DNA of 64,000 nt from Auritidibacter sp. Marseille-P8566. GTDB taxonomy: Bacteria; Actinomycetota; Actinomycetes; Actinomycetales; Microbacteriaceae. This document shows, piece by piece, positions 1-64,000 of the stretch. The notes below the pieces were generated by a model, which saw only the letters and a list, made by a program, of their open reading frames with translations, ran no database searches and was not told where the DNA came from. The stretch's first letter is position 1; each line of letters begins with the position of its first letter. The DNA lies in NCBI GenBank assembly GCA_945895375.1, contig CAMDEE010000004.1:1-64000 (forward strand), read 5' to 3'. Position numbers and translations under genes: made by a program.

Positions 1-1
1 C

Positions 2-256
2 CTAGAAAGCGCAGCTAAGGCCCTGAAAAGCGGAGGATCGCTTCTATACGTAACCTGTTCTCCACACGTGTCAGAAACAACAGCAGTCATCGATAAGGCT
101 CAGAGAGTTCTCGGGTTGACAGTCCTTGACCTGACAACCGAGCTGAACAGCAAGTTCATGGACAACAGCCTGCCTAGGGGTCGAAAAACAATCCAGCTAT
201 ATACCCATCGAGACAACACAGACTGCATGTTTATGGCCATGCTAACTAAAGACTGA
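2..256 (+). CDS. rsmB: 16S rRNA (cytosine-967-C5)-methyltransferase RsmB, C-terminal end (partial)
   Basis: This is the last 84 codons of a gene that begins before the window, read in the frame starting at base 2 and ending at the TGA at 254-256. The tail contains the motif YVTCSPHVSET, the TCS-x-H-x-x-ET signature of the RsmB/NSUN family of SAM-dependent RNA m5C methyltransferases, in which this Cys region takes part in catalysis. RsmB methylates C967 of 16S rRNA. The context fits: in many Actinobacteria rsmB lies directly upstream of rpe, which here starts 21 bases later. The SAM-binding domain is outside the window, so the assignment rests on this motif, the C-terminal length and the neighbour. 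Confidence 0.8.
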   Translation, partial: LESAAKALKSGGSLLYVTCSPHVSETTAVIDKAQRVLGLTVLDLTTELNSKFMDNSLPRGRKTIQLYTHRDNTDCMFMAMLTKD

Positions 257-264
257 TAGGGCAA

Positions 265-270
265 TAGGCT
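265..270 (+). promoter_or_regulatory. Putative -10 element (TAGGCT) of a leaderless rpe promoter
   Basis: TAGGCT fits the actinobacterial -10 consensus TANNNT and ends exactly 7 bases before the rpe ATG at 278. No Shine-Dalgarno sequence is visible in the gap. This geometry puts the transcription start at or next to the A of the start codon, implying a leaderless mRNA. The same arrangement recurs before several other genes here. Confidence 0.5.
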
Positions 271-277
271 TAAAACT

Positions 278-946
278 ATGAGCAAAAGAATCCAACCAAG
301 CATACTCAGCGCTGACTTCGTCAACTTTGAGAGAGATTTCGCAACAATCTCCAGCGCTGACGGTATCCACGTTGATGTTATGGACGGACACTTCGTACCA
401 AATCTCACCTTTGGAATTGGCATGGTTAAGCGTATGCAGCAGATCACCACTCTTCCCCTTGATGTTCACCTGATGATTGAGAATCCAGATCACTGGGCAC
501 CTATCTACGCTCAGGCAGGCGTTTTCTCGGTGACTTTCCACTACGAGGCTGTATCCAACGCAATAGAGACTGCAAAGGAAATCAAATCTGCGGGGTCTAG
601 AGCAGGGCTTTCCATCAAACCAAACACGAGTGTTCCTGAGATTGCTGATTTTGTAGAGCACTTCGATCAGATTCTTGTCATGTCCGTTGAACCTGGGTTC
701 GGGGGTCAGTCGTTTATGCCACTAGCTCTCGAGAAGATTTCGGCAATTAGAAGGCTCATTGACTCTAAAGGTCTTGACACCTGGCTTCAGGTTGATGGAG
801 GTATTGATCTTGAGACAATCAAGCTTGCGTCCTCATCTGGCGCTGACACCTTCGTAGCGGGTAGTTCAGTGTTTAGTGCCACAGATAGAAATGAAATGAT
901 TAGCCAGTTGCGTGAAGCAGCTGAATCAGCGGTTCCGTCTTTGTAG
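278..946 (+). CDS. rpe: Ribulose-phosphate 3-epimerase
   Basis: This 222-residue enzyme interconverts D-ribulose 5-phosphate and D-xylulose 5-phosphate in the pentose phosphate pathway. It is a full-length TIM barrel of the usual family size. Visible family motifs are HVDVMDGHFVPN (metal-binding His31, Asp33 and nearby Asp36), DVHLM (His64), MSVEPGFGGQSF (phosphate loop) and VDGGI with the second catalytic Asp. The ATG at 278 is supported by the -10 hexamer just upstream. It lies between rsmB and hisE, the usual actinobacterial place, and functionally joins the tkt-tal-pgi-zwf-opcA-pgl operon at 36-44 kb. No anomalies were seen. Confidence 0.96.
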   Translation: MSKRIQPSILSADFVNFERDFATISSADGIHVDVMDGHFVPNLTFGIGMVKRMQQITTLPLDVHLMIENPDHWAPIYAQAGVFSVTFHYEAVSNAIETAKEIKSAGSRAGLSIKPNTSVPEIADFVEHFDQILVMSVEPGFGGQSFMPLALEKISAIRRLIDSKGLDTWLQVDGGIDLETIKLASSSGADTFVAGSSVFSATDRNEMISQLREAAESAVPSL

Positions 947-955
947 TTTCACAAG

Positions 956-961
956 TAAAAT
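956..961 (+). promoter_or_regulatory. Putative -10 element (TAAAAT) of a leaderless hisE promoter
   Basis: TAAAAT matches TANNNT and ends 6 bases before the hisE ATG at 968, with no Shine-Dalgarno sequence between. It sits in the 21-base gap after rpe and would start the his-trp transcript. Confidence 0.5.
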
Positions 962-967
962 ACATAA

Positions 968-1231
968 ATGAAGTCCTTCGAATCCCTGTATGCAGAAATA
1001 GTCACTAAAGCAGATGCGTCTGCTGTTGACTCCAACACCAAAAACCTATTGGACCAAGGTGTTCATGCAATTGGGAAGAAGGTCGTCGAAGAGGCTGCAG
1101 AAGTATGGATGGCAGCTGAGTACCAATCAAAAGAGGACTTAGCTCTCGAAATCAGCCAACTTATCTATCACCTACAGGTTCTGATGGTTGCCAAAGATAT
1201 TTCGATTTCAGACCTAGAGGAGCGCTTCTAA
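968..1231 (+). CDS. hisE: Phosphoribosyl-ATP pyrophosphatase
   Basis: HisE (87 residues) hydrolyses phosphoribosyl-ATP to phosphoribosyl-AMP, the second step of histidine synthesis. It belongs to the all-alpha NTP pyrophosphatase fold. The metal-binding helix is visible as KKVVEEAAEVWMA (residues about 38-50), with the conserved E-x-x-E pattern, and the length is typical of free-standing HisE. Its TAA stop shares one base with the ATG of hisG (taATG), so the two are translationally coupled. As in most Actinobacteria, HisE and HisI are separate proteins rather than one fused HisIE. Confidence 0.93.
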   Translation: MKSFESLYAEIVTKADASAVDSNTKNLLDQGVHAIGKKVVEEAAEVWMAAEYQSKEDLALEISQLIYHLQVLMVAKDISISDLEERF

Positions 1232-2076
1232 TGAGCATGCTTAGAGTTGCAGTTCCTAATAAAGGCATTCTGGCGGAGTTCGCTACAGAGATGCTTGCCG
1301 AAGCTGGGTACGCTGTTCGAAAGGACAGCAAGACTCTCCGCGTAGTTGACTCAGCGAACAACATTGAGTTTTTCTACCTTAGACCTAGAGACATTGCTAC
1401 CTACGTCGGCACAGGTGCTCTTGATCTTGGAATTACTGGACTTGATCTATTGATGGATAGTAGATCAACGGCAGTAAGAGTTGCTGACTTGGATTTTGGA
1501 CAGTCAACTTTCACCTTCGCTGGGGTTATCGGTGAATTCAGCTCAATTGAACAAATTGAAGGCAAAAGAGTTGCAACTGCCTATGGAAACATTGTTGAGG
1601 ACTATCTCAAGAGCAAAGGCATTCAGGCAACCGTTATTCGCTTGGATGGCGCAGTTGAAACTGCAGTAAGTCTCGGCGTTGCTGATTTGATTGCTGACGT
1701 TGTTTCAACAGGAAATACTTTGCGACAAGCTGGCTTAGAGCCTTTCGGTGAAGTCATCCTAGATTCATCTGCATATCTGATTGCGAATGCAGGTAGCGCC
1801 GATAAGCACACAGCTCTTCTCAGAAGACTCAATGGAGTTGTTGTTGCTAGAGAATACGTAATCTTCGATTACGACTGCCCAGCGAACCTAATTGAAAAAG
1901 CTTCGCAAGTTACACCAGGTATTGAGTCTCCGACTGTCTCACCTACTAAGGACCCAAACTGGGTTGCTGTGCGAGCACTTGTTCTACGAAGCGAGACCAA
2001 CTCAAAGATGGATGAACTGTACGATCTTGGCGCTCGTGCGATATTGGTAAGCGCTATTCACGCAGCAAGAATCTAA
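1231..2076 (+). CDS. hisG: ATP phosphoribosyltransferase, long form
   Basis: HisG condenses ATP with PRPP to phosphoribosyl-ATP, the committed and feedback-regulated first step of histidine synthesis. At 281 residues it is the long form: a two-lobed periplasmic-binding-like catalytic domain (about 1-205) followed by a C-terminal ACT-like regulatory domain (about 210-281). The long form binds histidine directly and does not need HisZ. Motifs include LRVAVPNKG at the N-terminus and ADLIADVVSTGNTL, the PRPP-binding loop. It overlaps hisE by one base, and hisF follows after two bases. Confidence 0.95.
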   Translation: MSMLRVAVPNKGILAEFATEMLAEAGYAVRKDSKTLRVVDSANNIEFFYLRPRDIATYVGTGALDLGITGLDLLMDSRSTAVRVADLDFGQSTFTFAGVIGEFSSIEQIEGKRVATAYGNIVEDYLKSKGIQATVIRLDGAVETAVSLGVADLIADVVSTGNTLRQAGLEPFGEVILDSSAYLIANAGSADKHTALLRRLNGVVVAREYVIFDYDCPANLIEKASQVTPGIESPTVSPTKDPNWVAVRALVLRSETNSKMDELYDLGARAILVSAIHAARI

Positions 2077-2078
2077 CA

Positions 2079-2843
2079 GTGTCCTTATCCATTCGCATCA
2101 TTCCTTGCCTTGACGTCAAAGACGGTCGAGTAGTTAAGGGAGTCAAGTTTCAAGGTCTTGCGGATGTTGGCGACCCAGTAGAACTAGCCAAGATGTATTA
2201 CGAGGCTGGTGCTGATGAAATTACTTTCCTAGATGTTTCGGCGAGCCTAGAAGGTCGCAAGGCGATGCTTGACGTCATCGAGAGAACAGCCTCTAGTATC
2301 TTCATTCCTCTTACTGTTGGTGGAGGAGTAACAAAGATTGAGGATGTTGCCAGCTATCTAGACGCAGGTGCGGACAAAGTAAGCCTTGGATCTTCTGCTG
2401 TGACAAACCCAGGTCTTGTTGATGAAATTTCAGGCAAATACGGTGACCAGATTGTAGTTGTCTCACTCGACATTCTTGAAGATTCAAACTCTGCTTCCGG
2501 TTACACACTCACTACTCACGGTGGGACTAAAGCAACTGGAGTTGATGCACTCGATTGGATAGCTGAGAATCAACACAGGGGAATAGGTGAGCTACTCATC
2601 AACAGTGTTGATGCTGATGGAACCAAAGAGGGGTTCAATACAACGCTGCTTGCAACCGTTAGAAAGGCCACCAACTTGCCCATCATTGCCAGTGGTGGAG
2701 CTGGTCAGGCTAGTGACTTCCTGCCAGCAGTTACTGCCGGTGCTAACGCTGTATTGGCAGCATCTGTCTTCCACAACGGTTCGTTGACTATTGGACAGGT
2801 TAAAGAGTTCCTCAACTCCAATGATGTGAAAGTTAGAATGTAA
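2079..2843 (+). CDS. hisF: Imidazole glycerol phosphate synthase, cyclase subunit
   Basis: HisF (254 residues, GTG start) pairs with the glutaminase HisH to convert PRFAR and ammonia into imidazole glycerol phosphate and AICAR. It is a TIM barrel. The N-terminal motif IPCLDVKDGRVVKG carries the catalytic Asp near residue 11, and VVVSLDIL carries the second Asp. Phosphate-binding glycines are visible as VGGGV and ASGGAG. Its usual partners hisH and hisA/priA are not in this window, so the his genes are split over at least two loci. It lies 2 bases after hisG, so they are probably co-transcribed. Confidence 0.95.
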   Translation: MSLSIRIIPCLDVKDGRVVKGVKFQGLADVGDPVELAKMYYEAGADEITFLDVSASLEGRKAMLDVIERTASSIFIPLTVGGGVTKIEDVASYLDAGADKVSLGSSAVTNPGLVDEISGKYGDQIVVVSLDILEDSNSASGYTLTTHGGTKATGVDALDWIAENQHRGIGELLINSVDADGTKEGFNTTLLATVRKATNLPIIASGGAGQASDFLPAVTAGANAVLAASVFHNGSLTIGQVKEFLNSNDVKVRM

Positions 2844-2847
2844 GAAT

Positions 2848-3186
2848 ATGTTCAGCCCAGATTTTGTGAAGCAGCCTCTGATTCCAGCAGTCGTTCAGAA
2901 CGATGAGACTGGAAGGGTTCTTATGCTTGCTTACATGAACGAAGAGTCCTTTGAACTGACTAAGAGCACTGGCATTGCGCATTTCTGGTCTAGATCGCGT
3001 CAGGAGATCTGGAAGAAGGGTTCTACTTCAGGTAACTATCTTGAGGTGAAAGCCTTGCAACTGGATTGTGACAGCGATGCAATTCTTGTCCTGACACAAC
3101 CTCATGGGCCTAGCTGTCACACAGGTTCTGAATCCTGCTTTGATACCAGCGAGTTCGTTATTGATGGGGAACTGAACAATGACTAA
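2848..3186 (+). CDS. hisI: Phosphoribosyl-AMP cyclohydrolase
   Basis: HisI (112 residues) opens the adenine ring of phosphoribosyl-AMP, the third step of histidine synthesis. The zinc and magnesium ligand region is clear: AYMNEES, FWSRSRQEIWKKGSTSGN, the DCDSDA motif and GPSCHTGSESCF, with three cysteines that form the family zinc site. Four bases separate it from hisF, and its 3' end overlaps trpE by 8 bases, so histidine and tryptophan genes lie on one apparent transcript. Confidence 0.95.
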   Translation: MFSPDFVKQPLIPAVVQNDETGRVLMLAYMNEESFELTKSTGIAHFWSRSRQEIWKKGSTSGNYLEVKALQLDCDSDAILVLTQPHGPSCHTGSESCFDTSEFVIDGELNND

Positions 3187-4693
3187 TCAATACAACATCT
3201 CTAAAGGGAATTTCCTTGCAAGTGCAGAACTTGGACAAGTCTGCCCAGTATTCGTAACAGTATTCGGCGGCAATGACACTCCAGTAGGTATCTATGAGAA
3301 ACTGTCTGCCGGCAGAACTGGCACCTTCCTTCTTGAATCAGCAGAACAAGGTGTCTGGTCGAGATATAGCTTTATTGGTTTATCAAGTAGGGCAAGTTTC
3401 ATTGAGACAGATTCCGAGTTTCTTATCCATGGCCAAGCCAAAGCCCTTCCTGATGCAGGTGAACTTCCGGATTCGCCGTTAGATGCAATTCGTCTCATTC
3501 AATCTTCTTGGAACACTGTTGCTCTTCCAGACCTTCCACCTCTTACCTCAGGGCTTGTTGGTTTGTTCTCATGGGATGTCATCAGAGACATAGAAAACCT
3601 GCCGTCAGTTCCTGAACAGGACTACCAAAGACCAAGGATTCACTTAGAGATGGTTCAAGATGTGATTGTCTTGGATCACAAGACAAACTCAATCTTGATT
3701 GTTTCAAACATCTACTGTGACAGCAGTTCTGACTATGCGCTTGCTTATGACCAGGCAACGCTAAGAATCACAGACCTCTTTGAAAAATTAAGCCAACCCA
3801 CACCCCAGAATCTTTCTCATTCGTCTGAAACCACACCGTCGAGACGTACTCCGAGAACGACCCACGAGCAGTTCCTTGCGGCTATTGAAGTAGCGAAAGA
3901 GCATGTTAGAGCTGGGGATGTCTTCCAAGTAGTGCTTTCGCAAAGAATAGACATTGAAGTTACAGCAAGACCTATTGATGTTTATCGTGTTCTGCGAGCT
4001 CTCAACCCGTCCCCGTACATGTACTTGTTGAACTTTTCAGACGCTCATGGCGATTACGCAGTAGTAGGTTCATCACCAGAGGCACTTGTCAAAGTGTCCG
4101 GTAGCAAGGTAGTCATGCATCCAATTGCTGGTTCTCGTCCTAGAGGAGCTGACCAGGGTAAAGATGAAGCATTTGCAGAATCACTTTTATCAGATCACAA
4201 GGAGCGAGCGGAGCACCTAATGCTTGTTGACTTGGCACGGAATGATCTCTTGAAGGTTTGTGAACCATCATCAGTGACAGTGACTCAATTTATGAAGATT
4301 GAAAGATTCAGTCACATCATGCACCTTGTTTCGACCGTTGAGGGAGATCTTGCTCACGGTAAAACTCCAATCGATGTCTTCAAAGCGACCTTCCCTGCTG
4401 GCACGCTGTCTGGAGCACCAAAGCCTAGAGCACTAGAAATAATTGACGACCTAGAGTCTGCCAATCGAGGTATTTTTGGTGGGGTAGTTGGTTACCTTGA
4501 CTTTGAAGGAAACGCAGACCTAGCAATTGCAATTAGAACTGCTTTCATCAGAGACGGAGTGGCGAGGGTTCAGGCAGGAGCTGGAATCGTTCTTGACTCA
4601 GTGCCTGAATCTGAGTATCAGGAGACTTTGAGCAAGATGGGTGCTGTCATCGCATCTATCGATAGAGCAAACTCTCTTTTTGGCACCAAATAG
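3179..4693 (+). CDS. trpE: Anthranilate synthase component I
   Basis: TrpE (504 residues) converts chorismate to anthranilate, using ammonia from the glutaminase subunit TrpG. The N-terminal domain carries the LLES motif (TFLLESAE) of the tryptophan feedback site. The C-terminal chorismate-binding domain shows [30 protein letters not shown], the catalytic LVDLARNDL, and [11 protein letters not shown]. It overlaps hisI by 8 bases. No TrpG, TrpD or TrpF is encoded nearby. TrpG and TrpD must be elsewhere, and TrpF activity in this phylum usually comes from PriA. Confidence 0.96.
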
Positions 4694-4754
4694 CCCATTT
4701 TTCAGCAATACCTCGTTAGAACTCTTGTTAAGATTGACCCTAGGAAAGGCAATA

Positions 4755-4979
4755 ATGAGCAACCACGAAAACGAACCAGGTCACGGCCATTCAGTAGCAG
4801 CTTGGGCTGCAGTTATTACAGCAATCGTTGGGGTGACCATTGCGACTCTAGGTGTAGTGCTTCCTGATGGCACACTCGTAACTGTTGGTTCAGTTCTGAC
4901 TGTTCTATCGATCCCAATGGGTCCAATTCTTGCCAAGCTCGGTTACGGCGTTAACCGAGAAACTAGCTCTAAAAAATAA
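4755..4979 (+). CDS. Small HGxxxAAW-motif membrane protein of the trp operon
   Basis: This 74-residue protein starts at an ATG preceded by AGGAAAGG; an upstream in-frame extension lacks an initiation signal. The N-terminus is short and acidic with HGHSVAAW, matching the actinobacterial HGxxxAAW family of small proteins found between trpE and trpC. Two hydrophobic segments follow (about residues 12-34 and 38-57), then a basic tail, suggesting a small hairpin membrane protein. The stop shares one base with trpC (taATG), so it is coupled to tryptophan synthesis. No biochemical function is established to my knowledge; a regulatory or transport role would be a guess. Confidence 0.75.
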   Translation: MSNHENEPGHGHSVAAWAAVITAIVGVTIATLGVVLPDGTLVTVGSVLTVLSIPMGPILAKLGYGVNRETSSKK

Positions 4980-5764
4980 TGCTGCAAGATCTCTACGCTG
5001 GCGCTGAGGCAGATGCACTCGCACGGCTAGAGCAAGTGTCGATTTCGGCACTAGAGAAACTAATCGGTTCTGCGGTTCCTGCCATTTCATGCCTTGAGCA
5101 CTTTGGCTCTGGGTCTAACATCGAAGTAATCGCCGAGATCAAGCGAGCTAGTCCATCCAAAGGTGACCTAGCTCCAATTCCTGACGCAGCTGCACTTGCT
5201 GTGACTTATCAAGAAGCTGGCGCATCCGCTATCAGTGTTTTAACTGAAGAGCGTAAGTTCAAAGGCTCCCTTGCAGACTTAGTTGCTGTGCGTTCAAAGG
5301 TATCGATTCCCGTGCTTAGAAAAGACTTTGTCTCACTTGAACAACAGGTTTTGGAAGCAAGAGCTTATGGGGCAGATCTTGTTCTTCTTATCGTTGCTGG
5401 CTTGGAGCAGGACAAGTTAGTAAAGTTGGCACGTTTTGTTGAGAGCTTCGGTATGACACCATTCGTAGAAACTCATAACAGCGAAGAGGTTCTCAGAGCA
5501 ATCGATACTGGAGCAAAACTTATAGGTATCAACGCACGTGACCTCTCAACATTTGAAACAGATCGTTCGCTTTTCCAGGAACTAGCCGGATTGCTATCAG
5601 ATGACTGTATTGCGGTTGCCGAGTCCGCTGTTCGTAATACCCAGGACGTTGAGGACTATGCTCAAGCGGGTGCTGACATGGTCCTTGTTGGCGAAGCACT
5701 AGTAACGGGTAAAGCCAAGGAATTGCTCGGCGAGTTTACTTCAGTAGAAAAGATTAGACTTTAG
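4979..5764 (+). CDS. trpC: Indole-3-glycerol phosphate synthase
   Basis: TrpC (261 residues) closes the ring of carboxyphenylamino-deoxyribulose 5-phosphate to indole-3-glycerol phosphate. It is a TIM barrel with EIKRASPSKGDL (catalytic Lys and phosphate site), PVLRKDF (second catalytic Lys), and the C-terminal INARDL and VAESAV motifs. It is a stand-alone enzyme, not fused to TrpF. It overlaps the small membrane protein upstream by one base, and trpB follows after 3 bases. Confidence 0.96.
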   Translation: MLQDLYAGAEADALARLEQVSISALEKLIGSAVPAISCLEHFGSGSNIEVIAEIKRASPSKGDLAPIPDAAALAVTYQEAGASAISVLTEERKFKGSLADLVAVRSKVSIPVLRKDFVSLEQQVLEARAYGADLVLLIVAGLEQDKLVKLARFVESFGMTPFVETHNSEEVLRAIDTGAKLIGINARDLSTFETDRSLFQELAGLLSDDCIAVAESAVRNTQDVEDYAQAGADMVLVGEALVTGKAKELLGEFTSVEKIRL

Positions 5765-5767
5765 AAG

Positions 5768-6973
5768 ATGACAGCCAAGACAAACCTTAGAGAGCAAGAC
5801 GGACCGTACTTTGGTGATTACGGAGGCCGCTTCGTGCCTGAATCTCTTATTGCTGCTCTAGATCAGCTCGAAGAGGTTTACTCGCAAGCAAAGGCTGATC
5901 CGAGCTTTGCTAAAGAACTTGATGAACTGAACCAGACATATGTTGGCAGACCATCAATCATCACTGAAGTTCCTAAGTTCGCTGCTCTTGCTGGCGACAT
6001 CAGAGTTTTTCTAAAACGTGAAGACCTCAACCACACAGGCTCACACAAGATCAATAACGTTATCGGGCAAGCTCTTTTAGCCAAGCGAATGGGTAAGAAG
6101 AGAATCATCGCCGAAACGGGTGCTGGACAGCACGGTGTTGCTAGCGCAACTGCTGCTGCCTTGTTTGGACTTGAGTGCGTTGTTTACATGGGAGAAGTTG
6201 ACACTCAACGTCAGGCTCTAAACGTAGCCCGAATGAAGTTGCTTGGTGCGGAGGTAATTCCAGTTACCACAGGTTCAAGAACCTTGAAAGATGCAATCAA
6301 CGAAGCACTTCGTGACTGGGTAGCTAATGTTGATGACACTCACTATCTTCTCGGTACTGTTGCAGGACCACACCCTTTCCCAACAATCGTTAGAGATTTC
6401 CACTCAGTCATCGGTCGTGAAGCCAGGGATCAGATGCTGAATGACTTCGGGTTCCTGCCTGATGTTGTCGCAGCATGTGTTGGTGGTGGCTCAAACGCTA
6501 TTGGTCTATTCCATGCCTTCCTAGACGATGAAGAAGTAGCACTGTGGGGATTTGAAGCAGCAGGAGAAGGCATGGACACCATGCGTCACGCTGCAACATT
6601 GAGCAAAGGTAAAGTCGGAGTCCTTCACGGAGCCAAGAGCTACATGCTTCAAGATGAAGATGGCCAAACAATTGAAAGTCATTCAATTTCAGCTGGACTT
6701 GACTACCCAGGTGTTGGCCCTGAGCACTCATGGTTGAAGGATCTAAACCGTGCACAGTATTTCGGCATAAGCGACGACGAAGCTATGCAGGCACTTAGAG
6801 CACTTTCTCAGACTGAAGGAATTATTCCTGCCATTGAAACAGCTCACGCGCTAGCCGGAGTTATTAAGTACGGATCAACACTTCCATCTGGTGCAACTGT
6901 CCTCCTGAACCTAAGCGGACGTGGCGATAAAGACATGGAGACCGTCGGCAAATACTTTGGATTCCTGGAGTAA
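5768..6973 (+). CDS. trpB: Tryptophan synthase beta chain
   Basis: TrpB (401 residues) joins indole and serine to tryptophan using PLP. The PLP lysine lies in HTGSHKINN (Lys94), followed by [10 protein letters not shown]. The phosphate-binding loop is GGGSNAIG, and the C-terminus has LSGRGDKDM. The length and motifs are those of canonical TrpB1, the form that channels indole from TrpA, and trpA follows after 3 bases. No anomalies. Confidence 0.97.
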
Positions 6974-6976
6974 GCA

Positions 6977-7756
6977 ATGAGCAAGACCGAAACCTTACTA
7001 AATACTCTTGCCCAAAAAGGTGAGGACGCACTCATTGGTTATTTCCCAGCAGGTTACCCGACAATGTCGGACTCTGTTGAGGCCTGCGTTGCGATGTGTG
7101 AATCAGGTATCGACATCTTGGAACTCGGTGTTCCATACAGCGATCCAGTTATGGATGGTTTAGTAATCCAGGTTGCTACAGAGCAAGCACTTGCCAACGG
7201 GTTCAAACTAAATGGGTTCTTCGAGCTACTCAAGGAAATCAGTTCCAGAGTTGATACCCCAGTTCTAGTAATGAGTTACTGGAATCCAATTCTTCAGTAT
7301 GGTGTTGAACGTTTCGCTAAAGATCTCAAGGGTGCAGGGGGAGCAGGACTTATTACACCTGACCTTATTCCCGACGAAGCAACTGATTGGCTCAAGTTCT
7401 CAGATGAACTTGACTTAGACAGAGTTTTTATGGCAACGCCTTCATCTTCTCAAGAGCGACTAAATCAGGTCGCTCGTCTATCACGTGGTTTCATTTACGC
7501 TGTTTCTACTATGGGCATCACAGGTGCACGAGAAGATCTTGATGCTAAAGCACGGGGAGTTGTTTCAGGCGTAAAGAGCACAACAACCAAAGTTCCAGTC
7601 TGTGTTGGAATTGGTATTTCAACAGCCGAGCAAGTTTCAGAAGTTAACTCATACGCAGACGGAGCTATTGTTGGCAGCGTATTTATAAAGGCTTACCGCG
7701 ATGGCGGAGTAGAAGAACTTAAAAAGACAGTAAGAAAACTAAAGGGCGGCAAGTAA
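6977..7756 (+). CDS. trpA: Tryptophan synthase alpha chain
   Basis: TrpA (259 residues) cleaves indole-3-glycerol phosphate to indole and glyceraldehyde 3-phosphate and passes indole to TrpB. The catalytic Glu and Asp are both present in ILELGVPYSDPVMDG. Other family motifs are MSYWNPI, YAVSTMGITGAR and VCVGIGIST. The stop codon is immediately followed by the lgt ATG with no intervening base. Confidence 0.96.
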   Translation: MSKTETLLNTLAQKGEDALIGYFPAGYPTMSDSVEACVAMCESGIDILELGVPYSDPVMDGLVIQVATEQALANGFKLNGFFELLKEISSRVDTPVLVMSYWNPILQYGVERFAKDLKGAGGAGLITPDLIPDEATDWLKFSDELDLDRVFMATPSSSQERLNQVARLSRGFIYAVSTMGITGAREDLDAKARGVVSGVKSTTTKVPVCVGIGISTAEQVSEVNSYADGAIVGSVFIKAYRDGGVEELKKTVRKLKGGK

Positions 7757-8755
7757 ATGTCATTTCTATATGCACTTCCATCACCAACTGTTTCCACATT
7801 TGAGTTGGGGCCAGTGGTAATCCACTTCTACGCGTTGTTTATCCTCGCGGGAATCATTGCTGCGGTTGCTATAACAGCTGGGCGCATGAAGGCTCGCGGT
7901 ATGGAGCCGGGCCTTGCGATTGACATTTCTATATGGGCAGTTCCGTTTGGAATTATCGGTGGAAGACTTTTCCACGTGGTTACTCATCTGAATGATTACT
8001 TTGGTCCAGGTAAAGACTGGACTTCGATGTTCAGACTTTGGGAGGGTGGCCTCGCTATCTACGGCGCAATCATCTTCGGTTCCATCGGTGCATACATCGC
8101 ATGCCAGGTCGACATCAAAGCCCTAAAGATTGAATCAGCGGGCATTCGCTTCCTAAGCTTTGCTGACGCACTCGTGCCTGGACTACTTGCAGCGCAGGCA
8201 TTGGGTCGTTGGGGTAACTACTTCAACAATGAACTTTTCGGTGGACCGACAGATCTACCTTGGGGAATTCTGATCCCAAGTTACAACCCGAGTTACCCAC
8301 TTGGCCTGCCTGATGGACTTGCCTTCCACCCAACATTCCTTTACGAGTCTCTTTGGTCACTTGTAGGTATCGCTGTTCTATTACTTCTAGAAAGAAGATT
8401 CAACCTTCGCTGGGGCCGTATGTTTGCTCTGTACTTGATGTGGTATTCATTCGGAAGATTCTTTATCGAGTCCATCCGACTAGATCCAAGCGATATTTTC
8501 CTTTGCCTACGCACCAACCAGTGGTCAGCAGTTGTTGGTTTCCTCGTCGGCTTCGCACTACTTATGGTTCAGCGTTATAGGCACACTGGGGAAGAGACAA
8601 CCGGGTACCTGCCAGGTCGATCTAACAGGTCACTTGAGCAAACTACCCCCGAATCTAGTGATTCTGCAGAGCCTGTGAGCCCTGTGGATGCTGAGGATTC
8701 CGCTGAAGTCAAGGAGTCTGAAGTAGGATTGACCCAATCGCCGGAAAAGAATTAG
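7757..8755 (+). CDS. lgt: Prolipoprotein diacylglyceryl transferase
   Basis: Lgt (332 residues) transfers diacylglycerol from phosphatidylglycerol to the lipobox Cys of prolipoproteins, the first step of lipoprotein maturation, in the cytoplasmic membrane. About seven hydrophobic segments are visible. Signature motifs are IHFYALFILAGI, GGRLFHVV, WEGGLAIYGA and ALGRWGNYFNNELFG. The last 55 or so residues form an acidic, Ser/Glu-rich cytoplasmic tail, common in Actinobacteria and dispensable-looking. It begins directly at the trpA stop. The stop codon itself forms part of the likely gltB -10 element. Confidence 0.95.
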   Translation: MSFLYALPSPTVSTFELGPVVIHFYALFILAGIIAAVAITAGRMKARGMEPGLAIDISIWAVPFGIIGGRLFHVVTHLNDYFGPGKDWTSMFRLWEGGLAIYGAIIFGSIGAYIACQVDIKALKIESAGIRFLSFADALVPGLLAAQALGRWGNYFNNELFGGPTDLPWGILIPSYNPSYPLGLPDGLAFHPTFLYESLWSLVGIAVLLLLERRFNLRWGRMFALYLMWYSFGRFFIESIRLDPSDIFLCLRTNQWSAVVGFLVGFALLMVQRYRHTGEETTGYLPGRSNRSLEQTTPESSDSAEPVSPVDAEDSAEVKESEVGLTQSPEKN

Positions 8756-8758
8756 ACT
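8729..8758 (+). promoter_or_regulatory. Predicted sigma-70-type promoter for gltBD
   Basis: TTGACC (8729-8734) and TAGACT (8753-8758) are separated by 18 bases, one of the best -35/-10 pairs in the window. They lie over the 3' end of lgt. Initiation near 8765 would give a leader of about 50 bases before the gltB ATG, so glutamate synthase can be expressed independently of the his-trp run. Confidence 0.5.
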
Positions 8759-8818
8759 CGTTTCCCACCCCAACCAGGGCCACTGTCGTCCCCATCACAC
8801 TATTGAATGGAGCTCGAC

Positions 8819-11800
8819 ATGTCTGGTCAGTCGCCGTTTGAGCGGTTTAACACCGCTCCAGCCGCAGCAGGCCTATATGACCCTGCTCGCGACAAAGATG
8901 CTTGTGGGCTTGCCATGGTTGCCACGTTACGTGGAACACCAGGTCACGACATCATCGAGACAGCTCTAAACGCACTTCGTAATCTTGAGCACCGAGGCGC
9001 TGTTGGGTCAGATGCCGGTACTGGCGATGGCGCTGGAATCATTACTCAACTGCCAGATCTGTTCTTTAGATCAGTAGTGGACTTCGTTTTACCAGCACAA
9101 GGTTCTTACGGAGCAGGTCTAGTCTTTCTCGGTCTTGAAGACGACTCAAGAAACTTCGAGGCAGCATTTTCTAAGCTCGCAGCAGCAAGGGGACTGAAGC
9201 TACTCGGAACAAGAGATGTGCCAACGAACCCAGATGTTCTGGGTGAGCTAGCTAGAGATGCAATGCCTCAGATCGTTCAGGTGTTTGTCTCATCCTCTAA
9301 CAAGTTGTCAACAGACGACCTAGAACGTGAACTCTACTTCCTTAGAAAGAGTTCTGAGCGTCAGCTTTCTGTGTACCATCCTTCTCTGTCTGCGAAGACA
9401 ATCGTTTACAAGGGTATGGTTACTACTCTTCAACTTGAACCATTCTTCCCTGACCTAAGCGATGCAAAGTTTGAATCAAAACTTGCCCTAGTGCACTCAC
9501 GTTTTTCAACTAACACTTTCCCTTCTTGGCCACTAGCTCACCCATTCAGAATGATTGCTCACAACGGTGAGATCAACACCGTCAAGGGAAACAGGAACTG
9601 GATGAAGGCGAGAGAGTCTCGCCTTTCATCTCCAAACCTCAAAGACATAGACCAATTGAAGCCAATCATTACCCCGGGTGGAAGCGACTCAGCTTCCTTT
9701 GATGAGGTTCTTGAACTTCTAGTTCAATCTGGTAGATCATTGCCGCATGCCATGATGATGATGATTCCCGAAGCTTGGGAAAAGCAAACCGATATGGATC
9801 CTCAGCTTCGTGACTTCTACGAGTATCACTCAATGCTCATGGAACCCTGGGATGGACCAGCGGCTGTGATTTTTACGGATGGAAATCTTGTTGGAGCAAC
9901 ACTAGACCGTAACGGCCTTAGACCAGGGCGATACATTGTTACTGAAGACGGACTGGTAGTTCTAGCATCTGAGATTGGTGTTGTTGATATCGAGCCGAGC
10001 AGGATTGTTCGTAAGGGTCGACTCCAACCAGGTCGTATGTTCTTAGCCGACACTTCGACTGGCCGTTTGATTGATGACTCAGAAATTAAGGCAGAGATTG
10101 CAGCAGCAGAGCCATGGGGTAAATGGCTGGAAGAAAACCGCATCAACCTGAAGGATCTTCCAGAGCGCGAACACGTTGCATACACAAAGTCTTCAGTCGC
10201 TCGCAGACAGAGAACATTTGGCTACACCGAAGAAGATCTGAGAGTGCTAGTGGCACCTATCGCCAAGGCTGGTGCAGAACCACTTGGTGCTATGGGCTCT
10301 GACACTCCGATTGCTGCTCTAAGCGATAGGCCAAGACTTCTATTTGATTACTTCGTGCAACAGTTCGCCCAAGTAACGAACCCACCACTGGATAGCATTC
10401 GCGAAGAGATTGTCACATCTCTTGGAGTGGGAATTGGTCCTGAGCAGAACCTTCTTAGCGCAACACCAGAGCACGCTCAGATGGTGGTTCTTGATTTCCC
10501 TGTCTTGAACAATGATGAGATTGCAAAGATCAAGTTCAGTGAGGACTCGGGTATCGGCAAGTCTCACATCGTCAAAGGCTTGTTCAGAGTCGACGAAGGT
10601 GCTGACGCTCTAGTTCAAAGACTCAAGGACATCAACACTGAACTAGATGGAGCAGTTGCTGCTGGTTGCAAATACATCGTGGTTTCAGATCGTGACAGCA
10701 ACAGGGAACTAGCTCCCATTCCTAGCTTGCTTCTGACTTCTGCTGTTCATCACCATCTGATTAGAACTGGTAACAGAACTAAGGTCGGTCTGGTTGTTGA
10801 AGCGGGGGATGTTAGAGAGGTTCACCACGTTGCAGCTTTGATTGGTTATGGAGCAGCAGCCATCAACCCATATCTTGCAATCGAGTCTGTTGAACTTATG
10901 GTTCGTAATGGAGCTATTCAAGGTGTGACCATCGAGCAGGCAACCAAGAACATCATCAAGGGTCTTGGTAAAGGTGTTCTAAAGATCATGTCCAAGATGG
11001 GTATCTCTACCGTGTCTTCATATTCAGGTGCTCAGTGTTTCGAAGCGATTGGTTTATCTCAGGAGTTTGTTGACGCTTACTTCACTGGTACCACCAGCCA
11101 ACTTGGTGGAATCGGGATTGAAGTAATCGTTGAAGAGATTACAACTAGACATTCAAGTGCTTATCCAATTGAGCGCGCTATCCGACCACATGAACAACTT
11201 GAAGTTGGTGGCGAGTATCAGTGGAGACGCGAAGGTCCACCGCATCTTTTCAACCCAGAGACAATCTTCAAGTTGCAGCACGCAACCAAGACCAAGCGCT
11301 TTGACATCTTTAGGCAATACACCAAGTTGATTGATGATCAAGCTGAACAACTAATGACCCTGCGCGGGCTTTTCCTGTTGCGTGAAGGTGTTCGCCCTGC
11401 AGTTCCTCTCAACGAAGTAGAACCAGCAAGCGAAATTGTAAAGAGATTCTCAACTGGTGCAATGTCTTACGGCTCCATTTCACCAGAAGCGCACGAAACT
11501 CTTGCGATTGCTATGAACATGCTCGGTGCTAAATCAAACACTGGCGAAGGTGGCGAGGAAGTTGGCCGTCTGTTAGACCCAACTAGAAGAAGTGCTATCA
11601 AGCAGGTCGCTTCTGGCCGATTCGGTGTGACAAGTATGTATCTAACTCACGCTGATGACATTCAAATCAAGATGGCTCAAGGAGCTAAACCTGGTGAAGG
11701 TGGTCAGTTACCACCAAATAAGGTTTATCCATGGATTGCAGAGATTAGACACTCAACCCCAGGTGTTGGCTTGATCTCACCACCACCGCATCACGACATT

Positions 11801-13378
11801 TATTCAATCGAAGATCTCAAGCAACTCATCTTCGATTTGAAACGAGCTAACTCAAGTGCTCGTATTCACGTGAAGCTAGTAAGCCAGGTTGGTATTGGAA
11901 CTGTTGCTGCTGGCGTTGCCAAAGCTAAGGCTGATGTGATTCTTGTCTCCGGTCACGATGGTGGTACCGGGGCATCTCCATTGAACTCTCTAAAGCATGC
12001 TGGAACACCTTGGGAATTGGGACTAGCCGAAACTCAGCAGACACTAATGATTAACGGCTTGCGCGACCGAGTTTCTGTTCAAGTTGATGGCCAGATGAAA
12101 ACGGGAAGAGACGTTGTCATTGCAGCGCTTCTCGGCGCAGAAGAGTTCGGTTTTGCAACAGCTCCACTAGTAGTTTCTGGCTGTGTGATGATGCGAGTTT
12201 GCCACCTGGACACTTGCCCTGTTGGTGTTGCAACTCAGAACCCAGACCTTCGAGCACGCTTCACCGGTCAAGCAGAGCACGTAGTTAACTTCTTCATGTT
12301 CTTGGCAGAGGAAGTTAGAGAGTACTTGGCAGCTCTTGGTTTCAGATCACTTGATGAAGCTATTGGTCACAGTGAGTTACTTGACGCTAATCGTGCGATA
12401 AGTCACTGGAAGGCGGATGGATTAGATCTAACTCCGATTCTTTCAGCGCCAAAGCCAAACACCGGACCTTTGCGCAGATTCACCTACCAAGATCACGAAC
12501 TAGAGAAGCACTTCGACCATGAACTAATCAAGCTCAGCACAGTAGCGCTTGAAGACGCTCAGAGTGTTGTTATTGAAATGCCGATCAACAACACAGCTCA
12601 AGCAGTTGGAACCATGCTTGGTCATGAAGTTACTATGCGTTACGGGGTAGCAGGGTTACCTGAGGCAACAATCGACATTCGTGTCACAGGATCAGCTGGA
12701 CAGTCATTCGGTGCATTTATTCCTAAGGGAATCAAGCTAACCATCTCAGGCGATTCAAATGACTACGTTGGTAAGGGCTTATCTGGTGGAATGATCGTGG
12801 TTAGGCCATCAGAGAGTTCGGTTTTCCCTGCCGATAAGAACGTTATTGCAGGAAACGTCATTGGCTATGGCGCTACAAGCGGAAGTATGTTCCTAAGCGG
12901 CATTGTTGGCGAAAGATTCTTAGTTAGAAACTCTGGGGCTGTCGCAGTAGTCGAAGGTGTTGGCGATCACGGTCTTGAATACATGACTGGAGGTACTGCA
13001 GTCATTCTTGGTCGCACAGGAAAGAACTTCGCTGCCGGTATGTCTGGCGGTGTGGCTTATGTATACAAACTTAGAGCAGACCTGGTGAACCACAGCGCTC
13101 TAACTGACGGCGAGATTGATTTGATGCCACTTGATGAGTCTGATGAAAAAACCCTAAAGGTTCTTCTTGAAAGACACACACATGAGACCAACTCAAAGTT
13201 GGCTTCAAGTCTTCTGGCTAACTTTGATGTTGCTTCTAAGGAGTTCACCAAGGTTCTACCTCGTGACTACGCGAACGTGAAGAAGATTCAGGCTGCAGCT
13301 ACTTTGAATGGTGAAGATCTTGACGGCAGCGTTGTCTGGCAAAGAATTCTGGAGGTGAGTACAAATGGCAGATCCTAG
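8819..13378 (+). CDS. gltB: Glutamate synthase (NADPH) large subunit
   Basis: GltB makes glutamate from glutamine and 2-oxoglutarate. From the ATG at 8819 it is 1519 residues. That ATG has GGAG six bases upstream; the ATG at 8807 overlaps the GGAG and would add 4 residues. The class II glutaminase domain begins at the conserved Cys in [11 protein letters not shown] (Cys29), normally freed by propeptide cleavage. The FMN-binding synthase domain includes [16 protein letters not shown] and [11 protein letters not shown]. The 3Fe-4S cysteines lie in [15 protein letters not shown], and the C-terminal GXGXG beta-helix includes [11 protein letters not shown]. It overlaps gltD by 14 bases. Confidence 0.96.
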
Positions 13379-14819
13379 AGGCTTTCTTAAAGTCACTGAG
13401 AGAGAAACAGCGAAGCGTAGACCAATTGAGGTTCGCATCAAAGACTGGAAAGAAGTTTACGAGCCTACCGATCCTGCAGTTCTAAAGAATCAAGCAGGTC
13501 GCTGCATGGATTGCGGAATTGCTTTCTGTCACCACGGTTGCCCTCTTGGAAACTTAATTCCTGAATGGAATGATCTGACCTGGCGTCAAGATGGCAAGAC
13601 TGCAATTGAGCGTTTGCATGCAACAAACAACTTCCCAGAGTTCACTGGAAAGCTTTGTCCAGCTCCATGTGAGAGTTCATGTGTTCTTGGTATCAATCAA
13701 CCTGCAGTGACAATCAAAGAGATTGAAGCATCAATCATTGAACAGGCTTTTGATAAGGGCTGGGTTGAGGCTCACGCTCCAGAGCGTATGACCGGTAAAA
13801 CGGTTGCCATTGTTGGTTCTGGTCCTGCTGGACTTGCAGCGGCTCAACAGTTGACGAGAGCAGGACACACTGTCGCTGTCTACGAAAGAGATGCTCAAAT
13901 TGGTGGGCTTCTTCGTTACGGTATTCCAGATTTCAAGATGGAGAAGTACCACATCGACCGTCGTCTTGAGCAGATGGAAGCTGAGGGAACAAGATTTAGA
14001 ACTGGTATCACAATCGGTGAAGACATAACCTGGGATGACCTATTCAGAAGATACGAAGCAGTTCTTGTTGCTACTGGTGCTCCAAAGCCTAGAGATCTAA
14101 ACATCGAAGGACGCGAACTCGAAGGCGTTCACTTCGCCATGGATTATCTAACTCAGGCAAACCAAGTCGTATCAGGCCTAGATGTTGAGAACCAGATAGT
14201 GGCCTCAGGTAAGAAGGTTGTAATCCTTGGTGGTGGAGACACTGGAGCTGACTGTCTTGGTACAGCAACTCGTCAAGGCGCTGTATCTGTGACAACGCTT
14301 GCTATTGGAAACCAGCCTCCGGCTGAAAGATCGCCTGATCAGCCTTGGCCAACATTCCCTAACCTTTTTGAGATTGCTAGTGCTCACGAAGAGTTCGGTG
14401 AAAGAAAGTATCTTGCCAACACCGTTCGTTTCGTTGGAGAGAACGGCAAAGTCACCGGCATTGAAGTCGCTGAGACAGAGTTCCTCGATGGAAGAAGAGT
14501 TCCTAAGGCTGGAACTGAACAGATCATTGAAGCAGACCTAGTCCTATTAGCACTTGGCTTCACTGGCCCTGAGTCAAACATTCAGGTAGATCAAACTCCT
14601 GTTGAACTAGATGAGAAGTCAAACCTTGCTCGCAACCAGAAGTATGCAACCAACATCGACGGTGTCTTCGTTGCAGGAGATGCAGGACGGGGAGCTAGCC
14701 TGATTGTCTGGGCTATTGCAGAAGGTAGAGCAGCTGCAGCAGCTATCGATGAGTACCTGGAGGGCTCAACAACACTTCCAGCACCAGTCAAACCGACCGA
14801 TACGGGAATTCACACCTAA
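13365..14819 (+). CDS. gltD: Glutamate synthase (NADPH) small subunit
   Basis: GltD (484 residues) passes electrons from NADPH through FAD and 4Fe-4S clusters to GltB. The N-terminal cysteine-rich domain has [17 protein letters not shown] and [10 protein letters not shown], the two cluster-binding regions. The FAD-binding motif is [13 protein letters not shown] (near residue 147) and the NADPH-binding motif is GGGDTGADC. The C-terminal [13 protein letters not shown] binds FAD. Its start lies inside the 3' end of gltB, ensuring coupled synthesis of the two subunits. Confidence 0.96.
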
Positions 14820-14827
14820 CCCTTGGG

Positions 14828-14833
14828 TAGGCT
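14828..14833 (+). promoter_or_regulatory. Putative -10 element (TAGGCT) for pyk
   Basis: TAGGCT lies in the 44-base gap between gltD and pyk. Unlike the leaderless cases it is 30 bases upstream of the ATG, leaving a leader of roughly 23 bases that contains the Shine-Dalgarno-like AAAAAGGAA. Confidence 0.45.
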
Positions 14834-14863
14834 AGTACAAGCAAAACAAGTAAAAAGGAAAAT

Positions 14864-16306
14864 ATGAGACGCGCGAAGATCATTGCGACCCTGGGACCAG
14901 CAGTTTCCACCTACGAATCCATCAAGGCAATCGTTGAAGCAGGTGTTGACGTTGCCAGAATGAACCTCAGCCACGGTAGCTATGACGTTCACGAGGGTCT
15001 ATACAAGATTGTTCGCCAGGTTGCAGCAGATCTAAACAAGCCAATAGGTATTTTCGTTGACCTCCAAGGTCCAAAGATTCGTCTCGGTAGATTTGCCGAC
15101 GGGCCTGTAACGCTCGTTAAGGGCGCAACTTTCACCATCACAATTGAAGACATCCAGGGTGATGTCAACATCTGTTCGACTACCTTCAAAGGCCTAACGG
15201 GTGATGTGAAGGTTGGCGACGTCTTGCTAATTGACGACGGAAAAGTAGGGCTCAGAGCAACAGCAGTTGCTGATAAGTCTGTAACAACAGTTGTTGAGGT
15301 GCCAGGTGTCATTAGCAATAACAAGGGAATCAACCTTCCTGGGGTCGCAGTTAACGTTCCTGCACTAAGCGAAAAGGATGAAGATGATCTGCGCTGGGGT
15401 ATCCGCCTAGGTGTGGACATGATTGCCTTGTCTTTCGTTAGAAACGCTTCAGACATCGTTCGCGTTCACGAAATTATGAAAGAAGAAGGCAAGTTCCTTC
15501 CAGTTATAGCCAAGATAGAAAAGCCTCAGGCTGTTGATGCTCTTGAAGAGATCATCGATGCTTTTGATGGAGTAATGGTTGCTCGTGGAGACCTTGGTGT
15601 TGAGCTTCCATTCTGGCAAGTACCTCTAGTTCAGAAACGCGCTATTGAGCTTTCAAGAAGATGGGCAAAGCCTGTAATCGTTGCAACCCAGATGCTTGAG
15701 TCAATGATTTCTGCTTCTAGACCAACAAGAGCAGAAGCAAGCGACGTAGCTAACGCTGTTCTAGATGGCGCTGACTGCCTAATGCTTTCTGGTGAAACTT
15801 CAGTAGGAGAGTTCCCAGTTGAAACCGTAGCTGCTATGGCTAGCATCATTGAATCAACCGAAGAGAATGGTCTAAGCCGTATCCCTCCTTTAGGCACTAA
15901 GCCACACACCCACGGTGGAGCAGTGACCCTTGCAGCCACCGAAATCGCAGACTTGCTTGGTTCTAAGTTCATTTGTGTGTTCACTGTCAGTGGAGATTCT
16001 CTGAAAAGAGTTGCGCGTCTTCGCCACGAGATTCCAACCATTGCCTTCACGCCTTCGGATGAAACTATGCGTCGACTATCACTGGTTTGGGGATCAAACG
16101 TTCACCTAGTTGAAGAAGTAACTCACACTGATGACATGATGCACCAAGTTGATGAAATTCTCATCGGCAAGGGTATTGCAAAGATTGGTGATGAAGTCGT
16201 AGTTGTTGCTGGCACTCCGCCAGGTATCCCTGGCTCAACGAACTCCCTTAGAGTTCACAGAGTTGGCGATGCAATCAACGGAGCTGCTCCGGCTTACGCC
16301 AGATGA
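14864..16306 (+). CDS. pyk: Pyruvate kinase
   Basis: Pyruvate kinase (480 residues) converts phosphoenolpyruvate and ADP to pyruvate and ATP. It starts at an ATG behind AAAAAGGAA. Visible motifs are KIIATLGPA, VARMNLSHGSYD, VDLQGPKIRLG (start of the B domain), IAKIEKPQAVD with the catalytic Lys, VMVARGDLGVE, and TQMLESMI. The C-terminal regulatory domain is present, consistent with an allosteric enzyme. It ends the long rightward run and is followed by a strong terminator. Confidence 0.96.
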   Translation: MRRAKIIATLGPAVSTYESIKAIVEAGVDVARMNLSHGSYDVHEGLYKIVRQVAADLNKPIGIFVDLQGPKIRLGRFADGPVTLVKGATFTITIEDIQGDVNICSTTFKGLTGDVKVGDVLLIDDGKVGLRATAVADKSVTTVVEVPGVISNNKGINLPGVAVNVPALSEKDEDDLRWGIRLGVDMIALSFVRNASDIVRVHEIMKEEGKFLPVIAKIEKPQAVDALEEIIDAFDGVMVARGDLGVELPFWQVPLVQKRAIELSRRWAKPVIVATQMLESMISASRPTRAEASDVANAVLDGADCLMLSGETSVGEFPVETVAAMASIIESTEENGLSRIPPLGTKPHTHGGAVTLAATEIADLLGSKFICVFTVSGDSLKRVARLRHEIPTIAFTPSDETMRRLSLVWGSNVHLVEEVTHTDDMMHQVDEILIGKGIAKIGDEVVVVAGTPPGIPGSTNSLRVHRVGDAINGAAPAYAR

Positions 16307-16307
16307 A

Positions 16308-16338
16308 GAAAAACCCCCAATTTGTTTGGGGGTTTTTC
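16308..16338. terminator. Bidirectional intrinsic terminator after pyk
   Basis: A hairpin pairs GAAAAACCCCCAA with TTGGGGGTTTTTC around a very short loop. It has A-tracts on the left and T-tracts on the right, so it can terminate transcription from either side: rightward after pyk, and leftward after the tRNA-Leu gene. Confidence 0.85.
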
Positions 16339-16342
16339 TCTT

Positions 16343-16428
16343 TGGTGCCGAAGGTGGGAGTCGAACCCACACGCCCTTTCGAGCAAAGCATTTTGAGTGC
16401 TCCGCGTCTGCCATTTCGCCACTTCGGC
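16343..16428 (-). tRNA. tRNA-Leu (anticodon CAA)
   Basis: Read on the minus strand, the 86-base gene folds as a class II tRNA. The acceptor stem GCCGAAG pairs with CTTCGGC, followed by discriminator A and an encoded CCA. The anticodon stem GAGCA/TGCTT encloses loop CTCAAAA, so the anticodon is CAA and reads UUG. A long variable arm and the T-loop GGTTCGACTCC are present. It sits alone between the pyk terminator and pdtaR. Confidence 0.93.
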
Positions 16429-16478
16429 TTGTATCGATGAAAAGTCTAAACCATTCCAAAGAATTCCGTTTGTCGGAG

Positions 16479-16484
16479 TAATCT
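16479..16484 (+). promoter_or_regulatory. Putative -10 element (TAATCT) of a leaderless pdtaR promoter
   Basis: TAATCT ends 6 bases before the ATG at 16491 and no Shine-Dalgarno sequence is visible, the same arrangement as rpe and polA. Confidence 0.5.
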
Positions 16485-16490
16485 AAATCT

Positions 16491-17078
16491 ATGAACGAAG
16501 CCATCCGCCCAAGTGTTGTTGTCGCTGAGGATGAGGCCATTATCCGCCTAGACATTGTTGAGACTCTTACCGAGTCTGGGTTCGATGTAATTGGTCAGGC
16601 TGGCGATGGGGCAGAAGCCGTTCGGTTAGCCCTCGAACTAAAGCCACACCTTGTCCTCATGGACATTAAGATGCCAGGAACCGATGGCTTACAGGCCGCT
16701 GAAATCTTAGCCGAACATAAGGTTCCGGTTGTTTTACTTACCGCCTTTAGTTCACCTGAACTTGTTGAGAGAGCAAGCGAGGCTGGTGTTTTCAGTTATG
16801 TAGTCAAGCCGTTCAACCCAAGTAACCTAATTCCAGCTCTGCGTATTGCTTTGTCTTTGCACGAGCGCATGACTTCTGCGGCCAACGAAGTTGATGAGAT
16901 CACCGAGAAGCTTGAAACTAGGAAACTTGTTGACCGAGCAAAGGGTCTTCTAACCGAGAAGATGAAGCTCAACGAGCCTGAAGCCTTTAGATGGATTCAA
17001 AAAGCGTCCATGGACAGACGTCTGTCTATGAAGCAAGTAGCTCAGACTGTAATTGAGCAATTAGCAGAGAAGCCTTAG
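16491..17078 (+). CDS. pdtaR: ANTAR-domain response regulator, PdtaR type
   Basis: This 195-residue protein has an N-terminal receiver domain (acidic residues in VVVAEDEA, phospho-acceptor Asp58 in LVLMDIKMPG, switch Thr in LLTAFS and Lys in VVKPF). A C-terminal ANTAR RNA-binding domain follows (about 130-190, including DRAKGLLTEKMKLNEPEAF). ANTAR proteins bind two-hexaloop RNA hairpins and act as antiterminators. PdtaR (M. tuberculosis Rv1626) works with the histidine kinase PdtaS. No kinase is encoded next to it, as is usual in Actinobacteria. Its stop codon interlocks with that of the convergent thioesterase gene. Confidence 0.93.
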   Translation: MNEAIRPSVVVAEDEAIIRLDIVETLTESGFDVIGQAGDGAEAVRLALELKPHLVLMDIKMPGTDGLQAAEILAEHKVPVVLLTAFSSPELVERASEAGVFSYVVKPFNPSNLIPALRIALSLHERMTSAANEVDEITEKLETRKLVDRAKGLLTEKMKLNEPEAFRWIQKASMDRRLSMKQVAQTVIEQLAEKP

Positions 17079-17494
17079 CGGTTATCTCTCAGGAAGTTCG
17101 TTATCCGAATAGTTGACAGTCTGTTACCCTGATCGTCTTCAACAGCAACCTCATGGGTCGCTAGATTACGTCCTATATTAACAGCCTTGGCAGTTGCCTT
17201 GATTATTCCCTCACGAGCGCTCTTGGTGTGTGAAGCGTTGATTTCTATGCCAACTGCGTGACGGCCAGGACCTGCAGCCAAAGTAGCACACATGCTTCCT
17301 AGAGTTTCAGCCAAAACAACATACGCTCCGCCATGAACTATTCCTAGTGGCTGGGTATTTCCATCAGCTGGCATGGTGGCGATGCCGTGGGTTGCATCGA
17401 GGGCGAGAATCTTGATTCCCATGCGATCGGCTAGGACACCTAAGCCACGCTTTCCAATCCATTCGGCGATTTCCGGAGACATTTCAGAAGACAT
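17075..17494 (-). CDS. Hotdog-fold thioesterase (PaaI/YbgC-like)
   Basis: This 139-residue single-domain hotdog protein probably hydrolyses an acyl- or aromatic-CoA thioester. The family pattern is visible as TMPADGNTQPLGIVHGGAYVVLAETLGS (two parts: the HGG loop and the following helix with the conserved Glu). A second strand region is GIEINASHTKSAREG. It is usually annotated as a PaaI-family or hotdog thioesterase and is a common neighbour of polA in Actinobacteria. Substrate is unknown. It shares a 4-base TTAG stop overlap with pdtaR. Confidence 0.8.
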   Translation of the reverse strand: MSSEMSPEIAEWIGKRGLGVLADRMGIKILALDATHGIATMPADGNTQPLGIVHGGAYVVLAETLGSMCATLAAGPGRHAVGIEINASHTKSAREGIIKATAKAVNIGRNLATHEVAVEDDQGNRLSTIRITNFLRDNR

Positions 17495-17539
17495 AAATTC
17501 CTCGTAGCCCTGTTGGCGGTTGTTTGGAACTGGTCAAGT

Positions 17540-17545
17540 TAGGCT
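17540..17545 (+). promoter_or_regulatory. Putative -10 element (TAGGCT) of a leaderless polA promoter
   Basis: TAGGCT ends 6 bases before the polA ATG at 17552, and the intervening ATTTCA has no ribosome binding site. Confidence 0.5.
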
Positions 17546-17551
17546 ATTTCA

Positions 17552-20221
17552 ATGACCAAGTCCAAGCCTACTCTTTTGCTAATCGATGGTCACTCTTTGG
17601 CCTTCAGAGCTTTCTATGCGCTTAGCCCTGACTCTTTCAAGACTCCAGATGGTCAGCACACCAACGCCGTTCATGGCTTTATTTCCATGATGCTGAACAT
17701 TCTGCAAAATGAGAAGCCAACTCACCTAGCCGTTGCCTTTGACATTTCAAGACATTCATTCCGAACGGATGAATATCCGGAGTACAAGGGGACACGTGGT
17801 GAATCACCACCTGAGTTCAATGGTCAAACAGAACTGCTACGCGATGCACTTGCTGCCATGAACATCACTACTCTGACAAGAGAAAACTACGAAGCCGATG
17901 ACATAATCGCAAGCCTCGCTGATCAAGGTGCAGCAGCAGGCTATAAGGTTCTCATCGTTTCAGGGGATAGAGATACATTCCAGCTCATACAAGACGATGT
18001 AACGATTCTTTACCCAGTAAAAGGTGTGATGAACCTTGCTCGCATGACAGATGAAGCAGTTCTAGAAAAGTATGGAATCCATGCCAAGCAGTATCCAGAT
18101 CTAGCAGCTCTTGTTGGTGAAACATCAGACAACTTACCTGGTGTTCCAGGTGTAGGACCAAAGACAGCCGCCAAGTGGTTGCAACAGTATGGTGATCTCC
18201 AAGGTGTACTAGACGCAGAGAAAGATATCCCAGGCAAAGTAGGCGAGAGTCTAAGAGAACACCGCGAACTTGCAATCAGAAACCGAAGACTCAATCATCT
18301 CGTTAGAGACTTGGATATCGGTTACTCATTCGACGCATTCCACCTAGTGCCAGTGAACGAGACTGCAGTTCGAGATTCATTTGCGAAAATGCATTTCAGA
18401 TCACTTCTCGAGAGGGTGCTACGTGCTCTTGGTGTCGAAGCAGGAACATCGTCAGGTCCTGCACCAACAAACACAGAAGTCCAAGTGGTTGTCGAGGAAG
18501 TAATCACTCAAGTCGACCTTGTGCTCCCGAAGGAACCTAAAAGTGCTGCCGATGCACTCGAGAAGATCTACTCATCTCCTAAACCAAGCGCAGTGTTCTT
18601 TGACTTGGGAGACGAGAGTATCTTGGCGGCTGGTATTGCCAATCAGAGCTTGAGAGTTTCACTAAAGGCTACAGACTTTGATAAGAAGTTCTACACATGG
18701 TTAGCTTCTGCGCAACCGAAGATTGCCTTCAATGCCAAGTCTGCAGAGCGATTCCTTCTGGGTTCAGGTAAGACTCTTTCTGGAGTTGCCGATGACCCGA
18801 TGTTGATGGCATACATTGATAATCCACTTCGAAAGGGCTTCTCAGCTGAAGATCTAGTTTCTGAGTACCTTGGCGTTCAGTTGGAAGAAGAGTCAGCAGA
18901 AGAACTGGTTCAATCTGATAAAGACCTGTCCGCTATCGCTTGGTATGTTTTCCAGCTAAGCCAAAAGCTCACCAGTGTTTTGGCTAAGAGCAACCAAACC
19001 AACGTTTACAAGCAAGTAGAACTCGCTTCTAGTTCGCCGCTTGCCAGGATGGAACACACCGGCATCACACTAGATGTTGACGGTATGAGCAAGTTAGTTA
19101 AGAAACTCGACAAGGAAGTCGCGAAGATCGCCTCAGAGTGTTACGAGATTATTGGTAAAGAGATAAACCTTGCATCACCTAAGCAACTGCAGACAGTCTT
19201 GTTTGATGATTTAGGCATGGAGGGAACCAGCAAGGTAAAGACTGGGTTCTCAACCAACGCTGAAGCACTGACAACACTATTCGAACAGAATGGTCATCCA
19301 TTCCTAGAGAAACTTCTTGCTCACCGAGAAGTAACCAAGATTAGACAAATTGTTGAAACCATTAGCAAGGCTGTTTCAGCCGATGGACGAATCCACACCA
19401 CATACGTTCAAACAGGAACTTCAACAGGACGTCTTTCTTCTGAGAACCCAAACTTGCAGAACATCCCGGTCAGATCGGATCGAGGAAGACTAATTCGAGA
19501 TGCTTTTATCGTTGGCGATGACTTTGATACATTGCTTACCGCAGACTACTCGCAGATTGAAATGAGAATCTTGGCTCACCTGAGCCAAGACGAAGGTCTA
19601 ATCGAAGCATTCAAGTCAGGCGAAGATCTCCACAAGTTTGTTGGATCTAGAATCTATGGTGTCCCACCAGCAGAAGTGACAGGTGCGATGCGTTCGAAAG
19701 TAAAAGCTATGTCCTATGGACTTGTCTACGGTCTAAGTGAGTACGGTCTAGCGAAACAGCTTCGAATCACTAACGCCGATGCCAAGCAACTGATGGCTGA
19801 CTACTTCGACCGCTTTGGTGGAGTTAGAAGATACCTGAGCGAAGTTGTGGAAGAAGCCAAGGACCGTGGTTACACCGAAACCATTGCTGGACGAAGAAGA
19901 CCTTTCCCTGATTTGAAGAGCAAGATTTTCGCCGTTAAGGAGAATGCTCGGAGAGCAGCATTGAACGCCCCAATTCAAGGAACTGCGGCTGACATAATGA
20001 AGACAGCCATGATCAATGTTGATAGGGCATTAGTAACTGCCAAGGTAAAGAGCCGCATCTTGCTTCAAGTCCATGACGAATTGGTTATTGAGGTTGCTAA
20101 AGGCGAGCTGGAAAAGGTTCAGGAGTTAGTCATCAAGGGCATGAACGAAGCGGCGCAGCTGGCTGTTCCTCTGGAAGTAAGCGTTGGAGTTGGCAAGAGC
20201 TGGGATGAGGCTGCTCACTAG
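17552..20221 (+). CDS. polA: DNA polymerase I
   Basis: PolA (889 residues) fills gaps and removes RNA primers. The N-terminal 5'-nuclease domain (about 1-290) has LLLIDGHSLAFRAFYAL, YEADDIIA and the helix-hairpin-helix GVPGVGPKTA. The polymerase domain shows motif A (DYSQIEMRILAH), motif B (RSKVKAMSYGLVYGLSEYG) and motif C (QVHDELVIEV). Motif B has Tyr where E. coli has Phe762, as in other actinobacterial and T7 polymerases. The middle domain (about 330-480) lacks the DxE metal ligands of a proofreading exonuclease: FFDLGDES stands where FDTET would be. It overlaps ptsH by one base. Confidence 0.96.
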   Translation: MTKSKPTLLLIDGHSLAFRAFYALSPDSFKTPDGQHTNAVHGFISMMLNILQNEKPTHLAVAFDISRHSFRTDEYPEYKGTRGESPPEFNGQTELLRDALAAMNITTLTRENYEADDIIASLADQGAAAGYKVLIVSGDRDTFQLIQDDVTILYPVKGVMNLARMTDEAVLEKYGIHAKQYPDLAALVGETSDNLPGVPGVGPKTAAKWLQQYGDLQGVLDAEKDIPGKVGESLREHRELAIRNRRLNHLVRDLDIGYSFDAFHLVPVNETAVRDSFAKMHFRSLLERVLRALGVEAGTSSGPAPTNTEVQVVVEEVITQVDLVLPKEPKSAADALEKIYSSPKPSAVFFDLGDESILAAGIANQSLRVSLKATDFDKKFYTWLASAQPKIAFNAKSAERFLLGSGKTLSGVADDPMLMAYIDNPLRKGFSAEDLVSEYLGVQLEEESAEELVQSDKDLSAIAWYVFQLSQKLTSVLAKSNQTNVYKQVELASSSPLARMEHTGITLDVDGMSKLVKKLDKEVAKIASECYEIIGKEINLASPKQLQTVLFDDLGMEGTSKVKTGFSTNAEALTTLFEQNGHPFLEKLLAHREVTKIRQIVETISKAVSADGRIHTTYVQTGTSTGRLSSENPNLQNIPVRSDRGRLIRDAFIVGDDFDTLLTADYSQIEMRILAHLSQDEGLIEAFKSGEDLHKFVGSRIYGVPPAEVTGAMRSKVKAMSYGLVYGLSEYGLAKQLRITNADAKQLMADYFDRFGGVRRYLSEVVEEAKDRGYTETIAGRRRPFPDLKSKIFAVKENARRAALNAPIQGTAADIMKTAMINVDRALVTAKVKSRILLQVHDELVIEVAKGELEKVQELVIKGMNEAAQLAVPLEVSVGVGKSWDEAAH

Positions 20222-20487
20222 TGGCTAAGCGCTCCTGCATAGTTGGGCCTGCGGTTGGCCTACACGCTAGACCTGCTGCTGATTTTGTGCGTGTTGCTAC
20301 CTTGAGTAAGCACCAGGTCACTGTGACCAATAAACACGGCAAAAAAGCCCAAGGAAACAGCATTTTGGGGATATTGAGCCTTGGAGCTAAGCATGGGGAA
20401 GAGCTTGTAATCGAGGTTGATGGACCTGACGAGGATGCAGTCTTGGAGGCTCTTTTACGCGTTGTTTCGGGAGATAAGACCGTATAG
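20221..20487 (+). CDS. ptsH: Phosphocarrier protein HPr
   Basis: HPr (88 residues, GTG start) relays phosphate from enzyme I to sugar-specific EIIA domains. The phosphorylated His is His15 in GLHARPA, and the regulatory Ser is Ser47 in GNSILG, the site used by HPr kinase in Firmicutes. The first base of the GTG is the last base of the polA stop, an unusual partner for HPr. No other PTS gene is in the window. It could serve a sugar PTS encoded elsewhere or a purely regulatory phosphorelay. Confidence 0.9.
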   Translation: MAKRSCIVGPAVGLHARPAADFVRVATLSKHQVTVTNKHGKKAQGNSILGILSLGAKHGEELVIEVDGPDEDAVLEALLRVVSGDKTV

Positions 20488-20611
20488 ACTTTCCCAAGGC
20501 CCAGTTTTGGGTCTAAACAATCCAGTCCAAGTTCAATTGTTGTGAGTTGCTACGCCTGTAGTGACAAATGGTAATTGGCCCGAGTAAAAACAAGATCGAG
20601 ACAACCTCTCT
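20488..20611 (+). promoter_or_regulatory. rpsA upstream region (no clear Shine-Dalgarno)
   Basis: This 124-base gap between ptsH and rpsA holds a weak hairpin (CCCAA/TTGGG near 20493-20511) and the leader of rpsA. The bases just before the ATG, GACAACCTCTCT, contain no Shine-Dalgarno sequence, although S1 is a highly expressed ribosomal protein. In other bacteria rpsA leaders are structured and autoregulated by S1; whether that holds here cannot be judged by eye. No convincing -10 hexamer was found. Confidence 0.35.
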
Positions 20612-22084
20612 ATGACAAGTAGCACCAACAAAGCTCCTAAGCAGGTAGCAGTAAACGACATCGGTTCAGCAGAAGAATTACTTGCAGAAATCGAAAAAAC
20701 CCTAAAATCTTTCAACGACGGCGATTTAATCGCGGGTATCGTTGTAAAGATTGACCGCGACGAAGTTCTTCTCGACGTAGGTTACAAAACTGAAGGTGTT
20801 ATCCCTTCACGCGAACTATCAATCAGACACGATGCAGCCCCTGGCGACATTGTCGCAGTTGGTGATTCGATCGAGGCCCTTGTTCTTCAGAAAGAAGACA
20901 AAGAAGGCCGTCTAATTCTTTCCAAGAAGCGTGCACAGTACGAGCGCGCATGGGGCGATGTTGAGAAGATCAAAGAAACTGATGGCGTCGTTACCGGTTT
21001 GGTTATCGAAGTCGTTAAGGGTGGTCTAATTGTTGACATCGGTCTTCGTGGATTCCTTCCAGCATCTCTTATCGAACTACGTCGTGTTCGGGACCTTACT
21101 CCTTACCTTGGTCAGAATGTTGACGCAAAGATTTTGGAACTAGACAAGAACCGTAACAACGTTGTTCTATCTCGTAGAGCTCTACTTGAAGAGTCACAGT
21201 CTGCTAACCGCAGCACATTCCTTGCAGATCTTGCTAAGGGACAGATTCGTACAGGTGTTGTTTCATCTATCGTAAACTTCGGTGCATTCATTGACCTTGG
21301 TGGTGTTGATGGTCTAGTTCACGTAAGCGAGCTTTCATGGAAGCACATCGAGCACGCGAGCGAAGTTGTTGAGATCGGTCAGGAAGTAACTGTTGAGGTT
21401 CTAGAAGTTGACCAGGACAGAGAGCGTGTTTCACTATCTCTGAAGGCAACTCAGGAAGACCCATGGCAGGTATTCTCTAGATCACACGCAATCGGTCAGT
21501 ACGCACCAGGTAAGGTCACCAAGATTGTTCCATTCGGTGCATTCGTCCGCGTTGCAGATGGCATTGAAGGCCTAGTTCACATCAGTGAACTATCAGCTAA
21601 GCACATCGATCTTGCAAGCCAGGTTGTAACAGTTAACCAGGATGTATTCGTGAAGGTTATCGACATCGATCTAGATCGTCGTCGCATCTCACTTTCATTG
21701 AAGCAGGCCACTGAGGAAGTTAACCCTGAGGGAACTGACTTCAACCCAGCGCTATACGGATTGGCTACCGACTTTGATGACCAGGGTAACTACAAGTACC
21801 CAGAGGGCTTCAACGCTGAAACTAGCGAATGGAAGCCAGGTTTCGAAGAGGCGAAGGCTAAGTGGGAGAAGGAATACGCTGAGGCTCACGCACGCTGGGA
21901 AGAGCACAAGAAGCAGGTTAAGGCAGCTAACGAGCTTGCAGCAACTCTTCCTGATGCAAAGCCAGAAGTTCAGGCCAGCACCACTACTTCATCTTCATCA
22001 GAAGGTGCCAACTCATCAGAGGGAACCCTTTCTGAAGACGAGGCACTATCTGCTCTGCGCGACAAGCTAAACAGCGCTGAATAG
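20612..22084 (+). CDS. rpsA: 30S ribosomal protein S1
   Basis: S1 (490 residues) helps mRNA bind to the 30S subunit. Four S1 RNA-binding domains can be seen, each with the G-x-V pattern: GDLIAGIVVKIDRDEVLLDVG, GVVTGLVIEVVKGGLIVDIG, IRTGVVSSIVNFGAFIDLGG and APGKVTKIVPFGAFVRV (approximate starts at residues 39, 124, 209 and 293). The C-terminus is a long charged and Ser/Glu-rich tail. Four domains is the usual actinobacterial form, versus six in E. coli. It is followed by a strong terminator. Arginine codons lean to CGT/CGC rather than the AGA common in neighbouring genes. Confidence 0.95.
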   Translation: MTSSTNKAPKQVAVNDIGSAEELLAEIEKTLKSFNDGDLIAGIVVKIDRDEVLLDVGYKTEGVIPSRELSIRHDAAPGDIVAVGDSIEALVLQKEDKEGRLILSKKRAQYERAWGDVEKIKETDGVVTGLVIEVVKGGLIVDIGLRGFLPASLIELRRVRDLTPYLGQNVDAKILELDKNRNNVVLSRRALLEESQSANRSTFLADLAKGQIRTGVVSSIVNFGAFIDLGGVDGLVHVSELSWKHIEHASEVVEIGQEVTVEVLEVDQDRERVSLSLKATQEDPWQVFSRSHAIGQYAPGKVTKIVPFGAFVRVADGIEGLVHISELSAKHIDLASQVVTVNQDVFVKVIDIDLDRRRISLSLKQATEEVNPEGTDFNPALYGLATDFDDQGNYKYPEGFNAETSEWKPGFEEAKAKWEKEYAEAHARWEEHKKQVKAANELAATLPDAKPEVQASTTTSSSSEGANSSEGTLSEDEALSALRDKLNSAE

Positions 22085-22098
22085 TTAGAAGTACTTAG

Positions 22099-22130
22099 GA
22101 CGGGTTGGGCTAAGGCTCAACCCGTCTTTG
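22099..22130 (+). terminator. Intrinsic terminator after rpsA
   Basis: A 12-base-pair stem, GACGGGTTGGGC pairing with GCTCAACCCGTC (one G-T wobble), closes a TAAG loop and is followed by TTTGCTTT. It ends the rpsA transcript 15 bases after the stop codon. Confidence 0.88.
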
Positions 22131-22144
22131 CTTTAAGGACAAGT

Positions 22145-22150
22145 TAGGCT
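22145..22150 (+). promoter_or_regulatory. Putative -10 element (TAGGCT) of a leaderless coaE promoter
   Basis: TAGGCT ends 6 bases before the coaE ATG at 22157; the bases between, TAGAAG, hold no usable ribosome binding site at proper spacing. It lies just downstream of the rpsA terminator. Confidence 0.5.
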
Positions 22151-22156
22151 TAGAAG

Positions 22157-22765
22157 ATGTTCTTGATAGGTCTAACCGGTGGTATCGCAGCAGGTAAGAC
22201 AACTGTTGCTGCCCATTGGGTTTCACTTGGTGCTATCGAGATTGACGCCGACAAACTAGCAAGGGAAGTAGTTGAACCAGAAACAAACGGTCTGACTCAG
22301 ATCGTTGAAACTTTTGGTCCGCACATTCTGACAAGAACAGGCGAATTGGATCGCAAAGCTTTAGGTGAGATTGTCTTCAATGAGCCAGCTAGAAGAGTTG
22401 CACTTGAATCAATAGTTCATCCACTGGTTCGTGAAAGAGCTCAGGAAATCCTCGAGTCACTTCCTGAGAACTCCATCGTTGTGTATACGGTTCCTCTGCT
22501 TGTCGAAGCCAAGGTTTCGCTACCGTTTGACGTAATCGTGAGTGTTGAAGCCCCTGAGTCTGACAGAATTCAAAGACTCGTTGGCTCTAGGGGAATGACC
22601 CCTCAAGAGGCGCAAGCAAGAATCAAGGCTCAGGCATCTGCACTGGAGCGCGCAGCTGCGGCTGATTTTGTTTTGAATTCCAACCAGACATTGCCAGGTT
22701 TACTTGCCGATGCAACTGCCTTATGGAATAAATTCCTGTTGATGGCGCAGGAGAAATCTCAATGA
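22157..22765 (+). CDS. coaE: Dephospho-CoA kinase
   Basis: CoaE (202 residues) phosphorylates the 3'-hydroxyl of dephospho-CoA, the last step of coenzyme A synthesis. The P-loop is [14 protein letters not shown] at residues 5-18, followed by the family [12 protein letters not shown] motif and HPLVRERA. Some actinobacterial CoaE proteins carry a GrpB-like C-terminal extension; this one is the short single-domain form. Its last 4 bases overlap the start of uvrB (ATGA), so the two are coupled. Confidence 0.95.
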
Positions 22766-24825
22766 AGGGTCCAACCAGAACCTTTGCCCCCTTTGAAGTA
22801 ATAAGTGAGTACACACCATCGGGAGATCAGCCAACAGCCATTGCAGAATTAACAGACCGAATAAATAATGGTGAGAAAGATGTTGTACTACTGGGAGCAA
22901 CCGGTACAGGTAAATCAGCGACTACGGCTTGGCTGATTGAGAAACTTCAACGACCAACTCTTGTTCTTGCTCACAACAAGACTTTGGCAGCACAACTCGT
23001 CAACGAATTCAGAGAGCTTCTTCCAAACAACGCAATTGAGTATTTCGTTTCTTACTATGACTATTACCAGCCAGAAGCTTACGTTCCTCAAACCGATACC
23101 TTTATTGAAAAGGACTCTTCCATAAACGAAGAAGTTGAGCGTCTACGTTACTCGGCAACTATGAGCTTGCTATCCAGAAGAGACGTTGTCGTAGTTTCAA
23201 CTGTTTCCTGCATCTATGGACTTGGTGCGCCAAGCGAATACTTGGACATGGCCCTTCCTCTACACAAAGGTCAGACAATCGATCGAGCTGAACTCATTCG
23301 TGAGTTCGTAACCATGCAGTACCAACGTAACGACTACGACTTCTCAAGGGGTAACTTCAGGGTCAAGGGTGACACCATTGAGATCATTCCTGTCTATGAT
23401 GAACTAGCCATCAGACTTGAGCTCTTCGGAGACGAGATCGAAAACATCTACCAATTGCATCCCCTAACCGGCGAGATAGTTCGGGCCATGGAGACCATAT
23501 CAGTTTATCCAGCTAGTTACTACGTAACCTCTCAAGAACGCATGGGAGAAGCTCTCGAAGCGATTGAAGAGGAAATGGTTGCTCGAGTAAAGGAATTCGA
23601 AATTCAAGGCAAACTTCTTGAAGCCCAAAGAATCAAGATGAGAACAACTTTTGATCTAGAGATGATTCGAGAACTTGGTTTTTGTAGTGGTATCGAGAAC
23701 TACTCAAGACATCTAGATGGCCGTGAGCCAGGTTCTGCTCCATCATGTCTTCTTGATTACTTCCCAGAGGATTTCCTAACGGTAATCGATGAATCTCACG
23801 TAACGGTTCCGCAGATTGGCGCGATGTATGAAGGTGACTCTTCAAGAAAAAGAACATTGGTTGAGCATGGCTTTAGACTGCCATCAGCTATGGATAACCG
23901 ACCACTGAAGTGGGCTGAGTTCCAAGAGCGAGTAGGTCAAACTGTTTACCTTTCAGCAACTCCTGGAAAATATGAACTAGGCGTTGCTGATGGTTCTGTT
24001 GAGCAGATCATTAGACCAACAGGGCTTATTGATCCTCGAATTGTTGTTAAGCCATCAAAGAGTCAGATTGATGACCTGTTAGAAGAAATTCGCATTAGAA
24101 CAGCCAAAGATGAACGAGTGCTTGTCACTACCCTGACAAAGAAGATGTCTGAAGAACTAACCGAGTTCCTAACCGAAGCAGGGGTTCGAGTTAGGTATCT
24201 ACACAGCGACGTGGACACCCTTCGAAGAGTAGAGCTACTGAGAGAACTTAGAAGCGGTGTTTATGACGTGCTGGTCGGTATCAACCTGCTGCGTGAAGGT
24301 CTAGACCTACCTGAGGTCTCTCTAGTTAGCATTCTGGATGCAGACAAAGAAGGCTTCTTGCGTTCTACTACTTCGCTGATTCAGACCATCGGTCGTGCTG
24401 CTCGTAACGTCAGCGGTGAAGTACACATGTATGCCGATCGAATCACTGACTCTATGGCTAGAGCTATCGATGAAACCACCAGAAGACGTGAGAAGCAGGT
24501 CGCCTATAACGTAGCCAACGGGGTAGATCCTCAACCTCTACGTAAGAAGATTGCTGACATCACCGACAGCATCCTCCGTGAAGAGCAGGACACAGCAGAA
24601 CTACTGGATAACGCCAAGAACAAGAGAACTGGAAACAAGGGTATTACCCCACTCAAATCCAGACCTAACCAGAACGCCAGCTACGACGAACTTCTTGACC
24701 TGGTTGTGGACCTTGACCAGCAGATGAAGTCAGCTGCAGCCGAGCTCAAGTTTGAACTTGCGGCAAGGCTCCGAGATGAGATTAGCGAACTCAAATACAC
24801 CCTGAGGCAGATAGATAAGGTTTAG
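22762..24825 (+). CDS. uvrB: Excinuclease ABC subunit UvrB
   Basis: UvrB (687 residues) verifies damage and loads UvrC in nucleotide excision repair. The Walker A motif is [13 protein letters not shown]. The damage-probing beta-hairpin region shows [20 protein letters not shown]. Helicase motifs follow as [18 protein letters not shown] and QTIGRAARN. The C-terminal UVR domain, where UvrC binds, ends with [18 protein letters not shown]. It overlaps coaE by 4 bases and lies 27 bases before uvrA. Confidence 0.97.
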
Positions 24826-24840
24826 CGCTAACTGGGGGGT

Positions 24841-24846
24841 TAAACT
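24841..24846 (+). promoter_or_regulatory. Putative -10 element (TAAACT) of a leaderless uvrA promoter
   Basis: TAAACT ends 6 bases before the uvrA ATG at 24853, with AAACCA between and no Shine-Dalgarno sequence. It suggests uvrA has its own start in addition to readthrough from uvrB. No LexA box was recognised near it. Confidence 0.45.
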
Positions 24847-24852
24847 AAACCA

Positions 24853-27714
24853 ATGCCACACATCAGCATTCCCACCAAAGACAAGCTAGTCATCAAAGGT
24901 GCCAGGGTTCATAACCTAAAGAACCTAAACCTTGAGATACCTAAAAACGCCATGGTGGTCTTCACGGGCCTCAGTGGATCGGGTAAGTCTTCGCTAGCTT
25001 TTGACACCATCTTCGCCGAAGGACAGCGTAGATACGTTGAGTCGCTGAGTGCTTATGCAAGGCAGTTCCTAGGTCAAGTTGATAGACCTGATGTTGACTT
25101 CATTGAGGGCTTGAGCCCTGCTGTTTCTATTGACCAGAAATCAACCAACAGAAACCCAAGATCAACTGTTGGAACAATTACTGAGATTCACGATTACCTC
25201 AGACTTCTTTGGGCACGAATTGGAATTCCTCACTGTGCTGAGTGTGGCGAGAAGATTACAAAGCAAACTGCGCAGCAGATTGTTGATCAGATCATGCAGT
25301 TCAAGACCGGCACAAAGTATCAAATACTTGCTCAAATAGTGGACCAGAAGAAAGGTGAGTTCTCTGACTTGTTTAGAGAACTAATTAGCCAAGGTTTCGC
25401 AAGAGCTGTAGTTGATGGGGAAGTGATCCAACTAACCGATGCCAAACCACTAAGAAAGACTTTCAAACACGACATCTCAGTCGTCATTGACCGACTTGTA
25501 GCCAAAGATGACATCACTCAACGTCTAACTGACTCAGTTGAAACAGCGCTAAAGGTGGCTAATGGTCGTTTGACTATTGATTTCGTTGATGTGAAGGGCG
25601 ATGGCAAGTATCGCAACTTCAGTGAGAAGATGTCTTGCCCTAACGAACACACACTTGCTCTGACCGAGATTGAACCTAGAACCTTCTCTTTCAATGCTCC
25701 ATTCGGTGCTTGTCCTAAGTGTTCAGGACTTGGAATCAAGATGGCCGTTGATAAGGAACTCATCATTGGCGATGTCTCTGAATCAATCAACGGTGGCGTG
25801 ATTAGACCTTGGTCCACCCAAGGTAAAGGTCTTTTCACCTATTACACAAGATTGCTAACCGGGTTAGCTAAAGACCTTGACTTCTCGCTAAACACTCCAT
25901 GGCAAGATCTACCAGAAGAAATCCAAGACGCAGTTCTTTACGGTAACAACTTCGAAGTTCAAATGAAGTGGAAGAACAAGTACGGAAGAGAGCTCAAGTA
26001 CACAACTGGTTTTGAGGGCGCTCTCAATTACATTGAACGTAAATACCTAGAAGCAGATAATGACTGGGCAAGAGGTAGATGGTCTGAGTATCTTCGTGAA
26101 ACCCCTTGCCCTGACTGCAATGGAGCCAGACTTAGACCTGAAGTACTTGCAGTCAAAGTTGGCAATAGTTCCATAGCCGACGTCTGCTTCTTGAGTCTTG
26201 GAGAGTCATACGCATTCTTCGACAAACTAAAACTCGATAAGCGTGATGAGAAGATTGCAGCTCAAGTACTTAGAGAGATTCGTTCACGACTTGATTTCCT
26301 TATCGCAGTTGGACTTGATTACCTATCCCTTGAGCGAGCAGCTGCAACACTTTCCGGTGGTGAAGCACAAAGAATTCGTCTAGCCACACAGATCGGTGCT
26401 GGACTTACCGGTGTTCTCTATGTGTTGGATGAACCAAGTATTGGTTTGCACCAAAGAGACAACATGAGACTAATCCAAACACTTCTTAAACTTCGTGATC
26501 TAGGTAACACTCTGATTGTCGTTGAGCACGATGAGGACACCATCAGGGCAGCTGACTGGCTAGTTGATATAGGACCTGGTGCGGGTGTTCACGGTGGGGA
26601 AGTAGTTCACAGCGGAAGCTACAAGGCAATCTTGACCAACAAGGAATCAATCACAGGCGCTTTCCTTGCTGGTCGCGAGTCAATCGAGACTCCAAAGAAG
26701 AGAAGACCAGTAGATAAGGACCGCCAAATCAAAGTCGTTGGGGCGAGAGAGAATAACCTCAAGAACATTGACGTTACTTTCCCGCTAGGTACTTTCACAG
26801 CTGTAACAGGTGTGAGTGGTTCTGGAAAGTCCTCTCTAGTAAATGACGTTCTTTATGAAGTTCTAGCTAACAAACTCAATGGAGCAAAGGGTGTTGCTGG
26901 AAAGCACACTCGAGTTGAAGGCCTAGACCAACTAGACAAGGTCGTTCACGTTGACCAGAACCCAATTGGTAGAACACCAAGATCAAACCCTGCTACCTAC
27001 ACCGGTGTTTTTGATCACATTCGCAAGCTATTTGCCGACACCCAAGAGTCAAAGGCAAGGGGATACCAGCAGGGTCGATTCTCCTTCAACGTAAAGGGTG
27101 GTCGTTGTGAGGCCTGTAGCGGTGACGGAACTCTAAAGATTGAAATGAACTTCCTGCCTGATGTTTACGTCTCTTGTGAGGTTTGTCACGGTGCTAGATA
27201 TAACCGTGAGACCCTTCAGGTCAAATACAAGGGAAAATCAATTGCCGAAGTGCTAGAGATGCCAATCTCTGAGGCTGCCGAATTCTTCCAAGCAATCACT
27301 TCAATCGCCCGCTACCTAGACACTCTGGTGGACGTTGGTTTGGGTTATGTGCGTCTTGGCCAAAGCGCAACAACTCTTTCAGGTGGTGAAGCTCAGCGCG
27401 TGAAGTTAGCTACTGAACTTCAAAAACGTTCATACGGTAGAAGCATCTACGTTCTTGATGAACCAACAACAGGTTTGCACTTCGAAGATGTTAGAAAGCT
27501 CTTGCTTGTTCTCAACGGATTGGTTGATAAGGGAAACACTGTGATTGTCATCGAGCACAACCTAGATGTCATCAAGTCCTCTGATTGGGTTGTTGACATT
27601 GGCCCTGAGGGCGGTTCTAGAGGTGGCGAAGTTGTCGCGGTTGGAACTCCTGAGCAGATAGCAAAGGTTGCTAAGTCTCACACAGGAAAATTCCTCAAGG
27701 AAATCCTTAGTTAG
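24853..27714 (+). CDS. uvrA: Excinuclease ABC subunit UvrA
   Basis: UvrA (953 residues) is the ABC-type damage sensor of nucleotide excision repair. Two ATPase modules are visible: Walker [15 protein letters not shown] and [13 protein letters not shown], signatures [12 protein letters not shown] and [12 protein letters not shown], and Walker [14 protein letters not shown] and [13 protein letters not shown]. Zinc-finger cysteines occur as [14 protein letters not shown], and CEACSGDG with CEVCHG. The length is typical. It starts 27 bases after uvrB, and uvrC begins 2 bases after its stop. Confidence 0.97.
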
Positions 27715-27716
27715 AA

Positions 27717-29576
27717 ATGGCCAACGACCTTAGCTTTAGACCAAAGAGCTCGGAGATACCTACCGACCCTGGCGTCTATAGATTCTTGGATGAAAATAGT
27801 CGAGTTCTTTATGTTGGTAAGGCTAAAAACCTAAGGGCGAGGCTTACCTCTTACTTTGCACCGATCAACACTCTTCAAGAGAAGACCAGACGAATGGTGC
27901 TATCGGCAAGAGATGTGAACTGGACCATCGTTAAGACTGAGTTTGAAGCGCTGCAACTTGAGTTCACTTGGATCAAAGAATTCAATCCACCTTTCAACGT
28001 TCGCTTCAAGGATGACAAGAGCTATCCGTATCTTGCGATCACGATGAGTGATGCTGTGCCAAGAGTCTTCATCACTCGCAACAGAGACTTCAAGGGAGCT
28101 AAATACTTTGGCCCTTACACAAAGACTTGGGCGATCAGAGACACTCTAGATAGCCTCCTGAAGGTTTATCCGATACGTTCCTGCTCTTCAGGTGTCTATA
28201 ACACCGCTAAGTCCACTAACCGCCCATGTTTGCTTGCTGACATCGGCAAATGCGCAGCACCATGTGTTTCTAGAGTCACTCCTGAAAAGCACAAAGATCT
28301 TGCTAAAGGTTTTGCGGACTTCCTGCAGTCCGGTGATGAATCCCATGTCGAAACACTTCGAGCACGAATGCTCAGCGCTTCAGATGAAAGAAATTTTGAA
28401 CTTGCAGCAAAGCTCAGGGACAATATCATCGCCCTAGACACTGTTCTTGAAAAGAGCACAGTTGTTTTCACAGATCAAACAGACGCTGACCTGTTTGGAA
28501 TTGCTGATGACGAACTTGCAGCAGCAGTTAGTTTGTTTCGAGTTCGTGGTGGTCGTATCCGAGGTGTGATGGGTTGGGTAGTTGATAAAGAATTAGAGCG
28601 AGACCAATCTGAACTAGTTGAGTATCTGCTGCAGAATGTTTACGGCAAGGATGCAACATTCGCTAGCGATGTTCCTAAAGAAGTTCTTGTTCCAGTTTTA
28701 CCAGAGGATGCGGACGCACTGAGTCAATGGCTATCTGGAATTAGAGGGGCCAAAGTTGATCTGCGAATACCGCAGCGAGGGGACAAGAGAGCTCTTGCGG
28801 AAACAGCTTTGACCAATGCAAGACATGCTCTTGGGTTGTACAAACTTCGTAGAACAGCTGACTTCACTGCTCGAAGTGAAGCTCTTGCTGATTTGCAAGA
28901 AGCATTGAAGTTGCAGACAGCGCCACTGCGTATTGAATGTTTTGACGTTTCTCACCTTGGTGGAACTGGCATTGTTTCTTCGATGGTGGTCTTTGAAGAT
29001 GGTCTGCCTAAGAAGAGCCAGTATCGAAAGTTCAACATCGAATCATCTAGTGATGACACTGAGTCGCTATATCAGACTTTGACTAGAAGACTGAAGTATC
29101 TCAACGATGGTATTCCAGATAACGACAACAAGTTCAGCTATCGACCTGGGCTTCTAATTGTGGATGGTGGGCAGCCTCAGGTTAATGCTGCGGCTAAGGC
29201 CATGCAGGACAGTGGCATCAGCGACATCGCCGTGATTGGGCTAGCTAAACGTCTAGAGGAGATTTGGCTGCCCAACAACCCATTCCCGGTGATCCTCCCT
29301 AGAGGATCTGAAGCTCTGTTTTTGCTACAGAGAATTCGTGACGAAGCTCACCGATTTGCCATTACTGCCCAGCGTGCTCAACGTAAATCAAGCATCGCTA
29401 CCGAGCTCGGTACTATCGAGGGTCTAGGGGATAAGAGGGTTACAGCCTTACTTAGAAGGTTTGGTTCGGCTAAGCGACTCAAGCTAGCAACCGTTGAGGA
29501 AATAGCCGAGGTGGCTGGAATAGGGCCTGTTTTGGCAGCTTCCATAGCCCAGAGGCTAGCTGAGGCGGATAAGTAG
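27717..29576 (+). CDS. uvrC: Excinuclease ABC subunit UvrC
   Basis: UvrC (619 residues) makes both incisions around a lesion. The N-terminal GIY-YIG nuclease is visible as [24 protein letters not shown], in parts. The UvrB-binding UVR motif lies near residues 205-240 ([13 protein letters not shown]). The RNase H-like endonuclease domain has [12 protein letters not shown] and [11 protein letters not shown] with catalytic Asp residues, and a helix-hairpin-helix follows at the C-terminus ([21 protein letters not shown]). All three uvr genes are contiguous here, and rapZ follows. Confidence 0.97.
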
Positions 29577-29656
29577 CCACTAGGGCAATTTGGCTTTTGG
29601 AACTCGGGCGTGTCGCAAAGTGGTTAGAGTTATCACTAGGCAAAGAAAGGTCCAAG

Positions 29657-30532
29657 TTGAACACAGCAAAGTCATACGAGTTACTGGTGGTAACTGGGAT
29701 GTCTGGTGCTGGACGATCAACCGTGGCTAATGCTCTTGAAGACATGGATTGGTATGTCGTGGACAACCTGCCACCTCAAATGCTCAAGCCGATGGCTGAA
29801 CTGTTCTCAATGGCTGAAAAGAGTTTGCCGAGACTGGCAGTTGTGATTGATGCCCGTGGTGGTGGTCTTTTTGAAGATCTATCTGGGTACGTCAGTGAGC
29901 TGCAGAGTAGCAACATTGATGTCCAGGTTCTGTTCCTAGAAGCTAACGATTCCTCTCTCATTAAGAGATTTGAACAAGTGAGACGACCACATCCACTTCA
30001 GGGCGATGGGACAATCTCAGACGGTATCGCTATAGAGCGAGCGAGATTACTTCCACTTAGAGAACAAGCCGATTTGATTATCGACAGCAGCGACCTAAAC
30101 GTTTATCAGCTAGGTTCCAAGATTGCCGAATCTTTCTCAACTGAGCAGTCCAGCAAACTCAAGCTAATGATTCAGAGCTTCGGTTTCAAATACGGATCTC
30201 CAAGTGATGCTGACCTCATTGCTGACATGAGATTCATTCCAAACCCTTATTGGAACGAAGAACTTAGACCCTACAACGGCGAAGACAAACAAGTTGCCGA
30301 TTACGTATTAGGTCAAGAAGGCGCTGAAGAGTTCATCAGTAACTATGTTGCGGCTCTAAAGCCTGTTCTTCTGGGTTACCAAAGAGAGAATCGTAAGCGA
30401 GTTTCTATTGGCATCGGCTGCACAGGTGGAAAGCATCGATCAGTTGCGACCGCCATTGAAATAGCAAAGAGACTTTCAGAGTTAGACGGAATTGAAGTAA
30501 GCATCAAGCACAGAGACCTAGGAAAAGAGTAG
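29657..30532 (+). CDS. rapZ: RapZ/YvcJ-family nucleotide-binding protein
   Basis: This 291-residue P-loop protein belongs to the RapZ (YvcJ) family. In E. coli RapZ senses glucosamine-6-phosphate and guides RNase E to GlmZ; the actinobacterial role is less clear. I chose the TTG at 29657 because AAAGAAAGG lies at good spacing upstream and the family N-terminus follows; an in-frame extension to 29597 is possible. The Walker A motif is GMSGAGRST, with Arg replacing the usual Lys, as known in actinobacterial members. The C-terminal family signature [10 protein letters not shown] is intact. whiA starts 2 bases after the stop. Confidence 0.9.
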
Positions 30533-30534
30533 TA

Positions 30535-31506
30535 ATGGCATTAACGGCAGAGCTTAAAGATGAGCTCGCAAGAGTTGAAATAACCAAGAGCACAGTACGT
30601 GCAGCTGAGTTAGCAACAATTCTTAGATTCTGTGGTGGGCTTCATTTGGTTGGCGGAAAGATAGTTGTTGAGGTTGAAGTCGATACAGCACAACTAGCGC
30701 GCCGTGTAAGCAAGGATCTCAGCGAAGTCTTTGGTGTTGAGAGTGAACTGGCGGTTATCTCTGCTGGTGGGATTAGAAAAACTGCTCACTACAGAATCAA
30801 GGTCACTGAGAACGCTGAGACACTTGCTCGTCAAACCGGATTGATTGACACTAAGAACCGCCCAGTTAGAGGCCTGCCAGCTGCCTTGGTCTCTGGTAGC
30901 AAAGCAGATGCCGAGGCCGTCTGGCGTGGAGCGATATTAGCTCACGGCTCTCTTACTGACCCAGGACGATCAGCAACCTTAGAGATTACCGCCCCTGGTA
31001 ACGAAGCTGCGATGGCGCTGGTTGGTATTGCTAGAAGACTTGATGTCTTTGCAAAGGTCAGAGAAGCTCGTGGCGTTTACCGAGTAGTTGTGCGTGAAGG
31101 CGATGCCATTGTTGAGATTTTGAAGCACGTTGGAGCACATGGCGTTGTGCTGAAGTATGAGGAACTTAGAGTTCGACGTGAAGTCCGTGGCAAGCAAAAC
31201 CGACTTGCGAACTTTGATAACGCTAACCTAATGAGGTCTGCTCAAGCAGCAGTAGCCGCAGGGCAAAGAGTAAAGCGCGCGATGGAGATTCTTGGTGATG
31301 ACATCCCGGAGCATCTAAGGGTAGCCGGTGAACTTCGCCTGAATAACAGAGATGCCAGCCTTGATGATCTAGGTAGATTAGCTGTTCCACCGCTTACCAA
31401 AGATGCAATCGCAGGAAGAATCCGACGTTTGCTGGCTTTAGCGGATAAAGTTGCAGCAGAGCGTGGAATTCCAAACACTGAACTTGAAACTCAAGAGAAC
31501 GATTGA
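30535..31506 (+). CDS. whiA: DNA-binding developmental regulator WhiA
   Basis: WhiA (323 residues) combines an N-terminal domain related to LAGLIDADG homing endonucleases (about 1-220) with a C-terminal helix-turn-helix (about 240-315, including [18 protein letters not shown] and [18 protein letters not shown]). In Streptomyces it controls sporulation septation with WhiB; in other bacteria it affects division and chromosome segregation. This presumably non-sporulating organism keeps it. Usual gene order is rapZ-yvcK-whiA, but here whiA follows rapZ directly. Confidence 0.95.
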
Positions 31507-31519
31507 TAAGGAGCTAATC

Positions 31520-32143
31520 ATGAGCAAATACGTATTGCCAGACCTGAGCTACGACTATGGAGCTCTAGAGCCGAACATCTCTGGAAAGATCATGGAATTG
31601 CACCACGATAAGCACCACTTGGCTTACGTCAACGGTGCAAACTCAGCACTTGACGCTTTAGCTGAGGCTAGAGAGAAGAATGATCTAACCATGGTGAACA
31701 AGTTCCAGAAGGATCTTGCATTCAACCTCGCAGGTCACGTCAACCACACGGTTTTCTGGAAGAACATGTCCCCAGAAGGTGGCGACAAGCCAACCGGTGA
31801 ACTAGCAGCAGCCATCGACGAGTACTTTGGCTCATTTGATGCCTTCAAGGCTCACTTCAGCGCTAGCGCACTTGGTATCCAGGGCTCAGGCTGGTCTATT
31901 TTGGTTTGGGACATCCTGGGACAGAAGCTGATTATTGAGCAGCTTTACGACCACCAGGGCAACTTGTCAGTGGGCTCAATCCCACTTTTGATGCTGGACA
32001 TGTGGGAGCACGCCTTCTACTTGGACTACCAGAATGTGAAGCCAGAGTACGTAAAGGCCTTCTGGAACATCGTTAACTGGGCAGATATCCAGGACCGTTT
32101 CCTAGAGGCTAGCAAGAACACTTCTACTCTTCTGCTACCCTAA
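31520..32143 (+). CDS. sodA: Superoxide dismutase, Fe/Mn family
   Basis: This cytoplasmic enzyme (207 residues) dismutates superoxide. The ATG at 31520 follows the strong ribosome binding site AAGGAG; a longer in-frame reading into whiA is less likely. Metal ligands are visible: His in MELHHDKHH, His in [10 protein letters not shown], and Asp and His in [12 protein letters not shown]. The residue pattern YDHQGN, with His before Gln, resembles the mycobacterial iron enzyme, so metal choice (Fe, Mn or both) is uncertain. It lies between whiA and gap, and no NiSOD is visible in the window. Confidence 0.94.
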
Positions 32144-32169
32144 GAACTAGGTATCCCACCCGACGTTGA

Positions 32170-33246
<1,077 letters not shown>

Positions 33247-33254
33247 GTCAAGAG

Positions 33255-34457
33255 ATGCGCACACTAGCTGACCTTCCAGATCTAAAGTCAAAGCGGGTAA
33301 TCATTCGCTGTGATCTAAACGTTCCACTTGATGGATCTCGGATCACTGACGATGGACGAATCATCGCTTCTTTACCAACCCTGAACTACTTGCTTGAGCG
33401 AGGTGCCAAGGTAGTTGTTATCAGCCACCTGGGTCGTCCAGAGGGTGCTCCAGAGCGCAAATACTCTCTTGAACCCGTAGCCAAGCGTCTAGGCGAATTG
33501 CTCTCAACAACCGTTTCATTCAGCTCCACAACGGTTGGACCTGAGGCAATAGAAGCAGTAGCGAATCTAGAAGATGGTCAAGTTCTAGTTCTTGAAAACC
33601 TGAGATTCAATGCAGGGGAGACAGCCAAGGACGAAGCTTCAAGAAATGCTTTTGCTTCAGAACTTGCTAGCCTCGGTGATGTCTTTGTAAGCGATGGTTT
33701 TGGTGTTGTGCACCGTAAGCAAGCATCTGTTTACGAGCTAGCTGGATTGCTGCCGAGTGCAGCAGGACTGCTTATTGAAAAAGAACTAGAAGTTCTAACC
33801 AGGCTGACTCAAAACCCAGATAGACCATACGCAGTTGTTCTTGGTGGATCTAAAGTGTCAGACAAGCTTGGTGTTATTGATCACCTACTTCCACACGTTA
33901 ACCAGTTGCTTATTGGTGGAGGAATGGTGTTTACATTCCTAGCGGCTCTTGGTCACAAAGTTGGTTCAAGTCTTTTGGAAGTAGATCAGATTGACACAGT
34001 CAAGGGTTATCTCAAGAGAGCCCAAGAACTTGGTGTCGAAGTTGTTTTACCGACAGACATTGTTGTTGCAAGCAAGTTTGGTGCTGACGCTGAAGTAGCA
34101 ATAACAAGAGCAGCTGAGATTGAAGATACACCTTTCGGTGAAAAGGGTCTGGGTCTAGACATTGGGCCAGAAAGCGCACTTGCTTTTGCTGATGTGATTC
34201 GTGGTGCGAAGACTGTGTTCTGGAATGGACCGATGGGTGTATTTGAAATTGAAGCATTCGCCAATGGAACCAAGCAGGTTGCTCAAGCTCTAAGTGAAGT
34301 TGTTGGGCTTTCTGTTGTTGGTGGAGGAGACTCTGCTGCGGCGGTTCGTATTCTTGGCTTCGAAGATTCCGCTTTCTCCCACATCTCAACAGGTGGCGGG
34401 GCTAGTTTAGAATTCTTAGAGGGCAAGCAAATGCCAGGATTAGAGGTTTTGAAGTGA
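33255..34457 (+). CDS. pgk: Phosphoglycerate kinase
   Basis: PGK (400 residues) makes ATP from 1,3-bisphosphoglycerate. Motifs include VIIRCDLNVPLDG, ISHLGRPEG, LENLRFNAGE, AVVLGGSKVSDKLGV, GPMGVFE and VVGGGDSAAAV. Both lobes are complete. It overlaps tpiA by 4 bases (GTGA), so synthesis is coupled. No anomalies. Confidence 0.97.
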   Translation: MRTLADLPDLKSKRVIIRCDLNVPLDGSRITDDGRIIASLPTLNYLLERGAKVVVISHLGRPEGAPERKYSLEPVAKRLGELLSTTVSFSSTTVGPEAIEAVANLEDGQVLVLENLRFNAGETAKDEASRNAFASELASLGDVFVSDGFGVVHRKQASVYELAGLLPSAAGLLIEKELEVLTRLTQNPDRPYAVVLGGSKVSDKLGVIDHLLPHVNQLLIGGGMVFTFLAALGHKVGSSLLEVDQIDTVKGYLKRAQELGVEVVLPTDIVVASKFGADAEVAITRAAEIEDTPFGEKGLGLDIGPESALAFADVIRGAKTVFWNGPMGVFEIEAFANGTKQVAQALSEVVGLSVVGGGDSAAAVRILGFEDSAFSHISTGGGASLEFLEGKQMPGLEVLK

Positions 34458-35242
34458 GTGTAGAAAGAGTTCCTTTCATCGCAGGTAACTGGAAGATGAA
34501 CCTAGATCACCAGCAAGCTATCGCCTTGGTTCAGAAGTTGTCTTGGACCTTAGATGATGCCAACCACGACTACACCAAGACTGAAGTTGCCGTTTTCCCT
34601 CCATTTACAGACCTTCGAAGCATCCAAACCCTGATCAGTGCCGAAAAGTACTCCCTTTCACTAGGTGCACAGGATCTAAGCCAGCACGATTCCGGCGCAT
34701 ACACAGGAGATATCTCCGGAGCATTCCTAAAAAAGCTTGACGTTCAGTATGTACTGATTGGTCACAGTGAGAGAAGAAGCTACCACAACGAAGACGACGC
34801 GGTGGTTCAGGCTAAGGTTGCTGCAGCTTTCAAACACGGCCTAATCCCAGTAATCTGCGTGGGAGAGACTCTAGAAGAACTTGAAGCCGAAGGTCAGAGC
34901 GCTGTCCCAGTTCGTCAGATTCTGGCAGCACTTGCAGGTCACGCCAAGGTAGGCGAGTTCATTGTGGCCTATGAGCCAGTTTGGGCTATTGGAACCGGCC
35001 AGGTCGCTACCCCAGAGCAGGCAGCAAGCGTGGCAGCCAAGATCCGCGAGGCTATTGAAGGTCTGCTAGGCCCAGAAGTAGCCCAAAGCGCCAGGATCCT
35101 CTATGGAGGCTCAGTAAAAGCCGCGAATGTGGCTGGATTCCTTAGGAGCCCTGAAGTTGACGGGGTTTTGGTGGGCGGAGCTAGCCTAGACGTGGACGAG
35201 TTCTCGGGCATATCTCGCTTCCTAAAGCACCTAACCTTATAA
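34454..35242 (+). CDS. tpiA: Triosephosphate isomerase
   Basis: TIM (262 residues, GTG start) interconverts dihydroxyacetone phosphate and glyceraldehyde 3-phosphate. Active-site residues are visible: GNWKMN (Lys), IGHSERR (His), and AYEPVWAIGTG (Glu). The C-terminal LYGGSVKAAN and DGVLVGGASL form the phosphate site. Its GTG overlaps the pgk stop. The TAA stop overlaps a TATAAT hexamer that may be the secG -10 element. Confidence 0.97.
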   Translation: MSVERVPFIAGNWKMNLDHQQAIALVQKLSWTLDDANHDYTKTEVAVFPPFTDLRSIQTLISAEKYSLSLGAQDLSQHDSGAYTGDISGAFLKKLDVQYVLIGHSERRSYHNEDDAVVQAKVAAAFKHGLIPVICVGETLEELEAEGQSAVPVRQILAALAGHAKVGEFIVAYEPVWAIGTGQVATPEQAASVAAKIREAIEGLLGPEVAQSARILYGGSVKAANVAGFLRSPEVDGVLVGGASLDVDEFSGISRFLKHLTL

Positions 35243-35243
35243 T
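35238..35243 (+). promoter_or_regulatory. Possible -10 element (TATAAT) for secG-rbpA
   Basis: A perfect TATAAT overlaps the tpiA stop codon, 45 bases before secG. No convincing -35 hexamer is visible upstream, so this is only a likely promoter. It would give a leader of about 39 bases containing GAAAGAACAGAAAA. Confidence 0.4.
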
Positions 35244-35288
35244 TTACAAGGGAGATAACCACTCTCCAAGAAACGAAAGAACAGAAAA

Positions 35289-35537
35289 ATGAACGGTATT
35301 ATCATCGCCCTAAACATCTTGTTAGGCGTTACCAGCTTGCTACTGACCCTGCTAATCCTTCTTCACAAGGGTCGCGGTGGTGGCCTGAGCGACATGTTCG
35401 GTGGTGGAATCAACAACACCATGGGTTCATCAGGTGTTGCTGAGCGTAACCTAAACCGAATCACTATCATTCTTGGTCTTGTCTGGGTTATTACAGTAAT
35501 CATCCTTGGACTTGCATCGACTTACTCTTGGGTCTAA
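35289..35537 (+). CDS. secG: Preprotein translocase subunit SecG
   Basis: SecG (82 residues) is the small accessory subunit of the SecYEG channel. Two hydrophobic segments (about residues 3-24 and 57-78) flank a glycine-rich cytoplasmic loop, LHKGRGGGLSDMFGGG, the family hallmark. Its place after gap-pgk-tpiA is conserved in Actinobacteria. rbpA starts 3 bases after its stop. Confidence 0.94.
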   Translation: MNGIIIALNILLGVTSLLLTLLILLHKGRGGGLSDMFGGGINNTMGSSGVAERNLNRITIILGLVWVITVIILGLASTYSWV

Positions 35538-35540
35538 TTT

Positions 35541-35957
35541 ATGAGCGGAAATACAGCAGCGATTAGAGGTTCCCGAGTTGGAGCCGGCCCAATGGGCGAG
35601 CAGGACAACGGTTTCCAAGCCGAGCGAATCCAGATTAGTTTTTACTGCTGCAATAACCACAGCTTCACGTCATCTTTCGCATCCGCAGTAGACAAAGCAG
35701 AGCTTCCAGTTGAACTGGACTGCCCACACTGTGGTCTTCCTGCTGGACAGGACAAAGACAACCCACCTCAAATCGCTAAGCACGAGCCATACAAAACTCA
35801 CCTTGCTTACGTGAAGGAAAGAAGAACAGCTCAAGAAGCGAAAGAACTTCTTGACGAGGCTGTTGCTTTAGTGAGAGAGCGTCGTATTCGTCTTCTTGCA
35901 GAGGCAAAAGCTGAAGCTAAGGCACAGGCCAAGAGAGACGCTAAAGCTAAGAGGTAA
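35541..35957 (+). CDS. rbpA: RNA polymerase-binding protein RbpA
   Basis: RbpA (138 residues) is an actinobacterial transcription factor that binds the principal sigma factor and RNA polymerase and stabilises open complexes. The core domain has the cysteine-containing segments SFYCCNNHSF and DCPHCGLPAG. The sigma-interaction helix includes KTHLAYVKERRTAQEAK. The last 25 or so residues form a Lys/Ala-rich, highly charged tail that makes it somewhat longer than the mycobacterial protein (about 111 residues). It ends 4 bases from the convergent pgl gene, with no room for a terminator. Confidence 0.94.
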   Translation: MSGNTAAIRGSRVGAGPMGEQDNGFQAERIQISFYCCNNHSFTSSFASAVDKAELPVELDCPHCGLPAGQDKDNPPQIAKHEPYKTHLAYVKERRTAQEAKELLDEAVALVRERRIRLLAEAKAEAKAQAKRDAKAKR

Positions 35958-35961
35958 CTAG

Positions 35962-36693
35962 CTAACAGCTCCAAAACGCAGCACCGGCTGCTTCATCTAA
36001 AATCCAAAGTGTTTCACCCTTCGCGGCAACTTTAGCTGCTGGCAGATCACAATCGGGATTCTTGTGGACAGATTCAATGGCTCCTGCCTTATCAATACCT
36101 GACACAACAAAAATAATCTTTTCTGATCTGTTGATTAGTTCCATGCTCATGCTCAGACGCTGTGCAGGTGGTTTTGGAGAATCAGGTACAGCGATGATGT
36201 ATTCACTGCGATCAGCAAACCCTGGGAATAGGGAAGCAACATGCCCATCTGGACCCATACCTAGAATCGTAAGATCCATCGCGGCAGTGTTGTAAGCGAA
36301 TGCCATGTCCATGTGCGCAGCGAACTGCGCCTGGGCCACTTTGAGTTCTAAACCATTATCTGAAGATGGGAACTCGTGAATGTTCCCTTTTGGAACGTCA
36401 ATCGAGTTTAGAAGGACATTGCGGGCCTGAAGAGCATTTCTATCTGCTGAATCTCCTGCAACGAATCTCTCATCGCCCCACCAGAAATGAACTTTAGAAA
36501 GATCTGTCTTTCTCTCAGCAATAGCCTTGGCAAGAACTTCAAGGGTCAGGATGCCTACTGTGCCACCGGTTAGGGCAAGGTGTACAACACCTTTTTCTGC
36601 CAGAACTTGAGTAATAGTGTCAAGAATCTCATTAGTAGCTTGGGTAGCAACATCAACTGCGTTGATCGCTCTTCTTATTTCAACAGACTGCAT
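35962..36693 (-). CDS. pgl: 6-Phosphogluconolactonase
   Basis: Pgl (243 residues) hydrolyses 6-phosphogluconolactone, the second step of the oxidative pentose phosphate pathway. It is the NagB/DevB-type fold, not the beta-propeller YbhE type: VHLALTGGTVGI, VHFWWGDERFV and LGMGPDGHVASLFPG are visible. It is the last gene of the leftward tkt-tal-pgi-zwf-opcA-pgl operon, 23 bases after opcA, behind AAGGAAAG. Confidence 0.93.
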   Translation of the reverse strand: MQSVEIRRAINAVDVATQATNEILDTITQVLAEKGVVHLALTGGTVGILTLEVLAKAIAERKTDLSKVHFWWGDERFVAGDSADRNALQARNVLLNSIDVPKGNIHEFPSSDNGLELKVAQAQFAAHMDMAFAYNTAAMDLTILGMGPDGHVASLFPGFADRSEYIIAVPDSPKPPAQRLSMSMELINRSEKIIFVVSGIDKAGAIESVHKNPDCDLPAAKVAAKGETLWILDEAAGAAFWSC

Positions 36694-36716
36694 TTCGATG
36701 CTTTCCTTAGTTAGGA

Positions 36717-37646
36717 CTACTTCTTGGACTTGAAGCCTGATAGAATCAAGTTTCCGAAAGCATCATCACTGTCAAGACGGCGAAGGTCTTCAATCAAGCA
36801 ATCACGCAGTGATCTCCTAGGCAGGTTTATATCCCTTGTTGGTTGCGACGGCTGAAGCAATGTTGCTACGTCAGGAACGTTTCGAACGATTTCAATTTCA
36901 CCAGATTCGCGCTCAAGTTTGACTCCTTTGATTCCAGTCACCGCTTGGCCACGTACTGTTCGAACCAGTTCCACTTCAACTTCCAGTTTCTGTTCGAGCC
37001 AGGAAGCAAGAAGATCAGTACTAGGGGAGTCAACCGCTCCTGTTACAACTACGCGAGTAATTGGGTCATAAGGAGGTTGGTCCATGATTGCTGCTAGTTG
37101 TGCTCGCCAAAGAGTAAGTCTCGTCCATGCAAAGTCGCTATCACCAGGTTCATAGTTGTTTGCAAGTGACACTAACCAGGCGTGTGGATCTGGCTGGCTA
37201 GCTGCATCGGTGATTCGTCTCTGAGCAATTCTTCCTATGGCTGAAGCAGATGGCTTTATTGGTGCTTCACCTGGCCACCATGCAACCACTGGTGCATCTG
37301 GTAGAAGTAACCCTGTGACAAGGCTCTCTGGGTCGCTAGCAGCTTCGCCGTATGCTCTAAGCACGATAACCTCGGAAGCTCCTGCGTCTCCACCGACTCT
37401 GATTTCCGCATCAAGCCTTGGTTCGGCATCGCTACTGGTGTCCTCATCAGCCAGAACAATTATTCGACATGGGTGAGCTCTTGATGCTTCGTTGGCTGCA
37501 AGGATTGCTTCCTCGATGCCTGAGAATTTGGTTTGAACAAGAAGAGTGAGGACTCTTCCTAGTGCTACCGCGCCACCTTCTTCACGAATTGTGACTAGTT
37601 CTCTAGAGATAAGTGAAGTCGTTGTGTTCGTAAGATTCTTAATCAC
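36717..37646 (-). CDS. opcA: Glucose-6-phosphate dehydrogenase assembly protein OpcA
   Basis: OpcA (309 residues) is a redox-responsive partner required for full activity of glucose-6-phosphate dehydrogenase in cyanobacteria and Actinobacteria. I place the start at the GTG at 37646, which interlocks with the zwf stop (GTGA) and has GGAG upstream. It gives the family-like N-terminus MIKNLTNTTTSLISRELV. A TTG at 37658 would add 4 residues. The core motif PDAPVVAWWPGEAP is characteristic. It lies directly after zwf, as usual in Actinobacteria. Confidence 0.92.
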   Translation of the reverse strand: MIKNLTNTTTSLISRELVTIREEGGAVALGRVLTLLVQTKFSGIEEAILAANEASRAHPCRIIVLADEDTSSDAEPRLDAEIRVGGDAGASEVIVLRAYGEAASDPESLVTGLLLPDAPVVAWWPGEAPIKPSASAIGRIAQRRITDAASQPDPHAWLVSLANNYEPGDSDFAWTRLTLWRAQLAAIMDQPPYDPITRVVVTGAVDSPSTDLLASWLEQKLEVEVELVRTVRGQAVTGIKGVKLERESGEIEIVRNVPDVATLLQPSQPTRDINLPRRSLRDCLIEDLRRLDSDDAFGNLILSGFKSKK

Positions 37647-39184
37647 GGACGTCTCCAAGCTCTGCCGTCTTCATCCATCATTCTGTCCGCGGAGTCGGGA
37701 CCCCAGGTACCTGGCCGATAAGGCTCAGGCTTTCCATTTTTAGCCCAATACTCTTCGATTGGGTCGAGAATCATCCAAGAGAGCTCAACTTCTTCATGGC
37801 GAGGGAATAGCGGTGGATCACCAAGTAACACATCAAGAATCAAGCGTTCGTAAGCTTCTGGACTTGCTTCGGTGAAGGCGTGGCCGTAACCAAAGTCCAT
37901 GGTCACATCTCTAACTTGCATTCCAACTCCTGGCACCTTTGAGCCGAACCTAATTGTCACACCTTCGTCAGGCTGAACTCGGATAACTAAAGCATTCTGA
38001 CCAAGAGCTGAGGTTTGGCTTGCACCGAAAATTTGTTGAGGAGCGCGCTTGAAAACAATGGCGATCTCTGTAACTCTGCGACCTAAACGTTTACCTGCAC
38101 GAAGGTAGAAAGGAACACCTGCCCAACGACGAGTGTTAATGTCTAATCTCATAGCTGCGAAGGTTTCAGTTACTGACTCCGGGTTCATGCCCTCTTCATC
38201 CAGGAACCCAGTAACTTTCTCCCCACCTTGCCAGCCTCCAACGTACTGACCACGGGCAGTGTGCTTACCTAAATCATCAGGAAGGCGGACAGCCGAGAGA
38301 ACCTTTTCTTTTTCCGCTCTTAGATCCGCAGCGTCAAAAGATACTGGTTCTTCCATAGCAGTAAGAGCTAACAGCTGAAGTAAGTGGTTCTGGATAACGT
38401 CTCTTGCCGCACCAATACCGTCGTAGTAACCAGCACGACCGCCAACACCAATATCTTCCGCCATAGTAATCTGGACGTGATCGATGTAGTTGTTGTTCCA
38501 AAGTGGTTCATACAACTGGTTTGCAAATCTAAGTGCCAGGATGTTCTGCACTGTTTCTTTACCTAGGTAGTGGTCAATCCTAAAGATTGAGTCAGCAGGG
38601 AAGACTGATTCAACGACCTCATTTAGTTCACGAGCAGACTGCAGGTCGTGACCGAAAGGCTTCTCAATCACTACTCTTCTGAACTGGTCTGGCTTTGGAT
38701 CAGCCAAGCCAGATCTTGAGAGCTGCTGAGTCACTAGTGGGAATGCCTTAGGCGGGATGCTCAGGTAGAAAGCATGGTTTCCATTGGTGCCTCGTTCTGC
38801 ATCCAATGCCTCAATTGTTTCGCGGAGTTTGTCGAAAGCAGCATCATCGCCGAATTCACCAGAAACAAAGCGAATACCTCTAGATAGTTGAGCCCAGATA
38901 TCTTCACTCCATGGTGTGCGGGCATACTGCTTCACTGCCTCTTTGACTACTTGGCCGAAGTCCTGGTCTTCCCAATCTCTTCTGGCAAATCCGACAAGTG
39001 AGAAACCTGGTGGTAGTAGTCCACGGTTTGCTAGGTCATAAACAGCAGGCATTAGCTTCTTGCGAGAAAGGTCTCCAGTGACACCAAAGATGATTAGTCC
39101 TGAAGGGCCTGCAATACGGTTGAGTCTTCGGTCTAGTGGGTCTCTCAGGGGGTTTATTCCTGGACCTAACTTCACTTCACTCAT
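37643..39184 (-). CDS. zwf: Glucose-6-phosphate 1-dehydrogenase
   Basis: Zwf (513 residues) makes NADPH by oxidising glucose 6-phosphate, the entry to the pentose phosphate pathway. The coenzyme site is FGVTGDLSRKKLMPAVYDL, seen near residues 34-52. The substrate-binding and catalytic motif is FRIDHYLGKETVQN. It has AGGAG 10 bases before the ATG. It lies 14 bases after pgi and overlaps opcA by 4 bases. Confidence 0.97.
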   Translation of the reverse strand: MSEVKLGPGINPLRDPLDRRLNRIAGPSGLIIFGVTGDLSRKKLMPAVYDLANRGLLPPGFSLVGFARRDWEDQDFGQVVKEAVKQYARTPWSEDIWAQLSRGIRFVSGEFGDDAAFDKLRETIEALDAERGTNGNHAFYLSIPPKAFPLVTQQLSRSGLADPKPDQFRRVVIEKPFGHDLQSARELNEVVESVFPADSIFRIDHYLGKETVQNILALRFANQLYEPLWNNNYIDHVQITMAEDIGVGGRAGYYDGIGAARDVIQNHLLQLLALTAMEEPVSFDAADLRAEKEKVLSAVRLPDDLGKHTARGQYVGGWQGGEKVTGFLDEEGMNPESVTETFAAMRLDINTRRWAGVPFYLRAGKRLGRRVTEIAIVFKRAPQQIFGASQTSALGQNALVIRVQPDEGVTIRFGSKVPGVGMQVRDVTMDFGYGHAFTEASPEAYERLILDVLLGDPPLFPRHEEVELSWMILDPIEEYWAKNGKPEPYRPGTWGPDSADRMMDEDGRAWRRP

Positions 39185-39198
39185 TGAGTTATTTCTCC

Positions 39199-40794
39199 TT
39201 AGCCAATTGCTCGCAAAATAGTGTTGAAATCTGCAACCGGATCACTCAGTGTCAGAGTAAGAACAGGTCGGCCGAGATCAGCAAGAACCTTCGCATCCCC
39301 AGCAGCTTGAGAAGCCATGAGTTCACCAAAGGTGAAATCTCGTCCAGGAACCTGAACATCAGCTTTGCTTGTTGCAACTAGCTGAAGAAATACTCCCTGA
39401 CGTGGACCACCCTTGTGATACTGACCCGTTGAGTGCAAGAAGCGTGGAGCCCAACCAAAAGTAGTTGGTCTATCGGCAACAGAAGAAAGTGCATCGCGCA
39501 GAGCCTCAGAACTTACCTGAGCGGTTCTATCCATGTATGCATGAACTGAAATGTATCCATCTGAGGCTAGTTCTGAGAGTAATTTCACTAGAGCGGTTGG
39601 AACACCTGTAACGCCATCAAGATTCACTCCTAATGCGCTAACTCCAATTGAATCGAAAGTGTGCTGGCTTGAAGTGGCAGCAGATCTCTGCTCAAGCATT
39701 CCACGAGCGGCAATCTTCGCTGATTCAACATCTGGCTGGTCAAACGGATTGATCCCTATCAGACGACTTGCGACTGCTGTTGCAAGTTCCCAGAGCAAGA
39801 ACTGTTCACCAAGGGGAGCAACGACGCTTACTCCATCTTCCATGACTGAGTGCTCGGTTGCCGAGATTTTGATCAGCAACATGTCATTGAGATCAGCGAA
39901 GGTTTCGTAACTAGAGCTTTGCAGAACTACAGGCAGAACACCCTTAGAGTGCTTTCCTGTTGATTCTGCTACAAGCTGCTCAATCCAATCTCCGAAACCA
40001 GGAAGGCTCTGATCAGCTAGTAGCCCAATCTTGTCTTTGAGAGAAACTCCGTTGGCTGATCTTGCGATGGCTGCACCAAGAACCAGACCTGGGTTAGTTG
40101 AATCATCAGCACTTAGAGTTTCAACAGCCTGAACGCCTTGTTCCAACAACTCTTGAATGTCAACACCGGCAAGACCGGTTGGCACCAAACCAAATGCTGT
40201 TAGGGCAGAGTAACGTCCTCCGACTGTTGGGTCAGCGTTGAATACCTTGTAGCCATCTGCCTTAGCAGCTGCTTCCATTGGAGAACCTGGGTCGGTGACA
40301 ACAACAACGCGTTCTGTCTTATCGATGCCTGCGTCAGCAAAAGCTTTCTCGAAGATTCTTTTTTGTGAATCAGTTTCGACTGTTGAACCCGATTTAGAAG
40401 AAACGATGATTGCAGTACGTTCAATGCTCTCAGCTACAACAGAGCTCACCTGATCTGGGGAAGTTGAATCAAGAACAACTAACTCAACACCGTACTTGTT
40501 TGTAATAACTTCAGGAGCTAGGGAAGAGCCACCCATTCCACACAGCACGAATCTGTTGATGCCACGAGCTTTGAATGAATCTCTAAGTTCCAAGATTTCA
40601 GCAACTAGATTCTGTGAATCTTTAGCAGAAGTAACCCAACCCAATCTGATTGAAGATTCGGCTTCTGCTTCTTTACCCCAAAGAGTGAAGTCCTTGGCGG
40701 CAATCCGACTTGCTACCTTGTCGGCAACCAATGTTTCAATTGTTTGCTCAACTGCAGCACTTGCTGAGCCGAAGGCTCTAACGCTAATGGTCAT
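39199..40794 (-). CDS. pgi: Glucose-6-phosphate isomerase
   Basis: This 531-residue protein interconverts glucose 6-phosphate and fructose 6-phosphate. SIS-domain features are present: LCGMGGSSLAPE, IIVSSKSGSTVET, VVTDPGSP and GGRYSALTAFGLVP. It diverges from the E. coli-type Pgi in its C-terminal half, but its operon place between tal and zwf is the actinobacterial norm. It shares one base with the tal stop (taATG). Confidence 0.92.
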   Translation of the reverse strand: MTISVRAFGSASAAVEQTIETLVADKVASRIAAKDFTLWGKEAEAESSIRLGWVTSAKDSQNLVAEILELRDSFKARGINRFVLCGMGGSSLAPEVITNKYGVELVVLDSTSPDQVSSVVAESIERTAIIVSSKSGSTVETDSQKRIFEKAFADAGIDKTERVVVVTDPGSPMEAAAKADGYKVFNADPTVGGRYSALTAFGLVPTGLAGVDIQELLEQGVQAVETLSADDSTNPGLVLGAAIARSANGVSLKDKIGLLADQSLPGFGDWIEQLVAESTGKHSKGVLPVVLQSSSYETFADLNDMLLIKISATEHSVMEDGVSVVAPLGEQFLLWELATAVASRLIGINPFDQPDVESAKIAARGMLEQRSAATSSQHTFDSIGVSALGVNLDGVTGVPTALVKLLSELASDGYISVHAYMDRTAQVSSEALRDALSSVADRPTTFGWAPRFLHSTGQYHKGGPRQGVFLQLVATSKADVQVPGRDFTFGELMASQAAGDAKVLADLGRPVLTLTLSDPVADFNTILRAIG

Positions 40795-41900
40795 TACTTT
40801 GATGCCTTAAGAGCTGCGTCTACTGACTCAACTAGTTCGTTCCAAGAAATGATGAACTTGTCTACACCCTCTTTTTCAAGAAGTTCAGTTACTTCGTCGT
40901 ATGAGATTCCCATAGCTCCGATGGTGTGTAGAACAAGCTTTGCTTCTTCATACTTACCTGTAATGCTGTTCTGCGGAACTACTCCGTGATCGAAGACTGC
41001 TTCCATTGTCTTTTCAGGCATGGTGTTTACAAGTTCTGGAGCAATCAACTCAGTTACGTAAAGAGTGTCGCTAAGCGCTGGGTCTTTGACACCGGTTGAA
41101 GCCATCAACGGGCGCTGCTTGTTTGCTCCAGCTGAAGCAAGAGTGCTCCAGTCGTCTTTAGCAAACTCAATCTCAAATACTTCATAGGCAAGTCTTGCGT
41201 TAGCAAGGGCAGCTTTGCTCTTCATCTGAAGCGCATCACCTGTGCCAACAGCAACTAAGCGCTTATCAATCTCTGTGTCAACACGAGAGACAAAAAATGA
41301 TGCGACTGAATGGATCTTTGAAAGATCTTTGCCCGCCGCGTGAGCAAGAGCAATGCCGGCCTTGTAAGCCTCAATAACTTCACGGTAACGCTGAAGAGAG
41401 AAAATCAAGGTCACGTTAACGCTGATTCCATTGGAGATAACTTCAGTTATTGCTGCAAGTCCTGCTTTGGTAGCAGGAATCTTGATCATGACATTCTCAC
41501 GGTTTACCTTGGCGTAGAGTTCCTTTGCCTGAGCAACGGTTCCTGCTGTGTCGTTGGCTAGGCCAGGCTCAACCTCAATTGAGACACGACCATCGAACCC
41601 GTTTGACTTTGCATAAACATCAGCGAATACGTCACAGGCGTCAGAAACATCCTTGGTAGTGATTTCAAAGATTGCTTCAGAAGCGCTTGCTCCTGCTAGA
41701 GCCAACTCAGTTACCTGAGCTTCGTAGCCTTCACCTTTTCCAATTGACTGGGCAAAGATTGTCGGGTTAGTAGTAACACCAACAACGTTGCGAGAGTGAA
41801 TCAGTTCGGCCAAATCACCGCTCGTGATTCTGGTTCTCGATAGATCGTCAAGCCAGATGCTGACTCCGTTTGCTGCTACCTGAGCTAGAGGGCTAGTCAT
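40794..41900 (-). CDS. tal: Transaldolase
   Basis: Transaldolase (368 residues) moves a dihydroxyacetone unit between sugar phosphates in the non-oxidative pentose phosphate pathway. The Schiff-base Lys is in [25 protein letters not shown] and [14 protein letters not shown] are also visible. It is the long, actinobacterial-type transaldolase. A GGAG lies just upstream of the ATG. It follows tkt after 20 bases. Confidence 0.96.
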
Positions 41901-41920
41901 AGTTTTTCTCCTGTTGGTTT

Positions 41921-44011
41921 CTAGTTACTCAATGATTTGTGGGCAGCTGCAATAACTGCATCTGTGGTCATGCCAAACTCTCTAAATAGAGTCTTGTAGT
42001 CAGCTGATGCTCCAAAGTGTTCGATAGAGACACTCTCGCCTGAACGACCGACATACTTACTCCAACCAAGTGCAAGTCCTGCTTCAACTGAAACTCTTGC
42101 TGAAACAGCTGCAGGAAGCACTGACTCTTTGTAAGAATCTGATTGCTCATCAAACCATTCAACACAAGGTGCTGAAACAACTCGTGTCTTGATTCCTTGT
42201 TCTTCCAGCTTGAGTCTTGCCTCAACTGCTAACTGAACTTCAGATCCAGTTGCAATGAGAATCAGCTCTGGCTTTGCATTTGATGCATCGACAAGTGTGT
42301 ATGCGCCTTTAGCAGTATGTTCAGCTGAAGCAACAACTGCGCCTGTTGCATCTGCTTCGCCGCGCTTGAATACTGGAATGTTCTGTCTAGTAAGCGCGAT
42401 ACCCGCAGGGTTTTCGCGACGCTCCAAGATTGTCTTCCATGCGTAAGCAACCTCGTTAGCGTCTCCTGGACGAACCATGTCTAGTCCTGGAATAGCTCTT
42501 AGAGTTGCAAGTTGTTCTACTGGCTGGTGAGTAGGGCCATCTTCACCTAGAGCAACACTGTCGTGTGTCCAAACAAAGATTGAAGGGACCTTCATTAGAG
42601 CAGCCAAGCGAACAGCTGGTCTCATGTAGTCGCTGAAGATAAGGAAGGTTCCACCGAATACACGAGTGTTTCCGTGCAACACGATTCCGTTGAGGATTGC
42701 ACCCATAGCGTGCTCGCGAATACCAAAGTGAAGCACACGACCGTAAGGGTTACCAGACCATTCGTGGGTTGACCACTCGGCAGGAACGAAAGACTTTGCT
42801 CCTTCGATGGTTGTGTTGTTTGATTCAGCGAGGTCAGCTGATCCACCCCAAAGTTCAGGCATTACCTTAGCGATTGCGTTGATAACTTTTCCGCTTGCTG
42901 AACGAGTAGAAACTTCTGTTCCACCTTCGAACACTGGAAGTGCTGATGCAAGCTCTGCAGGAGTCTCACCGGATTCAACTCTGTCAAAGAGTTTCTTCTT
43001 GTCTGGATTTGCTTTTGCCCATGAATCAAACTTGGCCTGCCATGCAGTTCTAGATTCAGCTGCGCGGTTAGCGGCATTAGTTCTGGTGTGATTGATGACC
43101 TCATCGTGAACTTCGAAAGTCTTTTCTGGATCAAATCCAAGTGCAGTCTTTAGTCCTGCAAGTTCCTCTGCACCAAGAGCTGAACCGTGAATCTTTCCAG
43201 TGTTCTGCTTCTTAGGTGAAGGCCAACCGATGATTGTTCGAAGAGTAATCAGTGAAGGCTTAGTAGTTTCAGCTTTTGCTTTTTCAATAGCTCCGTAAAG
43301 TTCGTGGATGTCTTCTTTGTAGTTGCCTGTTTTCTTCCAGTCAACTGTTTGTGTGTGCCAACCGTATGCTTCGTATCTTGCGGTTAAGTCTTCAGTGAAA
43401 GCAATGTTGGTGTCATCTTCGATAGAAATCTGGTTGGAGTCATAGATCACAACTAGATTTCCTAGTTGCTGGTGGCCAGCAAGTGATGCAGCTTCGCTAG
43501 TGACACCTTCCTGCATGTCTCCATCACCTGCGATGACGTAGATGAAGTGATCGAATGCACTTTCACCCATTGGAGTTTCTGGATCAAAAAGACCCCGTTC
43601 AAATCTTGCAGCGTATGCAAAACCAGTTGCTGAGGCAAGACCTTGGCCTAGAGGGCCAGTAGTAATCTCAACACCCTTGGTGTGTCCATACTCTGGGTGA
43701 CCAGGTGTAGCAGAACCCCAAGTTCTCAATGACTTGATGTCATCAAGCTCAAGTCCGTAACCTGCTAAGTAAAGCTGGTTGTAAATAGTTAGTGATGAGT
43801 GACCAACACTCAAGATGAAGCGGTCGCGGCCAGACCACTTTTCATCAGCAGGATCATGTTTCATGACCTTGTGAAAAAGAAGATAGGCGACAGGAGCAAG
43901 GGAAATTGCGGTTCCTGGGTGGCCGTTGCCGACTTTTTCTACGGCGTCTGCAGCTAGGACACGAGCTGTGTCTACTGACTTTGAATCGATGTTGTCCCAG
44001 ATTAGTGACAC
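41921..44011 (-). CDS. tkt: Transketolase
   Basis: Transketolase (696 residues) transfers two-carbon ketol units using thiamine diphosphate. I chose the GTG at 44011 because AAAGGAGAG precedes it at proper spacing and the family N-terminus ([20 protein letters not shown]) follows; upstream in-frame codons look non-coding. The thiamine diphosphate motif starts at [13 protein letters not shown] and includes YDSN. The pyrimidine domain has [19 protein letters not shown] (in parts) and [17 protein letters not shown]. It heads the leftward pentose phosphate operon, divergent from ctaB. Confidence 0.96.
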
Positions 44012-44121
44012 AGCACGCTCTCCTTTAAGTTTTTGAGATTTTCTTGATTGGCATCCTTGCCACCTTGGCAACTAAAAGCCTTAGAACTAGGGGTTCCTAA
44101 CCTTGTTTTTAGTGCATTTGA

Positions 44122-44129
44122 AGTCTATA
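44122..44129 (-). promoter_or_regulatory. Possible -10 element (TATAGACT) for the tkt operon
   Basis: On the minus strand TATAGACT lies in the 180-base gap between tkt and ctaB. Starting there would give tkt a leader of about 100 bases. No good -35 was seen. A second minus-strand TAGACT occurs further upstream, so the true start is uncertain. Confidence 0.3.
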
Positions 44130-44178
44130 CCCGTGGCCCATTTGATTACGGATATGTAACGGAAGAGTCTAATTCGCT

Positions 44179-44184
44179 TAGACT
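44179..44184 (+). promoter_or_regulatory. Putative -10 element (TAGACT) of a leaderless ctaB promoter
   Basis: TAGACT ends 7 bases before the ctaB ATG at 44192, and AGAGGCA between them is too close to serve as a normal ribosome binding site. The rest of the tkt-ctaB gap holds the divergent tkt leader. Confidence 0.5.
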
Positions 44185-44191
44185 AGAGGCA

Positions 44192-45127
44192 ATGACTTCC
44201 ATCAAAACCGACACCCCAGTAGCCCCAAAGGGCCGTATTTCCTTTGGTCGAAAGGCAGCTGCTTATTTGGCTTTGACTAAGCCAAGAGTCATTGAATTAC
44301 TTCTTATTACGACCGTTCCAGTCATGATTTTGGCCCAACAGGGGATTCCTGATCTTTGGCTAGTGCTTGCTACTTTGGTCGGTGGAGCCCTAAGTGCTGG
44401 CTCAGCTAACGCCTTTAACTGCATTATTGACACCGATATCGACAAAATAATGGGTAGAACCCAGAAAAGACCTTTAGTTACAGGGGAATTGAACAAATTA
44501 GAGGCAAAGGTCTTCGCTTTTGCCATCGGAATCATCTCTGTTTTGTGGCTTGGGCTCCTAGTTAACTGGCTAAGTGCGGCTTTGGCCCTTTCAGCCCAGC
44601 TTTTCTACATTTTCATCTACACCCTGCTTCTGAAGCGCAGAACCTCTCAAAACATCGTCTGGGGAGGCGCAGCAGGGGCAATGCCGGTGCTAATTGGCTT
44701 CAGTTCGGTAACTGGGACCGTTACCTGGTCAGCAGCGGTGCTGTTTTTGATGATTTTCCTCTGGACTCCGCCTCATTACTGGCCACTGTCTATAAAGTAT
44801 TTAGACGATTACAAGGCTGCCGGGGTGCCAATGTTGCCTGTCGTAGCAGATAAGTGGAAGGTTGCCAGCCAGATTGTGATTTATAGCTATGCGATGGTGG
44901 CATCGACCTTGCTATTGATCCCGGTCCACCCAATGGGCTTGATTTACACACTTACTGCTGTTGTTGGTGGTGTTTGGTTCATTGTTGAAGCTCATCTGCT
45001 TCTAAACAAGACAAGGGCTGGGGAAGTCAAGAACCCGATGAAGCTCTTCCACTTCTCAATTACTTACCTAACGGTCCTCTTTATTGCCATTGGCGTTGAC
45101 CCGTTGATGTTTGTAAAGATCTTCTAA
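44192..45127 (+). CDS. ctaB: Protoheme IX farnesyltransferase (heme O synthase)
   Basis: CtaB (311 residues) adds a farnesyl group to heme b to make heme O, the precursor of heme A in cytochrome oxidase. It is a multi-spanning UbiA-family prenyltransferase. The two Asp-rich substrate sites are [22 protein letters not shown], seen in two parts, and [28 protein letters not shown] is the classic N-terminal signature. The ATG at 44192 is set by this N-terminus and the promoter; an in-frame extension to 44048 is probably untranslated. Its stop interlocks with the photolyase stop. Confidence 0.95.
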
Positions 45128-46500
45128 GAAACCTTTACCTCTTCAAGTCTCGCGAGCGATTCGTTTCGTTCAGTGGTGTGATCAACAATCTGAACTGGAT
45201 AACCATCTGAATAACCATCAAATACTTCCCAAGGTTCATGGGCTGCTGATCCTTCAAGATGTCTAAGCTCAGGAACATACTTTCGAACGTAATCGCCATT
45301 AGGGTCAAACTTTAGCCCCTGAAGAATTGGATTGAAGATTCGGTAGTAAGGGGAGGCATCGGTACCACAGCCTGCTGTCCACTGCCAGCCGTGTGAATTA
45401 GATGCGGGATCAAAATCACTCAGGTGCTTTTCAAAGTGCTCAGCACCAAGAGTCCATTCAAGGTGAAGATCTTTTACCAAGAACGAAGCCGCAATCATGC
45501 GAACTCGGTTATGCATCCATCCCTCTTGAAGTAATTGCCTCATTCCAGCATCGACCATCGGGAAACCAGTTTCACCCTTGCACCAGGCTTCAAACTTTTT
45601 TTCTGCAGCAGCGCCTGTGTCATAGCGAAGTTTCTTGAACCTCGGTTCGTAGTAATCGTCGACTGTGTGTGGATAGTGAAAGAGAACATCAGCATAGAAC
45701 TCTCGCCAGGCGATTTCTTTTCTGAAAACTTCATGACCAGAAGAATCGCCTAGTTGCGCTAGCAAGGTTCTAGGGTGAATCTCACCATGAGCTAGGGCGT
45801 GAGAAAGATGTGACGTTCCGCTTAGATCAGCTCTATTGCGCATCTGGTCATACTCATCTAGTGCTCGCTTTTGAAACCTTTGAAAAGTTCGCAAAGCAAA
45901 AGCTTCACCAGCTTTGACCTTGATGGGTGAGTCTTTGGTTGGGCTTGGAACAACCTTGTTCTTATCGACTTCTAGCCAAGTTGGGTTTTTAGGCAGCTGC
46001 TTCGGTAGGACATCGGCAAGGTGAACCCAAGCCTTATAGAACGGAGTATAAACACGGTAGTTTGCTCCATCTGGCTTTCTAACTGTGCCAGGTCGAACCG
46101 CATAGTTTGAGCCAACTAAATGCAGGGAAATCCCTTTAGATTCAAGGAACCTAGCAACAAGTACCTGCTCAGCCATGCCTTTTGGATCAAAGGATTCAGT
46201 GGCAAAAACCTGTTTGGTTCCGATGGCCAGACAGGCTTCGACAAGTCCGTTGGCAAACTGCTCAGTTGAATCAACATCGATGATGTGTAGCTTGCTAGAG
46301 AGGTCCTGACTCAAGGAACGCAGGGATTCGGTCAAGCTGTGCTGTCTTATTCCTTCAAGCTGAAGGTATTCAGCATTGTTGAACATGTAGAGCGCTAGAA
46401 CTCCATTGTTACCGGTCGCATCACTTGCAGCAAAGGCGGCAGTTAGTGCCTCATTGTCTTTGAGTCTTAGATCTCTTCGAAACCAGAAAACAGCGCTCAT
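45124..46500 (-). CDS. phr: Deoxyribodipyrimidine photolyase (class I)
   Basis: This 458-residue photolyase uses blue light and FADH to repair cyclobutane pyrimidine dimers. The N-terminal antenna domain begins [16 protein letters not shown]. The C-terminal FAD domain shows [31 protein letters not shown] (in parts), [22 protein letters not shown] (in parts) and YVRKYVPEL, all typical of CPD photolyases. The antenna cofactor cannot be told from sequence. Its ATG overlaps the ctaA stop by 4 bases, so a light-repair enzyme is coupled to heme A synthesis. Confidence 0.94.
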
Positions 46501-47378
46501 TTACTACCTGTCCAAGCTTTGTTTAGAAGTGCTTGGTATGTAGTCATGCTGGCGAGGACTGATGCTCCCGCCATGTGTAAAGCAACAAGTGCGATCGGAA
46601 GACCAGTCCAGGTTTGAACTAGACCCAATAATGCTTGGGAAGCTATCAATGCAACGTATGCGATTGAATACTTTGCTGAATTAGATCCGGTGAGGCGATA
46701 TCTCAAAAGAACGAGAATTAGAGCAAGAGTCAACAATAGGTAAGCGGGGTAAGAGTGGTAGTGCGACCATAACTCGGAGTCCAAACCATTTCTCGGGGTG
46801 TCCGAGTCGCCTGCGTGAGGACCGGAACCAGTGAGAATCACTCCAATAATGATTACCGCTATCGCTGTTGGAACGATTAAGAATGCAATGCGGGAGAGAG
46901 CCTTCTTGGCTGCAAGTCTTCTTCTGCCTCTTGAATACCAAAGTAGGAAAGTTGCGATGGCGATTAGCACCATAGAAACTAAGAAGTGAGCTCCAACAAT
47001 CCAAGAGTTCAGTCCTGTAAGAACAGTTACTCCGCCCAGAAGAGCTTGGACGATTATTCCCAGACCTAGGCAAAGGGAAGTCCAGAACAGACCCTTGCGG
47101 TGACCCTTTTTGAGTCTCATCACAGTGATGAATGTTCCGAGAGCAATGAAAAGAAGAAGGAAGGTAAGCAGTCGGTTACCGAACTCAATCACTCCGTGAA
47201 TCCCTTGTTCAGGGACGTTCACAATAGAGCCAGGCTCACACTCAGGCCAAGTTGGGCAGCCAAGGCCTGAACCGGTTAGGCGAACAGCTCCACCGGTCAC
47301 AACAATAAGAATTTGGCTAATAAGTGATAGCCACGCATACATACGAATTCTTTGACTGCCAAACAATCTGTCGATCAA
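46497..47378 (-). CDS. ctaA: Heme A synthase
   Basis: CtaA (293 residues, TTG start behind AAGAAAGAG) oxidises the C8 methyl of heme O to make heme A. Eight hydrophobic segments can be traced. The family motifs GGAVRLTGSGLGCPTWPEC, seen near residues 28-46, include the conserved Cys pair of the first extracellular loop. Conserved His ligands appear in IHGVIEFGNRLL, GAHFLVSM, WSHYHSYPAY and ALHMAGAS. It is co-translated with the photolyase gene and divergent from the suf operon. Confidence 0.94.
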   Translation of the reverse strand: MIDRLFGSQRIRMYAWLSLISQILIVVTGGAVRLTGSGLGCPTWPECEPGSIVNVPEQGIHGVIEFGNRLLTFLLLFIALGTFITVMRLKKGHRKGLFWTSLCLGLGIIVQALLGGVTVLTGLNSWIVGAHFLVSMVLIAIATFLLWYSRGRRRLAAKKALSRIAFLIVPTAIAVIIIGVILTGSGPHAGDSDTPRNGLDSELWSHYHSYPAYLLLTLALILVLLRYRLTGSNSAKYSIAYVALIASQALLGLVQTWTGLPIALVALHMAGASVLASMTTYQALLNKAWTGSK

Positions 47379-47415
47379 GACATGCTCTTTCTTGCTAGTG
47401 CGTGGGGTTACGCTG

Positions 47416-47444
47416 TAGGTAACGTTTAGGTAAACTTAGACTAG
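47416..47444 (+). promoter_or_regulatory. suf promoter region: -10 TAGACT with tandem TAGGTAA repeats
   Basis: In the 169-base ctaA-sufB gap, TAGACT (47437-47442) is a likely -10 for suf. Just upstream TAGGTAA occurs twice, at 47416 and 47427, exactly 11 bases apart, so both copies face the same side of the helix. The segment 47426-47444 matches the classical DtxR/IdeR 19-base iron box at 12 positions by hand count, too weak to call. The leader to sufB would be about 100 bases, with AGAAAGAGG before the ATG. Confidence 0.35.
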
Positions 47445-47547
47445 TCCCGAAAGCATAGAAGAGCCTGAGAAGTGCGAACCTTTTGCAAAAACATCTTCTT
47501 CGAGTGCTGCACAATGGTTTTTCCAACACCTTCAGAAAGAGGTCGCA

Positions 47548-48966
47548 ATGCCAGATTCCGCCATCGAACGTCCAGAGCTAGACAGCCTTGGAGTTTACGA
47601 GTTTGGGTGGTCTGACACTGACGCTGCTGGTCAAAGTGCCAGAAGAGGAATTAACACAGAGGTAGTCTCTGATATTTCTAACCTGAAGTCTGAGCCACAG
47701 TGGATGTTGGATATGAGACTAAAAGGTTTCTCATACTTCCAGAAAAAGCCAATGCCAACTTGGGGCTCAGATCTAAGTGGCATCGACTTCGACAACATTA
47801 AATACTTCGTGCGCTCTACAGAGAAGCAAGCTGCATCTTGGGAAGAACTTCCTGAAGAGATCAAGAACACTTACGAGAAGCTAGGTATTCCTGAGGCGGA
47901 ACGTCAGAGACTCGTTTCAGGTGTTGCTGCTCAGTATGAATCTGAAGTTGTGTATCACCAGATCAATGAGGAACTAGAACGTCAAGGTGTTATCTTCATG
48001 GACACCGACACAGCCTTGAAGGAACATCCAGAAATCTTCAAGGAATATTTCGGAACTGTCATCCCAGCAGGAGATAACAAGTTTGCTGCGCTAAACACTG
48101 CTGTGTGGTCGGGTGGGTCTTTTGTGTACGTTCCTAAGGGCGTTCACGTTGAGATTCCACTACAGGCTTACTTCCGAATCAACACTGAGAACATGGGGCA
48201 GTTCGAAAGAACACTAATCATTGCTGACGAAGGTTCTTATGTTCATTACATCGAAGGATGTACAGCACCGATTTACAAGAGCGACTCATTGCACTCAGCA
48301 GTTGTTGAAATCATTGTGAAGAAGAACGCTCGCGTTCGTTACACAACAATTCAAAACTGGTCTAACAACGTATACAACCTCGTTACTAAGAGAGCAGTAG
48401 CTCACGAGGGTGCAACTATGGAATGGATCGATGGCAACATCGGGTCTAAGGTAACCATGAAGTATCCAGCTGTGATTCTTGCTGGTGAGCACGCTAGAGG
48501 AGAAACTCTTTCTGTTGCTTTCGCTGGCGAAGGTCAGCACCAGGATGCTGGGGCGAAGATGATTCACCTTGCTCCATACACTTCTTCATCAATTGTTTCT
48601 AAGTCAATTGCTCGTGCCGGAGGTAGAACTTCTTACCGTGGTGAAATCCGAGTGAACCCAGGAGCTCACCACTCAGCAAACACTGTTCGTTGTGATGCTC
48701 TTCTAATTGACACCATTTCAAGAAGCGACACATACCCTGCAGTTGATGTTCGTGAAGATGATGTTTCAATGGGTCACGAAGCAACTGTTTCTAGAGTGAG
48801 CGATGAGCAGCTGTTCTACCTTCAGTCAAGAGGACTTGCTGAAGATGAAGCAATGGCGATGATTGTTCGAGGATTCATTGAGCCGATCGCTAAAGAACTA
48901 CCGATGGAATACGCGCTAGAACTAAACAAACTTATTGAGATGCAAATGGAAGGCGCTGTCGGTTAA
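47548..48966 (+). CDS. sufB: Fe-S cluster assembly protein SufB
   Basis: SufB (472 residues) is the scaffold subunit of the SufBCD complex, which builds Fe-S clusters in the cytoplasm. The conserved beta-helix core shows [19 protein letters not shown] (in parts), [11 protein letters not shown] with the scaffold Cys, [15 protein letters not shown] and [13 protein letters not shown]. No intein interrupts the gene, unlike in mycobacteria. It heads sufB-sufD-Rieske-sufC-sufT and shares one base with sufD. Confidence 0.96.
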
Positions 48967-50135
48967 TGTCAGATTCACAAAAAACCGCACAGCACGGGCT
49001 TGCTGAGCACACACACGGTTCTTTTGTTCCACTTCAAATTAGAAGCGACAGACCAAGATCAAAATCTGTTTCAGACTTTGATGCTGTTTCTCCACTTCAA
49101 GACCTCTGGCGTTATCTGCAGCCAGAACAGCTAAAGGGTCTTGATGCAGATGTTCTGGGGGAGTATGAAGCAGAAGTTGGCTTCACATCATCTTCACAAG
49201 TAAGCATCTCTTGGATAGAAAGCACAGACCCAAGAGTTGGATCTATCGGAGTTCCTGAAGACAAGGTAGCAGCCGCTGCATACACAAATGCAAGCAAGAC
49301 TTTGCTAGTTGAAATTGCAGATAGCGCTGAAGTATCTGAACCGGTTGTGATCAACATCAATGGTTCGGGATCAACTCCATCAGCTCTTCACGTTCTAGTG
49401 GTAGCTAAGAAGTTCAGCAAAGCGACTCTAGTGTTTGAGCACTCAGGCTTGGGAGTTCTTGCCGAGATTATTGAAGTTGATGTTCACGACGAAGCAAAGC
49501 TAAACCTAATTTCAGTTCAGAACTGGGATAAGGGCTCTTCTCACGTTTCGGCACACTTCTCAAAACTTGCTAGAAACTCTTACCTAAAGCACTCTGTTGC
49601 ATCTTTGGGTGGCGACCTGATTCGTATTACTCCAGTAACAACATTCACTGGGCCTGGTTCTGAAGTTGAAATGAACGGTGTTTACTTTGCTGATGCAGGT
49701 CAACACATCGAAAACAGACCATTCGTAGATCACGCAGCGCCTAACTGTAAGTCAAGAGTGACCTACAAGGGTGCTCTTCAAGGCAACAAGGCTCACACAG
49801 TTTGGATTGGTGATGTTCTTATCCGTGTCGTAGCTGAAGGCACTGACACTTACGAACTAAACAGAAACCTTTTACTTACCGACGGTGCTCGCGCTGACTC
49901 GGTTCCTAACCTCGAAATTGAAACAGGTGAAATCGAAGGAGCAGGTCACGCATCTGCATCAGGTCGCTTTGATGACGAGCAACTTTTTTACTTACAGGCA
50001 AGAGGCATCTCAGCGGATGAGGCAAGACGACTAGTAGTTCTAGGGTTCTTGGTTGACATCTTGCAAAGAACTCAGGTAGATGAGCTTGTTGACCGTCTTA
50101 CAAAAGTCTTAGAAGAAAAACTAGGGAGCAAATAA
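48966..50135 (+). CDS. sufD: Fe-S cluster assembly protein SufD
   Basis: SufD (389 residues) is the SufB-like partner in SufBCD and is needed for iron entry. The beta-helix core and the C-terminal helical bundle match SufB: LISVQNWDKGSSHVS, VYFADAGQHIENRPFVDH (in parts), SRVTYKGALQG and [14 protein letters not shown]. The gene overlaps sufB by one base and the ferredoxin gene by one base, so the three are tightly coupled. Confidence 0.95.
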   Translation: MSDSQKTAQHGLAEHTHGSFVPLQIRSDRPRSKSVSDFDAVSPLQDLWRYLQPEQLKGLDADVLGEYEAEVGFTSSSQVSISWIESTDPRVGSIGVPEDKVAAAAYTNASKTLLVEIADSAEVSEPVVININGSGSTPSALHVLVVAKKFSKATLVFEHSGLGVLAEIIEVDVHDEAKLNLISVQNWDKGSSHVSAHFSKLARNSYLKHSVASLGGDLIRITPVTTFTGPGSEVEMNGVYFADAGQHIENRPFVDHAAPNCKSRVTYKGALQGNKAHTVWIGDVLIRVVAEGTDTYELNRNLLLTDGARADSVPNLEIETGEIEGAGHASASGRFDDEQLFYLQARGISADEARRLVVLGFLVDILQRTQVDELVDRLTKVLEEKLGSK

Positions 50136-50449
50136 TGGCAATTAGAATCTGTGGCGTTGATGACATCAAGCCAGGTCGTGCACTTCGCGTGAAGATCGGT
50201 GATCACCCAATCGCAATTATCAAAACCCCTAGTGGTGAGTTCCACGCTTTGGATGACAAGTGTTCACATGGAGAGATCTCTCTGAGCGAAGGCTTTGTTG
50301 ACAACGAGACAATCGAGTGTTGGGCACACGGTGCGAAGTTCTCTCTTGAAACAGGAGCTCCACTTACTCTTCCAGCGTTTGAACCAGTTTCAATTTATGA
50401 AGTGCTAGTCGAAAACGGCGAAGTTTTTATCGAATACGAACAGGCTTAG
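50135..50449 (+). CDS. Rieske [2Fe-2S] ferredoxin-like protein of the suf operon
   Basis: This 104-residue protein is a small Rieske domain with ligands CSH (in DDKCSHGEISL) and CWAH (in IECWAHGAKF), the C-x-H ... C-x-x-H signature. It resembles ferredoxin components of aromatic-ring dioxygenases, but it is embedded between sufD and sufC, a place conserved in Actinobacteria. A role in electron supply for cluster assembly is likely but unproven. It overlaps sufD by one base. Confidence 0.88.
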   Translation: MAIRICGVDDIKPGRALRVKIGDHPIAIIKTPSGEFHALDDKCSHGEISLSEGFVDNETIECWAHGAKFSLETGAPLTLPAFEPVSIYEVLVENGEVFIEYEQA

Positions 50450-50464
50450 GTGAAAAGGAAAATC

Positions 50465-51217
50465 ATGGCAACTTTAGAAGTAAAGAACTTACACGTAACT
50501 GTTGAAACAGATCAGGGCACTAAGGAAATCCTTAAGGGTGTTGACCTAACCATCAACAGTGGTGAAATCCACGCAGTGATGGGACCTAACGGTTCTGGCA
50601 AATCAACATTGGCTTACTCAATCGCAGGTCACCCTAAGTACACAGTTACTAAAGGTGAGATTCTCCTAGATGGCGAAGATGTTCTAGAGATGAGCGTTGA
50701 CGAAAGAGCAAAGGCTGGATTGTTCCTAGCAATGCAGTACCCGGTTGAGATTCCTGGTGTATCTGTTTCAAACTTCCTCAGAACAGCCAAGACCGCTATA
50801 ACGGGCGAAGCTCCAGCTCTTAGAACTTGGATTAAGGATGTTCGCGAAGCAATGGCCGGTCTAAAGATTGACTCAACCTTCTCAGAGCGTAACGTCAACG
50901 AGGGTTTCTCAGGTGGAGAAAAGAAGCGTCACGAAATCTTGCAGCTTGAACTTCTGAAGCCTAGGTTCGCAATCTTGGATGAGACTGACTCAGGTCTTGA
51001 CGTTGACGCTCTAAAGATTGTTTCTGAAGGTGTAAACCGTGCACACAAGGACAATGATCTAGGTGTTCTGATGATCACTCACTACACAAGAATCTTGAAG
51101 TACATCAAGCCTGACTTTGTGCACGTCTTCGTTGATGGCAAGATAGCCGAGCAGGGTGGAGCAGAACTTGCTGACCAGCTTGAAGCTGAAGGTTACGACC
51201 GTTACGTGAAGGCCTAA
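50465..51217 (+). CDS. sufC: Fe-S cluster assembly ATPase SufC
   Basis: SufC (250 residues) is the ABC-type ATPase of SufBCD. The start is the ATG at 50465 behind AAAAGGAAAA; a GTG at 50450 would add 5 residues. Motifs are Walker A GPNGSGKSTLAY, the SufC-type signature FSGGEKKRHEILQ, and Walker B FAILDETDSGLDVDALK, where the SufC-specific ETDSGLD replaces the usual EPT. The Rieske gene is directly upstream. sufS and sufU, expected next in many Actinobacteria, are absent. Confidence 0.95.
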   Translation: MATLEVKNLHVTVETDQGTKEILKGVDLTINSGEIHAVMGPNGSGKSTLAYSIAGHPKYTVTKGEILLDGEDVLEMSVDERAKAGLFLAMQYPVEIPGVSVSNFLRTAKTAITGEAPALRTWIKDVREAMAGLKIDSTFSERNVNEGFSGGEKKRHEILQLELLKPRFAILDETDSGLDVDALKIVSEGVNRAHKDNDLGVLMITHYTRILKYIKPDFVHVFVDGKIAEQGGAELADQLEAEGYDRYVKA

Positions 51218-51220
51218 GAC

Positions 51221-51550
51221 TTGACTGAACTAGAGCTAACACCTGAGAAGTACGATCAAGTACTAGAAGCCATAAAAGAGGTTATTGACCCTGAGATTGG
51301 GGTCAACATTGTTGACCTAGGGCTTATCTATGATTTGAAGAAATCAGAAGATGACGCTCTATTGATTCACATGACTCTAACTTCAGCAGGATGTCCGCTA
51401 ACAGATGTCATTGAAGAGCAAATGGGTATGGCACTCGATGGAGTTGTTGAAGCTTTCAGAATCAACTGGGTGTGGATGCCGCCATGGGGTCCAGAACTAA
51501 TTACTGACGACGGTAAAGAGCAAATGCGCGCGATTGGTTTCGCGATCTAA
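51221..51550 (+). CDS. sufT: SufT-like metal-sulfur cluster assembly factor (DUF59)
   Basis: This 109-residue DUF59/MIP18-family protein (TTG start, 3 bases after sufC) helps mature Fe-S proteins. The family core is EVIDPEIGVNIVDLGLIYD, near residues 20-38, and the conserved Cys lies in TSAGCPLTDVIE. The Trp-rich end INWVWMPPWGPELIT is typical. Its stop codon abuts the bioY stop on the other strand with no base between. Confidence 0.9.
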   Translation: MTELELTPEKYDQVLEAIKEVIDPEIGVNIVDLGLIYDLKKSEDDALLIHMTLTSAGCPLTDVIEEQMGMALDGVVEAFRINWVWMPPWGPELITDDGKEQMRAIGFAI

Positions 51551-52135
51551 TTACTTCTTGATTGATTTCACTACAGCCCAGGCTGTAGGAAGTAGTGCTC
51601 CAGCGATCACAGCTTTCACTGCATCCCAAATCATGAATGGAACCATTGCAGCTGTAGCGGCAAATAGATCTGCAGAGAAAACAAACATCGCCAACACTGG
51701 GATACCCATAGCGTAAATAACAACAGACCCTAGAACATAGCTAGCTGTCATCTTTGCGAAGTTTGAACTCCACTTAAGTTCTGCCATGCGGCCAACTAGT
51801 GCTGCAGCAAAAATAAATCCAATGATAAAACCACCACGAGCACCGAATAGAGCAGCAACACCGCTTGAAGCTCCTGCAAAGACTGGAGCACCTAGAACAC
51901 CAACCAATGCGTAGGTGGCCATAGTGATGGCACCACGAGCAGCACCGTAGGTTGCGCCAATAAGTAGCACAGCTAGGGTCTGAAGAGTGAAAGGCACAGG
52001 AACTGCTGGGATCTGAGCTTGAGCAGCAAGAGCTGTCACTAGAACACCAACAGAAACTAGAGCTATATCAGAAACTCTTGAACGTGAAATAACGGTGTCA
52101 ATAAGGGTTAGGTTTCTTGGTTGTGCAATGCTCAC
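51551..52135 (-). CDS. bioY: Biotin transporter BioY (ECF substrate-binding component)
   Basis: BioY binds biotin in the membrane, alone or as the S component of an ECF transporter. I favour the GTG at 52135 because AAAGG lies 7 bases upstream, giving 194 residues; an ATG at 52150 is also possible. About six membrane segments are visible. The family signature includes IPAVPVPFTLQTLAVLL and GPARG-like YGAARGAITMATYALVG. No ECF ATPase or permease genes and no biotin synthesis genes are nearby, consistent with a biotin scavenger. Confidence 0.92.
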   Translation of the reverse strand: MSIAQPRNLTLIDTVISRSRVSDIALVSVGVLVTALAAQAQIPAVPVPFTLQTLAVLLIGATYGAARGAITMATYALVGVLGAPVFAGASSGVAALFGARGGFIIGFIFAAALVGRMAELKWSSNFAKMTASYVLGSVVIYAMGIPVLAMFVFSADLFAATAAMVPFMIWDAVKAVIAGALLPTAWAVVKSIKK

Positions 52136-52168
52136 TTGTTGGCCTTTCATACCTCTTTGTTTTTCTTA

Positions 52169-52178
52169 ATTGTAGGGT
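52169..52178. promoter_or_regulatory. Overlapping divergent -10 elements for bioY and the ABC-F gene
   Basis: Within ATTGTAGGGT, the minus strand reads TACAAT (52174-52169) toward bioY and the plus strand reads TAGGGT (52173-52178) toward the ABC-F gene. They share two bases, so polymerase can open only one promoter at a time. TAGGGT is also 5 bases before an ATG at 52184, an alternative leaderless start. Confidence 0.4.
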
Positions 52179-52234
52179 AGTACATGGAGCCAAATTCGGC
52201 TTCTTCAAAATCAACCACCAATTGGAGTTCCGTC

Positions 52235-53833
52235 ATGATTAACGTGCGTGAACTTGAGATAACCATAGGTGCCAGGGTATTGATGTCTGGGGTTAACTTT
52301 CAGGTCTCTAAAGGAGACAAAGTAGGGCTTGTTGGCCGTAACGGTGCTGGAAAAACAACTCTGACCAAGGTAATTGCAGGGGATTTCCAGCCAAGCAATG
52401 GAACAGTTGAGAGAATCGGGGAGATTGGTTATCTTCCTCAAGACCCTAGAACAGGCGATCTTGAAGAGCTAGCCAGCGATCGTATTCTCAACGCCAGAGG
52501 CCTGGGAACCATTCTGAAGAAGCTTGAAGCCACTAGAGAGCAAATGGGCTCAGTTGATGAAGATGTCTACGAGCAGGCCATGGAGCGCTACGAGAAGCTA
52601 GAGAACCAGTTCCAATCTAACGGTGGCTATGCAGCTGAAGCTGAGGCTGCTGCAATTGCCAGCAACCTAGGACTAAAGCCAAGTGTTTTGAGTCAACCTA
52701 TTGGAACTCTTTCCGGTGGTCAGCGACGAAGAATCGAACTTGCTCGAATTCTTTTCTCTGATGCGACCACAATGATTTTGGATGAGCCGACAAACCACTT
52801 AGATGCTGACAGCATCATTTGGCTAAGAGAGTTTCTAAAGAACTACCAGGGTGGACTCATTGTCATTAGTCACGATATCGATATCGTCGAAGAAACCGTC
52901 AACCGAGTTTTCTACCTAGATGCCAACCGTGGAGTTATTGATATCTACAACATGGGTTGGCGATCATATCTGAAGCAACGTGAAGCAGATGAAGAGCGAC
53001 GCAAGCGTGATCGTGCCATCGCCGAAAAGAAGGCATCTGTTTTGCAACTGCAAGCCGCCAAGTTCGGTGCAAAAGCCTCAAAAGCTTCTGCTGCTCATCA
53101 AATGAATAAACGAGCTGAGAAACTTCTTAGTTCCCTTGATGATGTTCGTGAGAAGGACAGGGTTGCTAACATCAGATTCCCTGAACCACAGGCTTGTGGC
53201 AAGACGCCACTGTTCGGGCACAACCTCAGTAAGAGTTATGGCTCACTTGAGATTTTCACTGCAGTTGATCTAGCAATCGATAGAGGATCTCGCGTTGTCA
53301 TAATTGGGCTCAACGGTGCAGGTAAAACAACATTGCTTAGAATTCTTGGTGCAGTTGAAGACCCCGACACAGGAAAGATTGACGCAGGCCATGGCTTAAA
53401 GGTCGGTTACTACGCCCAGGAACATGAAACCTTGGATGTAACCAAGACTGTTTTGCAGAACATGAAGGAATCAGCTCCCGAACTAAACGACACTGATGCT
53501 AGAAAAGTATTGGGATCATTCCTGTTCTCTGGTGATGATGTTGACAAGCTAGCAGCAGTTTTGTCGGGAGGGGAGAAGACTCGACTTGCCCTTGCAGCAC
53601 TCGTTGTCTCAAGAGCCAATGTGCTGCTTCTGGATGAGCCAACAAACAACTTAGACCCAGCTAGCCGCGAGGAAATCTTGAAAGCACTTGCATCCTTCAC
53701 AGGAGCTGTGGTGTTGGTTTCTCACGATGTTGGTGCAGTTGATGCGTTGAACCCTGAGCGTGTCTTGGTCATGCCTGATGGGCAAGAAGACCTTTGGAAT
53801 GACGGATACCGCGAACTAATCGTGTTGTCCTAA
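52235..53833 (+). CDS. ABC-F family ribosome-associated ATPase
   Basis: This 532-residue protein has two ABC ATPase domains and no membrane segments, the ABC-F layout of translation factors acting on the ribosome. Walker A motifs are GRNGAGKTTLTK and GLNGAGKTTLLR, signatures LSGGQRRRIELA and LSGGEKTRLALA, and Walker B ends in EPTNHLD and EPTNNLD. A charged linker lies near residues 255-320. The ATG at 52235 has TGGAG upstream; an ATG at 52184 would add 17 residues. It could be a housekeeping translation factor or an antibiotic-resistance ABC-F; I cannot tell which. Confidence 0.9.
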   Translation: MINVRELEITIGARVLMSGVNFQVSKGDKVGLVGRNGAGKTTLTKVIAGDFQPSNGTVERIGEIGYLPQDPRTGDLEELASDRILNARGLGTILKKLEATREQMGSVDEDVYEQAMERYEKLENQFQSNGGYAAEAEAAAIASNLGLKPSVLSQPIGTLSGGQRRRIELARILFSDATTMILDEPTNHLDADSIIWLREFLKNYQGGLIVISHDIDIVEETVNRVFYLDANRGVIDIYNMGWRSYLKQREADEERRKRDRAIAEKKASVLQLQAAKFGAKASKASAAHQMNKRAEKLLSSLDDVREKDRVANIRFPEPQACGKTPLFGHNLSKSYGSLEIFTAVDLAIDRGSRVVIIGLNGAGKTTLLRILGAVEDPDTGKIDAGHGLKVGYYAQEHETLDVTKTVLQNMKESAPELNDTDARKVLGSFLFSGDDVDKLAAVLSGGEKTRLALAALVVSRANVLLLDEPTNNLDPASREEILKALASFTGAVVLVSHDVGAVDALNPERVLVMPDGQEDLWNDGYRELIVLS

Positions 53834-53890
53834 ACGGTATTGCCGCCTATTCCTAATAGTGTTTTTACAAGAAAAAAGAAAGGTTTAGAA

Positions 53891-54598
53891 ATGGATCTAG
53901 TAACGATTACGCAAGCACTGTTTATGCTCGGCTTTGTATCTATGGCTGCAGGAACTCTGTACTTTGTGCTTGAGCGAAGTGAACTAAAGACTGAACACAA
54001 AGCGACTGCGACTTATGCAGCGTTAGTTACTTTCATTGCTGCCATCTTCTATTGGCAGATGACTCAGGTTGTTTCCTTCCCAGGTCTTACTGATGTTGCC
54101 GCTATTGAATCGACAATGCCGATTAGATATCTCGATTGGCTTCTTACAACTCCACTACTTCTTCTAGAGTTCGGAATCATTGCATCTCTGGCGGGAGCAC
54201 CAAAGGGGTTTACTTACCGACTGGTTCTTGCTGACCTAGTCATGATCATTACCGGTTATTTCGGTGAGATTGGTGCGCCAGGAACAGTTGGTAACTACGT
54301 CAACTTCGCACTGTCTACTTTTGCTTGGCTATACATCGTTTACACAATCTGGAACATCAAGCCAACCAAGGGAACAGTGTTGGTAAAAAGATCTGTGGAG
54401 ACGATGAAGAAGTTTGTTGTTTTCGGTTGGATGATTTATCCAATCGGAACAGCTACTCAGGAGTTCTTAGAACTATCAGGATCTGATGCACAAACCATCC
54501 AGCTAGCCGTATGCGTGGCAGCAATCATTTACGTCTTTGCTGATGTCATCAACAAGGTTGGTTTTGGAGTTGTTGCTCTGAGAGCCGTTAGGAAGTAA
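53891..54598 (+). CDS. Microbial rhodopsin, predicted light-driven proton pump (DTE type)
   Basis: This 235-residue seven-helix protein starts at the ATG behind AAAGG. The Schiff-base lysine is Lys222 in VINKVGFG. Helix C reads RYLDWLLTTPLLLLEF, giving Asp82 (acceptor), Thr86 and Glu93 (donor): a DTE motif of outward proton pumps. Leu90, at the spectral tuning site, suggests green absorption. Phe53 occupies the place of the conserved proteorhodopsin His75, and the only His in the protein is His36. Phe139 is bulky at the position where carotenoid-binding pumps have Gly. Retinal synthesis genes are not in the window. It lies between an ABC-F gene and SURF1. Confidence 0.93.
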   Translation: MDLVTITQALFMLGFVSMAAGTLYFVLERSELKTEHKATATYAALVTFIAAIFYWQMTQVVSFPGLTDVAAIESTMPIRYLDWLLTTPLLLLEFGIIASLAGAPKGFTYRLVLADLVMIITGYFGEIGAPGTVGNYVNFALSTFAWLYIVYTIWNIKPTKGTVLVKRSVETMKKFVVFGWMIYPIGTATQEFLELSGSDAQTIQLAVCVAAIIYVFADVINKVGFGVVALRAVRK

Positions 54599-54619
54599 AA
54601 CTTCTTAGTCAAGAAGTTT
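54598..54619. terminator. AT-rich inverted repeat between rhodopsin and SURF1 genes
   Basis: A perfect 9-base inverted repeat, AAACTTCTT-AGTC-AAGAAGTTT, spans the stop codons of the two convergent genes. It could be a weak bidirectional terminator, but the stem has only two G-C pairs and no strong T-tract follows on either side. Confidence 0.35.
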
Positions 54620-55388
54620 GTCTTCAACTTCTGCGTCTTTATCACGGTTAAGTATTCTCAATCGTCTAGGCGGTAACCCAGCTTTTCTTCTCCGCTCTTG
54701 AGAAAGAGTCCAGAAGACGGCACCGATTGCCATAAGGCCAAAGAGAATCCATTGCAACGCATAACTGAGGTGATTACCTTCACTGAGCATTGGTTTTGGA
54801 ATTGCTTGGCCACGAGGAGCCTCTGGAACTTCAAATTTCAATCTGCCATAGGCCTGCGTATAAACATTCTCTTTGTTTAGTTGGAGACTTGCCTCTTCAA
54901 GATAAATGCTTGAGAGCTGACCGTCTGGAGCAGTTCTATCCAGATCTGGTTCAGCTGGTCGCAACCTAATCTCAAGAGTTCTCTCTGCGTCGTTTACTTC
55001 TGGAATCAGATCAGGTGTATCAGCTGTGCTTCCAGTCGGTAGCCATCCTCGCTCAATCCAAATCACAGAACCCTGATTGGTTTCAAAAGCAATCAACTGT
55101 AGGAAGCCGGGGTAGGCGTTGAAAGGTCTATTTCTAACGATGTAACTGGCCTCAGGTAGGTATCTACCAGTTACAGTTGCAGATCTAAATGCCAATGAGC
55201 TATCCCAGTTTTGAGTTGGTGCAAGGATTTCTTCCAAGGCTTTTGGCTCAGCATTGTAATTGGCCTCAATTAGTTGATTCTTACCAACAACTTCCGCTTG
55301 TCTTTCGAATTGCCACTGCGATAAGAACCAGCAGGCGACTGTGAACGAAACTACTAAGACAGCCCATTTCAACCAGGCTGTGTTGCGC

Positions 55389-55405
<17 letters not shown>
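54605..55405 (-). CDS. SURF1-family cytochrome oxidase assembly protein
   Basis: This 266-residue protein has an N-terminal and a C-terminal membrane segment around an extracytoplasmic domain, the SURF1 layout. Visible family motifs are WQFERQAEV, RPFNAYPGFLQL, VIWIERGWLPTG and HLSYALQWILFGLMA. SURF1 helps insert heme A into subunit I of cytochrome c oxidase, which fits ctaA and ctaB in the same region. The ATG at 55405 overlaps the 3' end of the DUF3099 gene by 17 bases; a longer reading is unlikely. Confidence 0.9.
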
Positions 55406-56515
<1,110 letters not shown>

Positions 56516-56584
56516 GCCACTTTTCACGCTCTTGCTGGCAGAATAATCAAAGCAAGATAAACCAATTAGAAAGAGCAGTTACAA

Positions 56585-57352
56585 ATGGGAATTCTAGAAG
56601 GCAAGAAACTTCTTATCACTGGTGTCCTAACTGAAGCGTCTATCGCTTTCACAGTCGCAAGACTCGCTCAAGAGCAGGGTGCAGACATCGTTCTTTCTTC
56701 TTATGGCCGCATGTTGCCAATCACTGAGAAGATTGCCTTGCGTTTACCAAAGCCATGTGCGGTTATTGAACTCGATGCTACAAACGATGATGACCTAGCT
56801 GCACTTCCTTCAAGAGTGCTTGAGCACCTACCTCACCTAGATGGAATTGTTCACGCTATTGCTTTCGCACCTGGCACAGCACTCGGTGGTAACTTCCTAG
56901 AAACAGAATGGGCAGATGTTTCAACAGCTGTTCAGGTTTCTGCTTATTCTTTGAAATCAATCACTATGGCAGCAAAGCCAATACTTAGAGACGGGGCATC
57001 TGTTGCAGGTCTAACCTTTGATGCTTCTGTTTCATGGCCCGTATACGACTGGATGGGTGTTGCTAAGGCTGCATTCGAATCAACTTCACGTTACCTAGCT
57101 CGCTACCTAGGTAAGGACAACATCAGAGTGAACCTGATCTCTGCTGGACCTCTTCGCACACCTGCAGGTAAGAGCATTCCTGGTTTTTCTAGCATGGAAG
57201 ACATTTGGGTTGACCGCGCACCACTGCGCTGGGAGCTTGCCGACACTGAGCCTGCTGCAAGAGGAATTGTTGCTCTTCTAAGTGACTGGTTCCCAATGAC
57301 TACTGGTGAGATCATTCACGTCGACGGTGGATTGCACTCAACCGGTCACTAA
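56585..57352 (+). CDS. fabI: Enoyl-ACP reductase (InhA-like FabI)
   Basis: This 255-residue NADH-dependent enoyl reductase completes each round of fatty acid elongation. It begins MGILEGKKLLITGVLTEAS, the cofactor fold of InhA and FabI. The active-site Y-x6-K is visible as YDWMGVAKAA, and NLISAGPLRTPA follows. The shape of these motifs is closer to InhA than to E. coli FabI. A ribosome binding site AGAAAGAG lies upstream. Its stop interlocks with the serB stop on the other strand. Confidence 0.94.
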   Translation: MGILEGKKLLITGVLTEASIAFTVARLAQEQGADIVLSSYGRMLPITEKIALRLPKPCAVIELDATNDDDLAALPSRVLEHLPHLDGIVHAIAFAPGTALGGNFLETEWADVSTAVQVSAYSLKSITMAAKPILRDGASVAGLTFDASVSWPVYDWMGVAKAAFESTSRYLARYLGKDNIRVNLISAGPLRTPAGKSIPGFSSMEDIWVDRAPLRWELADTEPAARGIVALLSDWFPMTTGEIIHVDGGLHSTGH

Positions 57353-57990
57353 AGACCTAATAGACCTATCGCTTCGCTAAGGTCATTTGATGCAAGGATC
57401 ACATCAGCTGCAGCTCTGACTCTTGGCTTGGCATTAAAGCCAATACTTAGCCCGGCAACATTCATCATGTCCAAGTCATTTGCACCATCACCGATAGCGA
57501 CTGTATGTTTCAAATCAATGTTGGACTCAATAGCCCACTGCCTAAGTGCTGTTGCCTTGGCAGGCTTATCGATGATGGTTCCAATAACATCACCCGTCAA
57601 GATTCCATCAACCACCTCTAGTTGATTAGCTCGATGAAAATCTAAGTTCAACGTCACAGCCAATGGATCTAGAAGTTGTGAAAAGCCTCCGGACACAGCT
57701 CCAACTTTTCCGCCTTTAGCCTGAACTGCTTCGATTAGTTTGTGTGCACCTGTGGTAACTGTGCACTTAGCCAGAGTTTCAGCAATAACGCTCTCTGGTA
57801 AACCCTTTAGATGACTGACTCTGGCTTTGAGGCTGGCTGTGAAATCTAATTCACCAGACATAGCCCGTTCTGTAACAGCCTCAACCTCTGCTCTTTTGCC
57901 AGCACAATCAGCCAACAGTTCGATCACCTCTTGCTCAATGAGCGTTGAGTCAACATCAAGGATGACTAACAGGCGAGGGCTTTGGTTCAT
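57349..57990 (-). CDS. serB: Phosphoserine phosphatase
   Basis: SerB (213 residues) makes serine from phosphoserine. The HAD motif I is ILDVDSTLIEQE, with the nucleophile Asp and the general acid Asp. The other HAD motifs are VGAVSGGFSQL, the Lys in DKPAKA and AIGDGANDLDMM. It lacks the N-terminal ACT domains found in mycobacterial SerB2, so it is the short catalytic form. It is convergent with fabI (CTAA overlap) and divergent from the ABC ATPase. Confidence 0.93.
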   Translation of the reverse strand: MNQSPRLLVILDVDSTLIEQEVIELLADCAGKRAEVEAVTERAMSGELDFTASLKARVSHLKGLPESVIAETLAKCTVTTGAHKLIEAVQAKGGKVGAVSGGFSQLLDPLAVTLNLDFHRANQLEVVDGILTGDVIGTIIDKPAKATALRQWAIESNIDLKHTVAIGDGANDLDMMNVAGLSIGFNAKPRVRAAADVILASNDLSEAIGLLGL

Positions 57991-58075
57991 AAAGAAAACC
58001 TTAACGCCTAATCTGTTGACTAAGCGCTGGGCTTACCCTTTGTGTGTCACAGAGCGTCATAATTTGCCAATACCT

Positions 58076-58081
58076 TAGGCT
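58076..58081 (+). promoter_or_regulatory. Putative -10 element (TAGGCT) for the orphan ABC ATPase
   Basis: TAGGCT ends 8 bases before the ATG at 58090, with no Shine-Dalgarno sequence between, so the mRNA is probably leaderless or has only a base or two of leader. Confidence 0.45.
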
Positions 58082-58089
58082 GAAATCCT

Positions 58090-58872
58090 ATGAATGAAGT
58101 GCTGGCTCTCAAGAACCTTGTTGTTAATCGCTCAGGTAAGACCATCCTGGACAACATCAATTGGACTGTGCAAGACAGCGAACGATGGGTAATCGTGGGA
58201 CCAAACGGAGCAGGAAAGACAACGCTGCTCAAGATTGCAGCAGCTCAGTTGCAACCAACCTCAGGCTCAGCTTCAGTTCTAGGAGAGACACTGGGGGAGA
58301 TAAACGTATTTGATCTAAGAACTCGGGTCGGCTTCGCTTCGACTGCCATTTCTAGCCGTATTCCTAACTCAGAAACTGTTTTAGATGCCGTTATGACCGC
58401 TTCATACGCTGTCACTGGTCGCTTCAAAGAGAAGTATGAAGATGTGGATGAAAGAAGAGCCAGACGAGTTCTAACCGAATGGCATCTGAGCGATTACGCG
58501 GATAGGCCTTTTGGAACCCTGAGTGATGGGGAAAAGAAGAGAGTTCAAATAGCCAGAGCTGTTATGCCCGATCCTGAACTTCTACTTCTCGATGAGCCTG
58601 TTGCCAGCCTAGACATCGGCTCCAGAGAGTCAACCATCAAGATTCTCAGTGGCTATGCCTCACACCCACAAGCTCCAGCAATCATCATGGTCACCCACCA
58701 TCTCGAGGAGATTCCAGCTGGCTTCACCCACGCTCTAGTTTTGAATGAGGGCAGAATCATTGCCAGCGGGCCAATAAACCACACACTTACCACTGAGAAA
58801 CTCAGCGAAGCCTATGGTTTGCAGCTGGAAGTAGGCTTCCAGGCAGGCAGATTCTCGGTTCGGGCCAAATAA
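58090..58872 (+). CDS. ABC transporter-type ATPase without a permease partner
   Basis: This 260-residue protein is a single ABC ATPase domain: Walker A GPNGAGKTTLLK, signature LSDGEKKRVQIA, Walker B LLLLDEPVASLD and an H-loop MVTHHLEEIP. It resembles the YlmA/ModF-like group annotated as molybdate or generic ABC ATPases. No membrane or binding protein is encoded beside it: neighbours are divergent serB and rpmE2. It may pair with a remote permease or act on a non-transport target. Substrate unknown. Confidence 0.82.
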   Translation: MNEVLALKNLVVNRSGKTILDNINWTVQDSERWVIVGPNGAGKTTLLKIAAAQLQPTSGSASVLGETLGEINVFDLRTRVGFASTAISSRIPNSETVLDAVMTASYAVTGRFKEKYEDVDERRARRVLTEWHLSDYADRPFGTLSDGEKKRVQIARAVMPDPELLLLDEPVASLDIGSRESTIKILSGYASHPQAPAIIMVTHHLEEIPAGFTHALVLNEGRIIASGPINHTLTTEKLSEAYGLQLEVGFQAGRFSVRAK

Positions 58873-58898
58873 CCACTGGCAAACTAGCCAACATTTGG

Positions 58899-58906
58899 TA
58901 TAGTCT
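58899..58906 (+). promoter_or_regulatory. Putative -10 region (TATAGTCT) for rpmE2
   Basis: TATAGT overlapping TAGTCT lies 51 bases before rpmE2. The leader of about 45 bases has a short GTGC/GCAC hairpin and TTGAAAGAG before the ATG. No Zur-type inverted repeat was recognised, although the C-minus L31 paralogue is often zinc-regulated. Confidence 0.45.
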
Positions 58907-58956
58907 TAGAAGCGTGCCTAGAGCACACCATCCCTTTGAATTGAAAGAGTTTTCTC

Positions 58957-59214
58957 ATGAAGGCTGACATCCACCCAAAGTACGAGACAGTTGTATTCCG
59001 CGATCTAGCATCAGGAGTATCTTTCCTAACTCGCTCAACCGTGACTAGCAACAAGACCATTGAGTGGGAAGACGGAAACTCTTACCCAGTATTCGACGTT
59101 GAAATCTCTTCAGAGTCTCACCCGTTCTACACAGGTAAGCAGAGAATCATGGACTCAGCTGGTCGTGTTGAGCGCTTCAACGCTAGATACAAGAACTTCG
59201 GTACTCAGAACTAA
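58957..59214 (+). CDS. rpmE2: 50S ribosomal protein L31, type B
   Basis: This 85-residue protein is the longer type B form of L31: [16 protein letters not shown] is the family start, with [20 protein letters not shown] seen in parts near the end. It has no cysteine, so the CxxC zinc site of type A L31 is absent and it should function without zinc. In many Actinobacteria it substitutes for type A L31 under zinc limitation. It stands alone, followed by a strong terminator. Confidence 0.94.
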
Positions 59215-59227
59215 TCTGATTACAAAT

Positions 59228-59260
59228 GAAAATGGACCTCAATGGAGGTCCATTTTCCTT
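59228..59260. terminator. Bidirectional intrinsic terminator after rpmE2
   Basis: A perfect 13-base stem, GAAAATGGACCTC with GAGGTCCATTTTC, closes the loop AATG, with A-rich sequence before and TTTTCCTT in and after the right arm. It serves rpmE2 and, read the other way, the convergent exonuclease gene, whose stop it touches. Confidence 0.85.
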
Positions 59261-59990
59261 AATCCTTATGCTTGACTGGCCAACCAAAAGCCGGCTTGTA
59301 GTCAGGAACATCCTGCTGACGCCACTTGGCGTAACTTGCCTCTATCTCATCGGCCCATTTAGCTTGCTGTTGGTGCAGATCAATAGCGGTATCAGGGAAA
59401 GGTACGACTGGCTTTTCTTGAGCAAAGAAGTATCTCAGCATCGCAAGTCCAACGTGACCTGCCGCAACAGCATCGTCCTTGGCTGTGTGAGCTGAAACCA
59501 ACTCCACGCTGTATCGCTCAGCAGCAGCAGCGAGGTTTCTCTTGCCCTTGCGATATTTGTCGATTGTCTTATCAATAACTAGAGGGTCAATCACAGCACC
59601 GAACTCGAGAGGTTCAACGTTAGTTCGAAGTGCCTCGTAGTGCAAGATCGTGAAGTCGTAGGCAGCGTTGTAGGCCAAGACTGGAATACCTTCTGCAAAA
59701 CACTGCTTGATTGAATCAACAATTTGAGGAACGCCGACTGCTGCTGGCATGGCTGCAGCAACATGCTTGTCATAGAAGCCGTGCACCTTGCTAGCAATCT
59801 CTGGAATAGGAATACCAGGGTTTAGAACCCAATCGAATCCGCCAGGTAGAACCTCACCGTTGGCGTTCATGCGGTGAAGCGCAGCTGTGACAATCCTGTC
59901 TTCAGAAAGATTTAGGCCAGTGGTTTCTGTATCAAAGACAGCAATAGTGTCTAGCCAGCTTGGTAGCGTCAGTTTGTTTGAGTCATTCAC
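59259..59990 (-). CDS. DnaQ-like 3'-5' exonuclease (DEDDh)
   Basis: This 243-residue protein is a DEDDh exonuclease: motif I FDTETTGL, motif II AYNAAYDFTIL (Asp) and motif III AHTAKDDAVAAG (His and Asp). It resembles the actinobacterial stand-alone exonucleases annotated as DNA polymerase III epsilon-like. It could supply proofreading in trans, which matters because PolA here lacks the proofreading residues, or act in repair or RNA turnover. The C-terminal 70 residues are Trp/Lys-rich and unassigned. Confidence 0.88.
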   Translation of the reverse strand: MNDSNKLTLPSWLDTIAVFDTETTGLNLSEDRIVTAALHRMNANGEVLPGGFDWVLNPGIPIPEIASKVHGFYDKHVAAAMPAAVGVPQIVDSIKQCFAEGIPVLAYNAAYDFTILHYEALRTNVEPLEFGAVIDPLVIDKTIDKYRKGKRNLAAAAERYSVELVSAHTAKDDAVAAGHVGLAMLRYFFAQEKPVVPFPDTAIDLHQQQAKWADEIEASYAKWRQQDVPDYKPAFGWPVKHKD

Positions 59991-60061
59991 AGCAAAAGAC
60001 TACTTGGAGCAACGGACATTGATGCGCAGGCTGAACATGGGACCGCGTCATGCTTATTAGT

Positions 60062-60067
60062 TAGAAT
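60062..60067 (+). promoter_or_regulatory. Putative -10 element (TAGAAT) for the hydrolase-glycosyltransferase pair
   Basis: TAGAAT lies 32 bases before the GTG at 60100, giving a leader of about 25 bases with a strong ribosome binding site, CGGAGG. It is divergent from the exonuclease gene. No clear -35 was seen. Confidence 0.4.
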
Positions 60068-60099
60068 TGACAAAGGAAATAGGGCATCGGAGGTGCAAC

Positions 60100-60996
60100 G
60101 TGAAATCTTCCGCTGAATTGACTGCAGAAGCTCGAAAAAGAGCAGAACCCAGAAGCGTTTCAATTGATGGAATCAACGCTAACTACTGGTTTTATCCAGC
60201 GACTACGGGGGATACAAGTAGTGCTAAGAACCTAGTTCTTGTCCACGGATACAGGGGTGATCATCACGGTCTCGAGGCATTCGCAGGGGGTCTTACCGAT
60301 TTCAATGTCTATTCTCCAGATTTACCTGGCTTTGGAACATCAGCAGCACTCAATGTAGAGCACTCATTGAATTCCTATTCAGATTGGTTCAAGACATTTC
60401 TGCAGGAAATCAAACTAGAGAATCCACTAGTTGTTGGACACTCTTTCGGCACATTAGTTGTCAGTGCTACTGAGGCTAAGTTAGGTCTATTTGAAAAGAT
60501 AGTTCTAGTCAATCCTGTTGCCGGTGGCCGAATCGTTGGAGTTTCTAAGTTACTGATGGAGTTCGTCAAGTTCTACTACTGGGTTGCTCACATTGTTCCA
60601 GAGGTTATTGGAAACCGTATGACTAAGACTTACCTATTGGTTGACTCAATGTCTGCGTATACAACCAAATCAAAAGACAAAACCTTGCGTAAGTGGGTCA
60701 AGGAACAACACCGAACCCACTTCAACAGCTTCGCTAACTCTCAGGTTGTTTGGGAAGCGTATGTTGCATCTACCGAGAATGTGGTTACTCCTTACGCAAA
60801 AGAAATTCATAAGCCTGTCTTATTGATTGCTGCTGAGTTGGACGAGATTACTCCGGTGTCTGCTGTTTACGAGTTCGCTAAGACAATGGATCACGCTGAA
60901 GTTCATGAGATCAAAAGCTGCGGCCACCTAGTTCACTATGAGGCAGCCGACGAAGCCATTGATGTCATAAACAAGTTCTTTGCAAAGAAGCACTGA
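60100..60996 (+). CDS. Alpha/beta-hydrolase
   Basis: This 298-residue alpha/beta-hydrolase starts at the GTG at 60100, behind GGAGG. It shows the oxyanion HGYRGDHHG motif, the nucleophile elbow VGHSFGT (Ser), the acid in LDEITPV and the catalytic His in CGHLVHYE. It has no signal peptide, so it is probably cytoplasmic. The glycosyltransferase gene follows after 2 bases, so the pair probably shares a pathway, perhaps a glycolipid or other envelope compound. Substrate unknown. Confidence 0.82.
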   Translation: MKSSAELTAEARKRAEPRSVSIDGINANYWFYPATTGDTSSAKNLVLVHGYRGDHHGLEAFAGGLTDFNVYSPDLPGFGTSAALNVEHSLNSYSDWFKTFLQEIKLENPLVVGHSFGTLVVSATEAKLGLFEKIVLVNPVAGGRIVGVSKLLMEFVKFYYWVAHIVPEVIGNRMTKTYLLVDSMSAYTTKSKDKTLRKWVKEQHRTHFNSFANSQVVWEAYVASTENVVTPYAKEIHKPVLLIAAELDEITPVSAVYEFAKTMDHAEVHEIKSCGHLVHYEAADEAIDVINKFFAKKH

Positions 60997-60998
60997 GT

Positions 60999-62072
60999 AT
61001 GAAGACTCTGCACTTCGATGCCAGGTTCATCAGAATCGATAGGCACGATGGCATTAGTCGCTTCAGTGCAGAACTAGCAAAAGCCCTATTTGGCAAAGTG
61101 CACCTAGTCGCAATCATTCATGATCTAAGGCAACTTGATTTCTTGCCAACAGGGATAGAGTACGTAGTTCTCAATAACCCACAGGCACCTAACGAGTTAT
61201 TGATTGCTAGAAAGCTAAACCGCCTTGGTGCTACCCATGTGTTTTCACCGATGCAGGTGATGGGAAGTTGGGGGAGAAAGTACAAGCTAGTGCTTACCCT
61301 TCATGACCTGATCTATTACAGGCACAGAAAACCACCTCAAGATCTCAACCTGCTTGTACGCATTATTTGGCGTCTATATCACTTGAGTTACCAACCACAG
61401 CGTTGGTTACTAAACCGAGCAGATGCGATTGCTACGGTATCTCGAGCGACCAAGATGTTGATAGCTAAACACCACCTCACCAAGAGGGAAGTTGTTGTTG
61501 TTTACAACGCCCCAGAGAAGATGGCTGAACCACTTATTCGCGAGGATGCAGAATCAAAGAATCTTCTCTACATCGGCTCATTCATGCCATACAAGAACGT
61601 GGAAACCCTAATCAGGGGAGTCGGGCTACTTCCTGGATTCAGCCTTCACCTCCTAAGCAAGATCTCTGAACACCAAAGATGTATCTATGAGAAACTGGCA
61701 CACCAAGCAGATACCAGCCTTGTTTTTCACAACGGAGTATCAGACGAAGAGTACAAAGACCTACTTGAAACCAGCTTTGCATTGGTCTCGGCCAGCAAGG
61801 ATGAGGGCTTCGGTATTCCTCTAGTTGAGGCTATGCAACTTGGTACGCCCGTGGTGGTATCAAAACTTGAGATATTTCATGAAGTGGCAGGCTCGGCTGG
61901 GACTTTCTTTGATCCTGATTCAGCAGAGAGTTTCGCTAAAGCGGTCTTGGCTCTAGACGAGCCGAAAGCGTGGTCCCATAAATCCAAGCTTTCGCTTTCT
62001 CAAGCTAAAGAATTTGACTGGAATAAATCTGCTGATGCTCTCTTGGAGCAGTTTGATCGACTAGATCGCTAG
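60999..62072 (+). CDS. GT4-family glycosyltransferase
   Basis: This 357-residue GT-B enzyme moves a sugar from an activated donor. The C-terminal donor-binding half shows NLLYIGSFMPYKNVETLIRG (in parts), and the GT4 E-x7-E motif region SKDEGFGIPLVEAMQLGTPVV, also in parts. The N-terminal acceptor half starts HFDARFIRIDRHDGISRF, typical of mannosyltransferase-like GT4 members. Its 3' end overlaps the convergent phosphatase by 12 bases. Acceptor and donor are unknown. Confidence 0.85.
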   Translation: MKTLHFDARFIRIDRHDGISRFSAELAKALFGKVHLVAIIHDLRQLDFLPTGIEYVVLNNPQAPNELLIARKLNRLGATHVFSPMQVMGSWGRKYKLVLTLHDLIYYRHRKPPQDLNLLVRIIWRLYHLSYQPQRWLLNRADAIATVSRATKMLIAKHHLTKREVVVVYNAPEKMAEPLIREDAESKNLLYIGSFMPYKNVETLIRGVGLLPGFSLHLLSKISEHQRCIYEKLAHQADTSLVFHNGVSDEEYKDLLETSFALVSASKDEGFGIPLVEAMQLGTPVVVSKLEIFHEVAGSAGTFFDPDSAESFAKAVLALDEPKAWSHKSKLSLSQAKEFDWNKSADALLEQFDRLDR

Positions 62073-62639
62073 CGCTTCTGGCTTGTAATCAGTAATTGTC
62101 CAACGACCATCTGCATGCATGAACTTATTCAGAGAAGCATTGCTTAGTCTCTCACCATCTCTTGGAAGTTCACCATTTGTCACAATAGTCAAAACCTTTC
62201 TAATAAAGGCTCCATGAGATACCGCTAGCACGCGTTGGCCTGAGTATTCGTTTGCAATTAAATCAAGTAGCAGATGAGTTCGTAACCTCAAGTCTTCGAG
62301 TGATTCAAGTCCTTCGATAGGTACGTGGCTTTCATATAGCTTCCTCCAAGAAGCGTGATCCAAACCTTCGGCTGCACCGAAAGATCTTTCAATAAGTTCA
62401 GGAACGATGACTACATTCATCGAAAGTTCCTGAGCAATGATTTCTGCTGTGTCTCGGGCTCGAGACAGCGGCGAGGCAATTATCAGATCCCAATCTTCGG
62501 GATTCAAGGCAAGAGCTGCCTGCCTTGCTTGCTCTTTGCCTGTTTCATTCAAAGGAATGTCGGTTGACCCCTGGAGTCTTAGATCGATGTTCCAATCCGT
62601 TTGTCCATGACGAAGTAAACCAAGAATTGTTTCAGTCAA
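62061..62639 (-). CDS. Histidine phosphatase family protein
   Basis: This 192-residue protein has the phosphoglycerate-mutase-like fold with the catalytic RHG in LLRHGQTDWNIDLRLQG and the second His in AVSHGAFI. The ASPLSRARDTAEI motif is typical. Family members act on sugar phosphates, nucleotides or cobalamin intermediates; this one is not assignable. Its start overlaps the sirtuin gene by 8 bases, so the two are coupled, and its end overlaps the convergent glycosyltransferase. Confidence 0.85.
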   Translation of the reverse strand: MTETILGLLRHGQTDWNIDLRLQGSTDIPLNETGKEQARQAALALNPEDWDLIIASPLSRARDTAEIIAQELSMNVVIVPELIERSFGAAEGLDHASWRKLYESHVPIEGLESLEDLRLRTHLLLDLIANEYSGQRVLAVSHGAFIRKVLTIVTNGELPRDGERLSNASLNKFMHADGRWTITDYKPEALAI

Positions 62640-63474
62640 CGAGGAGCCTTTCTAGAGCCAGAGAAGTACTGGCTTCGATTTTTACGTTTGCTAGAGCATC
62701 GGCTCGGGTGGGTCCTATGTTCACGATAACTATGGACTTTTGCGACTTAACCGCTTGTTTTGCAAAGCGGTATCCAGAATTGACCGTAAGTGATGTGCCA
62801 GCTACCAGCAACACATCAGATTCATCAAGTTTCGCTAAGGCTTGTTCAACACGTTGGACAGGCACGGACTCCCCAAAGAAAACAACATCCGGCTTATAGA
62901 CTCCTTGGCATTTAGCGCAACTTGGCACTATGAAGTTCTCTGTTCCTTCAACATCTGCGTCACCATCTGGAGTGAATTCAACTTGTTCATCCTTTACTAA
63001 AGATGGATTGAGCTCTTGAAGTAAGTTATCCATATCTAGTCTTGAGATGGAATTCCGACAGCCCATGCAAACAACTTGATCGAGCCTGCCGTGAAGGTCA
63101 ATTACGTTTTGACTTCCTGCCTGCTGGTGCAACCCATCCACGTTCTGAGTAACTAGGGCATGCAACTTGCCTTGTGCTTCTGCTTTGGAGAGGGCTAGGT
63201 GACCTGGATTAGGAAGTGCTGAGGCGATTCTGGACCAACCAACAAAACTTCTGGCCCAGTACCTTTGCTGAGCTTCGAATGAACCCATGAAGGTGTCATA
63301 GGTCATCGGATGTTTGGCAACTCTTCCTTGACCGCGGTAGTCCGGGATACCTGAGTCAGTGCTCAGCCCAGCGCCTGTTAGAACAAACAGTTTTTTGCCA
63401 GCAATGCGCTCGCGTGCCACTTCGAGGGAATAGTTGGCGGCCTCTGAAATATCTGGATTGTCAATTTTGGACAT
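62632..63474 (-). CDS. NAD-dependent protein deacylase (sirtuin)
   Basis: This 280-residue Sir2-family enzyme starts at the ATG at 63474, set by a TAAACT -10 element 8 bases upstream; longer in-frame readings are less likely. NAD-binding motifs are LTGAGLSTDSGIPDYRG and TQNVDGLHQQAG, with the catalytic His in IDLHGRL. Zinc cysteines lie in VCMGCRN and PSCAKCQGVY. VFFGESVP is also present. The substrate may be acetyl-lysine or another acyl group. It is co-directional with the histidine phosphatase. Confidence 0.9.
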   Translation of the reverse strand: MSKIDNPDISEAANYSLEVARERIAGKKLFVLTGAGLSTDSGIPDYRGQGRVAKHPMTYDTFMGSFEAQQRYWARSFVGWSRIASALPNPGHLALSKAEAQGKLHALVTQNVDGLHQQAGSQNVIDLHGRLDQVVCMGCRNSISRLDMDNLLQELNPSLVKDEQVEFTPDGDADVEGTENFIVPSCAKCQGVYKPDVVFFGESVPVQRVEQALAKLDESDVLLVAGTSLTVNSGYRFAKQAVKSQKSIVIVNIGPTRADALANVKIEASTSLALERLLVD

Positions 63475-63482
63475 TATGGAGC

Positions 63483-63488
63483 AGTTTA
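63483..63488 (-). promoter_or_regulatory. Putative -10 element (TAAACT) of a leaderless sirtuin promoter
   Basis: On the minus strand TAAACT ends 8 bases before the sirtuin ATG at 63474. No Shine-Dalgarno sequence is visible between. Confidence 0.4.
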
Positions 63489-63497
63489 CAACTTGAA

Positions 63498-63998
63498 CTA
63501 GTTGATTATTGACTGACAGCCTGTTTCGTGCGGATATAGCGGGCGTACTGTTAGCATCCACGTCTTGCCATTTGAGCTAAACCTTGAGGCAGAATCCAGT
63601 TTCGGTAAAAGCGAATTGAATTTAATGTTCTCAGTGTTGGTCATTGCCATACAAGTTCGGGTCGACTGAAGTGGTTTTGAACCAATCCACTTATGAATCT
63701 TTGTAAATGTTGGATCTGGATCAGCTTCGGTTGCCATGTATAACCACTTAGTTGGTTTCCAAATTGTAGGACGGGATTTGGTCCACATGTATTCGGGGCT
63801 GAATGATTCGACCTTTTCCCTAAACTTAGACACGGCTTTACGTGCATCAAGTTTTGACTTAGGTCTCACATCTTGGTCGTAACCAAGGGCAAAGATCGAA
63901 AACCTGGTTTGAGTCGCTCTAGGGGATATCTGAGTGATGAACGTGGTGTCGTTAACATCTACAATCCCTGGCATACCCCAATCGAATTTAGGATTCAT
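63498..63998 (-). CDS. Unrecognised protein, possibly continuing beyond the window
   Basis: This reading frame of 166 codons reaches the end of the window; an ATG at 63998 may be the start or an internal Met. I do not recognise the family. The protein is basic, rich in Lys, Thr and Pro, with several Trp residues (KSRPTIWKPTKWLYMATEAD) and no clear membrane segment or catalytic motif. It reads toward the sirtuin gene, with its end 23 bases before the sirtuin start. It may be the C-terminal part of a longer, possibly secreted protein. Confidence 0.5.
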   Translation of the reverse strand: MNPKFDWGMPGIVDVNDTTFITQISPRATQTRFSIFALGYDQDVRPKSKLDARKAVSKFREKVESFSPEYMWTKSRPTIWKPTKWLYMATEADPDPTFTKIHKWIGSKPLQSTRTCMAMTNTENIKFNSLLPKLDSASRFSSNGKTWMLTVRPLYPHETGCQSIIN

Positions 63999-64000
63999 GA

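Follow-up and report, generated by a model that had tools for sequence, protein, structure and literature searches.

A clade of ESR-related rhodopsins, mainly from Microbacteriaceae, that lacks the counterion histidine

Proteorhodopsins use a His-Asp pair as proton acceptor, which is described as fully conserved in these proteins in PMC12002130 and is represented by His51-Asp72 in MAR. The histidine bridges the counterion aspartate to a tryptophan of the neighbouring protomer, as reported for the contact W34-H75 (PMC4374980) and for the triad W35-H76-D98 (PMC8257665), and Glu189 of MAR is the helix-G glutamate of its proton release path (PMC12002130). In ESR, the replacement His57Met raised the counterion pKa from below 2 to 6.3 (PMC10743670). 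For other proteorhodopsins the histidine itself is held to raise the counterion pKa (PMC11790970, PMC12002130), and RlActR, an actinorhodopsin in which the histidine is present, has a pKa of 5.6 (PMC11790970). When methionine takes the place of the histidine in proteorhodopsins, the bacteriorhodopsin (BR) arrangement is reportedly recreated, which brings back both the M state and activity at low pH (PMC12002130). Wild-type ESR in DDM is stated to accumulate little M at pH 7.5 (PMC10138546). A group of Exiguobacterium/ESR-type rhodopsins is already in print as well. PMC6106888 describes an Exiguobacterium subcluster that consists of the rhodopsins of Pontimonas, acMicro-4 and Yonghaparkia, and PMC12422013 describes 'ESR Type-1' second rhodopsin copies in several Rhodoluna. 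The accessible portions of these two papers do not mention the counterion histidine, its tryptophan partner or the helix-G glutamate.

The rhodopsin gene studied here lies in a stretch of 64,000 nucleotides (the window) of contig CAMDEE010000004.1 from Auritidibacter sp. Marseille-P8566, family Microbacteriaceae. It occupies positions 53891-54598 of the forward strand and encodes 235 amino acids with a Pfam match to PF01036 (E 6.7e-40); an NCBIfam search returned no family assignment for the protein. The mechanical open reading frame call began at TTG 53840 and gave 252 amino acids. ATG 53891 appears to be the better start, since it is preceded by a GAAAGG box and a similar box stands ahead of the matching start in most relatives of the genus, and the coordinates of the original prediction are thus correct. 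Direct inspection also bore out its residue assignments, namely Asp82, Thr86, Glu93 and Lys222 as a proton-pump set, Phe53, Phe139, and His36 as the single histidine of the protein. With Arg79, Asp218 and Tyr54, the last of which is invariant in a 47-row alignment, the pump set of proteorhodopsins in the wide sense of PMC12002130 is present. The AlphaFold2 model is confident (mean pLDDT 93.7) and places His36 just past the A-B loop. Its best match among solved folds is ESR (PDB 4hyj), with Z 29.2 and an rmsd of 2.1 A over 222 residues at 41% identity. The features of the locus are listed in Table 1.

Table 1. Features of the rhodopsin locus, with their positions in the window and, for residues, their frequency among 54 distinct clade proteins
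Feature	Position	Strand	Basis or frequency
ABC-F type ATPase gene, left border of insertion site	52184..53833	+	Pfam; border common in genus
GAAAGG ribosome-binding-like box ahead of ATG 53891	53878..53883	+	Sequence; similar boxes in most genus relatives
CDS of ESR-type rhodopsin without counterion His, 235 aa	53891..54598	+	ORF, AlphaFold2 model, Pfam PF01036 E 6.7e-40
Met12, position of Trp in ESR and GPR	53924..53926	+	Met 49/54, Ile 5/54 (may be inflated)
Phe53 (TTC), position of GPR His75, ESR His57, BR Met56	54047..54049	+	Alignment
Arg79 (BR Arg82 position)	54125..54127	+	54/54
Asp82, predicted primary proton acceptor and counterion	54134..54136	+	54/54
Thr86, DTE motif	54146..54148	+	54/54
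Glu93, predicted proton donor (Lys in ESR)	54167..54169	+	Glu 52/54, Ser 2/54
Thr187; Tyr in ESR and GPR, Trp189 in BR	54449..54451	+	Thr 53/54, Val 1/54 (may be inflated)
Gln190-Glu191, polar pair at end of helix F	54458..54463	+	QE 25, EE 16, QQ 11, EQ 2 of 54 (may be inflated at 190)
Ala210-Ala211; 211 is Glu in ESR and the position of the MAR release Glu189	54518..54523	+	Ala-Ala 54/54
Asp218, second counterion carboxylate	54542..54544	+	54/54
Lys222, retinal Schiff-base lysine	54554..54556	+	54/54
SURF1-family gene, right border of insertion site	54605..55510	-	PF02104 E 1.2e-26; border common in genus

Helix B of the window protein aligns without gaps with GPR, ESR, BR and the actinorhodopsins, which confirms that Phe53 stands where GPR has His75, ESR His57 and BR Met56. 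Among 54 distinct proteins of the clade to which the window protein belongs, position 53 is Met in 35, Leu in 16, Phe in three and His in none, so that the predicted absence of the counterion histidine holds for the window protein and the clade alike, and with it the absence of the His-Asp acceptor pair by which PMC12002130 characterises proteorhodopsins. Within the window's genus the counts are Leu 5, Met 4 and Phe 3; outside it, Alpinimonas psychrophila is an example of a Met53 carrier and Microcella alkalica of a Leu53 carrier. The residue changed at least six times inside the clade, and His was exchanged with other residues at least twice on the whole tree. By alignment, Phe53 is just one of the hydrophobic residues that this variable site takes, and the trait of the clade is the lack of His. 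The original prediction had expected Phe to be the shared residue; with three occurrences in 54 it is not, since Met and Leu prevail, and a clade defined by Phe at the position of His75 was rejected; one bacteriorhodopsin-like rhodopsin from the phylum sample (L120) also carries Phe there. The histidine is found in 24 of the 31 panel rows outside the clade (nine actinorhodopsins including RlActR, nine phylum rows, ESR, GPR, 9jov, 9jtq, XR and GR); it is missing from the other seven, namely BR, with Met, and six bacteriorhodopsin-like rows of the phylum sample, with Ala twice, Ser twice, Phe and Met.

A histidine that really stands beside the counterion and is hidden by misalignment or sequencing error is extremely improbable. 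Although the window protein comes from one assembly, the gap-free helix B and the position of the sole histidine in the model, just after the A-B loop, argue against misalignment, and the histidine is lacking in all 54 distinct proteins, which come from separate assemblies, some of them of named cultures. Nor is chance at issue as the cause, given its complete absence from the clade and the low dN/dS values, which were 0.03-0.09 in seven pairs of genus members at a dS of 1 to 2, near saturation. The clade is under purifying selection in these seven pairs. A literature search exclusive of supplementary files and most subscription journals found no report, in the text accessible, of the missing histidine in this group; the group itself is known, and the missing histidine appears to be unreported.

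The loss of the histidine is, by alignment, not solitary, as its tryptophan partner at position 12 and the helix-G glutamate of ESR are also replaced by hydrophobic or small residues. Position 211 corresponds to MAR Glu189 when seven residues are counted back from the helix-G aspartate (Glu189 and Asp196 in PMC12002130), and this release-path glutamate, present in ESR, is Ala in all 54 clade proteins. GPR has Asn here, so the helix-G glutamate is not universal in proteorhodopsins and its loss is the weaker feature. Positions 190-191, which are T-L in ESR and G-Y in GPR, are always two of Gln or Glu in the clade (54/54). One of the two search patterns of our scan of named genomes includes Met12 and the other includes Thr187 and Gln190, so the frequencies at these three positions may be inflated; position 53 is in neither pattern, and the search of the family sample made no use of them. 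Two further features that had been singled out as unusual proved to be ordinary. Phe139 at the fenestration site, conserved in all 54 clade proteins, is shared with GPR and was rejected as an odd feature. The B-C loop, thought to be longer than in actinorhodopsins, is ESR-like: the span from the position of the histidine to the aspartate is 29 residues in the window protein, 28 in ESR and 22 in GPR by an index check, and 30 in RlActR and 44 in the host's own actinorhodopsin by hand count.

Our phylogenetic analysis upheld the prediction of a separate group. In a tree of 85 rows, the 54 distinct proteins form one clade with a support of 100/99, apart from actinorhodopsins and xanthorhodopsins. 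On a sampling without His-bearing ESR relatives of other phyla, ESR is its sister (support 97/90), although this relation is less certain because long branches are joined. Nesting inside ordinary actinorhodopsins was looked for and is not seen. A constraint that unites the clade with the actinorhodopsins was rejected by the AU test (p = 3.8e-05, for a group named after the tree had been seen), and with it the reading of the window protein as an odd actinorhodopsin. The actinorhodopsins, with which the original prediction had compared the protein, are not the appropriate frame, as the nearest solved relative is ESR. By its sequence the window rhodopsin is a member of a well-supported, mainly Microbacteriaceae clade beside ESR. 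The clade proteins, including that of the window, were counted as distinct when they differed in the last 200 residues, the short fragments L076 and L078 being dropped, and the tree took 15 of the 29 phylum rhodopsins and eight of the 19 actinorhodopsins of the genus for which loci were available.

The window-type gene occurs in at least 12 of the 67 genomes of the genus, which is a lower bound since only matches with loci were read and many of these genomes are incomplete. PF01036 matches occur in 60 of the 67; where no locus was available, the score and the profile range served to assign the match to the actinorhodopsin-like ones. With a profile built from members lacking the histidine, 34 of the 398 genomes of the family sample matched at E 1.4e-39 or better, of which 30 gave loci (G232, G268, G349 and G447 were left out); after these came genomes with E values of 7.6e-26 or weaker, in which the matches read from the window's genus were ordinary actinorhodopsins. 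In the order sample, the window genome was the only one of 396 to reach 1e-26. The phylum sample had PF01036 matches in 46 of 396 genomes, and none of the 15 loci placed on the tree, out of 29 extracted, fell in the clade. The scan of named genomes yielded 46 loci, two of them short fragments, with the labels Rhodoluna, Microcella, Pontimonas, Alpinimonas, Aurantimicrobium, Yonghaparkia and others. The others are mostly actinobacterial metagenome-assembled genomes (MAGs); two MAGs are labelled Cellulomonadaceae and one Auritidibacter. The tree places the two Cellulomonadaceae loci, L061 and L062, among sequences of Pontimonas, and the Auritidibacter locus (L037) has a score equal to that of L010 of the window's genus, so these labels may be wrong. 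As far as the loci show, the published Exiguobacterium/ESR-type rhodopsins of Pontimonas, acMicro-4, Yonghaparkia and Rhodoluna belong to the same clade. PMC6106888 assigns a different rhodopsin to Microcella; the Microcella loci found here fall in the clade. Two members, L059 from a MAG labelled Microbacterium FW.016 and L060 from an actinobacterial MAG, have Ser at the position of the donor Glu93 and thus a DTS motif without the counterion histidine. In one genome (G447:C1:1091028-1091608) the window-type gene is matched in two pieces, residues 5-106 and 144-234, and is possibly a decayed copy.

Among characterised rhodopsins, ESR resembles the window protein most, with 44% identity over the aligned columns, the best fold match to the model, a sister position on the tree, albeit on a long branch, and a nearly equal B-C span. 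Where the window protein has Phe53, Met12, Glu93 and Ala211, ESR carries His57, a Trp, its Lys donor and a Glu; the His57-counterion contact and the Lys donor of ESR are thus both absent. GPR and MAR share the DTE pump set, and GPR in addition agrees with the window protein at the green-tuning (Leu) and fenestration (Phe) positions, but both have the His-Asp pair, which the window protein lacks. RlActR (PDB 9hfk) and the host's own actinorhodopsin have the DTE motif and come from the same bacteria, but are only 26-27% identical to the window protein and belong to another clade; His and Gly stand in all nine actinorhodopsin rows where the window protein has Phe53 and Phe139, and the protein does not branch with RlActR. 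BR likewise has no histidine beside the acceptor aspartate and carries Met there, as do most clade members, but it lies on another branch of the tree and has an Asp donor and Trp at position 187. Since the His-Asp pair and other defining features are lacking, the labels ordinary proteorhodopsin and ESR are excluded as far as the sequence can tell; the window protein otherwise has their pump residues and is seen as a variant on that branch.

From the sequence, its residues, the clade and the predicted fold we infer that the window protein probably pumps protons outward under light, with a lone Asp as acceptor in the manner of bacteriorhodopsin, within an ESR-related clade that in our sample is almost only found in Microbacteriaceae. 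This is supported by the conservation of Asp82, Thr86, Arg79, Asp218 and Lys222 in all 54 clade proteins and of Glu93 in 52. Light would isomerise the retinal on Lys222, the Schiff-base proton would pass to Asp82, Glu93 would reprotonate the Schiff base and the proton would exit outward. Asp82 alone, with Arg79 and Asp218, would act as acceptor in place of the proteorhodopsin His-Asp pair, and the counterion would no longer be coupled to the neighbouring protomer. The stored proton would leave through a remodelled extracellular path, in which the helix-G glutamate is lost and Gln/Glu190-191 are gained. M formation and pumping would then follow the titration of Asp82, with a pKa near 6 as in ESR His57Met, or lower as in BR.

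The original prediction of a changed pH range of pumping is plausible. The published pKa precedents are opposed in direction, so the shift in this clade could go either way; we expect a pKa of Asp82 of about 6 and an M formation that is no longer limited by titration of the histidine. Alternatively, waters or the residues at positions 190-191 together with Arg79 might give Asp82 an ordinary proteorhodopsin-like pKa and release, so that the loss of the histidine would have little effect. The invariable presence of Gln or Glu at both of these positions would suit such compensation, as would the repeated interchange of Met, Leu and Phe at position 53, as if the side chain mattered little. However, the single exchange His57Met in ESR shifted the counterion pKa by more than 4 units (PMC10743670), and 11 of the 54 members have only Gln at positions 190-191. 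We consider compensation improbable.

The accessible literature yielded no photocycle, pKa or pumping measurement for any protein of the clade. The rhodopsin of Pontimonas salivibrio (WP_104913209.1), with which the clade member L088 (Met53, Val187) is presumed to be identical, binds retinal in Escherichia coli and absorbs at 538 nm in DDM, the cells having been washed at pH 7 (PMC7979833); the transport assays of that study covered four proteins, to which this rhodopsin did not belong. This value lies between those of the two forms of ESR His57Met, 517 nm at pH 8.5 and 565 nm at pH 5 (PMC10743670), and would fit a counterion pKa near neutrality; ordinary colour tuning fits equally well.

The gene adjoins SURF1 in all 12 carriers of the genus, with the ABC-F gene on its other side in 11; in the twelfth (L008) the contig ends at the gene and only the right border is present. 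SURF1 was found in 57 of the 67 genomes of the genus, 45 of which have no known copy of the window-type gene, and all 19 loci examined from these 45 have the ABC-F and SURF1 neighbours with no rhodopsin between them. MAGs labelled Rhodoluna are among the relatives that share this locus, and outside the genus the surroundings of the gene differ. The shared site in the carriers and the empty site in the others are most simply read as a single acquisition next to SURF1, made by the ancestor of only some members of the genus. Lateral transfer into a common ancestor is likewise proposed in PMC12422013. In two loci without the rhodopsin, L153 and L154 (genomes G054 and G043), SURF1 is nearer to that of the window (51% and 49% identity) than in other genomes lacking the gene; these may mark a loss or the edge of the acquisition. 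An origin from a phage or plasmid was rejected. Phage sequences searched with the window rhodopsin gave no match, the plasmid matches were two Polymorphobacter replicons at about 30% identity, and a plasmid search with the ESR sequence gave distant matches only (30-34%). A contig of a viral collection, IMGVR_UViG_3300005405_000220 (L032), shows 40% identity over 44 residues, within residues 76-119.

The window genome measures 1.43 Mb and is 99.8% complete. It contains two PF01036 genes, namely that of the window rhodopsin and that of a canonical actinorhodopsin (L002), which has the histidine and Gly at the fenestration position, and in addition a heliorhodopsin (L138, G000:C3:141258-142037; PF18761, E 5.2e-85). 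Three rhodopsins are thus encoded in a genome of this size, and the window rhodopsin would be used alongside the host's actinorhodopsin. A search for a blh-type dioxygenase was negative for the window genome and for the 11 further known carriers of the genus, which are 70-94% complete; the same search was positive in three of five genomes outside the genus. An RPE65-type oxygenase was not found in the window genome and three others, and this family was matched in two control genomes. As neither enzyme was found, the host probably takes up retinal from outside, and PMC12422013 proposes retinal uptake for most of the group.

With an actinorhodopsin that already pumps, the window rhodopsin could instead sense light or pump only very slowly, the loss of the histidine reflecting a relaxed demand on speed. 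The canonical actinorhodopsin and the heliorhodopsin in the same genome are in line with this, as are the loss of the donor glutamate in two clade members and the characterisation of the Exiguobacterium namesake as a poor pumper and light sensor (PMC6106888). Nevertheless, it seems unlikely: Glu93 is kept in 52 of the 54 proteins, and there is no transducer gene among the neighbours seen (ABC-F, SURF1, DUF3099 and BioY). PMC6106888, which discusses one bacteriorhodopsin for P. salivibrio, found there neither a locomotion system nor a counterpart homologous to the transduction system of Exiguobacterium, and argues for photoheterotrophy. A proton pump with Asp82 as lone acceptor remains our preferred reading. 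More tentatively, and with somewhat greater doubt than confidence, we suggest that proteorhodopsin-type pumps have, as an entire natural clade, switched to a lone-Asp acceptor like that of bacteriorhodopsin and pump over a different pH range, probably wider or more acidic, than the actinorhodopsin of the same cell.

What the histidine does in bacterial pumps has mainly been argued on the strength of mutants and structures from pumps that possess it, and in recent work every proteorhodopsin is taken to have the His-Asp pair. The clade described here, which includes proteins of cultured Microcella and Alpinimonas and presumably of P. salivibrio, lacks the histidine naturally, and in the window genome its member is encoded together with a pump that has the histidine. 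The clade would let the contributions of the pair and of its cross-protomer partner to pH range, photocycle and proton release be tested directly. Nor would the counterion histidine define all pumps on this branch, and a small freshwater bacterium with an ordinary pump and a second one from a distinct family without the histidine may serve as a natural test of its function.
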